Below are positions 1-64,000 of a stretch of 64,000 nt of DNA, one piece after another (positions within the stretch are counted from its first letter, which is position 1; each line of letters starts with the position of its first letter). The position numbers and the translations under genes were made by a program. The stretch is from positions 2,728,001 through 2,792,000 of the forward strand of contig OZ017747.1 in NCBI GenBank assembly GCA_963969365.1, written 5' to 3'. The DNA comes from Asterochloris sp. CNOR1. Taxonomy: Eukaryota; Chlorophyta; Trebouxiophyceae; Trebouxiales; Trebouxiaceae. The notes below the pieces were generated by a model that had not been told where the DNA came from, did no database searches, and worked only from the letters and a program-made list of their open reading frames with translations.

Positions 1-35
1 GAGCAGGCAGGGCAGGTGGCAAGACAGGTGGCAGC

Positions 36-1052
36 ATGGCCGTGACGCCATTGCCTGTAGTTGGTCCTTTGGCATCAACTGCAGAGCCTGATGCGCTGGT
101 GTCTGGACCTGCTGAGACTGGGCTTTTGGCACCAGCCTCAGCAGCCTCAGCTGCTGATGCTGGTAACAACACCCCTGCCGCCCTTGAGGTGGGGGAGTTG
201 GGGCCCGCAGTGCTGCTGACGCCTGCACCACAGGCTGCAGAAGGCAGCGACGCCGCTGCAGACATGAGGCCTGCAAAGGTCTTATCAGAAGCAGACATAA
301 GGGCAATGGTCCAGCACATGCTTCGCGGCCGGGACCAGCAGCTGGAGCAGAAGCTCAGTGCAGTAGAACAAAAGCTGACAGATACCCAGACGCAACTGGC
401 AGCCACCTTACAGCGGGTGCAACAGCTTGAGCAGGCACAGACCACGGCAGCCACCAGTGGGCCAAGCCAGGCTGCAATGCAGGCAGTAGAGGCAGGGCTG
501 CGGCAGACGCAAATGAGGACTGAGGAGCAGCAGACCCAGCTGGAACGGGTGATTCAGGAGCGTGATGCAGACAGAGCGGCGGAGCCTGCAGATAAGAGTG
601 TACCTGCTAATGAGGATGTGGTGGTGGCACATGGAATGACTTGCGAGGGGCCTGATGCACAGGACTTCAGCACTGAGGATGTGGGCATGCTTCAGAACCA
701 GGTTGCTGACATGCTGAAGGATGGCCTGCACCTTGAGGGTGTTGAGGTGCTGAAGGTAGAGCGCATCAAGCTGAGAAATGCGACAGGGAAGACTCCCCCT
801 GTGCGCATACGGGTTGCCCGCAAAGATCAATGTGCCAGTGTACTACGTGCTGCAAGTCAGCTCAAGCACCATCCAGCATTTAACAAGGTTTATCTGCAGC
901 CAGATTTGACCCCTGAGCAGCAGATGAGGAAGCGCCTGGCCATGGGCCGCTTTCGCGACTTGCGCAAGCAGAACATCACCTGCTGCTTCCGACTGGACCG
1001 CATTTGGATCCGCACCGACAGCGGCCGGTGGCTCCTGGATAGGAGCTGCTAG
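36..1052 (+). CDS. LINE ORF1 protein (RNA-binding, coiled-coil)
   Basis: A 338-residue protein with an ATG start. The N-terminal 85 residues are Ala/Pro-rich. Residues about 90-190 are a Gln/Glu/Leu-rich heptad stretch expected to form a coiled coil. The C-terminal 120 residues resemble the L1 ORF1p C-terminal domain, with the pattern VYLQPDLTPEQQMRKR near residues 285-300. L1 ORF1 proteins form trimers that coat the element RNA as a chaperone. The frame ends at a TAG (1050-1052), and the next frame continues in the same register, so ORF1 and ORF2 are separated by one in-frame stop only. No zinc-knuckle motif is evident in ORF1. Confidence 0.8.
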   Translation: MAVTPLPVVGPLASTAEPDALVSGPAETGLLAPASAASAADAGNNTPAALEVGELGPAVLLTPAPQAAEGSDAAADMRPAKVLSEADIRAMVQHMLRGRDQQLEQKLSAVEQKLTDTQTQLAATLQRVQQLEQAQTTAATSGPSQAAMQAVEAGLRQTQMRTEEQQTQLERVIQERDADRAAEPADKSVPANEDVVVAHGMTCEGPDAQDFSTEDVGMLQNQVADMLKDGLHLEGVEVLKVERIKLRNATGKTPPVRIRVARKDQCASVLRAASQLKHHPAFNKVYLQPDLTPEQQMRKRLAMGRFRDLRKQNITCCFRLDRIWIRTDSGRWLLDRSC

Positions 1053-1097
1053 GGAGAAGGGACCCATGCTGCCGAGCTCTCCGCGGTATTATGGAAC

Positions 1098-4000
1098 ATG
1101 CGCGGGGGGCTCAGCAGAGCACACCTGTCAATGCCTGATGCACTACAGAACTTGGTGGCACTGAACTGCACATTCATTTGCCTGACAGAGACCTGGCACG
1201 CCGATGGCGAACACCTGCCTGACATGCAAGGATATGTTTACCATGACCTTGTGCGCCCCAGCCACCTACAAAGTGGCAAGGTACCGCATGGGGGTATTGC
1301 TGTCTACATAAAGCGCGAGTGGGCTGACCGCTGTTCTGTTTGGAAATGTGCTCCAGATGGCACTTACCTGTGGCTGCATGTTCGCCTGGGGGGTGATCAC
1401 CCTCAGCACGTTGCCTTTGCCACATGCTACATGCCCCCAGGCCACAAGCACAAAGATCTGTCCACTTTCAAGGATTTATCTGCAGACATGAGATTACTCT
1501 CTCAAGAGTTGCCCAGAGGTGTTCAGTTCTGGGTGTGTGGGGACACCAATGCCCACACGGGGACCTTGCCAGACCATGTGATGCTGGAGGGCCCTGAAAT
1601 CCCTGATGCTGTACAGGCTCTAGATGAACTGCCAGAGCACGTGCCAGAAAGAAGAAATGAGTGCCCCCATGCAGTAGACAGGAGAGGTCGCCAGCAACTG
1701 CAGTTCTGCAAGGACAATTCCCTGCTCATTCTCAATGGCAGAGTCCATGGCGACCCAACTGGCAGGACCACCTACATGCGCGGCCGCAAGCGTGTGGTGC
1801 GCACCACGCTGGACTACCACATGGCCTCGTCGGCCCTCTACCCCTGGGCAGAGCGGCTTGAAGTCCTGCAGAAAGTAAGCACACCATACATGAGCTGCTC
1901 AGACCACCACCCTGTGATGGCACGGTTCAGGCTGCCTGCTGCACAGGAGCCCCCAGCCTACAATGGCCAGGCTGACCAGCCAGCCCACTCAAAGGCAGGG
2001 TGTCTGCAAGTGCCTGCTGTGAAGTTTGAGGCCGAAAGGGAGGAGCAGTACTGGCAGCATTTTCTGTGTGCTGCAGACCAGCAGCAGCTAGATGCGGCCT
2101 GTGCAGACCCAGAGGCTGGGGTCCTGACTATGACACGATGCTTGGCTGACGCTGCTGTGCAGACTTTTGCCCTGAAGAAGGGAAGGGGCCAGAAACCCCG
2201 CCAGTTTCCGGTGTGGTTTGATGCAGAATGCTGGGCCTCATGGCGTGAGTGGAAAGCAGCAGCAAGGGCTCCTGTGCTGACTGCCCACCACGCTGCTGCT
2301 AACAGTTTAAGATGCAGGCACCGGGCTGTCCGACGCCGCAAATATCGACAGTTTCTGACCAACGAGATGCGCCGCATGGATCACCTCTCATTGCCGGATC
2401 TTCATCGCATAGCAGGGTGGCGCAGGCGCCCTGGGTGCCCGCTGTCCAGTGCCATCCAGGCTACGCACATGCAGAAGGTGCTGGGCAGCCATCCCGCATC
2501 TGCTGCCGTCCCAAAGCTGCTCCCTGAAGACACCATCACAGGAGTACATATTGGCACAGATGCTTTCCTGAATGCTGACTGCACCATTTCTGATGTGCGG
2601 GCTGGTCTGCGCAAATTGAGTGCTGGCAAAGCAGCTGGCATCGATGGCATGAGTGCAGAGCTGCTGAAGCATGGGCCATTCCACATGCAACACTGCCTAG
2701 CCAAGCTGTTCACCAGCATGCTCAAGGGGACCTATCCCACGTCGCTCAGCACTGGCCTAGTCACTGCAGTGTACAAGGGAAAACGGAGGGATCCTCTCAA
2801 CATGAACAGCTACCGGCCAATCACGGTCGTTCCTGTGCTGGCCAAGCTATTTGCCACAGTGATGGAGCAGCGCATGACCCGGTGGGCGGAAGCGCTCAAT
2901 CTCAGAGCACCACCGCAGGCTGGCTTCCGCAGGGGCCACAGCACAGCTGGACAGCTGAGCACACTGAACATTCTGGTAAGAAAATATAGGCGGCACAACA
3001 GCAAGCTTTTCTGCTGCTTTGTTGATTTTGAGAAGGCCTTTGACACAGTGGATCGCGGGGTGCTGTGGGCTGTCCTACAAAACCTGGGGGTGTGTGGACA
3101 CTTCATGAGCTGCCTGCAAAGCATGTACGCCCAAGACTCGGCAGCGGTCAGGGCTGGAGGGGGCATATCTGAGGCATTCAGGTGCCTGCAAGGAGTGCAG
3201 CAAGGCAGCCCCCTCAGCCCACTCCTCTTTGGACTGCTGATCGATGTGCTGGACAAGGTCATGCGCAAAGTTAAAGGAAACCATGCACCCACGCTCATGT
3301 TTCATGATGTGCCGCTGCTGCTCTTCGCAGACGATTTGGTGCTCATGAGCACAAGTGAAGAAGGACTGCAACGATTGCTGAATGCTTTACAGATATTCTG
3401 TGAAAACAGGCGGCTCAGAGTCAATTTGGTCAAGACGGAAGTGGTGGTGTTTGAGACACAGCGCCAAGAATGCAGCATCTTCACATACAGTGGGCACCCC
3501 CTGACGCGCTCGGATTCATTCAAGTACCTGGGCCTGTGGTTTGAAGCCACCAAGGAGGGCTTTGCCAAATCCCTTGGCGAGCACCTGGAAGCTGCGCGTA
3601 AAACCATGAACAACATGCTCAGGCGCTGTGCACAGATCAGTTTGACGTGCCCGCGCCGCATCTGCAAGTTGTTTGATGCCTTGGTGCTGCCCATATTGAG
3701 CTATGGCTGTGAGGTCTGGTTCTGGGACCACAGAGCAGGCACACAAGCCACAGCGCAGCTTGAGTCTCTGCATGCACAATTTTTGCGCAGATTGCTTGGC
3801 ATCCACTGCCACACACACAGTCTGATTGCACTTGCTGAGTTTGGCAGATATCCCCTGGCAGTGCATTGGCAGCGGCAAGTGGACAGGTTCAGACAACGCA
3901 TTTGGGACCTCAAGCCGAAGCTTCAGAAGGAGCCCCTGCTATGGGCTATGTATGACGGCGTCTGCTACCTGCCGCTGTACCGCGACCTCTCCTTGGCCCC

Positions 4001-4505
4001 CTTCTGTGCACTACAGGCACATGGCAGCGCAGAGACAGCCCCTGGCAAGAAACAGCATGAGCAGCGCTTCAGGGACTGCCAGGCCGCCACCGTGGCCACC
4101 TACATGCAGATGCGGGGTCCCAACACGGCCTATGCCATGCAGACATACCTGACCAGGATCAGAGGCTTCAGGCTACGCAGAGCCTATGCCAGCATCAGGT
4201 GCAGCAGCCACCAGCTGCGCGTACAGACTGGGCGATACCTATTGCCCCAGCTCAAGCGAGAGGACCGGACATGCCGAATCTGTGGGTCACCGAATGAGAT
4301 TGAGGATGAAAGCCATATCCTGCTACACTGCCCAGGACTTGCAGACCTCCGGTCTGCTCACAGCCACCTGTTTGCGGAGCAGCAGCAGTCGTTGGCAACG
4401 CTGTTTGAACAACCACCAAGCCGAGTGGCCACATACATCAGGGCAGCACTGCTCCAGCACGCAACTATGCTGGGCATCACTGGGGGCACATCTGGGCCTA
4501 AATGA
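1098..4505 (+). CDS. LINE ORF2: endonuclease and reverse transcriptase
   Basis: From the first ATG the protein is 1135 residues. In order it carries an EEP/APE endonuclease (FICLTETW with the metal-binding Glu, WVCGDTNAH, and SDHHPV at residues about 265-272), a reverse transcriptase (AGIDGMSAELL, FVDFEKAFDTVD, QGVQQGSPLSPLLF, and the catalytic FADD in LLLFADDLVLM), and a C-terminal zinc knuckle of C-x2-C-x10-H-x4-C type. The endonuclease's conserved first-strand Asn (LWNMRGG) is encoded at 1095-1097, upstream of the ATG at 1098. The functional frame therefore probably starts earlier, in the 15 codons between the ORF1 stop and this ATG. No frameshift or internal stop was seen. Expected role: nicking target DNA and copying the element RNA in place. 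Confidence 0.93.
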   Translation: MRGGLSRAHLSMPDALQNLVALNCTFICLTETWHADGEHLPDMQGYVYHDLVRPSHLQSGKVPHGGIAVYIKREWADRCSVWKCAPDGTYLWLHVRLGGDHPQHVAFATCYMPPGHKHKDLSTFKDLSADMRLLSQELPRGVQFWVCGDTNAHTGTLPDHVMLEGPEIPDAVQALDELPEHVPERRNECPHAVDRRGRQQLQFCKDNSLLILNGRVHGDPTGRTTYMRGRKRVVRTTLDYHMASSALYPWAERLEVLQKVSTPYMSCSDHHPVMARFRLPAAQEPPAYNGQADQPAHSKAGCLQVPAVKFEAEREEQYWQHFLCAADQQQLDAACADPEAGVLTMTRCLADAAVQTFALKKGRGQKPRQFPVWFDAECWASWREWKAAARAPVLTAHHAAANSLRCRHRAVRRRKYRQFLTNEMRRMDHLSLPDLHRIAGWRRRPGCPLSSAIQATHMQKVLGSHPASAAVPKLLPEDTITGVHIGTDAFLNADCTISDVRAGLRKLSAGKAAGIDGMSAELLKHGPFHMQHCLAKLFTSMLKGTYPTSLSTGLVTAVYKGKRRDPLNMNSYRPITVVPVLAKLFATVMEQRMTRWAEALNLRAPPQAGFRRGHSTAGQLSTLNILVRKYRRHNSKLFCCFVDFEKAFDTVDRGVLWAVLQNLGVCGHFMSCLQSMYAQDSAAVRAGGGISEAFRCLQGVQQGSPLSPLLFGLLIDVLDKVMRKVKGNHAPTLMFHDVPLLLFADDLVLMSTSEEGLQRLLNALQIFCENRRLRVNLVKTEVVVFETQRQECSIFTYSGHPLTRSDSFKYLGLWFEATKEGFAKSLGEHLEAARKTMNNMLRRCAQISLTCPRRICKLFDALVLPILSYGCEVWFWDHRAGTQATAQLESLHAQFLRRLLGIHCHTHSLIALAEFGRYPLAVHWQRQVDRFRQRIWDLKPKLQKEPLLWAMYDGVCYLPLYRDLSLAPFCALQAHGSAETAPGKKQHEQRFRDCQAATVATYMQMRGPNTAYAMQTYLTRIRGFRLRRAYASIRCSSHQLRVQTGRYLLPQLKREDRTCRICGSPNEIEDESHILLHCPGLADLRSAHSHLFAEQQQSLATLFEQPPSRVATYIRAALLQHATMLGITGGTSGPK

Positions 4506-5301
4506 GGAACAGACACCCTGGGTGACCCCTCTATGTGCCGTGATGTGTCCCCAGCTTACCAGCTGCTGATTAGAGCCCCAATTTCATAGCAATGCGCTAG
4601 ACTCATCACATGATTGTCTTCCCCTAAGGTCCCCATGCTGAGTTGTTGCTTGGGGTGTGCCGCCTTGGAGCCTGGTGCCCTGCGAGGGGAAGACTGCTGG
4701 TCACAGTCATACCCAAGCATAACTCTCTCATGACTGCGAAGTCTACGAGCTGAGAGGGCGTGGCAAGCCAGTCAGGGGGGCTGAGCCCCCCCCTGCGCCA
4801 TACAGGATCCAGGGTGTTTGCATTTCGGGCAGCAACCTCAGCTAGCAGTCCAACGTGGTGATGAAGCCCAGCACAGTGCCAAGGCCTGCTATGAGCGCCG
4901 GCTCCCTCTTTACCAGCCAAGTACAGTGACCTGCTTGATATGCCTGTACTGCTTCTTTTTGTACCCCTACACCTTCAGCAAAGTTCATTGGTAGGATGAA
5001 ATGATCATAGTCCTATGCCCGTGCATTGAGGCTACGGACTTTAAATTTAAATCATCATCATCAACCTTATTAACCGAGTGCGAAGCAGCCATGTCAAACA
5101 GTATTGAATCGAGAGGATCCACTGATCTTGATAGACTCAAAGCTGAGAACTGTACTGAAGCAATGGTGCCTCCTAAAGCTTTGGAAGCGGGACTCTGCCT
5201 CACGGTGCTGAACTGTTGCGGAGCATCTGAGACAAAGTAGCAGGTCATACCTGAAGCAGCTGTCACCATCGGCCTGGAAACAAAATTTGGGCCAAAGCAA
5301 G
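4506..5301 (+). other. LINE 3' UTR and tail, then upstream region of the carrier gene
   Basis: No gene is seen here. The first part (to about 5067) is the 3' untranslated part of the LINE, ending in a short ATC repeat. The remaining 230 or so bases lead up to the carrier start codon at 5302 and must hold its promoter and 5' leader, unless these lie inside the LINE. No clear TATA box was identified. Confidence 0.6.
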
Positions 5302-8300
5302 ATGTCTCAGGACGGCAGGCACAGCCCTGGATTGGTGCGGAGCCTGATCAACAGCAGCGCCGCAGCAGCAATTGCAGAGACAGCCACACTACCTTTTGAT
5401 ACAGCCAAGGTGTGTCCATGGCTTTCACATTTTGCAGGCTCTACATGCTTGGGATGGCTGCCAGGGTACAACCTTAGCAAGGCTGCGCCGCTGTGCTATT
5501 GGCCAGGCAGCACGCCCCACATTGGAGAACAAGTGTCGCCTTGCAACCTCTGATGGTTGGGAGAGGGCACGAATGCAGGCTGTGTGCAGGCCAGCAGCCT
5601 GTCTCCATGGTGTGCAGGTCCGACTGCAGCTCCAGAATGTGTCACGTGGCGGGGAGCGGCGGTACAAGGGGCCAGTGCAGACCATTGGGCGCATTGCCAG
5701 CGAGGAGGGCATCATGGCACCCTTCAAGGCAAGCACTGCAGCAGCCAATGGCACACCCCACAGTCAGCTTTCAAGCTCTGAACAAATGATGCATTGGTGC
5801 CATGCACCCAGTGCTGAGGTGTCAATAGCGCAAGGCTCTGGCACCCTGCAGGCAAGCTTATTCAGCAGCTGCACGCACAGCACATTGTGAGCATCCAAGG
5901 ACCCGTAGCAAGAAGCAACACTAGCAACAAGTTGCTGGGGCATGAGATGTGGCATCTTGGTGTCATGTCTCCAGCGCGTTGAGGCGTGATGGACAAAGCC
6001 ACGGAGGTCACAGATGCTGCCTTTGAGGCAAGCGCTGCAGCGTCTTCATGCTAGGCACAGCTTATGGCAAACAGCCTGCTGCACGGCTCTGCAGGCCAGG
6101 CATTCAGCCGTGCAGGCAGGCCACACAGCGCTGGACTTCTCAGCAAAAGTGGCCCCATGTGGGCATTCCATAGGGATGCCGATGCAGGGCACTTGCCTGT
6201 GCAGGCTGGACACCACCCTCCCAGAACAGGAACAGTACACTGCCACCATATTCCTCATGGCTGACCCTGATCTTATGCGCTGCCTGCTGTGGGCCCACAG
6301 CATACTGCTTGGCTGCTGCCCGAGAGCAGCAAACAGGCATGAACAACACCCCATCCTGCAGACAGGCACGCCTGAGTGATCTACAGCACCGTGGTGCTGT
6401 GGACCGTCACCAAGGGCAGCCAGACATGTCACCAACTGTTGCAGTCAGGGTATGCATGTCCGGCACCAGGCTCTGTACTCATGACAGACATGAGTCAGGA
6501 GAGGCATGAGGTATGGCTTTTACCTCTCATTGCATGGTTTGGTGGTTGCGGTTTTCACCTTGAAGGGCGCCACAATTCCCTTCGTGGCTTTGTGCTTGCC
6601 ATGCCTCAACGGCGCTGGATGCAAAGCAGCAAAGCTTCAGCTTGCAAGTCCTGGCAGCGCTCAGCAGGCGGCCTGCCGTCAAGAGGCAGCCTGCAAGTGG
6701 CCGCTGCAGTGCTTTGCAAGGCGCCGTGACGCCCTCCATGGCTCTATGCTGGTCACACCTCAGTAAGCTGTATGCACAGCACAGAAACACCAGTTCAAGC
6801 TCTGGCAGCAAGATGTGGGCTCACAGACGCGCTGTAATACCAAGCCCAGGGTTCCCCTGCCTGCCTGCAGGGCTGGGTGCCTGGGCTTCAGCGGCAGGTA
6901 CTCTTCACCGGCATTCGACTGGGCCTGTATGAGCGGGTGAAGGACGTGATGGGCGGGGGCGCCAGCGAGACGCCGCTGTACGCCAAAGTGGCGGCCGCGC
7001 TGTGCACGTCCGCTGTGGGCATCACCGTGGCCAACCCGGCGGACCTGGTCAAAGTCCGCCTGCAGGTGGGGCTGGCACGAGCAGTGGGCTGCACATGTTT
7101 GTGTCAATGCCTCAGGGCTGTACCAGGTCTTTGCCTCCAGGTGAGGGCTGGCATCAGCAATGAGCTTCGTGTGGTTGGACAGGTGCATGGTGGCTGCTGG
7201 AGGTGTGGTGCCCTTTGAGCAACTTTTACAAGCGGTGAGCATCGCTTACTGAGCTTGGAGCACATCTTGCATGAGCACATGCCTTGGCTGCTCATCAGTC
7301 TCGACACCTTCAGGTGGGCGTGCATTGGCATCGCCGGCGGTTGGCTTAGGTATCTGGCGCTGCAGGGGGACGCAAGGAGCTTGCATCACAATGGCCAGTC
7401 CCCCTGATTCCGCCCAAAGGGCTGGTGACAGCGGTGTGGCTGGGAGGAAAGCGGTGCAGCGCCTGTTGAGGGAGATGCGATGACAATGCAGTCTGGGCTT
7501 AGGCTTCCAATGACTGCACCATGAAGCCTAAGCACTGAGCCTCAACCTGCAAATGCTAGCGTAAGGCTGCTGATTGTGCAGCTCACTTGGCCTGCATGGC
7601 TGGAGTTGTCACCGTCTCCAGCCATGGAGGAGGAATGCATGTGCCTGGTGGCTGCGAGCAGCATGAACGTGCATGCAGGCCACATGCTACTGGCCTGAAG
7701 CTGCACCTGGCCACCAACACATTGCCAGGGTGCGCTGGCCAGCTGCTCCGCTTTGCTCAGGGTGCCCCCTGTGGGGCCATCAGCTCCTACCAGCACATAG
7801 TTCCGTCCTGCCATGCCTGGCTGCTCAGCAGCTCTGCATGTCAGCCAACTACAGTGCAGCCCTTTGTGAGCCCTGCACCTCTCCGTGCAGGCGTGCGAAC
7901 ACCCGACAAGTCTCATCTTCACACGGCGACAAGGCAGTGCCTTGGCAGTGGATGTTGGGAGCCCAACATACAAGAATGCGCGGGAAGCCTATTCCCGAAT
8001 CGTGAAAGAGGAGGGGCTTGGGGTGAGCTCCACGAGGCCACGAATTGGTTGGGACAGCTGGGTTGAACGCTTGCAGAGCCCAGGGGCAGCTTGGGTGCAT
8101 GATGGCAGCCCACAAGGCAGCAAGGGATGACTGGGATTCATCATTGCAGAGCCTAAGGCAGCAAGGGATGAGTGGGGTTCATCACGGCAGAGCCTAAGGG
8201 CAGCAGGGAACGATTGGAGGTATAGCATGGCAGAGCCTGAGCGGCAGCTCGGATTGATGCAAAGGTGGGGGCTGCACAGCGTTCATATAGAGCCCGCACA

Positions 8301-9607
8301 CGCATCTCGGTGTTTGGGCAGGCTAGTGGGGGGAGCAGCTGTGCCGCAGGCAAGCCTGAGGGGACAGACCTGTGGTGCTCAGCCGTTGCACCTGAAGAGC
8401 GCAGCCAGAAGGGGAGCTCGGATGTGCTTCTGGGACGCGCGAGGGGAGATCTGCAGCCTCCATGAGCTGGCAGGGGAGACCTGCTTGTTGCTTGGGAATG
8501 GGGTGTGTGCTCACCTGCAAAAGTGCGCATCCCTGCTGGCCTACGGCAGCCCATGGCCTACAATGACTTCATGCATGGCACCAGGGAGGAAGCAGTGGCA
8601 CCACCGATGAGCAGGACTGTAACAGCAACAGTCCATCTTGCTGTCTGCAGGGCCTGTACAAGGGCTATCTGGCAAACCTGGTCAGAAACAGCATCATTAG
8701 CGCAACAGAGCTTGTCAGCTATGATCAGGCCAAGCAAACGCTGCTTGAACACGGGTGAGCGGTGATATGGCGTGCTGCAATGCATGTGTTGCTTCAGGAC
8801 CTCCAGATGCTGTGTTGAGCTGGTGCTACATGGGAAGATCATGAGGCGGCATGCATCCCTTCCGCTGTCTGCTGTAGACCCCTACAAAGATGTGCTTAGT
8901 GGCACGCACTGGTTGCTGTGCTTGCCTGCAGCTTTCAGGATGGCATTGGAGTGCACCTGCTGTGCGGGCTCACAGCAGGGCTGGCTGCCACAACCTTGGG
9001 GTCACCCTGGGATGTGATTGGCACCAGGCAAGGCTGCCCCTGTCTGAAATCAGCTGGTACTGCCAACGACCAGTGGTCTGGTGCTTCGATGAGAGCTGAA
9101 CGGGCCTCCCATGAGCTGGGCCGGCCATCATGTTCCGGAGCAATGGCATGTACATGAGGCAGACACTCTGAAGCAGATCTGTGATGCGCAGGCTCATGGC
9201 AGTGGCAAACTCCAAGGCACCTGCATCTGGCAAGCCAGCCCCGCCAAAGCAGCTACTACCCTTCATTGCTCATATGGCAAAGACAGAAGGTCTGGGCGCT
9301 TTCTACCAGGTATGTCTTCTGCCTTGTCAGACAGGCCTGCGTCCTTGGCAGCAGGTTGATTGTGTGCGACCCCTTGGTGTGACAACTGAGTGCATCAGCT
9401 TGGTCAGGCTTGCGACAGTTGAACCCGCTCAGAGCTCACCATAGGGCCTTGCAGGGGTGATGTGGCATGACAATGCATGAGCTGGCTCAGTCTGACTATT
9501 GCCTGACCAAGCTCCCTTTGTTGCAGGGCTTCATTCCCAACTTTGCGCGCATTGGCTCCTTCAACATTGTGCTCTGGCTGTCTTACGAGCAAATCAAGAA
9601 GCTGTAG
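5302..9607 (+). CDS. Mitochondrial carrier, uncoupling-protein (UCP) type
   Basis: Eight exons join in phase to 319 residues: 5302-5409, 5618-5728, 6871-7065, 7891-8022, 8651-8754, 8932-9027, 9177-9309, 9527-9607. This is the usual carrier length (about 300). The three-fold repeat shows LPFDTAKVRLQ, NPADLVKVRLQ and SPWDVIGTR as carrier signatures. The C-terminus GFIPNFARIGSFN resembles plant UCPs (GFIPNFGRLGSWN), and EGLGGLYKGY and ELVSYDQAKQ also fit. UCPs sit in the inner mitochondrial membrane and exchange metabolites or leak protons. In the third signature the usual Lys/Arg is Gly (PWDVIG). Introns 2 and 6 begin with GC (donors at 5729 and 9028). Exon 4 is the least certain, since its first 20 residues do not align well. 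A dicarboxylate carrier is the main alternative. Confidence 0.87.
8114..8236. repeat. 41-bp tandem repeat in a carrier intron
   Basis: About three copies of a 41-base unit start at 8114, 8155 and 8196, each beginning aagg(g)cagcaaggga and ending gcagagcct. The third copy is diverged. They lie in the intron between carrier exons 4 and 5. No coding role is apparent. Confidence 0.7.
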
Positions 9608-10033
9608 CTGTAGTATTGCCACTCCCGCACGGCCGCATTTGAACCGATAGAACCTGTTGCTGACGTCAGCTAGGCTGAGCAGGCCCATATTTTAGTGTGA
9701 GCTGTCTGTATGATGGCAGTTCAACCTTTGGCATTTGCCTTTAGCATTGTGTACGCCCCTTGACTTGTCAGACTTTATGAAATGCAGGTGATCTGTAAGC
9801 TGCTCTCAATGCCACAAAACGCTGCAGGTGGTGTCACTGCACACTGTCAGGCTACATAGTGCCACTCAGGAGATCGCTGTTGATAAGGTTGGCATCACAT
9901 AGCAGAAGCAGTCGTGGTTCCAAAACTTGTTGAACTTGTGTGGTCAATGCCTGGTGCATTCCCTGCTTGGATTCAGGTCGTTGCCATTGGGGTCAGCGGC
10001 GTATTTCAGCCGCGCCAACTCTGTGTCAGGAAC
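9608..10033. other. Convergent intergenic region (carrier / pfkB)
   Basis: This is the 3' flanking region of two convergent genes, with no conserved reading frame. A TGTAA motif (9794-9798), the green-algal polyadenylation signal type, lies about 190 bases after the carrier stop and may end that transcript. Confidence 0.45.
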
Positions 10034-13000
10034 CTAGACATCTGCAAAGGAGGCCTTACGGAGCAGCTCTTCGGCCTGCTCCAGGGTCGGTTGTGCTCCA
10101 ATGGCGCCAGGCTGGGTGCAGGTGAAGGCGCCGCAGGCTGAGCCAAACTCTACCGCCTTGCGCAGGGCCTTGGGGTTGTTGGAGAGAGGCTGCAGCCCAC
10201 CAGCCTGCAGCAGATGCCCATAAATGTGTCAGCAGGAAGACGCCTGCAAGGCTTTGGATGCTGTCCCTTGCCAGGCTGGCATGCAGGGGACCCCAGCAGG
10301 CAGCACCAGCTACATACAACACAGCAAGCAGTCCACACTCGTGCCTGCTGCCAGCAACCTCATTCACGGAGTTGTAGGCAGTCCCTGTCAAGTGCAGCCC
10401 ACTCTCATCTTTTGCTGGATGCCCCTTTGCTGGAGGATCCTGCTATAGCCAGAGCTCTGAACAGCAGACTCAAGTTCCATCTCTAAAGGAGTCCCACACA
10501 TTGACGGACACAGCCCAAGCTGATCATAGCCTGGAGGAACTCAGAGCGGGAAAACCTTGATCACAACATGGCCAGCAACCAAAACTGTACTGGAGAGGCC
10601 TGCCATGCCCACTGGGCCTCATGCCAACAGCCACCCACTCTGAAGATGGAGATCAGGAGCGTGGGCACCTCGATGTTGCAGTGGCCAATGATAAGAATGA
10701 TGCAAGAGGCCTGGGAATCCAGGGCGCACTGCAGCCAAAGCCCACTGCGTGGGGACAAGCTTATCGATATCGCACCTTGACCATGGAATACAGGAACCCT
10801 GACAGGAAGGCATCACCAGCTCCGGTTGTGTCTGACACCTGGATGTCCAGCACAGGCACGCGCCCGACGACCGTCCCACTGGTCCCCCTGAAGGCGTAGG
10901 AGCAGCCCTTGTCGCCGGCGGTCACCAGCACGCCATGGGCAGTGCCCACTGCCTTGAGCACCTGAAGACAGCCCAAAGCAGCATGAGACGGCACACATGC
11001 AGTGCAGCATGAGTGTCCTGTAAGTGGGAGAGGGCTGGCCAGGCAGCTATGGCAGTGCCCACTGGCTCAAGCCCCTGCAGGCAGCGTTACACATTTTTCA
11101 CTGCTCGACATCAGAGCAGTGGCCAGCAGAGGCGGTGCGCACAACGCAGCACAACATGAAAGAGATATGCCACCCATTGTGCAGCTAACCAGATACGACG
11201 TTCTCAAGCTGGCCCTGTTCGGCAGGGACACTGCTCAGCTTCAGCATGGGTGCAGCAGGTGCCTTCGTGCAGAAGTCACCTGCTCACAGCCGATGAACAC
11301 ACATCCAGGCTCACTGCATGGGACCCCGACCGCCTCTGCTGCAGAGGTGCATTGCAGTCACTCAGCTCACTCAGCACACCTGTGCATCAGAGCACCAAAT
11401 GACAGTACGCACCCGCTGAGGGTCCTCCAGCGCCTCTGCAGCGGGGACGCCATAGAGCCACTCAGCCTCTTCCAGCTCCACCTTCAGCACATCTGCCTTG
11501 CTGGTATACTGGAAAATGGTGTCCTGCAGGGGCGAAAATGGCATGAGAGCAGTGCAAGCTGTTCGACCCACTGGCAGCTTGCCCAGGTTTGTGTAAGGGG
11601 TGGTCCCTGCAAGGGGGAGTGCCAAAGGGCTTCAAACTTGGTCACAGAATGGGCTGATGAGCAGCAGCAAGCCCGCTCCAGAAGTGCATGTGTTTCACAA
11701 GCTCCATGCGTGCTGAAGCACAGCTTGACAATGGTTCTGGAAAGGTCAGAAGGGGTGCGCAGCGGCGTGCATGTAGTGGCTCAGATGGTGTGCTGCAGCT
11801 GGTCGCACAGGCTGGTGACATTGAGATGGGCTTGTCTAGAAGAGCATGGTTTTGTGGTGAAGCACAGCTTGACAACAGTAACAAATAGTTCACACTGGTT
11901 CACATTGGAGAACGCAGGGCCGCCAGGGGCATACAGCCCAGCCTGCGGCAGGCAGGAGCCCATGAGCGTGTTCGCGTCCAGCAGTGACAAGGCTAAGCTA
12001 TGGAGGCGACCCTTGACAGCTGGCCCCCGACTCGACAATGTCTCCCTGACCTGCTAACAAGACGGGTGACCACATCTCAGGGGCCAAGGTGCAGCCCCAG
12101 CGGTCTGCAGCAGTGACAGGACTGCAGGCAGTGGGTCGCCATGCAGCCCCACCCTGGCAGTGTCCTCCTGCCCTGCCCAGAAGACAGGACGCCAATTCAC
12201 GTCCACCAGAACGCAGCACGGGCTCGACGTGGCTGCGCCCACTGCATGGTGCATGGCCTTGGCAGTGGTGGGGAAGGCCAGACCCAGCGTCCCGGTCACC
12301 AGCGCAGTTGCACTCTGCACTGACAGAGCGGCAGTCTGTGAGGCGCTGGGCAGCAATGAAGACATGACCTGGCAGCCCGGCAGCAGGCGGTGGCACCTCC
12401 TCAGCCCTCATATCTTTGGAGTACACAGTCTCTGGTTGGCAATCAAGGCAAAGAGGCAGACGCTACCAGCGGGGAGGGCACCCTCAAAGGACCTTGGGCA
12501 ATGCTGTGTGCAATGACTGCTGCCTATTAAAGACTGTGTGCAGGGCCAGCAGTCCTTGGTTGCCTGCCCGGCACCCCGACTGGCAGGTGACCCCAGGTTT
12601 GCAGTGCCTGCTGCTGCTGCTTTGCATCAATGCAGCAGTCAAGCACTTTGACCCTGCCCAAGATGGCCAGCCAGACCAGCAACCCACCCTGATGGCGTCC
12701 AGAGGCAGCTTGTCTGCCTCAATCATGGCATCTGCGTACTCCTCGTTGGCTGCAGCGCCAAAGCCAGCAAAGGTCCGCTCCCCGCTCATGTCACGCGTGA
12801 CCAGCACGTCTCGCGTGGGCGCGCTCACCTTCTGCACGCCCAGCAGGTCGACACCCCTGCCTGCACCACATGACAGGGCACCAAGTGACCTTAGAGAGCC
12901 CGGCTTGCCTGCTCGGCCAGCGATGCCCCTGCCTGCACCACATCATAGGGTATCAAGTGGCTCTGGAACCTGCAGCAAGCAGACTGTGACAGCAGAGCAG

Positions 13001-14433
13001 AGCTGTGTGAGGAGCAGAGACATGCTTCTCCATGCGAGATTGCCATCACGCCAGACAAGCCATGCAGAAGCAAGCCAGCATCAAGCTTCTGGGCACGGGA
13101 GGTCCTGCATCATACACAGCGGCAGCGCTGAGCAGCTCATCGTTCAGCTATCTCCCTGCGTCGAGCAAGAGCCTCAGCCTGGCTCCCACCTGACTGGCAG
13201 CAGGGCAGCTTTGACGAGCACTGTCATTCACCGAGCACCAACTCAGCTTTTGGGTGAGCAGCTGGATCACATGGAACAGAGTCAGTCTCTGCACCTCACA
13301 AGCAGCAGTAGCGCACCCCAAGCAGTTCACACCTCTAAGCAGCTCGATTCAAAGCTCTACCACTTCAGGTCAGGCCAGATCCTCAACCTGCGTGCAGGCA
13401 GCTTAGCCCTGACCATCACCCTCCATGTCAGCACAGAGGCGCAGCTATATGCCCCACACTAGCATCAGCACAGCAACGACTCACTCTCCAGGAGCTCAAT
13501 CATCTGCCTCCCCAGGTTGTCCTCCCCAATGGCCGTCAGGAAACTGACGTTGACCTTCAAGCGGCCCAGTGCTGCCACCACATTGGCGGGGGCGCCGCCT
13601 GGGTAGGGTGTCCAGGACTGCACCTTCTCCAGGGGCACGCCCTTCTGGTCGGCCAGGCAGTCTGCATGGCAATCATGGTGACAGACCGTCAGAGCAGGCT
13701 GAGAAGCGGCTGGACAGGCAGGGCCTGTAGGGCGGCCGCCCAGTCTGGCCCCAAGGCAGGAAGTGTGGAGCGTGCGGGAGAGCAGGCTGGGTGGTGGTGG
13801 GACACCTGGGTGCGGGCATACTTGTTGAGTGGGGCAACCAGTCTGCAGCAGCAAGGGGTTGTACGAGAGCAGGAGAGGCGGCTGCACAGGTGAGCAGCCT
13901 GTGGCCCAAGCGTCCCCAACACCCAGGCAGACTGCAGGCCAGGCGCCAGGACAACAACTACTTGGAGTAGAGCGGAGGCAGAGGCGTGTAATGTCCTGGT
14001 CCGCAGATCAGTCAGTCTGCAAGGACGGCCAGTTGTGCGCGCAGGCTGGGCTGGTGGGGCACACCTCCTACAGGGACCGATTGTGCGCAAAGCTGCCATG
14101 CACAGGCAGGCAAACGCTGATGTAGTGCGTGCGCAGGCTGCCTATGCCTCTGCCAGTGGCGTGCGATGCGTCTGCTCTAGGGCACTGCTGCGTGCTGGAG
14201 ACGAACTCACCAAACAGGGCCTCCCCAAGGCAGACGACTTGTGCCCCAGGGTGTGCAGCGCTGTTGCTGCTCTCTGCCACTACCCTGAGGCGCTTGTCGG
14301 GATTGGCCCGCCTGACAGCTGACACATTGTGAATGCCTGATGCTCTGTGTGACCTCTCCACACGGGGGCAATAGAATTCATTGCTCCTCACAGCATGTGC
14401 CTTTGAGGCATTGGACAAGCCTGGAAGGCTCAT
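10034..14433 (-). CDS. pfkB-family carbohydrate kinase (fructokinase-like)
   Basis: Seven exons, given from the start codon on the minus strand: 14433-14211, 13661-13485, 12860-12688, 12314-12153, 11523-11413, 10961-10776, 10204-10034. They total 1197 bases, or 398 residues and a stop. Conserved parts are VVCLGEALFDCLAD, the sugar-binding YPGGAPANVVAALGRL, DVLVTRDMSGERTFAGFG, VLVDVNWRPVFW, DVLKVELEEAEWLYG, and the catalytic anion-hole motif DTTGAGDAFLSGF with its base Asp. The family phosphorylates sugars such as fructose with ATP. The combination of RTFAGFG and DVNWRPVFW points to the plant fructokinase-like branch rather than ribokinase or adenosine kinase. The first 60 residues are basic and Ser/Ala-rich, like a plastid transit peptide. 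All introns are GT-AG. The start lies 339 bases after the stop of the MysC homologue on the same strand. Substrate is unproven. Confidence 0.88.
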
Positions 14434-14772
14434 GTCGGTGCTTGCAATATTATGAGGGCTCTCTGCTCGCGCACTGAGCGATGCTGACCGGCGCGATGCT
14501 GCCACAGCTATAGCATCTAGTCAGGCATTGCCTGATTGCTTCGCAACTGGTAGGCAAGTGACCTAGCGCACCATAAATGCAGAGTATGGATTGCGTTCTG
14601 GAGCTTGCTCTACCTGCACAAGGCCAGAGCCAGGATATGTACCAGTGCCATATGACTGCACATACTGCTGTGAACAGGAGGTCCTGTAGGACTTTGAAGC
14701 CATCTCGAGAATGGTGTCCAGATGCCATGACTGCCAGTGCAATCCACGCTTCACTCAAGAGGAGGCATGAGC
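14434..14772. other. Intergenic region between the mysC-like gene and the pfkB gene
   Basis: This stretch holds the 3' end of the mysC-like gene and the promoter of the pfkB gene, both read on the minus strand. No conserved frame or clear motif was identified. Confidence 0.4.
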
Positions 14773-17700
14773 TCAGTCCCCACCAAGCTCAGAGAGCTTG
14801 CCAATGCACAGGTCCAGCTTGGTCCAGGGGGTGCCAGTGACCAGGTTGCGGAGCAGCAGCACTGGCGCTTGAAGGTGGTGCAGGGCCAGAAAAGGCAGGG
14901 GGTCCATGGAGTCATACACAGCATCCACTCCTCCAGTGATGTTGCTGAAGAACGCTTTCAGTTCCCATGTTCTTGAGAGCGAGTAAACCTCGTTCCAGAA
15001 CCAGTAAAGAGGAGGGCTGTCTGACCGCGGCTTCACAGCGCTGCTAATGGCTGAGGGCTCTGTGAAGGCCAGACCCAGCTGGCTGCTGTCATGGTATGCA
15101 CACAGGACAGTGCTACACCGCGGATTGCACTCGATACTGTAGAGATGCCCATCTTTTGAGTCTTCCATGAAGTCAACACACACCTGCACCAGAATTTAGC
15201 TTGGCTTGCCTGTCTCGCAGTCACTGCGCCTGAGCAGCATCTCGCTAATGCACTGATGCAAGAGGTGGCACATGAGCTTGCGTTGCAAGCCTCAGCAGCA
15301 TGCCCGCAATCAGCAGCAAGCTGCACCAAGGCCACCAATTCAATAAATCACATTAGCCACAGGCAGCCCAGGAACTGTGCTTCATGCCGATTGCAATAAA
15401 GCTGTCCAGAGTGCAGCAGCGTGCCAAAAGCAAAGCTCAGCGACTACAATGAGGCAGTAGAACAGCCTGTGTACGGAGACATATGCTGCCTATCCAGCTG
15501 CCCACCTGGCCAGTGAGCTTGAGCTTGCCGCAGAAGGTCTCCATCCACTCGGCAATCTCCCTGCTGTCGACGTGTCCAAAGTTGAGGCAGCTCAAGCTGG
15601 CAATGTTGTCAGAATGGGCCACAATGCGGCCCTCATCTGCCACAGTGTAGCACGAGTACTCACGGCCAGTCAGGTACTGCTGGAGGATCCAGGGGCAGTT
15701 CAGGCTGATGTCCACGCTCTGCAGGCAATCACACAGGGAAGACTCGAGCAGCACAGGAACGCACCTGCTGCAGTATGCAGGGGCAATCATGATAAAGATC
15801 TGACTCCAAAAACAAGTGAAGGGGGCATTGTCTAGAGGAAGGCCTCCTTCCAGGTAGTGCTGGCGAGCGCAGTGCATTGGCATCTTGCAGGACGCAGGGC
15901 TGATGCTTCAGCCATTCAGGCGGGCTCAGAGATGAAGCAAGCCTTTAGCAGGCTCAAACACGCTACACCTGCTGCGCCATGAAGTTGAGGCGGCTGTGGT
16001 CTGCCTTGCTGACGTGCCCGTCTGAGGAGTAACTTCTGAGCTACACAGTGTGTGCTCTGCATGACGTCTGCAGTGATGGCCTTGGGTCCAAGGTGCCCCA
16101 AAAAGCACCTTGCTGCTGGATGAATGGCGCACCTTGAGGTATGCCTCCAGCGCAGCCGCAGTTGCAGGCAGGGTGAAGAGGTCGGTTCGGTGCTTGGGGT
16201 CATAGGACACACACTTGAGTAAGAAGCGGGCGCCGTTCGTGACATCACTGCTGACGTTTAGCTTCCGCAGTTCGTCATGGGTGGTGATGCTCCACATCTT
16301 GGGCACGCGCACACCTATCTTATTGCAGACCTCAGAGAACTTGATCTGCACCAGACGGCACAGATTGTGTGAGGGTGCAAGGCGCCACAGGAACTCAGGC
16401 CTTGACATGAGTGGCGGCTGCAGGGGGTTTGCAAGGGACATTGCTGACAGCAGCTGCGAACGACAGTCCTGTAAAATTGAGGCTGCAGAGGCCAGTGCTG
16501 ATCAGGACTGCAATCATTGGCAACAACAACGTCAAGCCCTGCTCCAAGAACATGAATACAGCATTCACCTTGTCGTCCAGCACAGCAGTAAGGTCTGCGC
16601 TCAGAGAGAGGCTGCGACACCCACTGGGCAGCAAGTCGATGAGGATTGCATCATAGATGCTGTGGTTGGGAGGTGCCGATGGGATCAGCAGGGAGGCACC
16701 TTCTTGGCGGCAAACCTCTGCCACAGCCTGCATGTACCCTGCAAGGGAGAGAGGAAGTCAGCCATTCAAAGGCAGAACAGCAGGCATGGTGTGGGCGATG
16801 CAGGCCTTCCTGCAGTCTGCCTGAGCATGTGTAAAGCTGTGCAATGCCCACAAGCTCCTCCACAGCCTAATAGCAGGCACCCACTGTCGTGCTGGCCCAG
16901 CCAGGACAGCAGCACCTGTTCAGCAATGCTGAAACAGCCTACCAAGCAGTGCCCAAGCAGGTCAGGCTCAGCCATTGAAGTGTCCTGAGTTCCCTGACAG
17001 TGTGGCAAAGCATCCCTTGTGCATCTCACCCTCCAGAAACAGCATGGGGTGCAGTGCACTGCTAAATGTGCATCAGGGCATGCACGCTCAGTCAGCCCAG
17101 CAGAGCAGTGCCTGCCTAGTGAGTTGCGCCCTGGGTCCGGCACTGTGTGGAAGGCAGCCACGCTGGTGGAGAAACGGGACATGCCCATCCACCACTTGTC
17201 ATAGTCCACCGCCACCACGCGCCAGCCAGCCCTGCGCAGCTGCCGGCACACATGCAGCCCCTTGGTCATGTGGGCGCCTGCAGGCGGCACGATAACAGCT
17301 CTTACAACTCAAAAAGCAGCACCACTTTGCCAGTCCCTCTGCACAGACGCACAGGCAGAACAGGGCAGCGGCTGAACTCACAGGCGGCAAGGCCTTGGGC
17401 AAGGCCAGTGACACTTGATGGCTTGCTGCTCATGAGCAGCACATGCCAGGGGCATCACCTGTCACGACTGCAGTGCGGCTGTTCCTGGTGTTCTGCGGTT
17501 GGGACTCTTGCAGCCAGCGGGTGCCAACCTCCCGTGCAGCAGCCAGGACCATAGAGAAGCATCGGAGCGGGCCGAGCAGTATAATGCCGCCGAGGGAGAA
17601 GGGCACTGTGATCAGCAGCAGAGACAGGAGCAGCACGCTCCTGATGCGGGCCCGCATCTGCTCAGCAAAACTGATGGAGGCCAACTGCACTTTGACAGCC

Positions 17701-18041
17701 TGCTGCACATGGCTGTTGCGCTCAAGAGCCTGAGCCACAGCCTGCAGCGCGGTCAGGCTCTTGTGAGCTGTGTGCTGCCCCACTGCCATCTTGGGCACAA
17801 GGACATGCTTGAGAGCTGGAATGGCTGGTGTCTGCAGGCGTAGGCAGGCAGCGGAGAACAGCATACTCACCACGCTTCTTGCTGAAGGGGCCAGGTCCAG
17901 CACACGTCGCACAGCTGCATTCTCCATCCTGCTGATCTCATCTGCCTCCAGACACTCAGATGCAGCAATGCCATTGACATCACCATTGGCATGATCATTT
18001 GTGTGGGGCTGCTGGGGGCCCTGCAAATGCAGTGCATGCAT
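14773..18041 (-). CDS. mysC: ATP-grasp ligase, MysC homologue (mycosporine-glycine synthase)
   Basis: Six exons on the minus strand: 18041-17459, 17277-17116, 16738-16569, 16345-16133, 15718-15506, 15183-14773. They join to 583 residues. The order matches cyanobacterial MysC throughout: a membrane segment (SVLLLSLLLITVPFSLGGII), the start of the catalytic part AVVTGGAHMTKGLHV, DYDKWWMGMSRFSTSV, ADLTAVLDDK, ILQQYLTGREYSCYTV, KLKLTGQ, the metal-binding IECNPR, and a diagnostic tail PLPFLALHHLQAPVLLL then IGKLSELGGD. MysC joins glycine to 4-deoxygadusol with ATP to give mycosporine-glycine, the core of MAA sunscreens. The intron after 17116 has a GC donor; the join gives VPDPGRNSLGYMQAV, the same spacing as in MysC. 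The N-terminal 120 residues before the membrane segment are extra, and the start codon is uncertain. The neighbouring divergent O-methyltransferase supports the pathway call. Assignment rests on recalled family sequence, not a search. Confidence 0.87.
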
Positions 18042-18367
18042 GTCATCTGCCCCTGGAATCGTTCTGGAGGTATCTGAAGGACTGCACAAACCTTTTTGGC
18101 CATTGTGCAAGAGGCTCAGGCCTTGAAAAGTTAGATCTGGCGACTGCAGGGCTGGTCAACAGTCGACTTGAATGGTGCCCATGCGCAGCGCAGATGGTCT
18201 GATGCGGTGCAGTCGCTTGAGAAGCAGCACAATTTTGGGTGTTGAATTCAACTGCCACCCGGCGCCAGGTACTTAATATGCCACGACAGTGATATAGGAG
18301 CCTGTTGAACATTACCTGCTACACCCTCCCTGCAGCAGAGCCAGACGAGGTCTTGAGCCCCTGTGCA
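18042..18367. promoter_or_regulatory. Shared divergent promoter of the mysC-like and O-methyltransferase genes
   Basis: These 326 bases separate the two start codons, which are read in opposite directions, so both 5' leaders and promoters must lie here or overlap into the genes. No unambiguous TATA box or known light-response element could be named. The mysC start could also lie further upstream in an extra exon, since its frame stays open to 18110. Confidence 0.55.
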
Positions 18368-20825
18368 ATGGCACCTAGCGCTGAGTCTGCCAATGGCAGC
18401 ATGGATGCCAGCCACACCAGGGCCATAGGTGATTCCCCATAGTTGCCTGATGGACCTGTTGTGCGCTCAGCCTGATGATCCACTTGAAATGCCTTGTCAT
18501 GCAGCCAAAGTGTTTGAGGCCATGCAAGGACAGTGGCTCAGCAGCTGTCTGGGCGTCCTGCTGGATCTCCATATCCCTGAGATCCTGTCATCTGCTCCCA
18601 AGCCATTGGACATCGAGGAGGTCAGTGCATGGTTGCGCCTCTGACATGGCACGGCGACTGCCAGACATTGCATGGACGCATTTCAGAGTCAACAGCCGTA
18701 ATGATGTGGCCCAATGACCTGCCATCTCTATATGTAGCACCACCGTGATGAGGTGTCTGACGGCTGGCACAGTGCTGTGGCCGCATGCAGTGCATCAAGC
18801 AAACACGGTCTGTGGTCAGAAGCCCTCCTGCATCATGCTGCAGGTGGCAAAGAAGGCAGATGCCAGCCCCCAGGGCACAGACCACCTTTACAAGGTGCTG
18901 CGCACATGTGCTCAGTGGGAGTTGTTGGTCGAGCTGCCAGGCAAGAAGTTTGCCGCCAATGCAGCCACTAGCGCGCTGGTCCGGGATGGCCCCCCCTCTC
19001 TGGGCCACCTGGCTGCCCATCAGATCAACAAGCCCAAACAGCAGGCCTGGCAGGTGATTTCTGGCAGCTGTCACTGCTTTGCACCTCACGCCAACTGTTT
19101 CCGCGCTTCTCCTGGTAAAGGGGGGGCACATTGACATGCCCTCTTCCTGCAGATGCTCCCTGAGGCTGTCAAGGCAGGACAGACTGCCTTCATGATGGCT
19201 CACAACGGCGAGAACATGTACCAGGTAGGCCTCTGCATGCATGGAACTACTGCAAATTCTGTGCTGCGAGTTAGGTGCTGCTGAGCAGGCTGGCTCTCCC
19301 CCATAGCTTCAGCACTGTAGAAGCTCCAATACCTCTTGCAGTCCGGACCTGTATTCAGGCTGTGTCAGACCGGGCCTGCTGCCTGCAGTACTGCCTGCAC
19401 GCTCTATAGTCACAGTACAGCTTCACCAAGACCTGCGCCAGCTCAGCAGGTCTTGCAGTCCACCCCTTCTGTCTGCGCCTGCCCTTCTGACCCGCGGCTG
19501 GTCCTGCTGTCTGCAGTACTGTGAGCACAAGGCCAATGCAAACTTTGCCCTGGAATTCAACAAGTCTATGACTTACTTCACACAGCACAGCTTGGAGGGT
19601 GGTCAGTACACCCTGCGCAGCGCTTTTGACTGGAGCCGCACACGGGTGGTCATGGATGTCGGCGGGGGTCAGGGCGAGCTCCTTTCACGGGCCATGCTGT
19701 ATGCCGGCAACCAGTGCAAAGGCGTCCTGCTGGACAGGCCCCACGTGCTGGACAGGCAAGTTTTCCGCACCACACTGAAGAGCTTCACTGCTGTCCTTCC
19801 GGCTCTTTCACGCACACGCATGCCAAAGGCAGTGAGCAGGCTGCTTCTGGCTTCAGCCTGCCCAGCATGTTGGAAGTGCCATCTGAGCAGCACTGCCAGG
19901 CTCCCTTTTGCCCTGCCCTTGCCTGGCTGGGTGCCCGTGCGTCTCAAACCTTCCTGTTTTGCCCATGCAGCGTGGATGTGCAGGGTACGTTTGAGGCCAA
20001 GGGAGTGACCAGCGCAGCCCAACGGCTGCAGCGTATCCCCGCAGATGTGATGCAGCCCTTCCCCCAGGCCATTCAGGAGGCTGGTGTGGACACCTTGCTC
20101 ATGAAACACTTTCTGAGCGCTTTCAGCGACAGCCAGGCTGACACCATCTTGAAGCACTGCGCTCAGGCGCTGTCCATGCATGGCAAGCTGCTGCTGATGC
20201 AGGTCAGTTGGGGTTGACTCTGTGGGCAGGTCGGTGCCAAGGTCTCCCCCCCCCCAGCTGTTGACAAAGTCATTCAGTGACCTGCAATTTCTGAGCATGG
20301 GTGCTGGACATCTGCAACCGTGGTTGACGATGCTCAGTGTGCTGTGGTTCTCGGCCTTCAAGGTCAATCTGCGGCTGTCCAAATGTTGATAATCCATGCG
20401 CCCTGCTTCGCTGTATTTATGTGAGCTATGGACGTATCAGTCGCCCTCTCATGCGAGCCATCCTTTCAGCCAATGTTCTTGCCCCGCAGACCCTTGTGCC
20501 CAATGCTGGGGACACAGCCAACAATGTCTGCAAAGATGGAGTCATGCCAGGTGTGGTACCACTTGGTGTGCAGGCAAGCAACATTCAAGTGTCGCTTGGT
20601 GCAGCCTCTGCAGAATTGCTTCAGTGGAGCTGGCTGGGTGTGCATGCTCCATCGCCGCCTGCCTTTTGTCCAGGGCTGTTCTCAATTGAGATTCTGGCCA
20701 TGTGCCCTGGCGGCGCATGGCGAACACTCGATGAGTGGAAGGAGCTGTTTGGCAAGCAAGGGTTCAAGCTGGAGGATGTCAAGGAGATTGGAGCCAGCAT
20801 GCACCTCATGGTGTGGGGGAGATGA
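18368..20825 (+). CDS. SAM-dependent O-methyltransferase, candidate MysB of MAA synthesis
   Basis: Eight exons: 18368-18428, 18505-18620, 18844-19053, 19153-19224, 19517-19755, 19971-20202, 20490-20550, 20674-20825. They total 1143 bases, or 380 residues. An N-terminal dimerisation-type helical part (VFEAMQGQWLSSCLGVLLDL, then VAKKADASPQGTDHLYKVLR) precedes a class I fold with SAM motif VVMDVGGGQGELLSRA. A conserved DTLLMKHFLSAFSD and GKLLLMQTLVPNAGD follow. This is the plant and bacterial O-methyltransferase family 2 layout, shared by MysB, which methylates demethyl-4-deoxygadusol. The divergent MysC homologue makes that role likely, but the family is large and sequence alone does not prove it. 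Intron 5 has a GC donor (19756). Intron 1 is short (76 bases); if it is not spliced, translation could instead begin at the in-frame ATG at 18450. Confidence 0.8.
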
Positions 20826-21117
20826 TATTACTTGTTCATTAGCAGTTGAGCTTGCCCATGCTGAGGCCCATTATAGTTCTCTCCCACTTCTGCCAAGTGA
20901 CCTCTGTTGGCATTCTTACTCTGCTCAGTGACCATCAGACACTGCCGCGACCGTGCATCACATGCACACGTTACATCTTCCAGGAATGAACACAGTTTAT
21001 GTTGAATGAACTCAACCAGCAGACACACAAAGCATGTTGGGGAAAGGGGAGGGCAGCGATCACTTGTCATGTAGCTGTTCATAGGTGAGGGGTGATGCTT
21101 ATACATTGTTCTTTGAG
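20826..21117. other. Convergent intergenic region
   Basis: These 292 bases hold the 3' ends of the O-methyltransferase and the EF-hand/WD40 gene. No frame or repeat is seen. Confidence 0.4.
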
Positions 21118-24100
21118 TCAGGAGTGGTGGTGCACTGGTATAAGGAAGGGTTGCTTGAACTGGCCAGGCAGAGTAGCATCCCCCTCATCGCCACTGCTGT
21201 CCATGTCGTCTTCGTCTGCATCTTTGTCCAAATCTGTCAACAGGTCCATGGTCTGTGCGGTGGTCAGCTTGGCCACATTCATGCTGAGCATTCTTGTCAA
21301 AACCTGCTTGCTTGCCCGCCCTGCTGCCCCACGCTTTGTTTCCTGTGTCTCCCAATTGAGCGCCTGCTGGGCAGCAGCAGGGTCAAACCCAGTCTTCTGC
21401 CTGAGCAACTGAGGCTTGGACAAGCTCCGCTTCAAAGCAGAGGCTGCATCCGCTGCAGGGCTGCTGGCTGACTGCAAACCTGTCGCCTGCTCAGCCCCAG
21501 TCTCTGCCTGCAGCAGAGTTGCAGCACCCTCTGCAGTTGCTGCTGCTGCAGGGGCTGCCCGGGCCAGAGCGTGGACACGTTCACGGGCAGCCTGTCTGGC
21601 CACAGCGTCGATCTCAGACCCAGGCGTCATGGGCACTGGTGACATGACAGCTGGGTTGAGTGGGCCCGCGCTGGCTGGCACAGCCACAGCTGGCGGCCTG
21701 CATGCCTGGCCTTGGCGGGGAGAATTACCCATAGTGGGGGACCCCAGCGGACTGGGCTCGCCTGCCGCTGCTGACCAGGCCAGGCTGTGAGGGTGCTGCA
21801 CCGGCCGTGCAGGAGTTAAGGGCGGCGACTCTGCACGGCAGCCACTCACAGGCTGTGACGCTCGCCTCCCAGCAGCAAGTCAGGTACTCGGGGCAGACGC
21901 AGACATGATGCATCAAAGCCAAAAGATCGTGCAGCACACCGCTTTCTGCTCTGTTTCACTGCTAACCAAGAGCTCAAGACAGCCCACAGGGTCAGGGCAG
22001 ATCCTGACTGCTGCAGCTCTTTGGCATGTCATAAGGCAGGCCTGACCAGCATTGACCTGCTGCAGGAGCCTTCTTTGGGGCTCTCTCAGGCTCCAGCGGC
22101 ATCTTCCAGTCCCCAGGTTGATCCAGCACCCAGTTGTGGGTGCCAAAGTCGCCAACATGAGTCCCACTGACACTCCACAGAGCCAGGCGGCGGTCAGCAG
22201 CACTGGTCAGCACAAACAGATCAAAGCCATGCTGAGCCCACTGCACACTGCTGATGGCGCCGGGGTGGGCATGCCACACAGTGATGGGCCTCAGCAGCTG
22301 CAGGACACAAACTCACAAAGTTGGCACAGTTGCTGCATCCCCAGCCCATGCCAGGAATGTCAACTATGCTCGGCTGGGTACGCTCTTGCGCTGCACTGCT
22401 GTGCACGCTTATGTGGGCAGCTCACAGCCTTGCCTCATTGCAATGCATGCCCTCACAGGCCCCTCATGAAGCCAGTCGCTCCTGTGCATGTGGGCAACTC
22501 AGTCGTATGCAGGTGTAGTATGGCAAGCCACTGACTGCCATGCATGACCCGGCACAGCAGCTCACCGCTTTGGGCCGCCGGGGGCTGCCACCGCCTGCCA
22601 GGTCCCTGAGCCCAGTGATGTCCCACACCGTCAAGTAGCCAGCTGCATCCCCTGTGGCCAGGCGCATGTGCACAGGGCTGACAGCCACAACCACCACAGC
22701 ATCGCCAGGCCGCCTGCTGGCCTGCACCTGTGCCAGCACCTCCGCTTTTAGGGTGTGCCACACTCGCAGGTGGCCGTCTGCGCCCACTGCTGCCAGCATG
22801 TAGGGCAGGCTGGCGCCCAGAAACACGATCTGCAGGGCAGGACAGGGGGTGGCTGGCAGGCAACCCCTTGGTGAGGCCTGTTGCTGCAGCTGTGGCCTGG
22901 TAAGGTCACTAGCTTAGTGAGCTGAAGGCCCTGGCGTTGAGGTGTGGGCTGGCAGCCACCTCAGAAGCAAGACGAGGGGCACATGCAGATGCTCAGGGAC
23001 CATCTCCTGTGGCTGCGAAATGCACATGGTGGGCATGCATGACCATTCCAGCCACATTGCAGTTGCAGACTACCTCACAGCTCGGCTGGCGGGGGGCTGC
23101 CGGAAGCCTGGCAGTCTGTGTAAGACTGCCGAGCGTTTGAGCGGCACCTCTCCAGGAACGCACTGACCTACCTGCTCCACAGGGCGGTCGCTGAGTGGGG
23201 TGTCCTCGAAGCCCTGGGGCGTCAGCACCTGGCTGATGGCCCCGCTGTCCGTGTTCCACACCACCAGAAGTCCATCTGATCCAGAGGTCACCAGCATCGT
23301 GGTGCCCTGCACAGGGGTGACAGGAATGTTGCAGTGCTGGCCAGCTGTGCAGCAGTCTGTCCTCAGACATTGGGGCCCCACTTCCAGGGCAGCCCCTCAA
23401 TGAGGCCATGTCAGCAGGAGCCGCAGCACCACCAATGCCGCAGCACCAAGCCATGCATGTCAGGCCCCAGTCTCTGGAGCTGGCGCCTCACACACCAGCA
23501 GCTGCTGCTTCTTGCACCCCAGAAGCACCACACTGTCTGGGGCAGCCATTGCACCTGCCAGACAGCTGTGAAGGTGGCTTGTGCCCATGCTCTGGTGCTC
23601 GCACTTCAGCCTGGTGGCGTTGCTGCAGGCTCACCGGCATGAGCGCCATGGACAGGATGTCCCCTTGGTGCCCCCGCTCGCGAAGGCGTGGGGCAGCCAG
23701 TCCCTCCTGGGCGGGGGTGCCCCCCCCCGAGCCCGCCTCCCGCTCGGGCACCACACGCAGCGGCGGGACGGGGCGCTTGTCGCTGCCCAAGTCTTCATGG
23801 AAGGTCACCCTCCGCGACCAGCCTGCTGACAGTATCAGGCGCCGCCTCAGCATGTTCTGCAGGCAGGCAGGTAGGCAGCACTGACGGCAAGGTCCAGCCC
23901 AGCCACGGTGGCCTGCATGGCTGCTCAGCATGATGCAGCCTGCTGGCAGGATCAGAAGCCTCAGCCTGATGCGGCCTGCTGACAGGATCAGGAGCCCCAG
24001 CATGTTCCACAGCAGGAGCAGGCAGCCATGAAGGTGGAAGCCACCTTGCCGGCAGGATCAGGCAGCTGCCTCAGCATGTTCTGCGGCAGCCACCAGTGAC

Positions 24101-27100
24101 AGTGCAAGTCAGTCTGCCAGCAGGACCAAGCGCCGCCTCAGCAGGTCTACCCATGTTGAGGTACACCCCAGGCCAAAGGTTGTGGCAAGTTGGTGGCAGC
24201 GTGATGGAGGGCAGGCAGGACTGCCTCAGACAGCTGCCAACAAAGCTGGGGGGGGGGGGGGGGGGGGGGGGGTGGGGTGGGGGGGTCAGAAGCTGAAGAC
24301 CTGTCCTCGCACAGGCAGCTGCCATGCAGCAGGGGCATGGGACTGGAGGTGAGCTGTCAAGCAGAGTGTGCATGACAACATCCATCACCTGTAGGCACAC
24401 TATGCCAGTGACCTCTGTCGCCCTGGCAGGCTGCAGCTGCGCCAGGCATGCCCCACTGGAAAAGTTCCACACCTGCAGCAACAACATGAGCCAGCCACCA
24501 TGAAGCAGGTCAGCTGCAAGCGCCTGCCTGGCACTGCCTGCTACAGGGACACGCTTGTGCACCTGGCAGCACGGGAGACAGCATGCCATTCGCAGTGGGC
24601 CGACCCGGCAGCCCTTGCTGCAGAACTGCTTTGACAGCATCAAGGCACCTGATGTGCCTGCGTCATGCAGCACAGTGCAGACAGATCCCAGCCGTGCCTT
24701 GATGCAAACAGCTCCAGCAGCCTTCAGCGTGCCTTGATGGTGCCGTTCTCACACCCTGTCAGCAGGCGACGCAGGTTCAGGTCAAAGGACATGGCCGTCA
24801 CACGGCAGCTGCCATGGGCCTCCACCCAGCGCATGCGCAGGGCACCTGTCATCACCTGCAGAGAGGGGCTGCCGCTTGTAAGGCGGGGTGCACAAGTGGG
24901 GGCTTGCATGAGGCTGGAGAAGCGCGACCTCTGCTGTGCCTGCCCAGTTCTTGGCAGCTGCCCGCTGGCAGCTGCCCATCGCTGCACCATGCTTGATGGC
25001 TGCAACCCCAGGCATAATGTACTGCTGAAAAACGCTACGCTCACCTTCCACACACAGATGGTCCCCCCCTCGTCAGCGCTGATCACTTCCTGGTAGGCAC
25101 TGTTGAACAGCATGCAGGCAATGGGCTGCAGATGCTTGACAGCGACATCGTTGTCATGCTTGCGCACTGGCCAAGCCTGCAGGGCAGGCAGCCAGTGACT
25201 CAGGCAGACAATCAACCTCTTGAGGCGCCATGTTTATTAGAGCAAGTCTGCGTCAGGGTCAGTGAGGCAGCACCAGAGGCCGGTGCTTAAGTGAGAGTTT
25301 TGGTGAGCAGCCAGGTCTAAGAAGCGCTCAGTCTGAGACATGATGCAAGCAAGGCCTTGCCTGCGCCCTTGTCCATGTGGCTGGCAATGCAGCTGGTGCT
25401 GGCAGGCAGCTTCAATGCTAGCTTCCATCGTGAGCAGAATGGCCCCTGACGACAGCCAGCGGCCTTCTACATCGCACATGAGGAGCACGATCAGGAGCTT
25501 CAAGTTTGCCGTGCTGGTCAGAGCTGCATGGTGTTTACTGTCAGCAGCCTCACCTTGAGCAAGTTGGCCCCTGACAGCAGCCAGCGGCGCTTGGGGTCAT
25601 ACATGAGGCAGGTCAGGCTGTCCTCTGGGCGGTACACGTGCTTGTCCACCAGCGTCTGCAGGCACTTGTTGTTGCGGATGTCCCACACCTGCAGTAACAG
25701 CAGCAACAGCTCCAGAAACGTGTGCAGCACTTGATTCAATGAGACATGTCGAAGCTTGAATTGCCCTTTGTGAAGCAGATTGTGAAGCAAATTGCAAGCC
25801 TGCAGGGGCTGCCTGATCACCGACAGCGTGCATGCAAGTTTGCAGCTGCCCCTGACACCAAGCACCCACCAGCCGCACACCACAGAACTTCACCACACCC
25901 CATCAATCAGCCACCAAAGCCACCTTGATGATCTTGTCCTTGCTGAGGGAGATGACCTGGTTGCTGCGCTCATTGATTGTCACATGGGTCACAGGCGCCT
26001 GATGGCCCTGCAGGGCACAACAGAGCTGGCCACTGCAGCAGGGAAAAGGAGGGCCTGGTATCAGAAGGAACATGATTGCCATGTGGCACAAGAGAAGAGC
26101 ACAGCATATGTTGGCAGAGCATGGTGTGAGCAGTGCATGCCAGCCACCTGCAGTGTGGCCAGCGGCTGCTGTGAGAAGGGGTTCCACAGCATGACCAGGC
26201 GGTCCAGGCTGCCGCTGGCAATGAACTTGTAGGTGCGGCTCCACTCCACGCAGGTGACGCCCTTGGCGTGGCCCTGCAGGGCAGGACTCAACAACTGGCA
26301 GGCTGCCAAATCACTCCATAGCACAGCTGGCGCCTGCCTGGCCCAGCGAGGCGCCTGTCAGGTTAGAGGACGCATGACCGTCCAGTCAAAGTTGCACCGC
26401 TGGCAAAATCATGGGCTGGACAGCCCCCGTCACCTGGGTCAAGCTTGGCAGGTGCAGGAGCAATGCATGGGCAGCAAGGCATAGCATGCTGGCCAATGAG
26501 TCACTCCTGTGCCACAGTCTGCTCAGCTGGCAGCCTGCCCAGCTGGCCGCCTGCCTTGCCTGCAGCCTCTTGGTGGTGATGCGCCTGTCCACATCCGCCA
26601 GGCACAGTGTTGTGTCTAGGGAGCAGGACAGGATGCTGTTGAGCTCGCTCACGTAGTGCAGCTGGGTCACCCAGTCTGTGTGCAGGGTCTGGCGCCACAG
26701 CGGCAGCAGGCCCCACCTGCACAGCCGCCGAACATGGCTCAGCACTGCTAATTCATAGCAGCAGCTGTGGGCACCCTGAGGCGATCCGAATGACATTGCC
26801 TGTCTTGAGCTTTGACATGCAGCCTGGTCATGGCGTTGCTGAATGACACAGTGGTGTCTGGCAGCATGGCTGGCCGTGTGCCGTCACAATGACCCAATAA
26901 CAGCATGCACTGTTGCATTCAAGCCCACGCTCTCATCCCAGCATGGGTGGCATGGCAAACCAGAGACCAGGCCTCACCTGCTGTCATTACTCACGTCCTA
27001 ATGGTCATGCCTGTACTCCTCCGTGTGCAGAAGGTGCCATGTGGCTCTAGTTGCCAAGGGATCATCAACAGCGCCAGGCAAACATGCTGCTGCTGCGACG

Positions 27101-29782
27101 GACTGCATGATGCACGGGAGCAGGGCTGCGCCGCTGGCCGCGTGCAGACGACGCCCACAAAGCAGGCAGAGCTGAGCAGCACGAGGCAGCCCATGAAACC
27201 ATACCTGCTGGCATTTCATATGTGCTCCATGCTCATCCACCTGCGGTGCAGGTAGCCTCGAGCACTGCTGCAGCAGGGACCCACCCTGGGTGGTTGCAGG
27301 CTGGGCCCCACCTGCTGTCACTCTTCTTGTGCTCGCGCTCGTGCTCCTCCACGCGCAGGAGGTGCACATGCCCCCCCATGTCCCCCAGCGCCACCAGCTC
27401 CTCCGTGCCCAGGCCTCCGCCCTTGCGCCAGCAGGTCAGGCACAGGGGCGTGTGCTCCAGTTCAGGCATCAAGCCGCACATGTCATGGGACTGCAAGTGT
27501 GAGCACAAGGCATGGGACTGCAAGTGTGAGCACAAGGGCGTCAGGGTGCATGGCTAGGCCAGCAGTCCCGGGTGTTGTCGTGCTGCGATGGGCCGGCATC
27601 CCAGGTGAGCTTGGGCATACAGGTTCATGTATTGCGGCAGTGCAGGGACAGGGATGTAGGTAGCATGAACAGCACCAAGTGAGCATGCAGAGCAGCTGCA
27701 CCACACCTGACGGTGGCAGAGGCAGGCTGGCTGTCTACGCAGGCCCTCAGACCTTGACAACCTCAGCTGACATGAGCACAGCAGCCAGCTGGGCTCTCAA
27801 GTCAGCCTGAGCTTGCAGTGAGCTGTCCAGTAGTCCTCAAATGCTCACCAGCAGGTCCCACATGGTGATGGTGCGGGCGTGGGAACCAACAATCAGCTTG
27901 TTGCTGAGGGGCGTGACAGCCATGCACGTCAGCCAGGCTGAGCCTGGCACAGCAATAGTTCGTTGGTGCGTGAGGTCCTGCAGGCAGGCAGGAAGATACT
28001 GCACCACTCCAGCACACCACTTTGGCCGCAACCAGCCACCAGTATTGGCAAGAGAAGGGCGACAAACCGGCACAGGCCCAACAGCTGCGCAGCAAAGCAC
28101 ATTGTGGGCGGTGGCAGACGTTAGCATGCATGTTTTGTGAACAGTCACGCGGCAAGACCCGCTCTGCCATAAGCTCACTGGTGGCGTAGATTAAGCAAGC
28201 GATTGCCCAGCTCTGAATCATCGAAAGCAGGAGGCAACCCACAGCAACTCCTGGCAGATAGGGGGAAATTCTGTGCTCCCATCTTGGCTGCCCAGAAGAG
28301 TGTGCTACACAAACTGCTAAGTAAGGTGGTGTCCTGCTCATCTTTTATACCTCGGCTGCTCAGGAATGGTGGTGCAAGCAATCCTTGAGCAGACCCCTAC
28401 CTTAGCGTCACAGAAGCAGCAGGTGAGCCCACAGCACCACCTGGCACAGAGCGAAGCAGGGCAGTGGCCTCATGTTGACTCCGAGATGCAGTTGCACGCA
28501 GTCATCCAAGCAAGGCTCTCGCCTTGGCTGCCCAGAAGCGGATGGTGGAGTCCCGCCCAATGGTGGCATATCGCTCCTTCATGCGTCCCCGAGCTGCCAG
28601 GCGCATGCTGCCACTGATCATGCCATGGTGTTGCCAGTGGCGTGGGGGGTCCCGCGGCGCCACTGGAGCCTCGTAGGTGGTTGTTGTCTCACCACCCCGC
28701 AGGCTGCAGCAGCAGGCCAGGCTGCAGACTTGGGGGAGATGCCAGAGTTACATCAGCTACAGAGGGCTGCCACAATCAGCACTTCTTGAAAGGGATGCCC
28801 CCATCAACCGCCGCATGGCGCTCTTGTGCCAGGAGTGGGGCAGCCGCACATTGCTATAGGCGGCCTGCCGGCTTGGGGATGCCGCCCTGCAGGCTGCAGC
28901 AGCAGCATGCCAACCGACAGGATTCGAAAGGTGGTGAGCTGCTGCAACAGGCCACATGCCGCCATCCTGCACGCCCTTACACGAGCATGCCTTCTTACAT
29001 GCTGCAGCAGCAGGCCAGGCTGCAGCGCTGGTGAGCCCTTTGCTGACATTGGAGCAGTGGCAGAATGCGTGAGCACCCTGAAGAGGGACTCCCACCTGGC
29101 AGCGCCATCATTTTCCAGCAGCATGTAGGTGCTGAACTCCCGCCAGTCCACGCTGCCATCGGCATTGGCATCAATGCGGGTGAACAGCCTGCAGGACGGC
29201 TGGACTGTCAGATTGCTATGCACCGCGACTGGGAGGCCTTGGGTTCACAACCTCAGTGTCTGTAAGGGCCCTTGAGACACTCCTTTCAAGCTGGCACGGC
29301 AGCCATCGCGGCGGAGATGCATCAGCAGTCGCAGCTGCCTGCAATAGGACCACAGTCAACCCACTTGCGCAGCGCGCCAGGTGCGCCGCCTTCGTCAGTG
29401 GTCAGCACTCCAGCAAAGGCATTGACAAACTCATCCTCGTCCAAGTTGCCTCCATGGCTGGCATCAGCCTCTATGAAGGCTGCCCTCGTCTTTTGCAGCA
29501 CCTGCAGGTCCCAGCAGAAATGCTGCTGAGGCAAACAGATGGCAGACCACCAGCACAAGCCATTTCGCTGCTCCATTTTCCCAAGAGGTCTATCTGCTCT
29601 AGCCACCTTGACATCGTTGGGGTCCACATCTGAAGTATCCAGCATTTGTGACCCAGCATGCCGGAGCTGAGACACAAGGTCCCCTCGTCGCAAGGTTGGC
29701 TTGTTGAGTGAGGTAGCTCGAGGTTCCTCTCTCCTGCAGTCATGTAGCTGTGATCAGGCACGTCTGAAGGCGCATTGGACAT
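21118..29782 (-). CDS. EF-hand and WD40-repeat protein, WDR49/WDR64-like
   Basis: A large multi-exon gene. Near the N-terminus are two EF-hands: one at about 29500-29380 (FIEADASHGGNLDEDEF) and one at about 29190-29110 (IDANADGSVDWREF). At least ten WD40-type blades follow on separate exons, for example KERYATIGRDSTIRFWAAK (28570-28510), SDKIIKV-type blades near 25970, DRLVMLWNPFSQQ (26200), DEGGTICVWKVS (25080), SGSDGLLVVWNTDSG (23270), AGYLTVWDIT (22640) and RRLALWSVSGTHVGDFGTH (22180). The tail (21849-21118) is low-complexity, Ala/Pro-rich and acidic, ending in His residues. EF-hand plus two WD40 propellers is the WDR49/WDR64 layout, found mostly in ciliated organisms, which would fit the DRC2 gene in this window. 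The start at 29782 is the first ATG of an open frame and is tentative. One exon (ending near 28510) uses a GC donor. Confidence 0.75.
23821..24150. repeat. Imperfect repeats copying an exon edge into the neighbouring intron
   Basis: A segment at the start of a WD40-gene exon (23821-23863, with gccgcctcagcatgttctgc) recurs in diverged form in the adjoining intron near 23940, 23980, 24050 and 24115. Each copy has a (gg)cagga(t/c)ca core, and several also carry the cctcagca(t/g) part. On the gene strand some copies include a potential acceptor just before AACATGCTGAGG-like sequence. Confidence 0.6.
24248..24285. repeat. Poly-G tract (25 uninterrupted G)
   Basis: A run of 25 G, then t, gggg, t and seven more G, inside an intron of the minus-strand WD40 gene, where it reads as C-rich. 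It may be a polypyrimidine-like stretch near a splice site, and its length is easily miscalled in sequencing. Confidence 0.9.
27484..27537. repeat. 27-bp direct repeat, two copies
   Basis: Two nearly perfect copies start at 27484 and 27511 (catgggactgcaagtgtgag followed by cacaagg). They lie next to a WD40-gene exon on the minus strand, where one copy may extend the exon frame. No function is evident. Confidence 0.75.
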
Positions 29783-30085
29783 GTTATGGCTGCATTCAGG
29801 ACATGGGCCTGCCTGGCTGTGTTAGCTGCGCTGGACCTCCCGGTGGCATTGAGACCTCCTAAATTTACAGGAGGCACCCCCATCCTACCAGTGCTCCAAA
29901 AAGTGCGCAACCCGCCACTTTACGTTCTTGCAAGCAGCCTCACAGTTGACTAGCAACCACTGGACAGCGTCCACCCAGCATTTGGTGGTGAGTGGCCAGT
30001 CAAAGCAGCCGCTGGCAAGCATAAGTGGGGTGATGAATGTTTGTTAAGCTCACTTCCTACTTGCTTCTGCTGGCTTTCCTAGGCA
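29783..30085. promoter_or_regulatory. Divergent upstream region (WD40 gene / START-like gene)
   Basis: 303 bases separate two tentative start codons read in opposite directions. No conserved frame or known element was recognised. A possible acceptor (tttcctag) just before 30086 means the first exon of the plus-strand gene could lie in this region. Confidence 0.4.
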
Positions 30086-32795
30086 ATGGTGAAACACTTC
30101 AAGGTCTCTGCTGAGCTGGGCCTCCCTGCTCATGTGTTCCTGCTGGAGCGTGACAGTGCAGCTTTCAGGAGCCTGGTTGCAACGGTGGGTCAATTGCATC
30201 AAGTGGCTGCTCCTGCCAATCTCCTGTTGGTTCCCGCTGTGCACATTTCGCTAAGGCAGGCTACACATGCAGGTGCTCGATCTGGGGAGTCTTGAGTTTG
30301 AGGATGAGTGGCGCCAAGATGATGTGAGTTTTGTGAGGCAGACGACCTACCCTCAGTTTGACAAATACGTTCCGGCCTCCTTTGCCAAGATGGCGCAGAA
30401 GTACATTGGCCCAAAGGTGGTGTACACAGGCAAGCGGACTGCTGAGCGCTCAGTGATTTTGTGGCACTAACATGTCAAGTGCCCACATCTGACATGCTGC
30501 GTGTGCCTGAAGACATTTTAGCATATGACCCCAAAAAACTTCAGAAGTCTCCATTCATCATCGATGTTGACAGCATTCCACCAGTCTTCAAGGACAAGGT
30601 GAGGGCCCTGAGCATCCATGCCATCAGCTGCAGCACTCCTGCATATCTCTGCCCCTCCTGTGTCTTTCTGGTGACGGCATGCTGACATGCATTGCCTGAG
30701 CAGCTATTGGGAGGGTGTGCATGCCACAGCTCCAGCACGGCCTCAGCCCCAAGCCGCAGCGAATCGTCACTACACAGTGATGTGGCACGCAGCTGCAGCA
30801 CCAAAGGCTTGTCGTGGCTGCAGACCAAGTTGAAGAGCCGACTGATCATTGAGGAGGTCACCAAGACGACATGCAGGCAGACGCTGGAGGGTGAGTCCTC
30901 ATAATCATTGGCGACGATTGCAGCCTGGGGCAGCAGCCTGGCTGGGTTGCTGGTGCAAGGGCCACAGCAACCACTCTATCAAGTGCAGGAGGCAGGCTCA
31001 TGTGCAGCTGACGCCTGCAGCAGGGCTGAGGCTGCTGCCAACATGGAGCTGAGCCTTCTGATGTGCGGTAAGCACTTCAGTGGTTGCCAACTTCAGGTGT
31101 GGCCTGCAGGCACGCTGGACATACATGTGGGGATGGGCCTGGGTGGCATCGCAGAGTCCATCATCGCCTCCCAGCTGGCCAAGGTCTACAAGAGCATCCC
31201 CATCGTCGTGAACAAGTGAGCATGTGGATTGACAGCCCTGCTGATGGCACCTGTCCCTGCCCTGAACACCCGAAGCATCGTAATGCCTTCTCCTGTGCAG
31301 GTCTGCTGGCTGAATGATGCTCTGCTGCTGGCTTGCCTCTGTTTATTGAGGTGCTGCCCCTGACGCTGCAGGTGGAAGGTGGTGCGGCAGCAAATTCTGA
31401 AGACGCCGGAGGGGAGGGCGATGTTGCTGTCAGGCAGGCCAGATGTGCGCCTGGACTGGGTCAGCAAGGAGGCACAAGAGTACCTCAAGGTTGGCGGGGG
31501 CTGATCATGCTGGCAGCAGCACCTGCTGGCATTCAGTTCTTGCTCCATGCATGGCATAGAAGCAGTCGCAGGTGCAAGGCCAGAGGGCCCAGGGGGCGTC
31601 CGCCTGGGGTGGATGCCAGGCTGACTGCCCTACTGGTGCCCACCCTGATGCGAAGCTGCCTGCACCGAATTCTGCAGTACCCCATGGCGGCAGCACCTCA
31701 CACTGCCAGCCTGCTGCTGCTGTAGGGTGACGGACCCATACCAGCCACAGACACGGCAACCCCCTCGTCCAGCAAGGGGCGCCAGTCTGCAGGAGACATC
31801 ACAAAGTCCACACGCCAGCTGCTGGTCAAGGCGCAGGACCAGCTGCGCCGGGAGCAGGAGCGCGGGAACCAGCCAGGGCCCCGCACAGGTGTGCAAGGGA
31901 TCTGACATGCTGACCATGGCTGACAGCTGCCACCTCCTGTGTGGCATAGAGCTGCACATTGCATCGATGCCACACTTCTGACGTGCTGAGCTCTGCTTGG
32001 CGACGACCATCCTGTGCATGGCAGAGCTGCCGCCTGTGTTGTCGCCACACTGCTGGGCTCAGCTGGCTTCTGGGCGGACCCTGACTCGATGGATTTGTCA
32101 GTGCTGTCTGACCTGACTCTGCTGTTTGAAGGCCCACTGTTGGAGCCAAACGCCATGGCCACCACGTCAATAGATGCCTGAGCCAGTGCAGGTTGGCCGC
32201 CATGCAGAAGCATACATCATTTTGCTTGCTGCCTGCAGAGGGCTTGGCTCACCCTACAACAACGACCCAAGCCCAGTACCAATCTTCAGCCACGAGCCCA
32301 GCCTCGCCGGTGCAGGCAGAGCGGACGGCAAGCCTTGAGGCCAGCAGCGTCAGGACAGACTCGCTCCCTGGCTCCTTCACCATGCCGGAGCGCGCGAGCT
32401 CTGCCGAGCTGGCTGCTGCAGAGGAGCCAGAGCCGTTTGACATGGAGGCTGCCATGTATGGCCAGCACTTTGCTGCAGGAGCACAGGCAGCCGGGAAAGA
32501 TGCTACAGCAGAGACGCAGGGGCATGCTGCCCTCAATGGCGAGGCTGCGGCCTCCCCAGTCAAGCCTGGCAGGGATCGGCGGCGTCGGCGGCAGGACAAC
32601 TTCAACGATTCCTTCAAGCACTGGGGCAATGTGTGGACCCGGATGGGAGTCAAGGGGGAGCCCGGCCCTGACCAGCCGCAGAGGAAGAAGCAGAAGCAGC
32701 CAAGCACCTTCAAGCGCATCATCACCTGCGGCATGGCGGCCCCCAGCAGCAAGCATGCTGACGACGGTGGCAGCCCACAGACAGCAAGGGTATGA
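30086..32795 (+). CDS. Unrecognised protein, possible START/SRPBCC-like fold
   Basis: A multi-exon gene whose family I do not recognise. Supported exon pieces are 30086-30184 (MVKHFKVSAELGLPAHVFLL), 30273 to about 30417 (LGSLEFEDEWRQDDVSFVRQ), about 30540-30598 (SPFIIDVDSIPPVFKDK), about 30820-30890 (LKSRLIIEEVTKTTCRQTL), about 31098-31215 (GLGGIAESIIASQLAKVYKS), about 31371-31489 (WKVVRQQILKTPEGRAMLLS then SGRPDVRLDWVSKEAQEYL), about 31733-31889 (a Lys/Gln-rich helix), and a low-complexity C-terminal exon to 32795 with a basic RDRRRRRQDN patch. The mix of beta-strand segments followed by GLGG and an amphipathic helix suggests a START/SRPBCC lipid-binding fold, but this is inference. The start codon may be preceded by another exon. 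Confidence 0.55.
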
Positions 32796-33373
32796 TTTGC
32801 CCAACATCAGCCTCAGACCCAGATAAACCCCGCTTGCACTGAGCCGTCTTGCAACTGCGATAACTGCCTCCAGACCTTGGCCCTTCCTTCAAACAAGTCA
32901 ACAAATTGAATTTCATATGACACACTGTCAACAGAAGCAGCTGTAAGCATACAGCGTCACCATGGGTGGGATGCAGATGTAGCGTCACCATGCAGGGCAT
33001 GGACTGGATTGCTCAGTCAATTCATTAACCAGCAGAAGAGTTCATTGTCAGGTGTGGCACCGTGGGCTTGGCCAAGATGGGTTTCCTTCAGAGGCCAAGC
33101 TATGGTGTGCGGCAGGTAGCCACTGCCACGGAAAGAGGTTGAAGGGAAGCTGTTTGGGTTTGTAGCTGCCTACTGGTATCGACATCCGGACACTGGCTGG
33201 TCGTTCTGTGGCTCGATGCAGTTTGTCTACGCATTCCTCGCATGGTAGGTTGGAATTCCGTACAGTGGTGGTCAGTGGGGGTGCGACCGGGGTTGTGGTG
33301 GCAGCTGCTGGAGGGTTTCATGTAGCTGCTGAGACTGCTTCTACTCACCAAGCTGCATAGCTGACGAGGAGTT
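32796..33373. other. Convergent intergenic region
   Basis: 578 bases between two convergent stops (START-like gene and PPR-SMR-cyclin gene). No conserved reading frame was found. A stretch with several gctgctgagact-like motifs at 33300-33400 is mildly repetitive. It presumably holds both 3' UTRs. Confidence 0.45.
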
Positions 33374-36300
33374 TCATGAGGCTGCTGAGTACTTATACTG
33401 AGTGTAGCCGTACTCAGCAGGGATGCCTGAACCCCAAGCATGGGCCATCAGGCTGTTGATGACCTCCTCAGCACTGGTAAAACGGGACCCTGGGGTTTCG
33501 GCGTAACCCGTCAGGGTCTCCAGAGATGCTGGCCAAAACGGAATGATGCCTGCGGCCTGGCGGCATACCGCCAGCATGGCAGCTGCTGTCATGGAGGGGC
33601 GGAAGTCCAGCAGTGCCGTCTCAGCCAGGCTCTGATACAAGAGGGCAAACGAGTTGCCTGCAGGCAGGGAGCGTGAGGCCGCTGATGTTCAGGCCAATGG
33701 CAGATTGGATGTCCCTCCAGTGCAGAAGAGCAATTGCCCCACAGCATGAGGCCACCTGGCCCCTGTTGTGGCCAGGCAGCACAGCACAAACTGCACGCCA
33801 TGCACTTGTGGAACTCTATCTTGCACCTAGACAAGGCCTGCATTTTGCTCCCAGCTGGTGGTTATGTGTTAACACCAAGTGACAGTCCCCACAAATGCAG
33901 CACCACGACCAGCCACCCAGCCCTGCCCACCTGCTGCGCGCTGCAGCTGCTGACCATCCCCAAAATCACAGCCCAGGCGCTCCAGGTACAGCTTGAGGCA
34001 GCGCAACGTGGAGATGGCGCTGGTGTCGTTGTTCAGGATCTGGCGCACACTCTTTTCCATGTTCTCCACGCCCACCAGGGACACCCCCAGCACAGACTCG
34101 ACCTCTGCGTGCCCCGGGAGCAGCTCAGCCTGCTCGCCTGCAGGCAGTTCAGCAGCAGGTCGGTGGAGGTCTGGGGATGGGTGCAAGGAGGGGAAGCGTA
34201 CCAGTGCACTCTTGACCGCAGCTTGGCCATGGGTGAGGCAGGTGAGGATGACCCGGCCCCAGCACAACATGAGCTCCTCGGAGCCTGCTGTGCCAGCATG
34301 TGACAGCACGCATGAGGAACCGTGTCTGCAGGGCTGCGCTGGCACCTGCACTGCACTTGACGACCAGCCAAGCAGGATGACTGAAGGCAGCCCACAGCAA
34401 TGCAGCCTGTGTCAGGACCGCATGCCACCTCATGTGGTACCAGCTGTGCCCCGGCCCCGCAGTACCCTTGGCTTGTGAGTGGGTCCACTTGCACCCAGAA
34501 GTCAAGGTCACCGCCATGCAGGTGGCGGCAAGGCCCCACCCCTGTCCTGCTCCATCAAGCCCCAGCCGGTTCATTATTTTGGCCAACTGCCTGGGGGTCG
34601 GGCTTGTCCCTGCCGCTGGTCCAGTGTGATGTTGACCAGCGTTGCAGCTCACCCTGCCGTGCAGAGATCATGAGGCAAGCCGCCACCAGCAGCTGCAGCA
34701 TGTTGGCCGGCACCGTGACCCCGCTGCACATGGTGCGGTCCAGCAGCAGCATGGCATCGTGCAGCACCTCGTCCTTGAAGCCAAATAGCCGCGCGTGGCT
34801 CATGGCCATGGCCACGCACTCCTTGCGGTCCACCAGGTACTCTGGGGACATGCTCTGCAGTGCACAGGAGGCGACTTGGTGGCCACATCAGTTGATCTGG
34901 GTTGGAGGCAGGGCAGGCGCGCTTTGCCATCGCCCAGGTAATAGAGGGCCATGTGCTGGGAGCTTTGAGTAGTGCTTGAAGCAGGGCAGATAGGCTTGGC
35001 GGTTGCTCTGGTAGTCTGGATATGCATGCTCTGCACCACAGCCACACATTGGCTTAAATCTGGGGGAAGTTCAGTGGCAGGGCAGGCACATCTGGCCAGG
35101 CAGTACTTCATCTGGCAGTCCCACCAGCCTGGTCTGCTCTGAGTTGCCTGAGGGCAAGCCAAAATGCGCAAATGATTGGTTGACCAACAGGGCCCCGTTG
35201 GTGTGGGGCCAGGCCCGTGCAGCAGTTCATGGGAGCGCTTTTGCAGCTGCAGACGGCCATGAAGACCAGTGTCAGGAGCAGCACCCATGCCAGCAAATGC
35301 CCTGCAGCGCTCCCCAGGCTGCAGCAGCAGCCCTTGCTCATGCAGACTCCGCACTGTGTGGGGCTGCCCCTCGCACTGACCCTGGTGACCATGTTGTGCG
35401 CCTCCTCAAAGCGATTGACAGCAGCAAAGGCCTCAGTGCATCGCGCCTGGATGGCAGCATCCTCCGTCAGGAGGACACCCTTGTCCACACCTGCACCAGG
35501 CCCGGCAACAGGCTGAGGCGGGGCACCTCACTGGGCATGACTGTTGTGTGCTGTGTGTGTGCAGAAAGTCTCTGGGCCATCCCTGGCAAGATCAGTTCCC
35601 GGCTGCTGGGGAGATAGCTGGTGCACAGGCACTTGTGCCCTCCTGCTTGCATGCCCAGCACCACGCAGCAGCAGCCAGGTGAGGCACAGCAGCTGACATG
35701 CCGGACGGTATGCAGCCCACCTCTGAGCACGTCCCCCTTGTTGTAGGGGGCAAGAGCTGTCTCCAGGGCAGGGCTCTGCAGCCAATCTGCCATCTCAGGG
35801 GCAGCCGCCTCCAGCTTGCACCCGGCAGGCACATTGAACAGCCTGCAGCCAACAGTGGACATAGTGACTGCTGACCCAGAGCAGTGCACGAACAACATGG
35901 ATTCTGCCTGGATGATAGCAGGGCAAGACCAGTCTGAATGCCAGCGGCCATGCAATACACAGGTCGTAGAGCTTGCTGGTGTCTGCAAGACATGCTGTGC
36001 ACAGCTTATTAACCAGCATGTCAGCCTAGCAGCTGCATCGCACCTCAGAGGGCTGTTGCAGCCATGCAGCAGGGAGGCAATGGCCGCCTTGATGGCCGGA
36101 TAGGCAGCCTCCCGACTGGGCTTGCCCCGGTTGACCGTCATGCAGACACGATGACGCAGTAGCCCAGGGCCCTCCTGTACAGCAGGTAACTCTGCTTCAA
36201 GGAGCTGCCAGTGATAGCAGACTGCTTTCTGGAAATAGCAGCAGCTTTATCACCAGAGGGCCCCCAAAGACAAAGACAGCAACGAGTCTGCCAACCCTTC

Positions 36301-39300
36301 GAAGCAGGCCAAGGCACTCCTGCAGGGCAAGCATCCCTGGTGGCAACGCGACGATGCCAGCCTGAGGGCAAGCTGCTGGACCGAGAAGCAGCATGCACCC
36401 CACCACGGCATGACAAGCCTCTGTGGCAGGTTTGGAAGGCCACCAGACTGCTGCAGTGCCGAGTGGACCTGCGCGGTGCTGCCTCACCTTCATGAGGCGC
36501 TCCCTCAGCTCTGACAGCCACCTGAGCAACGACACCACTGCTGCACCCACTGTGAAGGCGTGCATGCCAAACTCGACGGTGCCTGAGTCGCTGCTGTTGT
36601 GCACGCTCAGGCGGAAGTGTCCATGCCGGCATGCCGTCTGAAAGATCTGCAAGCGGTGCAGACATGTTGGTGGCTCTGACAGCACCTTTGCAGCCGCGTG
36701 GCACACATGCAAGGCTTCTGCAGACTTTGATTCATGGCAAGTGCTACCTGCCACAGCTTGCTGCACCCTTGGCCAATGGTGGGGTGATGAAGGTGGCTTA
36801 CTGAAGAGTTGTTTCTGCAGCTTACCTCTATGGCTTTGGCTTGGGCCCAGACGACGCCCGTGTTCCAGAGCAGCCCAACTGTGGTGTTGTAGACAACGCT
36901 GTCGGGCCGGCAGTTGTTTTGCTTCATCTGCTCAAAGGCTGCGAGAGCCTTGCGCCACTGCCCTCCCTTCTCATAAGCCAGGATCAAGCCTCCGTATGTG
37001 ACTGAGTCTGGCTTGCACCCCCGAGTCTGCATCTGCTCAAACAGCTCTGCGGCCTTCTCCCACTGAGCACCTGCGGGCCAGCCACCTGGTGTACTCGGCA
37101 CTTTGTCACTACAGGCTGCGGGCACAGGGCAGCGCCCCAGGCAGGCAGGCGCAGCCACCAGGCTGCAAGCGAAACCGCTTCTCTGTTCTGACAGCTGCAG
37201 GGGGAGGTAGGGTGCCCTTGCACACAAGGTGTCTGATGGCAGGCCAGCCTTTAGGGAGCAGAGAGAGCTCCTAAACACGCAACACCAGCACAACACACAG
37301 CCTGAGGCCTCTGCTGCACGGCAATGTCAGTGCCCACTCTGGGCGCAGGCAGCGATGGCAAAGCAGTTCAGTGCACGCTTTGGGCACCAGCAGGCGGGTG
37401 CTGGGCCCCAGAGATGCTGCATGGCGGCCCTCACCCTGTGCGCAGGCTGCGATGAGGGAGTTGTAGGTCACCACATTGGGCTTGCACCCCTCGCAGTGCA
37501 TTTCGCTAAACAGCTCCAGTGCCAGCTGCCAGCGCCCGGCCTTCTCGCAGGCACTGATCAGGCTGCTGTAGGTAATCACATTGCGCTCACAGCCGCGGCG
37601 GACCTGCACCCCAGCCGTGCGCAACTGTCAGTGCCTAGTTGCAGCTCTGCTGGCACAAGCAGCTGATGTGGGTAGCAGGACGGTGGATGGCTGACCACAT
37701 GTCTGGTGTTCAAAGCACATTGCTGATGTAGCATGTGGCACGAGGATGCTGTTCTGCAAGTGGTAATGGTGCCAGATGCTGGCCAATGAGTGATGTGCAG
37801 CCGCCCGGTGATAGCTGAATCTGGGCAGGCACGCTGTGTGCAGCAATGTGCCCATGTTGCTCGCCTATGTGCTGCAGGCCTGCTGGCCCATGCCTTACCA
37901 TGTCCTGAAAGATCTGAAGGGCTTTGTCAAGCTGCCCGTTCTTGCCGTATGCAGAGATCAGGGCAGTGTAGGTGGTGGCAGTGGGCTGGGCGCCTGCGGC
38001 CAGCATGCGCTCATACACCTTGAGGGCCTCCTGGGCCTGCCCGCTCATGTTGCAGGCAATGATGACCGTGTTGTAGGTGCGAATCTCTGGCTCAATGCCC
38101 TGCAGCAGGTGCCAGAGTGAATGAAGGACTGAGTCCCTGCCTGTGCATCACCAACAACATGGGCTGTACAGCTCACGCAAGTGGTGTGGGCTGTCTGTGT
38201 CCGACGCTTTGAAGCCTTGATGTGGACAAGGGGTCGTACACAGCCTGCACAGTGGACAACATTTCATCCAGTCTCAGGTGCTGCACAGCAGGCCACAGCT
38301 CAGCTCAGCGCTGCAGAGCGAAGCTGCACGTGATCCAGTTGAGCCCCAGCTTCTGAGAGTGCCCACCCCTGATGCTCAGCCCCTACCAGACTGCAGTACA
38401 ACTGTGCCCCGAGCAGACAGCAAAGTACCCCACCTGCTGCTCCAGTGCGTCCAGCACCTTGACGGCCTCCTCCCACTGCGTGGTCTTGCCGTACACATCA
38501 ATCAGGGTATTGTAGGTCACCAGGTTGGGCGCACACCCCTCAGCAAGCAGCTGCTTGTACACATCCAGGGCCAGGTCCAGCTCGTTGGCCTTGATGCACA
38601 CATTCATCAGCGCGCTGTAGGTGTGCACGTTGCAGGGGATGCCGCGGCCCCGCATCTCAGCGACCAACTCGAGCGCTCTGCAGCGGGGGGCCTCATGGCC
38701 TGAGCAGAGTCTGGCCGCAGCAGAGTGGCGCCCCGGTACCTGGGGAGGCAGGTACCCCCCCAGGAATGCTGTTTGCAGCAGGCCAGGGTGCCTAAGGCAG
38801 CACAGGAATGTGTCGGCCGCCCTGGCCCCAGGCATTTCATCCACATCAGGGCCAGACCAGACCAGCGGAGCATCCTGCCCTTGTCAGCAGGCGTCAATCT
38901 TGCCAGGCATGCTCCCTGCCTCACCTGCGCAGCTGCTGGTGGCTGCCGCACTGGCTGATCATGGTGGTGTAGGTGTACACATCGCAGAGCCCCGCCAGTT
39001 CGTGCACGTCATCCAGGCCCCGCAGCCAGTCAAAGATCTCCATCGCGCGCTTCCCCAGCGCGCCCTTGGACAGCTCCTTTAGCAGGGCAGCCAGCGCCCC
39101 ACTGCACACCAGAGTGCATGAAGATCAACACTGCAGGATATACAGGGGTTGCAGATGTGCATGAACAGCTGCTTCCTCGAGGCTGTGAGCAACCCCACTG
39201 CAGGAAAACAGGGCGTGTAGAAGGTGAAGGGTGGCTGGTGTGCTCCTTCAGCACAGGTTGCCAGCGCTTCACACTGCAGAGCAAGGAGATTTGTATGGGG

Positions 39301-41049
39301 TCCAGCACAGATACGAAGCGGCTACACTTCTGTATTATCAGCATGGGGAGCCATGTGCTGCAGCCAGTGGCGACCCTTCGTCCGACGTTCAGAGGACTTG
39401 CAGGGCTTCCTGGCTGAGCAGGCCATACTGCTGCCCCAGAGCTGTGCAAGACATGTGTGCGCCTCAGCAGGTGACAGCATAGCCTCCTGGCAAGTTATGT
39501 CATGATTAAAGATCAACCCTCAGGCAAGTTGCAGCATGGTGCTGTTGCCCCTGTCTACAGGCTGAAAGCTGTTTCTCATGTCCCCCCACCAACTGCAGGC
39601 CTGCTGGCATGTGCGGTCACAGGAGCAGACTAAAGAGCCCCGGCAGCCAGGGCAAGTGCACCACATGAGTGCCCCAACAAAGAAGCCCCCCCGCCCACCC
39701 CCTCCCAAAACAAGGCCAGAACAAGTTGCGGCAAGAGAGGCAGACCTCAGCACATTGCATGGCTCCTGCTGCGGCCAGGTTGATGACGGACCGCCACTGC
39801 TGGCAGGCCAGACGGCAGGAGAGGCTCCCACCAGCATGGCAAAGATCAGCAGGTGTCCCAAGCACAGTGCGCAGGCAGCCCTCCATATGTGCATCAGCCT
39901 GCCCCAGCCTGCCTGGCCCGCTCCTGGCAGGCCAGACAGCACTCTGGGACACCACCAGCGCTGCAAAAGATTGGCAGTGGTTCTGGCGCCACTGCAAGCA
40001 CCAACACACTCAGCCGTGGCAAGGTGGCACAAGCTGTGGCCAATGGCTGTGGGGACTCAAAAGGTCCTTGTGCCAGTGCAGGCAGGCAGTGCCCACCCCT
40101 CACCACATCTGCCCAAGCCGCACACCTGTCTAGATAGTACAGCCCCTGGCTGATGGCTGTCACTGCGCTGGCCTCGGGGGGCAGGCTCCTGATGACCTGC
40201 AGCATCTCCTCCACTGAGGAGTCGCTGAAGGGCCCATCGCCATCCCCGAGCTTCTGGCCGCGCCCCACGCGCGTGACCTCAGCCCACAGGCGCCGGTAAT
40301 GCCCCTGGCCGCCACGCCCACGCTGGTCAGGCCCGCCACGCCCTGCGGCACGGCCACCTGCATGGCACGCCTGCCATCAGCTCGCTTTTGATGGGGCAGG
40401 GACCAGTCGTGATTACTGCAGGGAGGAGTGCAGCGCAACGGCACCCTGGACTCTGCTGTGGCATGCACTGGGAGAGGGCCAGGTTCTGCAAGCATGACAG
40501 AGGGGAGAGCATGAAGCCGGGAGTCTTGCTTTTGGGAACATGAATCTGCGTAGCAAGATCAGACATGTACAAGTCATAGAATGAGTGTGAAAGGAGCGCA
40601 AACTAGTGGTAGCGTGTTTAAGCTGCTGGTCGCTCTCTTTGTGACTGATCCGTAAGGGATCAGAAACGTGCGCATGCAGGCAGGCTTGAGGCACACATTC
40701 CCGCTGACATGCAGGGGCCCTGACCTGCACGGCCACGTGTGTAATACCGGGATCGCGGTGTCTGAGAAACCTCTGCCCCCTCCTGTGAGCTGCCAGGCTT
40801 GCCCATGAAGTCAGGGAGACCACTACTGATGCTCCTGGTCATGCCCTGCTCCCTCAGAGGTTGCTGAGGAGTGGTAGGGGCCAGACCGACCTCCGCAGGT
40901 AGCATCATGCTGACAGCCCTGGCAGCCACCATGCGCTGGGGGCTGTTCTGTGGGGCCCCATTCTTCAGGCTATGGCTGAGCAGGTCAGAGTACGGCAGAG
41001 GCGAAGGCGTCCTGCCCGTGCTCTGAGAGCTTGGGGAGCCCTCGTCCAT
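33374..41049 (-). CDS. PPR-SMR-cyclin fusion protein, probably organellar RNA factor
   Basis: One minus-strand gene. The N-terminal exon (41049-40725) is Ser/Pro-rich, then an RGG-like patch (YYTRGRAG joined to GRAAGRGGPDQRGRGGQGHY). Exons from about 39110 to 36830 carry PPR motifs, e.g. NVHTYSALMNVCIKANELD, NLVTYNTLIDVYGKT, TATTYTALISAYGKNGQLD, NVITYSSLISACEKAGRW and DSVTYGGLILAYEKGGQWRK. An SMR domain follows (VEFGMHAFTVGAAVVSLLRW, then TVNRGKPSREAAYPAIKAAI). Next come exons ending AHNMVTR (about 35490-35385) and a cyclin fold (LVDRKECVAMAMSHARLFGF, LLLDRTMCSGVTVPANMLQL, then YQSLAETALLDFRPSMTAAA at about 33640). From SMR to the stop every junction keeps codon phase, so the cyclin part is not a separate gene. 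PPR-SMR proteins act in plastid or mitochondrial RNA metabolism. No clear transit peptide is seen, so a further upstream exon is possible. Confidence 0.85.
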
Positions 41050-41403
41050 CTCTGCGCACCAAAAGTCGGTGATCTGCCCGGCAATCTAGCGGATCCCATC
41101 TAGTGAACCCCACAGGCGAGCCATTACCACAGGTCTTTGCACCAATAAAGGGGGGTGAGAGGCTCACTGAACTTCAGAGTCCTAGGGGCGTTTCCTCAGG
41201 ACAGCCCTTTGGGAATTCCTGCTGCTCATCTGCGTGCATCGGGCTAGACAGTAGAGACGCTGAGGACCCCTTGAGATGCCACTTCAGGAGGGTCCGGATG
41301 GCTAAGTTAGCATGCAAATGCAGCTGACATCAGCATTGGACTGCACAGGTGGGCTGTTCGTCATCTCCGCTAGATTTGCTATACAATTCCCTGATCTTGC
41401 TTC
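41050..41403. promoter_or_regulatory. Divergent upstream region (PPR gene / SET gene)
   Basis: 354 bases lie between the two start codons, which point away from each other. No reading frame is conserved. It probably contains both promoters and 5' leaders. Confidence 0.4.
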
Positions 41404-42555
41404 ATGCCTCCCATGCAGATGTCAGCGCAGGCGCGGGCAAGAGAAACTGTCTTCAAAGGCCTTGGGCGCTGGTTGACACATCATGGAGGCAGCATACATG
41501 ATGCGCTGGCACTGGGGACGAGCCCCACCTTGAAATGCAGGTCAGATATCTCGCGATCTGAGCGCACTGCAAACTGGGCCTGCCGCCAGCACATGCGCCT
41601 GCAGGGGTGTGTTAGCCAGAATCGACATTCCAGCATCCAAGGAGGCGCTTATCACACTTCCCTCCGACTTGTTCTTCACACCACATGCAGCAAGCGTCTG
41701 CCTGCAGAAAGCCCTTTCAGCATCCTCCCTTGAGCACATTGAGGTCAGAACAGCACCCTCTTCCGGAAGCGCTCACAGAGGGCAGACAGTGTGACAATCA
41801 GCCTTGCTGCCTGCAGCGCATGGGAGGTGATACCCTCACCATGGCCATTGCTCTGGCACATGAGCGGTCCAAACAGCAGTCAAGCTTCTGGGCCCCCTAT
41901 ATTGCTACCCTGCCCAAGAAGCCGGGCCCAGCCTGGACTTTGTCACCTCCAGAGGTGGCTATCCGGCTGAAGGCTTTAGGTGTGCAGCCCTGCTCAGCAT
42001 ATGGCTGGTGTACCTGCCCACGAAGAGAGCTTTAGCAATCAATGTGCTTTGGCTAACTGCGGCATGTATGCAGGGCCAGCAGCGCAGGGCTGGAAGAGGC
42101 AGATTGCACAGCTGCGTGAAACTCACACAGCCGCCAGCAGGCGCCTGTCCAATGCCTATGGCAAGCAGCTGGGCGTTAGAGCAGCAGACATCATGTGGGC
42201 GCTGGCCACAGTCATGTCGCGCTGCTATGTGGGGGAGAAGGTCGCCAGGCTGACCCCTGGGCTGGACCTACTGAACCATAGCACCCAGGCCTGGCAGCTT
42301 AAAGGGTGTGCATGATTTTGCAGCTTGCAGTTCTGCAGCCCAACTGCCAGGAACTTCAATTGAGGCTCTGCTGCCCTCTGCAGACAGCGGCATATCTTTA
42401 CAGGGCGAGAGTCCATGATTGCCAGGGCTGAGATGCAGGGCTCCCCTTGCTCACTGCCAGCTGGCAGCGAATTGCTTGTTGACTATGGCATTGGCAGTGA
42501 CACAAAGCTGATGTACTTGAATTATGGCTTCATCGACTCGAGGGACCTTAGATGA
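41404..42555 (+). CDS. SET-domain lysine methyltransferase, short form
   Basis: Five exons: 41404-41540, 41605-41743, 41817-41979, 42074-42305, 42384-42555. They total 843 bases, or 280 residues. The split SET fold of the Rubisco LSMT/SETD3 group is visible: RGVLARIDIPASKEALITLP near residue 46, FWAPYIATLPKKPG, the core LTPGLDLLNHS (SAM-binding Asn-His) and the C-terminal pseudoknot strand LLVDYGIGSDTKLMYLNYGF. These enzymes methylate lysine or histidine in proteins such as Rubisco large subunit, aldolase or actin. The frame stops 13 bases after YLNYGFIDSR, so the C-terminal Rubisco-substrate-binding domain normally present (150 or more residues) is missing. An in-frame ATG at 41419 is an equally good start. 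The next gene (DRC2) is convergent, 146 bases away. Confidence 0.8.
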
Positions 42556-42701
42556 GGCAGTCACCGATGGACACACCCCAGCTGAGCGTTGGCAGAGAGA
42601 GATGTGGCGGTTGGCTGATAGGCCTTTTAGTTAGCGGTTTGCCAGCACAACAGAGCTGCTGTGCTCCGTAGGCCGACAGCGCCAGCCACCACCCACAAGG
42701 C

Positions 42702-45700
42702 CTAGGCAACTGCCTGCTCCTCAGGAAGAACAGCGCCAGCCACCACCTGCATCGCTTCTTGGTCCTCTTGCCGGGCCTGGTAGGCCTTGTTGCGCTCCGC
42801 CAGGGTCTGCAGTCAGGGGTGCAGGCACTCAAACCTCAGCAAGCAATTTGTGTGCTAAAAAGCTAACGTGTGAAACCTGAAGCTCAGCATGCATCCTGCA
42901 GGTGATGGCAACTTGAAGCAACTTACTGAGCTGCAGCAGTTCACATGGCAGCACAATGCCTACACTCTTCCTCAGTCTTTGTGCTAGAGCTGCTCTACAG
43001 AAAGGCACACAGGGCGACGGGCAGGCTCACCAGCTGCAGGCGCTGGTTGACCACCAGTAGGGGGTTGGTTGGGCTGTTCATGACGTCTGCATTGACAGCG
43101 ATGCCATCCAGATACTGCCGCAGAATGTGGCGCAGGTCAGCATTCTCGGTGGCCAGCCGCGCACGCTCCTTGTCCACGGCTGCCTTGTCCAGCAGGACCT
43201 GCAGAGGACATGCAAAAACAGTGTGCATGCAGCTGGGAGGTTGGGGCGTATGCTGGCTGCCTTGCTCAGCAAAATCTGCAGGGGCAGCGCAAAGCAGGAA
43301 GGGCCCTGCTGCAAGGGCCCTCACCGGGGTGCTGAAAACCCAGGTGGCAGGGAGTGAACAAGCCCCAGGTCTTCAGTGGTCTAGGTGCCTCATGTTGATG
43401 TTGAGCAAGGCGTCATGCCAAGTCCTGTGGAAGAGAGCTGGGCAAGTCCAGTGCATACCTTGTTGCTTCGTTTGAAGAAGTTGTTCAGGTAGTTCCACTC
43501 CCCCACTGGCTGCTCACGGTGATCAAGGGCATGGCTGCTGGCATTCAAGAATGAGAGATTTGAATCCTGGATATCCTTCCGGTGCCCTCCACCTTCATCA
43601 GCACCATCCTGCGGGCAAGCACATCTGTGAATCTTCAGATGCAGCAGCAGCCAGCGGTGCTGCTGGCTGCCAGTCATGCTTTGCCAAGCACAGAGAAGCC
43701 CCTTTTGTATTGAGCATGCATCTGCACCCTTCTAGACGAGGTCATAGCTTCTCACAGCAGCACAGCATGCCCACAGAGGTTCAGCAAGAGGACTCTGGTG
43801 CAGGCCAGACCCCACTGACCTGGAAGCAGGGTCACCCTAGACTCACCACAGGGCTGTGCGCCTGCCTGGCACCAGAGCCGTGCGTGGAGGGGACGTCCCC
43901 TCTTTCTGACTGCGCGTCACGGCTGGGGCGCCCGCCCTCCTCATTGCTGTCAGCCTGGTCTGCCACCTGCTGAGACCAGAACATGTCCTCGCTGTGCCCC
44001 CCATGACCCCTGCTCCGCCCCGGAGACGAGCCCTCCAGAGAGTCAGAGTCTGCATCATGCAGCCAACTTTATCCTGTCTGTTGGCTGCCGGTCAGCAGTA
44101 GTGCTGCAGGGATGGCTGACGTCCTGCAGGTGCAGCTCACGCGAATACGCGAAAAGGGCCACCCCCCTGAAGCGCAAAGTTGCAGCACAAAGGGGCCAGT
44201 AGTTCATGCCATCCTCGCATGTCATGCCATTCTCTGAACAGCTGCTGGTCATTGCTGGCGTGCACACCTGATGTCATGCCTGGCATGTCGCCCGGCGTCC
44301 AGAAGGGCAGCACCTTCTCCTGCTCCGTCTCCAGCTTGAGGCACAGCTCAGCCACCTTCAGGATGCGCTCAGCTGAGCCCAGCTTCTGCTTCAGCAGCCT
44401 CTCAGCGTCAGAGCTGCACACCAGCACAGGGTCCTGTTTTGAGAAGAGGTGCTCCGTCTTGCTGCACCACACTAAGTGAACTGCCGGCCCAGACATGACA
44501 TGGCAGCAGGCATGCATAGCAGTCAGCACTAAAACTTCAGCTGCATCTGGCCGGCCCTGCTGCCGGGCAGGGGCTGCTATGTGCTCTTGCAATGAAGCTT
44601 GCAGGGGCCGCACGTCTGACAAATGGCAACTGACAAGGAGCGTTGTGACGCAGGGTCTGCCAGCCAGAGTCAGCACCGCAGCAGCAGGGGGCGGCCTGCC
44701 TCACCTCGCCACCGATAGCTGCTTGAGGCGGGCATTCTGCTGCGACCTGAAGGCCTCCATGGCCGCCTTCAGGGTGGCATAGTGCCGTGCCATGATGTCC
44801 TTCTCCGCCCGCAGTGTTTTGTTGCGCTGCTCCCACTCGCGGCCATTGCTGACAATCTTGGTCCTCCAGTGCGCCAGCTGCTCCTGTTGGTGACGCGCAG
44901 GCACGCCACCAGTCAGTCCCGCCAGGGCACCCACGACAGTGGCTAGACACCCTTGCTGCAAGCACATGTGTACCAAGCAACCATGGCTCAGCCATCATGG
45001 TGTGACGGCAGACCTTCAGTGAAGTGGCTGAGCCCACATTGCCTCACCAGCCCACATCAACAGCACAAAGACTGCACTGACCTTGCCTGCACAGAATGCA
45101 TGGGCTGCGCTCTTGATGGAGACCACCCCGGTGGGCTCACCTGCATGTGCACCAGCTTGCGCATGCGCTGCTCAATGACGCGGGCTGCACTTGCGTCGCT
45201 CTTGGTGAGCGACTTGAAGGCATTGCTCCGTGCTTCCGTGTTGGCCAGGTACGCCTGCACAGGCGGCCAGTCTTGTCGGCAAGTGCGGCCCCTTACCAGA
45301 AGGGCGCCAAGCATGGAGGACTCTAGGGCCCTGTGCAAAGGCTGCACAGCCACAGGGGGCCTTGTGGACCGATACGGCTGGGCTGCGGCAGGCTATGAGG
45401 GCCACCTGGCAGTGGTGCAGTGACTGGAGACTGCTGCAAGCATGGGCAAGGTCCCTTCAAGCCGCTTCACGCTGTTGGCCGCCAGTTGTGCTGTTCCTGC
45501 AAACTTCTTCAGGTCCGGGCTGCTACAGCTGCATGAGCTGCCGCTGACATCCCAGTGGGCTGCCTTGGATCCCGCCAGGCTTCAACAAGGCTGCAGGGTT
45601 GCTGCCACGCTGCCTTGAAGGTGCGCTCCACATCGATCAGCAAGCACTTTGAAGGTGCATTGCACACCTGGTGAGCGGACTCAAAGGTCCGCTCCAGCTC

Positions 45701-47484
45701 CTCAATCTGCCCCTCCAGGCTGATCTTCAAAACGTTGTACTCCTCACTGCTGCGATTGCGGATTTCCTCGCGTGCACTTTCGAATTCCTGGCGAGCCTCG
45801 TTCTCGGCATCTATGAACTGAGTCTACAGCAAGGGTTGAATGCAGTAAGCAAGGCTGGCAATGCAGCTGCACACCAAGGTACATTGCAATGGCGAGATAC
45901 TGAGGCTGCGGAAAGGGGCACCGCCGCATACTGCAAAGGAGCTGCCCAAGCAAGGTGGGCAGGCACTGCAAGTTTGTCACACTACCATCTTGCCCAAGTT
46001 GGGAGGCTGATTTCCAAGCATGTTATGCCCCAGAGGTGCAACAGACCAGCTGCCTGGAGCAGAGGCAAGCATTAGGTACTGTAGCCTGATGACATGAGGT
46101 TGGTCACCCAGAGCAGGGGTGCCATAATGCATTGTTGCTACAGATCCATACCTCCATGGCTGACATCATGTCGGTCATGTCCTTTTTCTGCTTGTTGTGA
46201 GCCCCAGTGAGCTCACTCTTTTCGCTGTCAAACTCATCCTCCAAGGCCTGCAGGCAGGGACTGGCCTGTTGGGGCGGACAGGCTGGTGTGCTTGCGGCGG
46301 CGCCTGCTCAACAAAAATGCTGTGAATGCAAGCTTGCAGGCCACGTGATGGCAAGCTTTGCGTGGTGCACTGCTGACAGCGACACCCTTTTGCAAGATGA
46401 GAGCTGCAACCGGCACATATTGGCCTACATTTCACAGCGTCAAGCGCCGCCCTTGCCTTCAGCTGGCCATCAAACTGCTGGCGAAGGCCGCGCATCCGTG
46501 CATACTGAAGGTCCAGCAGGCTGTCGATGATCTGGAGGTGCCCCCGCAGGGCAGTGCCGTACTGCTCCTCAGCATCCTCCAGGTCACGATCTAGCATCTG
46601 CAGTAGAACGGGAATGATCTGAGCAGATGACTCCGGCAGATGACTCCGGCTCTAGATGACTAGCAGGGCATGAGGCTAGGGGCAGGGAGGTCAGGGCAGT
46701 AGTCAGAGCTGGCATTAGGGCACAGACATCCTTCAGCAGCAATTGAGCTGGAGCAAGGAGCAGGAGCAGGCCTCTACCACTCCTAGCAAGCAGTGCACAG
46801 TCCCAGCCAGTCATCACCAGCCCTCAGCCTGGTGTGCCATGCAGCTGTGGGCCAGATGCACACACCAGAGCAGCCCTGGCTGACCTGGATGACTGCATCC
46901 TTGCGGTCCACCTCGCGCTCGTGGCTCTGCGCCAGAATCTCAATTTCCTCACGCAGCTCCTCCGTTTTGGCCATGCGCATGATGCGACGCCATTGGTTAT
47001 GAATTTTGATGCTGTTGACATGGGCATGTGCCTGCAGGAACAAGGCAGCAGTGGGCCCCAGTGTTGGTGAGTCCTGTTGCACTGCTCAGAGGCGCATGTG
47101 GGCATGCACATGCAGCGCCGTGCACAAGCCCAGCGTTGGGAACTGCTCTGATGCCCCCAAGCGTGCTCAAAAGTGCATTGTTGAGTGCCAGCTGCACTGG
47201 GGCTCAGCTGCATAAACGTGGACGCTTGGAGGCACAGCTGGACGTCCCTCACCTGCTCCCGCATCTGACGCTCCCGCAGACGCAGCCTGGCTGCCTCCTC
47301 ACGCCTTCGGGCGCCCTCCCTGGCAGCCAGGGCCTCTGCCTCCAAGCGAACAGCGCGCTCCTCCTCCGTCTCTGGCACTCTGTTGGCCTTGCCCTGTAGT
47401 GATTGCGGAAGACTTGTTTGGAATAGTGAGGCAAGCACAAGAGAGGCTGTGTGAACGCTGTATGCAAACCTTCTTGGGAGCCAT
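42702..47484 (-). CDS. DRC2: DRC2/CCDC65, nexin-dynein regulatory complex subunit 2
   Basis: About eleven exons on the minus strand, starting with a tiny first exon (47484-47470, MAPKK) and ending with a TAG at 42704-42702. Nearly all of it is charged coiled coil. Conserved DRC2 blocks are [114 protein letters not shown] and [19 protein letters not shown] followed by NPLLVVN. DRC2 is a core filament of the N-DRC that links outer doublets and controls dynein in motile flagella. Its presence implies that this alga makes, or recently made, a 9+2 flagellum, perhaps only in gametes or zoospores. A Ser/Gly-rich insertion (exon near 43850-44050) lies in the C-terminal third. Confidence 0.93.
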
Positions 47485-47705
47485 GGCCCTCTGCTGGAGC
47501 ACCAGGAAATGTGAGTTGAAAGAGGGCTTCCCTTGCCTACTGACCCCACCCTTGTTCCAGCTTCCTGACCAAAGTTGAGCTCGATGTAACCCGTGCGCTT
47601 GAAATCACTCGGTAACCTAATCCCTTGATCGTCACCGCCGGCGACAGCTTCTTGCAGCACAATCCAGAGCAGCTTTGGGAGTCGTGCCTGGAGGACGGGG
47701 ACAGC
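47485..47705. promoter_or_regulatory. Divergent promoter between DRC2 and RPS19
   Basis: 221 bases between oppositely read start codons must serve a constitutive ribosomal gene and a flagellar gene. A GTAACC/CCTTGTTCC-rich stretch is present, but no named element could be assigned. Confidence 0.45.
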
Positions 47706-48958
47706 ATGTCCAGGCCTCAGGGAGTGAGAGATGTGCCGGCTGAGGCTTTCATCAAGGCCTATGCTGCACACTTGAAAAGCAACGACAAGGTGGGCCCTCC
47801 TGTGCGCTCAGATCGTGACTAAGGCCCAAATAGGGGAGCTGTGCTGGCTTGACATGCCTAGTGGCAGCTTAGCAGCTTGCAGACGCACTAGGCTGATCAG
47901 CGGGTGGGACAGAGGGGCCTGAGAGGACGCCTGTGCACCATGCAGATCCAGCTGCCGACCTGGGTGGACATTGTCAAGACCGGTGCATACAAGGAGCTCC
48001 CGCCCTACGACCCAGACTGGTACTACATTCGCGCAGGTGAGGCATAAACGGACAGCCAGCTGCTCCCCATCAGGCAGCTTACCCAAATTCAGTGCAGTGC
48101 TCAGGCCAATCGCTCTTGACTTGCTGAAACCGTCTGGTCTCAGACTGCAAGGGCGCTATGGACTGCTGCTGCAATGCACTGACAGTTTCAAGCCCCGCTG
48201 CTGCAGCCTCCCTGGCAAGGAAGGTGTACATGAGGCAGGGGATGGGCATTGGCGCTTTCAGGAAGCATTATGGCGGCCGCAACAAGAGGAAGGGCGCAGT
48301 GCCTGAGCACTTCGCAAAGGCCAGTGGCGGCCTCATCAGGCACATGCTTATCCAGCTAGAGGAGCAGGTGCGACATGCAGGCACCTCAAAAGCTGGCTGC
48401 CAATGGAGGCAGTGGCAACAGCAGCGCATGGTTTCTTGTGGGAGGCTTGCCATTGCAGGCTCATTTGTGACAGGCTTTGCAGCAATAGGTGCCGCCTCAT
48501 GCTGACTGCCACAGTTACTGACATCAGGCACCTGCTGTGCCAGCTAGCATGCATGGCTTGCAAGCAGTGTTGAGTACTCTTTGCAGGGATGCATGCCTCA
48601 ATAGACTGAGCTGTGTGGTCCTGTAGCTTGCCCAGGCTGGATGCTTCCTGCTGCTGTCCTGAGGCAGATGTCGTTTTCTGCCAGCTGGAGTGTCCAGCAG
48701 CAGCTTGCTACTGTTTGCCAGGTGGCGGACTCTGCAGCAGTGCACTTGTGTAAGTGGGAAGGCCTTCTGCCGAGGATGTGCCGCTGCCTTTCATTGACAA
48801 CCTTTGGCTGCTGCCTGCAGGGTCTGGTTGAGAAGCACAGTGGCCCCAAGGGCGGCCGCAAGATCACAGCAGCAGGTCAGCGGGATCTCGACCTTATTGC
48901 TGGAAGCGTTGCAACTGACAGCCAAGAAGTCGAGGATGAGGAGGTGGATGAGGACTGA
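47706..48958 (+). CDS. RPS19: 40S ribosomal protein S19 (eS19)
   Basis: Four exons: 47706-47789, 47946-48036, 48207-48367, 48821-48958. They total 474 bases, or 157 residues, close to the usual 145-155. Conserved parts are [20 protein letters not shown], the exon-2 block [20 protein letters not shown] (across the junction), [36 protein letters not shown] and [20 protein letters not shown]. An acidic C-terminal tail ends the protein. eS19 is part of the 40S head and is needed for late 18S rRNA maturation. All introns are GT-AG and all phases match. Confidence 0.97.
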
Positions 48959-49121
48959 GCAGTGCTGCACCCCAAGCTGCGCCTGTGTCACTGATCTAGT
49001 TAAAGAATGCAGATCTGCGTTGGCCACATTCCCTCTGTAGAGCTCTAATCAAGCTCAGTGGAATTCATGTGCCATGTGAAATTTAACAAAATTGAAACTA
49101 TTCTGTTCGACATCATCTAGT

Positions 49122-52100
49122 ATGGCAAGAAGTCGCAGCAGAAGCAGGGAGCGTTACAGCAGGCACAGTCGGGATGGCAGACATCGCAGCAGAGATCATG
49201 AAAGGCAATGCTCATGAAATCAATCATGTGCAGTGGCAACAGCATCAACATCAACCTGTGCTGCAGGAACCAAACAAGGGAACCCAGCAGCAGGAAAAGG
49301 AGCCCTGAAAATACTGTCGACAGTGAGGCAGAGAGGAAACGGCAGCGCCTGGCAAAGCTGGCCGCCTGGAAGCAGCAGAAGGATGACAGAGGTCAAAAAA
49401 ACTCATCTCAACAGCAAGACTCAGAGCCGAGACCTCAATCAGAGGCAAAACAGGAAGCCTGGTGGGTTTGGCACACTGGCCTAGCCACAAGGGACTTTAC
49501 AGCTGAGGACGACCCATGATCGCAGCAACACTGCTTGGTGTGGTTGATGCAGGATGCCTTGGGAGGACCCAGCCACGGCCTTCAAGCCTCCTGCACAGCC
49601 TGCTGGGCCAATCCTGCCGCCTGAGATTGCCGCTCTGAAGGCAAAAGCAGCGGCAGAGGAGCTGGAGGCTGTGGCAGCACAGGCGGCCGCAAAGGTACGA
49701 AAGCTATGCAGCGGCCAGTCGAGTTTGTCCATCGGCCGTCACGGCCAGGGTGAGGCTGCCCTCCAGAACACATGCTTGACTTCCAGTAAGTGGCAGACCA
49801 GGACTGGCACGCCCCCGCGATCAATGCTGCGTGCAGGCATCGTCAGCACTGCAAGCCCTGCCATTTCATGTGTATCACGCAGGCGGATGTGTCTACAGAT
49901 CCCAGTGATGCTGTAGTTACCTCCAGATGCCAGGCTTTTGCCATGTCATGGAGCCGCCCTGTGGAACATGTGCAGTGTAGTCCTGAGGGCAGTCCTGAGG
50001 AGAGGCCACCAGCAAGCTGCCACAGTCTGGCATGGCAAGCATACTTGTCACCCCCCAGACTGGTTGATCTGTTGTGCTGCAGGACGATGATGAGGACCCT
50101 CTGGATGCCTTCATGGCCGAGCAAATCAATCCAGAGGTGGCAGCAGCAGAGAAGGCAGAGGCAGAGGCACGGGAGAGGCGACGAGTGGAGCAGGCCAAGC
50201 AGATCGCCGTGAGCAACCTTGGCCTTGGGAGGCTGCGACAATCTTGGACTGCTTGCGCCTGTGGCCTCCAGGCAGTCTCCAGATGCAAGCCAGAGCGGTT
50301 GCAAGATGCAAGCAGGGCCACCCTGTGACTGACAGCGGCTGCAGCGTTTTGGTGGTGGCTGGCCTCGGGGGCATCACTTGCTGGGCTGCGGACTGAGCAG
50401 CCCTCAACACTGCTGTCATTGCTGAATTCGATGTGTGCTGCCAGCAGGCTTCAGCAGCTGTGTTTGCGGTGGCTGCTGCCAGCCAGGTAGGATCAAGAAA
50501 TTGCGTGTGTAGCCCGCTCATGCCTTGCTGCAGAAGGGTCAAGGTCACGCCCAAAGCAAACATGCTCAAGGATGGCACGTCACAGGATGTGAGTGTGCCA
50601 CTTGGTCCATGCGCTGCTGCAGGCCGGCACAGCCATGCTCAGCAGCCAAGAGGTCAAGCCCTGTTGCAGGATGCCACAGCCATGCCCACATCAACACCCA
50701 TGGCGAGGGCCAACCCATGCCCTGATGCAGGAGGGCAAGGCCATGCCCAAGCTGGACGACATCCTGAAGGATAATGAGGAGGAGGAGGAGGTGCCAGACG
50801 TGGAAATCAAGATCCCGGCAAACAAGGTCAAGTACATGGTGGGCCAGGGAGGCGAGAAGATCAAGTGGATTCAGCGCAAGTCCAAGGCGCGGGTGCAGGT
50901 CAGCCCCAGGCTGGGCGCACTGACTGCTTGGGCGGTGGCGTGCTCTGACAGGCAGGGCACGGTTGGGGCAGGCGGCAGCATGGATGCCACCTGAACCATG
51001 ACCGCCGGGGCGGCATGCTTGCCTTCATGCATCAGAGATGCCTCTGTCTAGCAGTGTGGTGCAGCACTCTGGAGCCGGGGAGCCATCTGCTTGGTTTGCA
51101 TATAATACCAGGCTGATGCTGTCCCTCGTGTTGCAAGATGCCTTCTGCCTCGCCGATCCACCAGGACCACTGCAGAACCTGACCCCTCTGGCTGCCTGCT
51201 GCCTGGCACAGGTCAGGAAGGCTGATGAGGAGCTGACAGTGGCCTTCGGCAGCGGGCCCCAGCTGCAGGCACCTCCCCCGGCGCCCAGCGCAGACGGACA
51301 GCCGAAGATGGTCACAGTCATGCTGTTTGGGAATGCAAACGAGTGTGAGAAGGCCCAGCGCCTGATTGAGGAGGCTGTGGACAACAAGGAGCAGAAGGCC
51401 AAGCAGCGGCAGAAGGTGAGCTGACCTTGTGACTGCTGTCAGTTAGACATGGAACTGATTGGGATGTTGGCATGGTGGCATTTATATATGCTTTGTTGGG
51501 CTGAGCTGGTGTGCAACATGAGAGGGCCCATCAGTGGGGAAGAGCGGTAGGTGGACTCCTGGTCTGGCTGCACTGCAGTGATGCATGACATAGGTGAGCA
51601 CAGGAGCAGGAGTGTGAGGTGCGACTTTGGAGTGGAGGCAGCTGCCTGGCCTCTGCTGCAGGGTAGCATGCAGGAGGCCACTGCTGCGAGCTATGCCGAA
51701 ACAGCAGCACCTCCTGGCCTGAGGAGGATGTCATGCAGCCCTGTGAGCAGTGCCTGCACGTGGTGGCCTGACCTGCATCCAAACAGTCCGTGACCAGGGC
51801 CAAGCTGTGACGGTTGGTCCTGTTCCTGCAGGAGTATGACAAGAAGCGGGAGACCAAGAACCGCGAGAGGCAGCTGTACCACCTGCGCCACTCCAACGAC
51901 TATGACATGCTGGAGCTGCCCATGGGGGCCAGCAAGGTGAGCCCGCCTGCTGTAATGTACAGCAATTTCCTGAGCCAGAATAACCCTGAACTGGCCCCTC
52001 CCAGTCAGCACAGCTCAAAGCTCATGGCTTCGAGCGGTCCCATGCCAGGCAGCCTGCAGCTGGCTCCATGCACATCACAGCTTTGCTCCTGACAGGGCGT

Positions 52101-52604
52101 GGGCTACGTCTGCTGCCAGTTCCATGCTGGGAGCTGGGCGTCAGCTGGACATGCCAACACTCCTTCGCAAGCCAGGCAGCTGACCTGCAAATTACCTGCT
52201 TATCTGCATCGAGGAGCCAGGGCTGCCAAATTGCAGCACAGCGTGCCCTGCTGCCTGCCTGCTGGCGGGTGGTGCTGCTGGCCATGTGTCCTCACCGATG
52301 TTGTGGCTGGCTTGCCATGATGCACGGTCGAAGCCCGGCAAATTACGTGAGGGGGCCGGCTGGACTTGCTGCAGCAGCATCCTGCTAAGACTCTCTGATC
52401 AGTGTGTGCTCTTCGCAGGCGGACGTCAAGCGAGCATATAAGAATCTGGCCAAGAAGTGGCATCCAGACAAGCACCCCCACAACCAGGAAGAGGCCAAGC
52501 AAAAGTTTCAGGCCATTTCTCAGGCCTTTGAGAGTCTCATGAGCACCGATGAGGAGGCTAGAATTGAGGCTATTGCCGCAGCAAATGCTGCGGCAAAGAT
52601 GTAG
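49122..52604 (+). CDS. KH-domain and J-domain protein with RS-like N-terminus, probably RNA-processing
   Basis: Exons resolved: 49122-49204, 49267-49461, 49553-49694, 50083-50208, then a poorly resolved stretch to 50730, and 50731-50898, 51212-51415, 51832-51936, 52419-52604. The N-terminus is an Arg/Ser run (MARSRSRSRERYSRHSRDG). It is followed by charged helices with DEDPLDAFMAEQINPEV, similar to splicing helicase DDX46/Prp5 N-termini, then a KH domain with IPANKVKYMVGQGGEKIKWI (GxxG loop GQGG) and a C-terminal J-domain (ADVKRAYKNLAKKWHPDKHP, with the HPD motif). KH domains bind single-stranded RNA and J-domains stimulate Hsp70. The pairing suggests a chaperone acting on RNPs, perhaps the spliceosome. 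Intron 1 has a GC donor (49205). The region 50209-50730 may hold one or two further small exons. Confidence 0.83.
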
Positions 52605-52711
52605 ATATCAGACACAGTTGCCAGCTAATTTACTGATTTTCTATAACATACCAATCTACACTCATGAAGCACACTGTTCCTGGTGACACTCTGTGCTGGC
52701 CCCTTGCAGCA

Positions 52712-54659
<1,948 letters not shown>

Positions 54660-54847
54660 TCAAGTTGTCGGTGGGTCCCTGCCCCAGATCGCTGGTGACT
54701 GTGGTTGTAGTTTACTGTTCCAGAAGTGTGTGCAGTGAAGATGGCAAACAGATGACGGGCCAGCGATTTAGAGGTCGCCACAGCTATCTCACATGCAGTT
54801 GACTGTAAGGTTGACCCTCCTGCATCCGGCTTCCTTGAGGATTGTGC

Positions 54848-55894
<1,047 letters not shown>

Positions 55895-55934
55895 TAGGTT
55901 GGGTTGACAGAGTTGTCAAATCCGGCCGCTGGCC
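55895..55934. promoter_or_regulatory. 40-bp head-to-head gap between TRAPPC3 and the RWP-RK gene
   Basis: The two start codons face away from each other with only 40 bases between them. Transcript leaders must overlap, start inside the gap, or include unseen upstream exons. The gap contains cagagttgtcaaatccgg and little else. Confidence 0.5.
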
Positions 55935-58900
55935 ATGCAGCTGGGCTCGCAGCCTTCCCAAGTGCAGAAGAGGCTGTCTGAGGCGGTGGCCTCCTTCACT
56001 CAGCGTTGGCAGTTATGTCAAGCGGCCGGCCCTTCTCCGGGATGCCTGTGCCAGATCTGGCTGCCCCAGATAGGAACAGACGGCTCCACGAGCTTGTATA
56101 CCCAGGCAAGAGTTTTGCAGGGCTGGTCCCGAGATGCTGGCGCGGCTCCCCGCGCAATGGGCATGAGATGCCTTTCCCGGCATCTGCGACACCGTCTGCA
56201 CATAAGGCAGAAGCCTCATGATCAAGCCAAGCCACAATGTGTTGCAGCTGCATTGCCTGTGGCATGGGAGATGGCATGCTAACGGTCCCACATGGGGAGC
56301 AGGTCTCAGATCAGCCCTCGCATGCCGCTACCTGAGTAACTCTCACCCGCATCAAGCTTGACTGTGCAACCTGCAGGGCCTTCCTTTCTCAGTTTCAGGA
56401 GTGCGGGATTTGCTAGCTCTTTTCCGCTGCACCTCATGCAGATACAAATTCAGCACCGATGTCACAAAGCCCTGCAAAATGGTGAGAGGCCTGATCTGCA
56501 TGCATGCGCCCCAGGTCTTGTGCACGATCTGCATGCTGCGCCCCAGATGCCTGTGCATACCTGCTGCTGCACCTGTGCTGCCAAATGCAGCAGCGCTGGA
56601 CCCATGTGAGCTGACCGCCTCTGCTGCCATAGGGTGCCATAGGCAGAGTCTATTGTTCTGGGGAGCCTGAGATGTCCCATAACGTCCAGACATATGATGC
56701 CCAGCGGTATCTGCGAGTGGCCGAGGCCAAGCGCTGCCGCGTGCACAGCACCATCTTTATGCCGCTGTTCTCCAGCGTCGAGCGAGCGCAGCCTTTTGGG
56801 GTTGTGGAGGTGGTGCTGTGTGAGGCAGACGTCCTCTTCCCTGCCCTGGTGGACCTCCTGCAGACAGCGCTCCAGGTAAGTGCAGGTTGTTAGTATTGAC
56901 CTGCGCACAATGATTTGGGCACACTCGCTTGCCCCACTCACGCTGATGTGCACCAAAGGCTGAAAGCTGGATTTTGGCTTGCCTACTTTGTCATTATGAC
57001 TCCCACGGCTATGCCTGCATGCACCTGCACACACAGGCCTCAGACTCAACTCCTCTTGTGAGTGTGGCGCCCTGCACCACTTTGCAAGTGCAGGTGAGCA
57101 GCCCAACAGCTGTCCACATGCCCTGCCTTGTCTGGTGCAGGAGGTGCAGCTGTACACTGCGGTGGCTGAGGACCACACGATGGCCCTAGGGTTGCGCCAG
57201 TGGCCAGCTGCGGAGCCAACTGCCTCAGGAATTGAGTCAGCCTCCCTGAAGAAGCCCCTGGAGGGGGTTGAGTGCCAGTCAGGGCAGCAGGTGACCCACT
57301 GCAGCGCTGACAGCCTGCACTCGGGCACCAAGCGGCGCTGCCTGCACGGCGCAGGGTCAGCAGGGGCAGCAGGGGCTCAACCAAGCAGCCAGGAGCGGGC
57401 GCTGCCCCCTGGCGGGGGCAGCTCCGACACTGTCAAGGTGGAGGCTGCCCCAGCAGGCTCCGCTGGCGGCTCTGGAGAAGTGAGGGCTGCTGCTCCGGGG
57501 GGCCTGTGTGGTGCACCAGCTGCTGAGGGGCCTGCCTCTGCAGCAGGTGAGGCCCCTGCGGGCCCTCGAGTGCCCCTCCCAGTCGCGAGGGTGGAGTCAG
57601 CAGGTGCTGCTGGGCAGCAAAACGGACCCCAGTCGTCAACAGTGCGCGGAGCAGGGCCTGGGGTCCCCTGCACCCCCACATCGGCTCTGCAGGAGATCAC
57701 TGCAGACTCGGAGGAGGTTCCCGGCATGGGGCCTGAGACCAGCAGCAGGCAGCAGGGGGCCACGTCGGTGCAGGCAGGCCTCTCTTCGCCAGGCGCCAGT
57801 GGCGCACGCCCTCAGTCAGGTGAGGCCGTGCTACATGTGCCTGACTTCAGACCGAGGGAGCTTCATCTGATGCAGACCGGCGTGGTGCAAGCAGCCCGGT
57901 CACAAGGCCGCACCTCTGTCGTGAAAGTGGTGTTGACCCTGTCACTGCAAGCCACCAGCCTCCGCCGTGCATTGTGAAGTTGCACATTCAAGTCTCTGTT
58001 TCCAAGGACCCAATTCTGACAGTTGGCAACACCCACCAGGAGCCAAACTTGAAGCCTGTTGCCTACAGCTGCCAGGCAAAGGACCACAACTCCATGCGCC
58101 AGAGGGCTGCCTGCCTGGGCATCACCCAACCGGCTGATCAGCCTCAATGGGCGCCTGGTGCTGGACCCCTCACCCAGCCCTGACCCCTCAGAGGTCAAGG
58201 TGGAGCCCTCGCCAGGGTGTGTCTGTGTCCAGGGCTGCCTGTCCTGCCCGTCAGCAGAGTGTGCCTGCCCAGTGCAGTCCATGCTGCACCAGCCGCTCCG
58301 GAATGGGAGCATCTGCGTACTATGCAGAGCTGCTGCTGGCTGCTTCTAAACTGCCTGGCATGGCTATGCGCTGCATGTACTGGCAGCGTCTCTGTCTGAT
58401 TGCTGGAGGGCTGTCGACTCTGCAGTCCTGCGGCCTGCGACCAAGCCGACACAGGCAGCATGGGGTTGCTTCCATGCACTGGCCCTGACGCTGCCTTGGC
58501 GGGGGAGCTAACAGCAGCAAGCCTGCCTGGGTCTGCACCAATGGGTTCAGAGCAGTGGGCTCAGCCTGCGCCCTGTCTGCCTGCAGGAGAAGCACTGCCA
58601 GCCTCCCCCCAGGCGCCCTTGTCCAGGTCCCCCTGCTCACGCCCTTTGCGGCGCTGGCTCAGGGAGGCTTCTCGGGCCTGCACTCCCCTGCCAACTCGGG
58701 GCTGCACACCCCGCTCCAGGCCTCCCAGACAGCGATGGGGCCCAACCCTTTCGCAGACACTCAGGAGCCGCAGACCCTCTTTGTGGCCACCAGCCCCATG
58801 AGGGGCCACGAGGTCGCGAGAGGCAGCCTGGAGGGCAGCAGGAGCGTGGAAGCCTCAGATGGCATGGACTTGCAGCCCCTCTCGCGCCCCCGTCGCTCCT

Positions 58901-61185
58901 GCCGGTCAGCCTCTCGGTGCGCCTGCTTGCACCCTTCCTGCACAATGGCTGCTGAATGTGAGCTTGCCTTCCACGCCGCCGCCATGCCTGGCACCCCACC
59001 CGCAGCGTGCTAAATCGGGTCCACGCTGCCTGGTCAGCAAGTACAGTGCTGGCTGCAAAGGCAGGCGCCATGATGCTGAACGGCCTGCCTAGCTTGGGTG
59101 TCCTGTACTCTTCACAGGCAGCAGCAGAGACTTCCCCCTGGTACTGAAGGTGGTGACTGCAGGCAGCAGCAGAAGTATGTGTGCGATGAGACTGAAGGGG
59201 AGGATGACCTGCTGAGCGAGGGGGGCGGGCGCACTGCGGCCGGGGCCCTGCTGCCCTCCAACAACCGCAAGGAGGGTGGGGCAGGGAAGCGTCTGTCTCT
59301 GGAGGATCTGCAGGTGCGCTGCATGGGCATCAGGGCGCACTGGCATGATGCCAGTGCCTGTGGCTGCTGGGTTCCCATATGCAGCTCTGCTGGATTGCTG
59401 TTCATGCTTCATGGCGCCGCCCAGATTCTCTTGGGCACAGGGTAGAGCTGGCCCTGCAGCGCTGTCTATGCGGCGCATTGGGCCTGCCTGCGTCTGGTTG
59501 CACCATTTGGCCGGCCACAACGTACCTATGCTGCGCAGTCTGCCAGCCTGCATCTGCATGTGGCGGCTTATCTGAAAGGGGAGTTCGTGCACCAGACAGT
59601 CTATTGGCTGGCCTGTCTTGCTGACCTACCAACCTCACCTTGCCCTGCAGACGCAGTTCGGGGTGGGCCTGCGCGACGCGGCTGCCAACCTGCGCATCTG
59701 CCCAACCACATTGAAGCGTGCCTGCCGCCGCCACGGCATCACTCGCTGGCCTCGGCGCCAGATGGGAAGGGGGCTGTTTGGGCCAGGGGAGGGCACTGCG
59801 GACAGGGACGTGATCAGCTCGGGGGCTGATGGGCAGTCATCTCGGGAACCAAGCCTCCCGAGCACAACAGGCGAGGGTGTGTTGTACAACCACGTATCGA
59901 CCGCGGGCCCTGCCCATGGTTGTGCTGGCGCTTCTGCAGGCTCTGCTGGGTGCTTCTGCAGACTTCTGGCAGTTTTCCCTTGCAAGTGGCTTCCCCCGGC
60001 AGCAATGGACAGGTCCTGCCGGGACTGTCTCTGAGCTGCTACAGGCTTGTTTGGTGACCTGCCTGAGACCACCTGAGGTCAGAGTCAGCCATCCCGGCAG
60101 ATCTGCTGAGAGCAGCAGGGGCTCTCAGTGCAGACTGCCCATGCAAGGTTTGGGCCTTACACGAGAAGCACAATTGGCTGGGGGCAGTGCATCCGGCAAC
60201 AGTTGCGTCTGAGACAGCACATCTGACCAAGGTCTGTGGCCTGCTGCAGAGGTGTTCCCCTCCACGGAGCAGCGCCTGGAGCTCGAATCCTTGCCCCAGC
60301 TACTGGGGCAGGCCCTCATGCGCTCCAGCAGCACCCCCCAGGGGGCCTCTCAGCTGCAGCATAGGGGGCAGATGCAGGATGCGCATGGCAGCTGGCACGG
60401 GCGGCAACTGGGAGCGCCCTGGCAGCTGGTGGGCCCTCTCTCTGCATGCCTGATCATGTGCGCCTACTGTGTCTGTGGGAATGTACCCACTCCCCAGCTG
60501 GTCTGCGTGGAGGCTGGGCCTCCGGCACAGGGCCTGCTGTTGACAGCATCTCCTGGCAGCATCGCCTGCCATTGACAGGGCCATGGTGGGGCTGAGCTTG
60601 GCCTTGCATTCTTGTGTGCTTCCACAGCTGGGTTGGGCTTGGCTCGCCAGTCCACAAGAGGGGTCGTGTTGCAGCGCAAGCCTGGGGCTGGAGCACCGTG
60701 CTGTCTGTGCGCTGCAGGACACTGCATCCATGCAGACCCTGGATGGGTTCGGGAGCTCCCTGGGCGATGTCAACAACCTCAGCATATCTTCGCGTCCTAC
60801 CTCCATTAGCCTGGAAATGGCCCACGATTCTGGCCTGGGCAGCGGCATGGCAGCCAGCATGACTGCAAATGGCGGCAGCGCATCTGTGCTGCAGCAGCAG
60901 CAGCAGCAGGCGCAGGTCAATCACCTGCTGCTGCAGCATAGCAAGTTGCAGAATGGCGGGCAGTTTGCACTGGACCAGGGTGCCTTTTCATGGCCAGCCA
61001 TGAACTTTGGAGGCAGTCTGATCCAGCCCAAGGCGCTGCCTGCATCCCCTACCCCGGGGGACTGCCCTCTGCTACAGCAGGTTATGTTGAGTGACAGAAA
61101 CCACACTCCACTGGACAACAGCTTGGACCTGCTTGGCGACTGCAATACCAAGCAAGGCTTGGTCGAACTCCCTTTCCTATTCTGA
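55935..61185 (+). CDS. NLP/NIT2-like RWP-RK transcription factor
   Basis: A multi-exon gene. Exon 1 (55935-56105) and exon 2 (56377-56481) carry the NLP N-terminal region (CLCQIWLPQIG, LPFSVSGVRDLLALFRC). Exon 3 (to 56875) has the GAF-like block AQRYLRVAEAKRCRVHSTIF followed by FGVVEVVLCEADVLFPALVD. The exons from about 57140 to 59310 are long and low-complexity (Ala/Pro/Gln/Ser), ending GKRLSLEDLQ. The DNA-binding RWP-RK domain is at about 59650-59770 (FGVGLRDAAANLRICPTTLK, RRHGITRWPRRQ). The C-terminal exon (60719-61185) has a polyglutamine run. NLP factors, and NIT2 in Chlamydomonas, activate nitrate assimilation genes. The hallmark RWPxRK reads RWPRRQ, with Gln for the last Lys. No PB1 domain was seen. 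Intron 1 has a GC donor (56106). Confidence 0.87.
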
Positions 61186-61546
61186 GGCAGCCCAGCTATT
61201 GTACAAGAACCAAGTCTGTTGGTATCTCTGTCAGGCACCTCTGTCAGGCGTGAGCCCCTCAAACATGAGCCTTTCGCAGAGAGGTAGATGTACTTAGTGG
61301 CCGCGGAAGACCTTGTGCAGCACAGCAACCCCCCCTAGACCTGTCGTTCTTCAAAAAATGTGTTGAGCTAGCGTTCGGACCTTCTGGTCAAACATTATTT
61401 ATGGTTGTTGCTTTTTGCTCTGTAGTTTGGGAGATAGCTTCCGTTCATTGCTTGCACAGATATTCTCAAGTCAATCCAGCTTGTCAGCATTCACAAGACT
61501 TGTTCGGTCAGCCTGAGCTGCCTCTCAAACTCCATATGTATTCTGA
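61186..61546. other. Convergent intergenic region
   Basis: 361 bases between the RWP-RK gene stop and the Rieske oxygenase stop. The region is AT-richer than its surroundings and has no conserved frame. It is expected to contain both 3' UTRs. Confidence 0.4.
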
Positions 61547-63740
61547 TCAATTAGCGCCCATGAGTGATTTGTGCAGATGTTGGTGAAAGTGTAGCATGGG
61601 TCCTTCTGGCCTGCCATATCTGCCAGAATCGTATACTGGACTCCCCAGGCCCCTCTGCACAGATTCGCACAGAACAACATCCTCCTGCTGCACTTGGTTG
61701 CTGGCAGCCAGGCCCTCAGCGACAGCCTTCTCATCAATGGCCAACACACCCTCATCCAGGAAGTAGTCAAACAAAACACTGCAGGTGGTCGCTGACGTGG
61801 GCGTCACCCAGTTGACATCCAGCCAGGGCCCATACCTGCAGGCAAGGACAGGTCCAGGAGAAAAGAGCTCAGCATGCTCGCCCCAGATGAGGCTGGTCAC
61901 TGACACTGTGATCACAAGGCCTGAACAGCGCAGCATGCACTTGGGAGGCGTCTGAGCCCCTCGCCGCAGAGGGCACCCAGGAGGAGCACAACATGCACTT
62001 GCCTGTTGAACATCATGTTGGGAAACATGAAGGCGTACTTCGCAGCGCTCCCTGCAGGCAGCGCAACAACCCTTCAGCAAGGGGCAGGGAATGTGCTGCA
62101 GGTGAAGGCCATCTGCCTCACCTATCCGGCTGTCTGCTTGGGGGTCTGCAGCAGCTGTCTGCAGGGAGAGGGGCCCATGCAGGCTGCTGCTATAGCCCTC
62201 CAGCTCCAGACTGGCTGCCAGGTCCTTGTGTGCAAAGGGCACATGCCAGCTGCAGGGTGGTGGGAGGCACCTGAGCTACAGCACGCTGATATACGAGCCG
62301 CCTGACCTGCTTGGGCGAACACACCCAGCTCAAAACTGGGACAATACGCATACATTTGCTGCCTCACCCGCCATCCAGGTACTGCAGGAAACAGCACAGC
62401 TCAGCTCGGGTGCAGCGCTGTGCTGTGCAACAGCATCGGAGCACCTGTCGGAGGGCGCCACAGCAGTGCTCTGGGGATTGTCAGCCACTCACATTGTCGC
62501 AGAACACCTTCCAGTTGCACTTGAGGTGGTAAGTTCTGGAGGCCACATGCGTTAACCCCACATCCAAGATGCCTGCCTCCTTCAGCACTGGCACAGCTTG
62601 TCCCAATGTGTGTCCAATGGGTTCTGGCCTGTAACAAGCGCTCAAGCTTGTGAGCAGTGCTGCATGCCTCCAGTGGGCCTGTACAGTGCCTGGCCCCACC
62701 TCTGCTTGCCAAGATGGAAAAACCAGAGGGGCCCCAGCTGCTCCACATGCACAGGCTTCAACCCATTGTCCCGTGCACTGAAGTTACGGATGCCCTTCAG
62801 CTTTGTGGCCTGCTGGAGGCGCCCATCAAGCCCTGCAAACAACTGCACCAGTCACACTTCTGCAGGGCGCCAGGCGGGGCAGCCTGAGGCAGGCAAAGCA
62901 CCTACATGCTCAGCCACCAATGCTGCAGGTGCCTGCATGGGCTAGGCGTGGCAGCGGTGGGAGTGCACCAGCACTAGGGCCAGCATGACACCCAGGCATC
63001 AGGCTAGCTGTCCTGCCCTCCAGCCCCTGCATGCATGCCTCACCGTAAGTCCAGTTGTGGTAGGGACATACAAACACGTCTGTCCTGCCCTCCCCAGAAG
63101 CTACCTCAGCCGCGTGGTGACTGCAGACCTGAGCACACACCAAACCAAGCAAGATCAGGCTGGAGTTGGGAGGGTCAGTGTTCCTGCGGGCAGGACAGCA
63201 CACTGCAAAGGCAAGCTTTAGGAGAAGGCAGGGCTCACATTGTGAAAGGCCTTCACTTCGTTTTGCTGGTCCTTGCAGAACAGCAGCGGTGCTCCAAAAC
63301 AGTGCATGGTGGCGAAGCTGCCTGGCTCCGCCAGCGCATGACAGTGATGTGGCACATACTGCAGGTGACCAAGGGGGCAGCTGAGTGCACTCAGCCGGTC
63401 AGCAGTAGCAGCACGCCACCCTCGAAACGCTGTACGGGAGGGTAGGGCGCTCATTGCTGGGACGCACACCTGCCAACTGTTCAGCCACACCCTCTGCTGC
63501 TCTGTCTCTGCCACAAGAGGACTCTGGTACCAGCTGCTGGGCGGTGTGTGCGCCTGCATCGTGACTGTATTGAGCACCAGCATGCACAGCATGATGGCAC
63601 GGGATGATTTTCACCTCAGCTAGGGGGCTCTCAGAATATAGCCATGGCTCAACTTCTTTGACACCCAGCTGGTAGCCTCTAGCCTGCTGAAGTAGCAATG
63701 ATGGCAGGCAAGGGCGGTTTTTGATCAGCCTTCCCAGCAT
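61547..63740 (-). CDS. Rieske non-heme iron oxygenase, choline-monooxygenase-like
   Basis: About ten exons on the minus strand. Those resolved are 63740-63615, 63553-63470, 63358-63239, 63128-63044, 62832 to about 62715, about 62595-62493, 62381-62368, 62249-62122, 62051-62003, 61835-61547. The Rieske cluster ligands appear as CSHHAAEV and FVCPYHNWTYG (C-x-H ... C-x2-H). The catalytic iron region is KCNWKVFCDN, then YLDGGWHVPFAHKDL. The C-terminus QQEDVVLCESVQRGL and SPVYDSGRYG resembles plant choline monooxygenase, which oxidises choline to betaine aldehyde for glycine betaine synthesis. The N-terminus (MLGRLIKNRPCLPSLLLQQA) is basic and lacks acidic residues, like an organelle presequence. 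One exon is only 14 bases, and the intron after 62003 has a GC donor. Carnitine or another quaternary amine could be the substrate instead. Confidence 0.85.
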
Positions 63741-64000
63741 TGTATGCTGGTGAGCCTTGATCTGATCCGGAGGTGATCAGCCCGATGTGCCTGCCGCCCA
63801 GCAGACATCAGGTGTGCACTGCCCTGGGCTGGCATCAAATGACCTACCTCTGAATGACATTCACCTGGCAAGGCAGAGACCAGCCGGCTCAATGACCAAT
63901 GGATTCGTGGTGGATCCACGTTTCACACTCTGCGAAGAGGCACAATGTACCACTGATCGACCACCTTGGCGATCACCCTTTGGCCGGGGCTGCTTTGCCT
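63741..64000. other. Upstream region of the Rieske oxygenase gene
   Basis: 260 bases to the window end, expected to hold the promoter and leader of the minus-strand oxygenase. No further gene is supported here. Confidence 0.4.

Follow-up and report, generated by a model that had tools for sequence, protein, structure and literature searches.

The window, the whole stretch of 64,000 nucleotides of Asterochloris sp. CNOR1 DNA that was analyzed, contains two divergently orientated genes, one for an ATP-grasp ligase and one for a methyltransferase. We consider it rather likely that this pair provides two late steps of a green-algal gadusol-type MAA pathway ending in N-methylation. The initial annotation had taken the pair for a probable MAA locus in the nuclear genome of a green alga, and this view is retained, since the ligase falls on the MysC side of its family and the cyanobacterial relatives of the methyltransferase are often located beside mys genes. 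The features of the locus are:

14773..18041, minus strand: MysC-like ATP-grasp ligase gene, 7 exons, 540 aa (spliced model, PRK06849/NF005315 profile and tree)
18041-17871, 17741-17459, 17277-17116, 16738-16569, 16345-16133, 15718-15506, 15183-14773, minus strand: exons of the ligase gene
17571..17639, minus strand: hydrophobic segment near the N-terminus of the ligase, at about residues 92-114 in the 540-aa protein (hydropathy; counted from the start of exon 2 at 17741)
18042..18367, no strand: interval of 326 bp between the start codons, a common divergent 5' region (promoter and both 5' UTRs)
18368..20825, plus strand: MysF-like methyltransferase gene (PF08100 and PF00891), 8 exons, 380 aa (spliced model, Pfam and tree)
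18368-18428, 18505-18620, 18844-19053, 19153-19224, 19517-19755, 19971-20202, 20490-20550, 20674-20825, plus strand: exons of the methyltransferase gene

Both genes gave a clean spliced reading frame, ending exactly at 14773 (minus strand) and 20825 (plus strand), respectively. The seven introns of the methyltransferase gene comprise six of the GT-AG type and one GC-AG intron (intron 5); a GC start was also found at intron 3 of the ligase gene, following exon 3. A ligase model of 6 exons and 583 aa was dropped because it retained an in-frame intron of 129 bp (17870-17742), and comparison with Myrmecia led to the 7 exons given here. The 583-aa model underlies the profile scores, the BLASTP comparison and alignment with Nostoc, the searches for relatives and the scans for mysC loci and the cyanobacterial operon; its 43 surplus residues lie outside the ligase part, and the ligase tree used its residues 151-583 only. 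The gene calls are not due to chance, because close relatives exist: an Astpho2 model with 97% identity for the methyltransferase and, as the closest among the matches listed for the ligase, a Myrmecia protein with 52% identity over 497 aa. A shared interval of 326 bp had been described initially, and the start codons do lie at this distance, though both 5' UTRs are also located inside. The pair may be co-regulated from this common region.

The ligase had been described as matching MysC along its whole length. This holds for the ligase part, where residues 187-583 of the 583-aa model shared 34.7% identity with MysC of Nostoc HK-01 (BLASTP, 401 aa, E 1e-86), but not for the N-terminus, which aligned only loosely. 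The hydrophobic segment, the IECNPR motif and the LHH...GKLSELGGD tail were all present, the tail by direct reading, and a similar N-terminal hydrophobic segment was seen in Nostoc MysC when aligned with the window ligase. With the PRK06849/NF005315 profile the ligase scored 267 bits (583-aa model), below the cut-off of 406 and compared with 560 for Nostoc MysC; it is therefore referred to here as MysC-like and not filed as a canonical MysC. In the ligase tree 34 MysC and algal rows, the window ligase among them, were separated from seven other ATP-grasp proteins with a support of 100/99. The rows included 18 loci picked by hand from 80 cyanobacterial mysC loci, four further loci (L117, L119, L120 and L121) and Nostoc HK-01. 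Six green-algal rows formed one clade (98/87), which was sister to, and not within, the cyanobacterial and actinobacterial MysC (94/95). At least 3 protein matches were obtained with the full-length query and at least 10 with residues 187-583, and the absence of an alga among the matches listed means little. The window ligase was the only copy of its family found in its own genome.

The neighbouring gene had been called an O-methyltransferase of the MysB type, a designation that does not stand. MysB proper carries PF01596, whereas PF00891 and PF08100 were found here, and BLASTP against MysB aligned only 23 aa (E 0.55). By its sequence the window methyltransferase is instead MysF-like. Together with 11 other green-algal rows, 12 mys-linked cyanobacterial rows and one unlinked row it formed a 100/100 clade. 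For this tree 17 of 33 protein matches were kept and 16 were omitted to limit its size, namely fragments, near-copies and several unnamed proteins of full length. The term mys-linked is ours, and three of the 12 are loosely linked: L122 by a MysD-like gene alone, L120 and L028 by a mysC about 6 kb away. The clade includes L012/L124, which we assign by strain, plasmid and context to the published MysF of Nostoc sp. UHCC 0926 (plasmid pn1) and which shares 35% identity with the window protein. The MysF relative L118 (G125) lies beside an NRPS, and no mys match was found within 18.5 kb. The methyltransferase did not group with the PF00891 outgroups of the tree; plant COMT (61 bits) and human ASMT (40 bits) were compared by score only, next to 93 bits for a bacterial enzyme.

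At the position of the catalytic His of O-methyltransferases the window protein carries a Ser (Ser282). This replacement was found in 25 of 25 members of the algal/MysF clade, while all seven outgroup rows had His, as did the five PDB matches displayed (four bacterial enzymes and a bergaptol O-methyltransferase). L123 (G062), one of eight methyltransferase matches, retained the His and lay outside the MysF clade. Some PF00891 O-methyltransferases may do without this residue.

Klebsormidin B has been described as an N-methylserine, and algasporine-glycine bears an N-methyl group as well, according to the published text available. Taken together with the Ser in 25/25, this suggests an amine methyltransferase, and the window enzyme is thus probably an N- rather than an O-methyltransferase. 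The mass calculated for gadusol, Gly and CH2 (276.1078) is close to the 276.1075 observed in Apatococcus ammoniophilus, an ion that is by calculation isobaric with mycosporine-serine and gadusol-alanine and was first read by its finders as mycosporine-serine. For klebsormidin B the printed 306.1160 and the calculated 306.1183 are 2.3 mDa apart. A. ammoniophilus is reported as a producer of the N-methyl compound; the 33 protein matches to the window methyltransferase included none from Apatococcus, and the ligase match P0038 belongs to another species, A. fuscideae.

A MysB-like domain is nevertheless encoded in the genome. On contig C3 a PF01596 domain (40% identity to Nostoc MysB over 264 aa) is fused to an SDR, forming an MT-Ox, and adjoins an EEVS-type cyclase. 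Reading the pair as consecutive cyanobacterial steps, MysB and MysC, is not supported. The cyclase, whose model has an uncertain start position, is nearer to EEVS, with 340 bits against ValA and 229 against the Anabaena DDGS. It was placed outside the DDGS clade (99/100) in a tree in which the EEVS rows did not form one resolved clade. This tree comprised Nostoc mysA, the Anabaena DDGS and 11 cyanobacterial loci assigned to DDGS by their scores, with L130 left out. Its outgroup, a partial DHQ synthase that filled only half of the columns, had a very long branch. No DDGS was found among the best candidates of the genome search, which returned two loci of the DHQ-synthase type, one a plain DHQ synthase by eye and the other EEVS-type. 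MysD gave no match in the same genome in a search run without a positive control. In total, all four families (EEVS, MT-Ox, ATP-grasp and methyltransferase) are present, not in one cluster but as two pairs, one in the window (contig C2) and one on C3. Since the MysB-like domain belongs to an MT-Ox beside an EEVS, the predicted core is gadusol and not 4-deoxygadusol.

In the proposed pathway, sedoheptulose 7-phosphate would be cyclised by the EEVS of C3, presumably as the opening step, and the MT-Ox would yield gadusol by oxidation and O-methylation. The window ligase, putatively membrane-anchored via its N-terminal segment, would join an amino acid, most likely Gly or Ser, to the gadusol ring in an ATP-dependent reaction. 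After ligation, the methyltransferase would transfer a methyl group from SAM to the amino-acid nitrogen. The expected product is an N-methyl gadusol-amino acid of the algasporine-glycine or klebsormidin type with an absorption near 324 nm. A vague MysB/MysC pair is thereby replaced by a complete and testable proposal of four enzymes with which terrestrial green algae would make their 324-nm sunscreens, and the N-methyl group of these compounds is given a candidate gene.

Alternatively, the same gadusol-type pathway could end with a genuine O-methyltransferase, which would act after ligation and cap a hydroxyl of the ring or of the side chain. Most of the named PDB matches for PF00891 are O-methyltransferases, and the available text of PMC7826186 names the gene an o-methyltransferase acting in a "subsequent methylation". 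However, the consistent loss of the catalytic His and the position of the known extra methyl on N in klebsormidin B and algasporine-glycine, as described in the text available, argue against this, as does prasiolin, where gadusol and Glu already account for 333 and no extra methyl is required; we judge it unlikely. That a MysB/MysC mini-cluster makes mycosporine-glycine on a 4-deoxygadusol core is scarcely credible: the ligase is MysC-like in the tree, but the family membership of the methyltransferase contradicts MysB, and the DDGS search result speaks against such a core.

The two genes might also belong to different pathways and merely share a 5' region. Such a chance neighbourhood would fit the location of the other two pathway genes on C3 and the situation in Elliptochloris, where the best matches to both genes lie on contigs that differ in length, so that the pair is either not adjacent or not assembled together. 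We nevertheless hold it to be very unlikely, since both families are linked in cyanobacteria and in the algal neighbourhoods described in the available text of PMC7826186, and in Klebsormidium both best matches came from a contig of equal length (137,572). Decay of the pathway, with intact frames disused since the cluster was split and lichen algae possibly relying on fungal screens, appears similarly improbable. It would agree with a survey whose available text reports no MAA beyond the Prasiola clade, with Myrmecia bisecta SAG 2043 and Trebouxia arboricola among the negative algae, and UV induction for three other strains only; Myrmecia bisecta has both genes and Trebouxia spp. have the methyltransferase. 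In the window pair and the C3 pair alike the frames are open and the splice sites usable, which speaks against decay, as does the 97% identity of the Astpho2 methyltransferase. We favor the N-methylating gadusol-type pathway, although the survey, the Elliptochloris contigs and the Apatococcus result among the 33 matches count against it. Gadusol need not be the sole core in green algae, since extracts of Klebsormidium subtile have also been annotated with deoxygadusol-type MAAs in the text available.

A MysF relative was present in 6 of the 80 cyanobacterial mysC loci, in five of them within 0.7 kb downstream of mysC. Furthermore, six cyanobacterial genomes of one lineage carry EEVS, a PF01596-type methyltransferase, MysC and a MysF-like gene in one operon, beside which no SDR match was found in stretches of 14-19 kb. 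It is an evenly balanced proposition that the algal gene and cyanobacterial MysF constitute one His-less PF00891 family that N-methylates MAAs, which would explain the N-methyl groups of the klebsormidins and algasporine-glycine, and that the trio of EEVS, MysC and MysF, existing as a cyanobacterial operon, is no algal invention. If so, cyanobacteria should also contain N-methylated MAAs with a gadusol core, because one lineage has the trio as an operon, and an operon of this kind may be the ancestor of the algal pathway. These cyanobacteria offer a matching gene set that is expressible as a unit.

Genes for green-algal MAAs had been called poorly known, which is outdated. A neighbourhood of EEVS, MT-Ox, ATP-grasp and "o-methyltransferase" genes was described in 2020 in Klebsormidium nitens, Chromochloris zofingiensis and Coccomyxa subellipsoidea (Foflonker & Blaby-Haas, PMC7826186), and the neighbourhood and the gadusol core are, as far as the published text available goes, already a published hypothesis. 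The same text allies the algal methyltransferase to a cyanobacterial clade that is uncharacterised and whose genes often lie close to MysA/B/C and NRPS genes. Asterochloris has the same four families, clustered there but divided into two pairs on two contigs here. What goes beyond the available text of PMC7826186 is the MysF name, the His-to-Ser change and N-methylation; a second point beyond the texts available is the cyanobacterial EEVS–methyltransferase–MysC–MysF operon. This operon resembles the algal set in bringing together ligase, methyltransferase and EEVS-type cyclase, but in the operon the PF01596 methyltransferase stands alone, with no SDR attached, whereas the alga has the MT-Ox fusion.

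The window ligase agrees with MysC, the ATP-grasp ligase of the Balskus & Walsh type, in family, ECNPR motif, N-terminal hydrophobic segment and GKL.E..GD tail. It differs in its low identity to the Nostoc HK-01 protein (34.7%), its position in a green-algal sister clade and its predicted acceptor, gadusol instead of 4-deoxygadusol. MysF of the cyanobacterial mysFIE clusters shares the 100/100 clade and the Ser at the catalytic position with the window methyltransferase; according to the available text of PMC10510106, its predicted methylation target is the C3 amide residue of the core, or an amine-type group carried by the ring, and its pathway is based on 4-deoxygadusol, with the NRPS MysE and the dioxygenase MysI. 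The EEVS-type cyclase and the two-domain MT and SDR protein on C3 resemble in type the vertebrate gadusol pathway of EEVS and MT-Ox (PMC4426668), and the available text of that source already reports the two genes as neighbours in Coccomyxa subellipsoidea. To this gadusol pathway the alga adds a ligase and a methyltransferase.

The Asterochloris genome comprises 56.4 Mb in 21 contigs, with the window at C2:2728001-2792000. The gene pair and its neighbours were located within the window as follows.

Window 18368-20825, plus strand: methyltransferase gene, 8 exons, 380 aa
Window 18041-14773, minus strand: ATP-grasp ligase gene, 7 exons, 540 aa
Window 13465-14007, minus strand: pfkB-type carbohydrate kinase (PF00294), directly downstream of the ligase, with more pieces found by eye to about 12054
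Window 21118-21879 and 22464-22913, minus strand: two right-hand neighbour frames (Pfam search)

The start codons of ligase and methyltransferase are 326 bp apart, and each gene has a GC donor in one intron (GC-AG introns at window 17115-16739 and 19756-19970, respectively). One right-hand frame was without a Pfam match and the other gave weak, sub-cut-off beta-propeller matches; a link to the MAA pathway was not evident for either. The top match of the methyltransferase was model 5597 of the public gene-model set Astpho2, which we take to be Asterochloris (97% identity over 95% of the query). The Astpho2 methyltransferase model differs from ours at intron 5, where it lacks eight residues. In model 5596 (P0045) a fragment of the last ligase exon is merged with the neighbouring pfkB gene, and therefore the ligase is likely mis-modelled in the public set.

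Judged by its sequence, the ligase belongs with MysC, as the initial annotation had claimed. It shared 34.7% identity with MysC of Nostoc HK-01 (E 1e-86), and a 41-row tree separated the algal proteins and MysC from seven other ATP-grasps with 100/99 support. The green-algal ligases formed a single clade (98/87) of six rows, one of which (P0040) is a metagenome protein assigned to green algae by us. The proteins P0041 and P0002 attach to this clade as its sister (100/98). Together with these two, the green-algal clade was the sister of cyanobacterial plus actinobacterial MysC (94/95). The NCBIfam cut-off of PRK06849 (406) was not reached by the window ligase (267), compared with 560 for Nostoc MysC. 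A second ligase copy was searched for in the Asterochloris genome and not found.

The methyltransferase had been labelled as MysB type, which was not borne out: its domains are PF08100 and PF00891 whereas that of MysB is PF01596, ruling out this identity. In a 32-row tree, a 100/100 clade on a long stem united 12 green-algal rows (two of them metagenome proteins), 12 mys-linked cyanobacterial rows (the label being loose for loci L122, L120 and L028) and one unlinked row. Nostoc sp. UHCC 0926 has a copy on its plasmid pn1, located directly after remnants of mysB and mysC and before an NRPS-like frame. The available text of PMC10510106 gives the name MysF to the gene of a mysFIE cluster with an upstream pseudo-mysC1, and by strain, plasmid and context we identify the pn1 copy as this published MysF. 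Relatives of the window methyltransferase were present at 6 of 80 cyanobacterial mysC loci, in five cases just downstream of mysC. Matches at E 1e-30 or better occurred in 8 of 386 cyanobacterial genomes; the stretches fetched around these held mysC or a remnant of it in five cases, a MysD-like gene only in one and neither in two. Frequent nearness of such genes to mys genes has already been stated (PMC7826186, in the part available). At locus L118 (genome G125, 3226-9693) a MysF-clade methyltransferase immediately follows an NRPS whose domains are of the condensation, AMP-binding, methyltransferase, carrier and thioesterase types. Since no mys match is nearby, the MysF family may be active outside MAAs too.

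A DHQ-synthase family search of the genome gave two loci among the matches listed. On contig C3 the following genes were found.

C3:3246576-3250165, same strand as MT-Ox: EEVS-type cyclase, 5' end uncertain
C3:3239421-3243987, same strand as EEVS and about 2.6 kb from it: 543-aa protein with PF01596 and short-chain dehydrogenase domains

By sequence the cyclase is EEVS-type, scoring 340 bits with ValA versus 229 with Anabaena DDGS, and the DDGS clade leaves it out at 99/100. The 543-aa protein we take for MT-Ox from the available published description of methyltransferase and oxidase domains (PMC7826186); its methyltransferase half and Nostoc MysB shared 40% identity across 264 aa. Between both genes (C3 about 3244534-3244917, minus strand) a frame resembles, by eye, tubulin-folding cofactor A.

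With an E-value threshold of 1e-60, the algal EEVS had matches in 26 of 386 cyanobacterial genomes, one with 370 bits and the others with 211-237. In the order of the 370-bit match, 6 of 388 genomes had a cyclase 96-100% identical to it, the next match reaching 259 bits. All six shared one gene order in syntenic surroundings, with Pfam families assigned for L117 only.

L117 5536-10117, also L169-L173 (six genomes): operon of EEVS, PF01596-type methyltransferase, mysC and mysF-like gene

Near-identical cyclases, order and synteny therefore make the six genomes a single case from one lineage. Conserved neighbours in all six are a xylose-isomerase-like TIM-barrel gene lying upstream, a beta-glucosidase and GH65 (the last two labelled by reading the genes); the stretches fetched around the operon gave no match to an SDR. 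The algal genes may stem from such a lineage; algal and operon-lineage MysC did not group together in the 41-row tree. An earlier description of this operon was not found in searches limited to open PMC papers; figure 6B of PMC7826186, available in part, shows cyanobacterial neighbourhoods.

In the methyltransferase alignment, all 25 clade members carried Ser at the catalytic-His position, while His was present in the seven others and in the five PDB matches listed. This His is presumably the catalytic base of PF00891 O-methyltransferases. According to the portions available, Klebsormidin B is N-methylserine on a gadusol core (PMC7118736), N-methyl is described on algasporine-glycine (PMC13312787), and the predicted target of MysF methylation is the amide residue on C3 of the core (PMC10510106). 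From the Ser-for-His replacement, the N-methyl algal compounds and the predicted MysF role we propose that the window methyltransferase would N-methylate the amino acid already ligated. An ion of 276.1075 in Apatococcus ammoniophilus fits gadusol plus Gly plus CH2 (calculated 276.1078); the isobaric mycosporine-serine was its first reading (PMC12325221, partial text). Prasiolin is gadusol-glutamate without the extra methyl (PMC4698291), and the algal enzyme has been called an o-methyltransferase (PMC7826186), both from partial texts. A paper joining MysF with the algal gene was not found in searches limited to open PMC papers.

Against the proposed pathway count reports, from the available parts of the sources, that Myrmecia bisecta SAG 2043 and Trebouxia arboricola yielded no MAAs (PMC5947255) and that deoxygadusol-type MAAs were annotated in Klebsormidium subtile (PMC13312787). 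It counts against it as well that none of the 33 matches of the window methyltransferase search was from Apatococcus, and that in Elliptochloris the best ligase and methyltransferase matches, among those listed, lie on different contigs.

According to the available text of PMC7826186, K. nitens, C. zofingiensis and C. subellipsoidea have all four putative MAA genes in one neighbourhood. Asterochloris has the same four genes, but in two pairs on C2 and C3. The four-gene form occurs in a streptophyte, a chlorophycean and a trebouxiophyte, so the two-pair arrangement would most simply be a derived state. The Asterochloris set is a new member of the published, putative pathway, split in two, and for its second gene, the methyltransferase, the identity is corrected and the proposed function is sharper.
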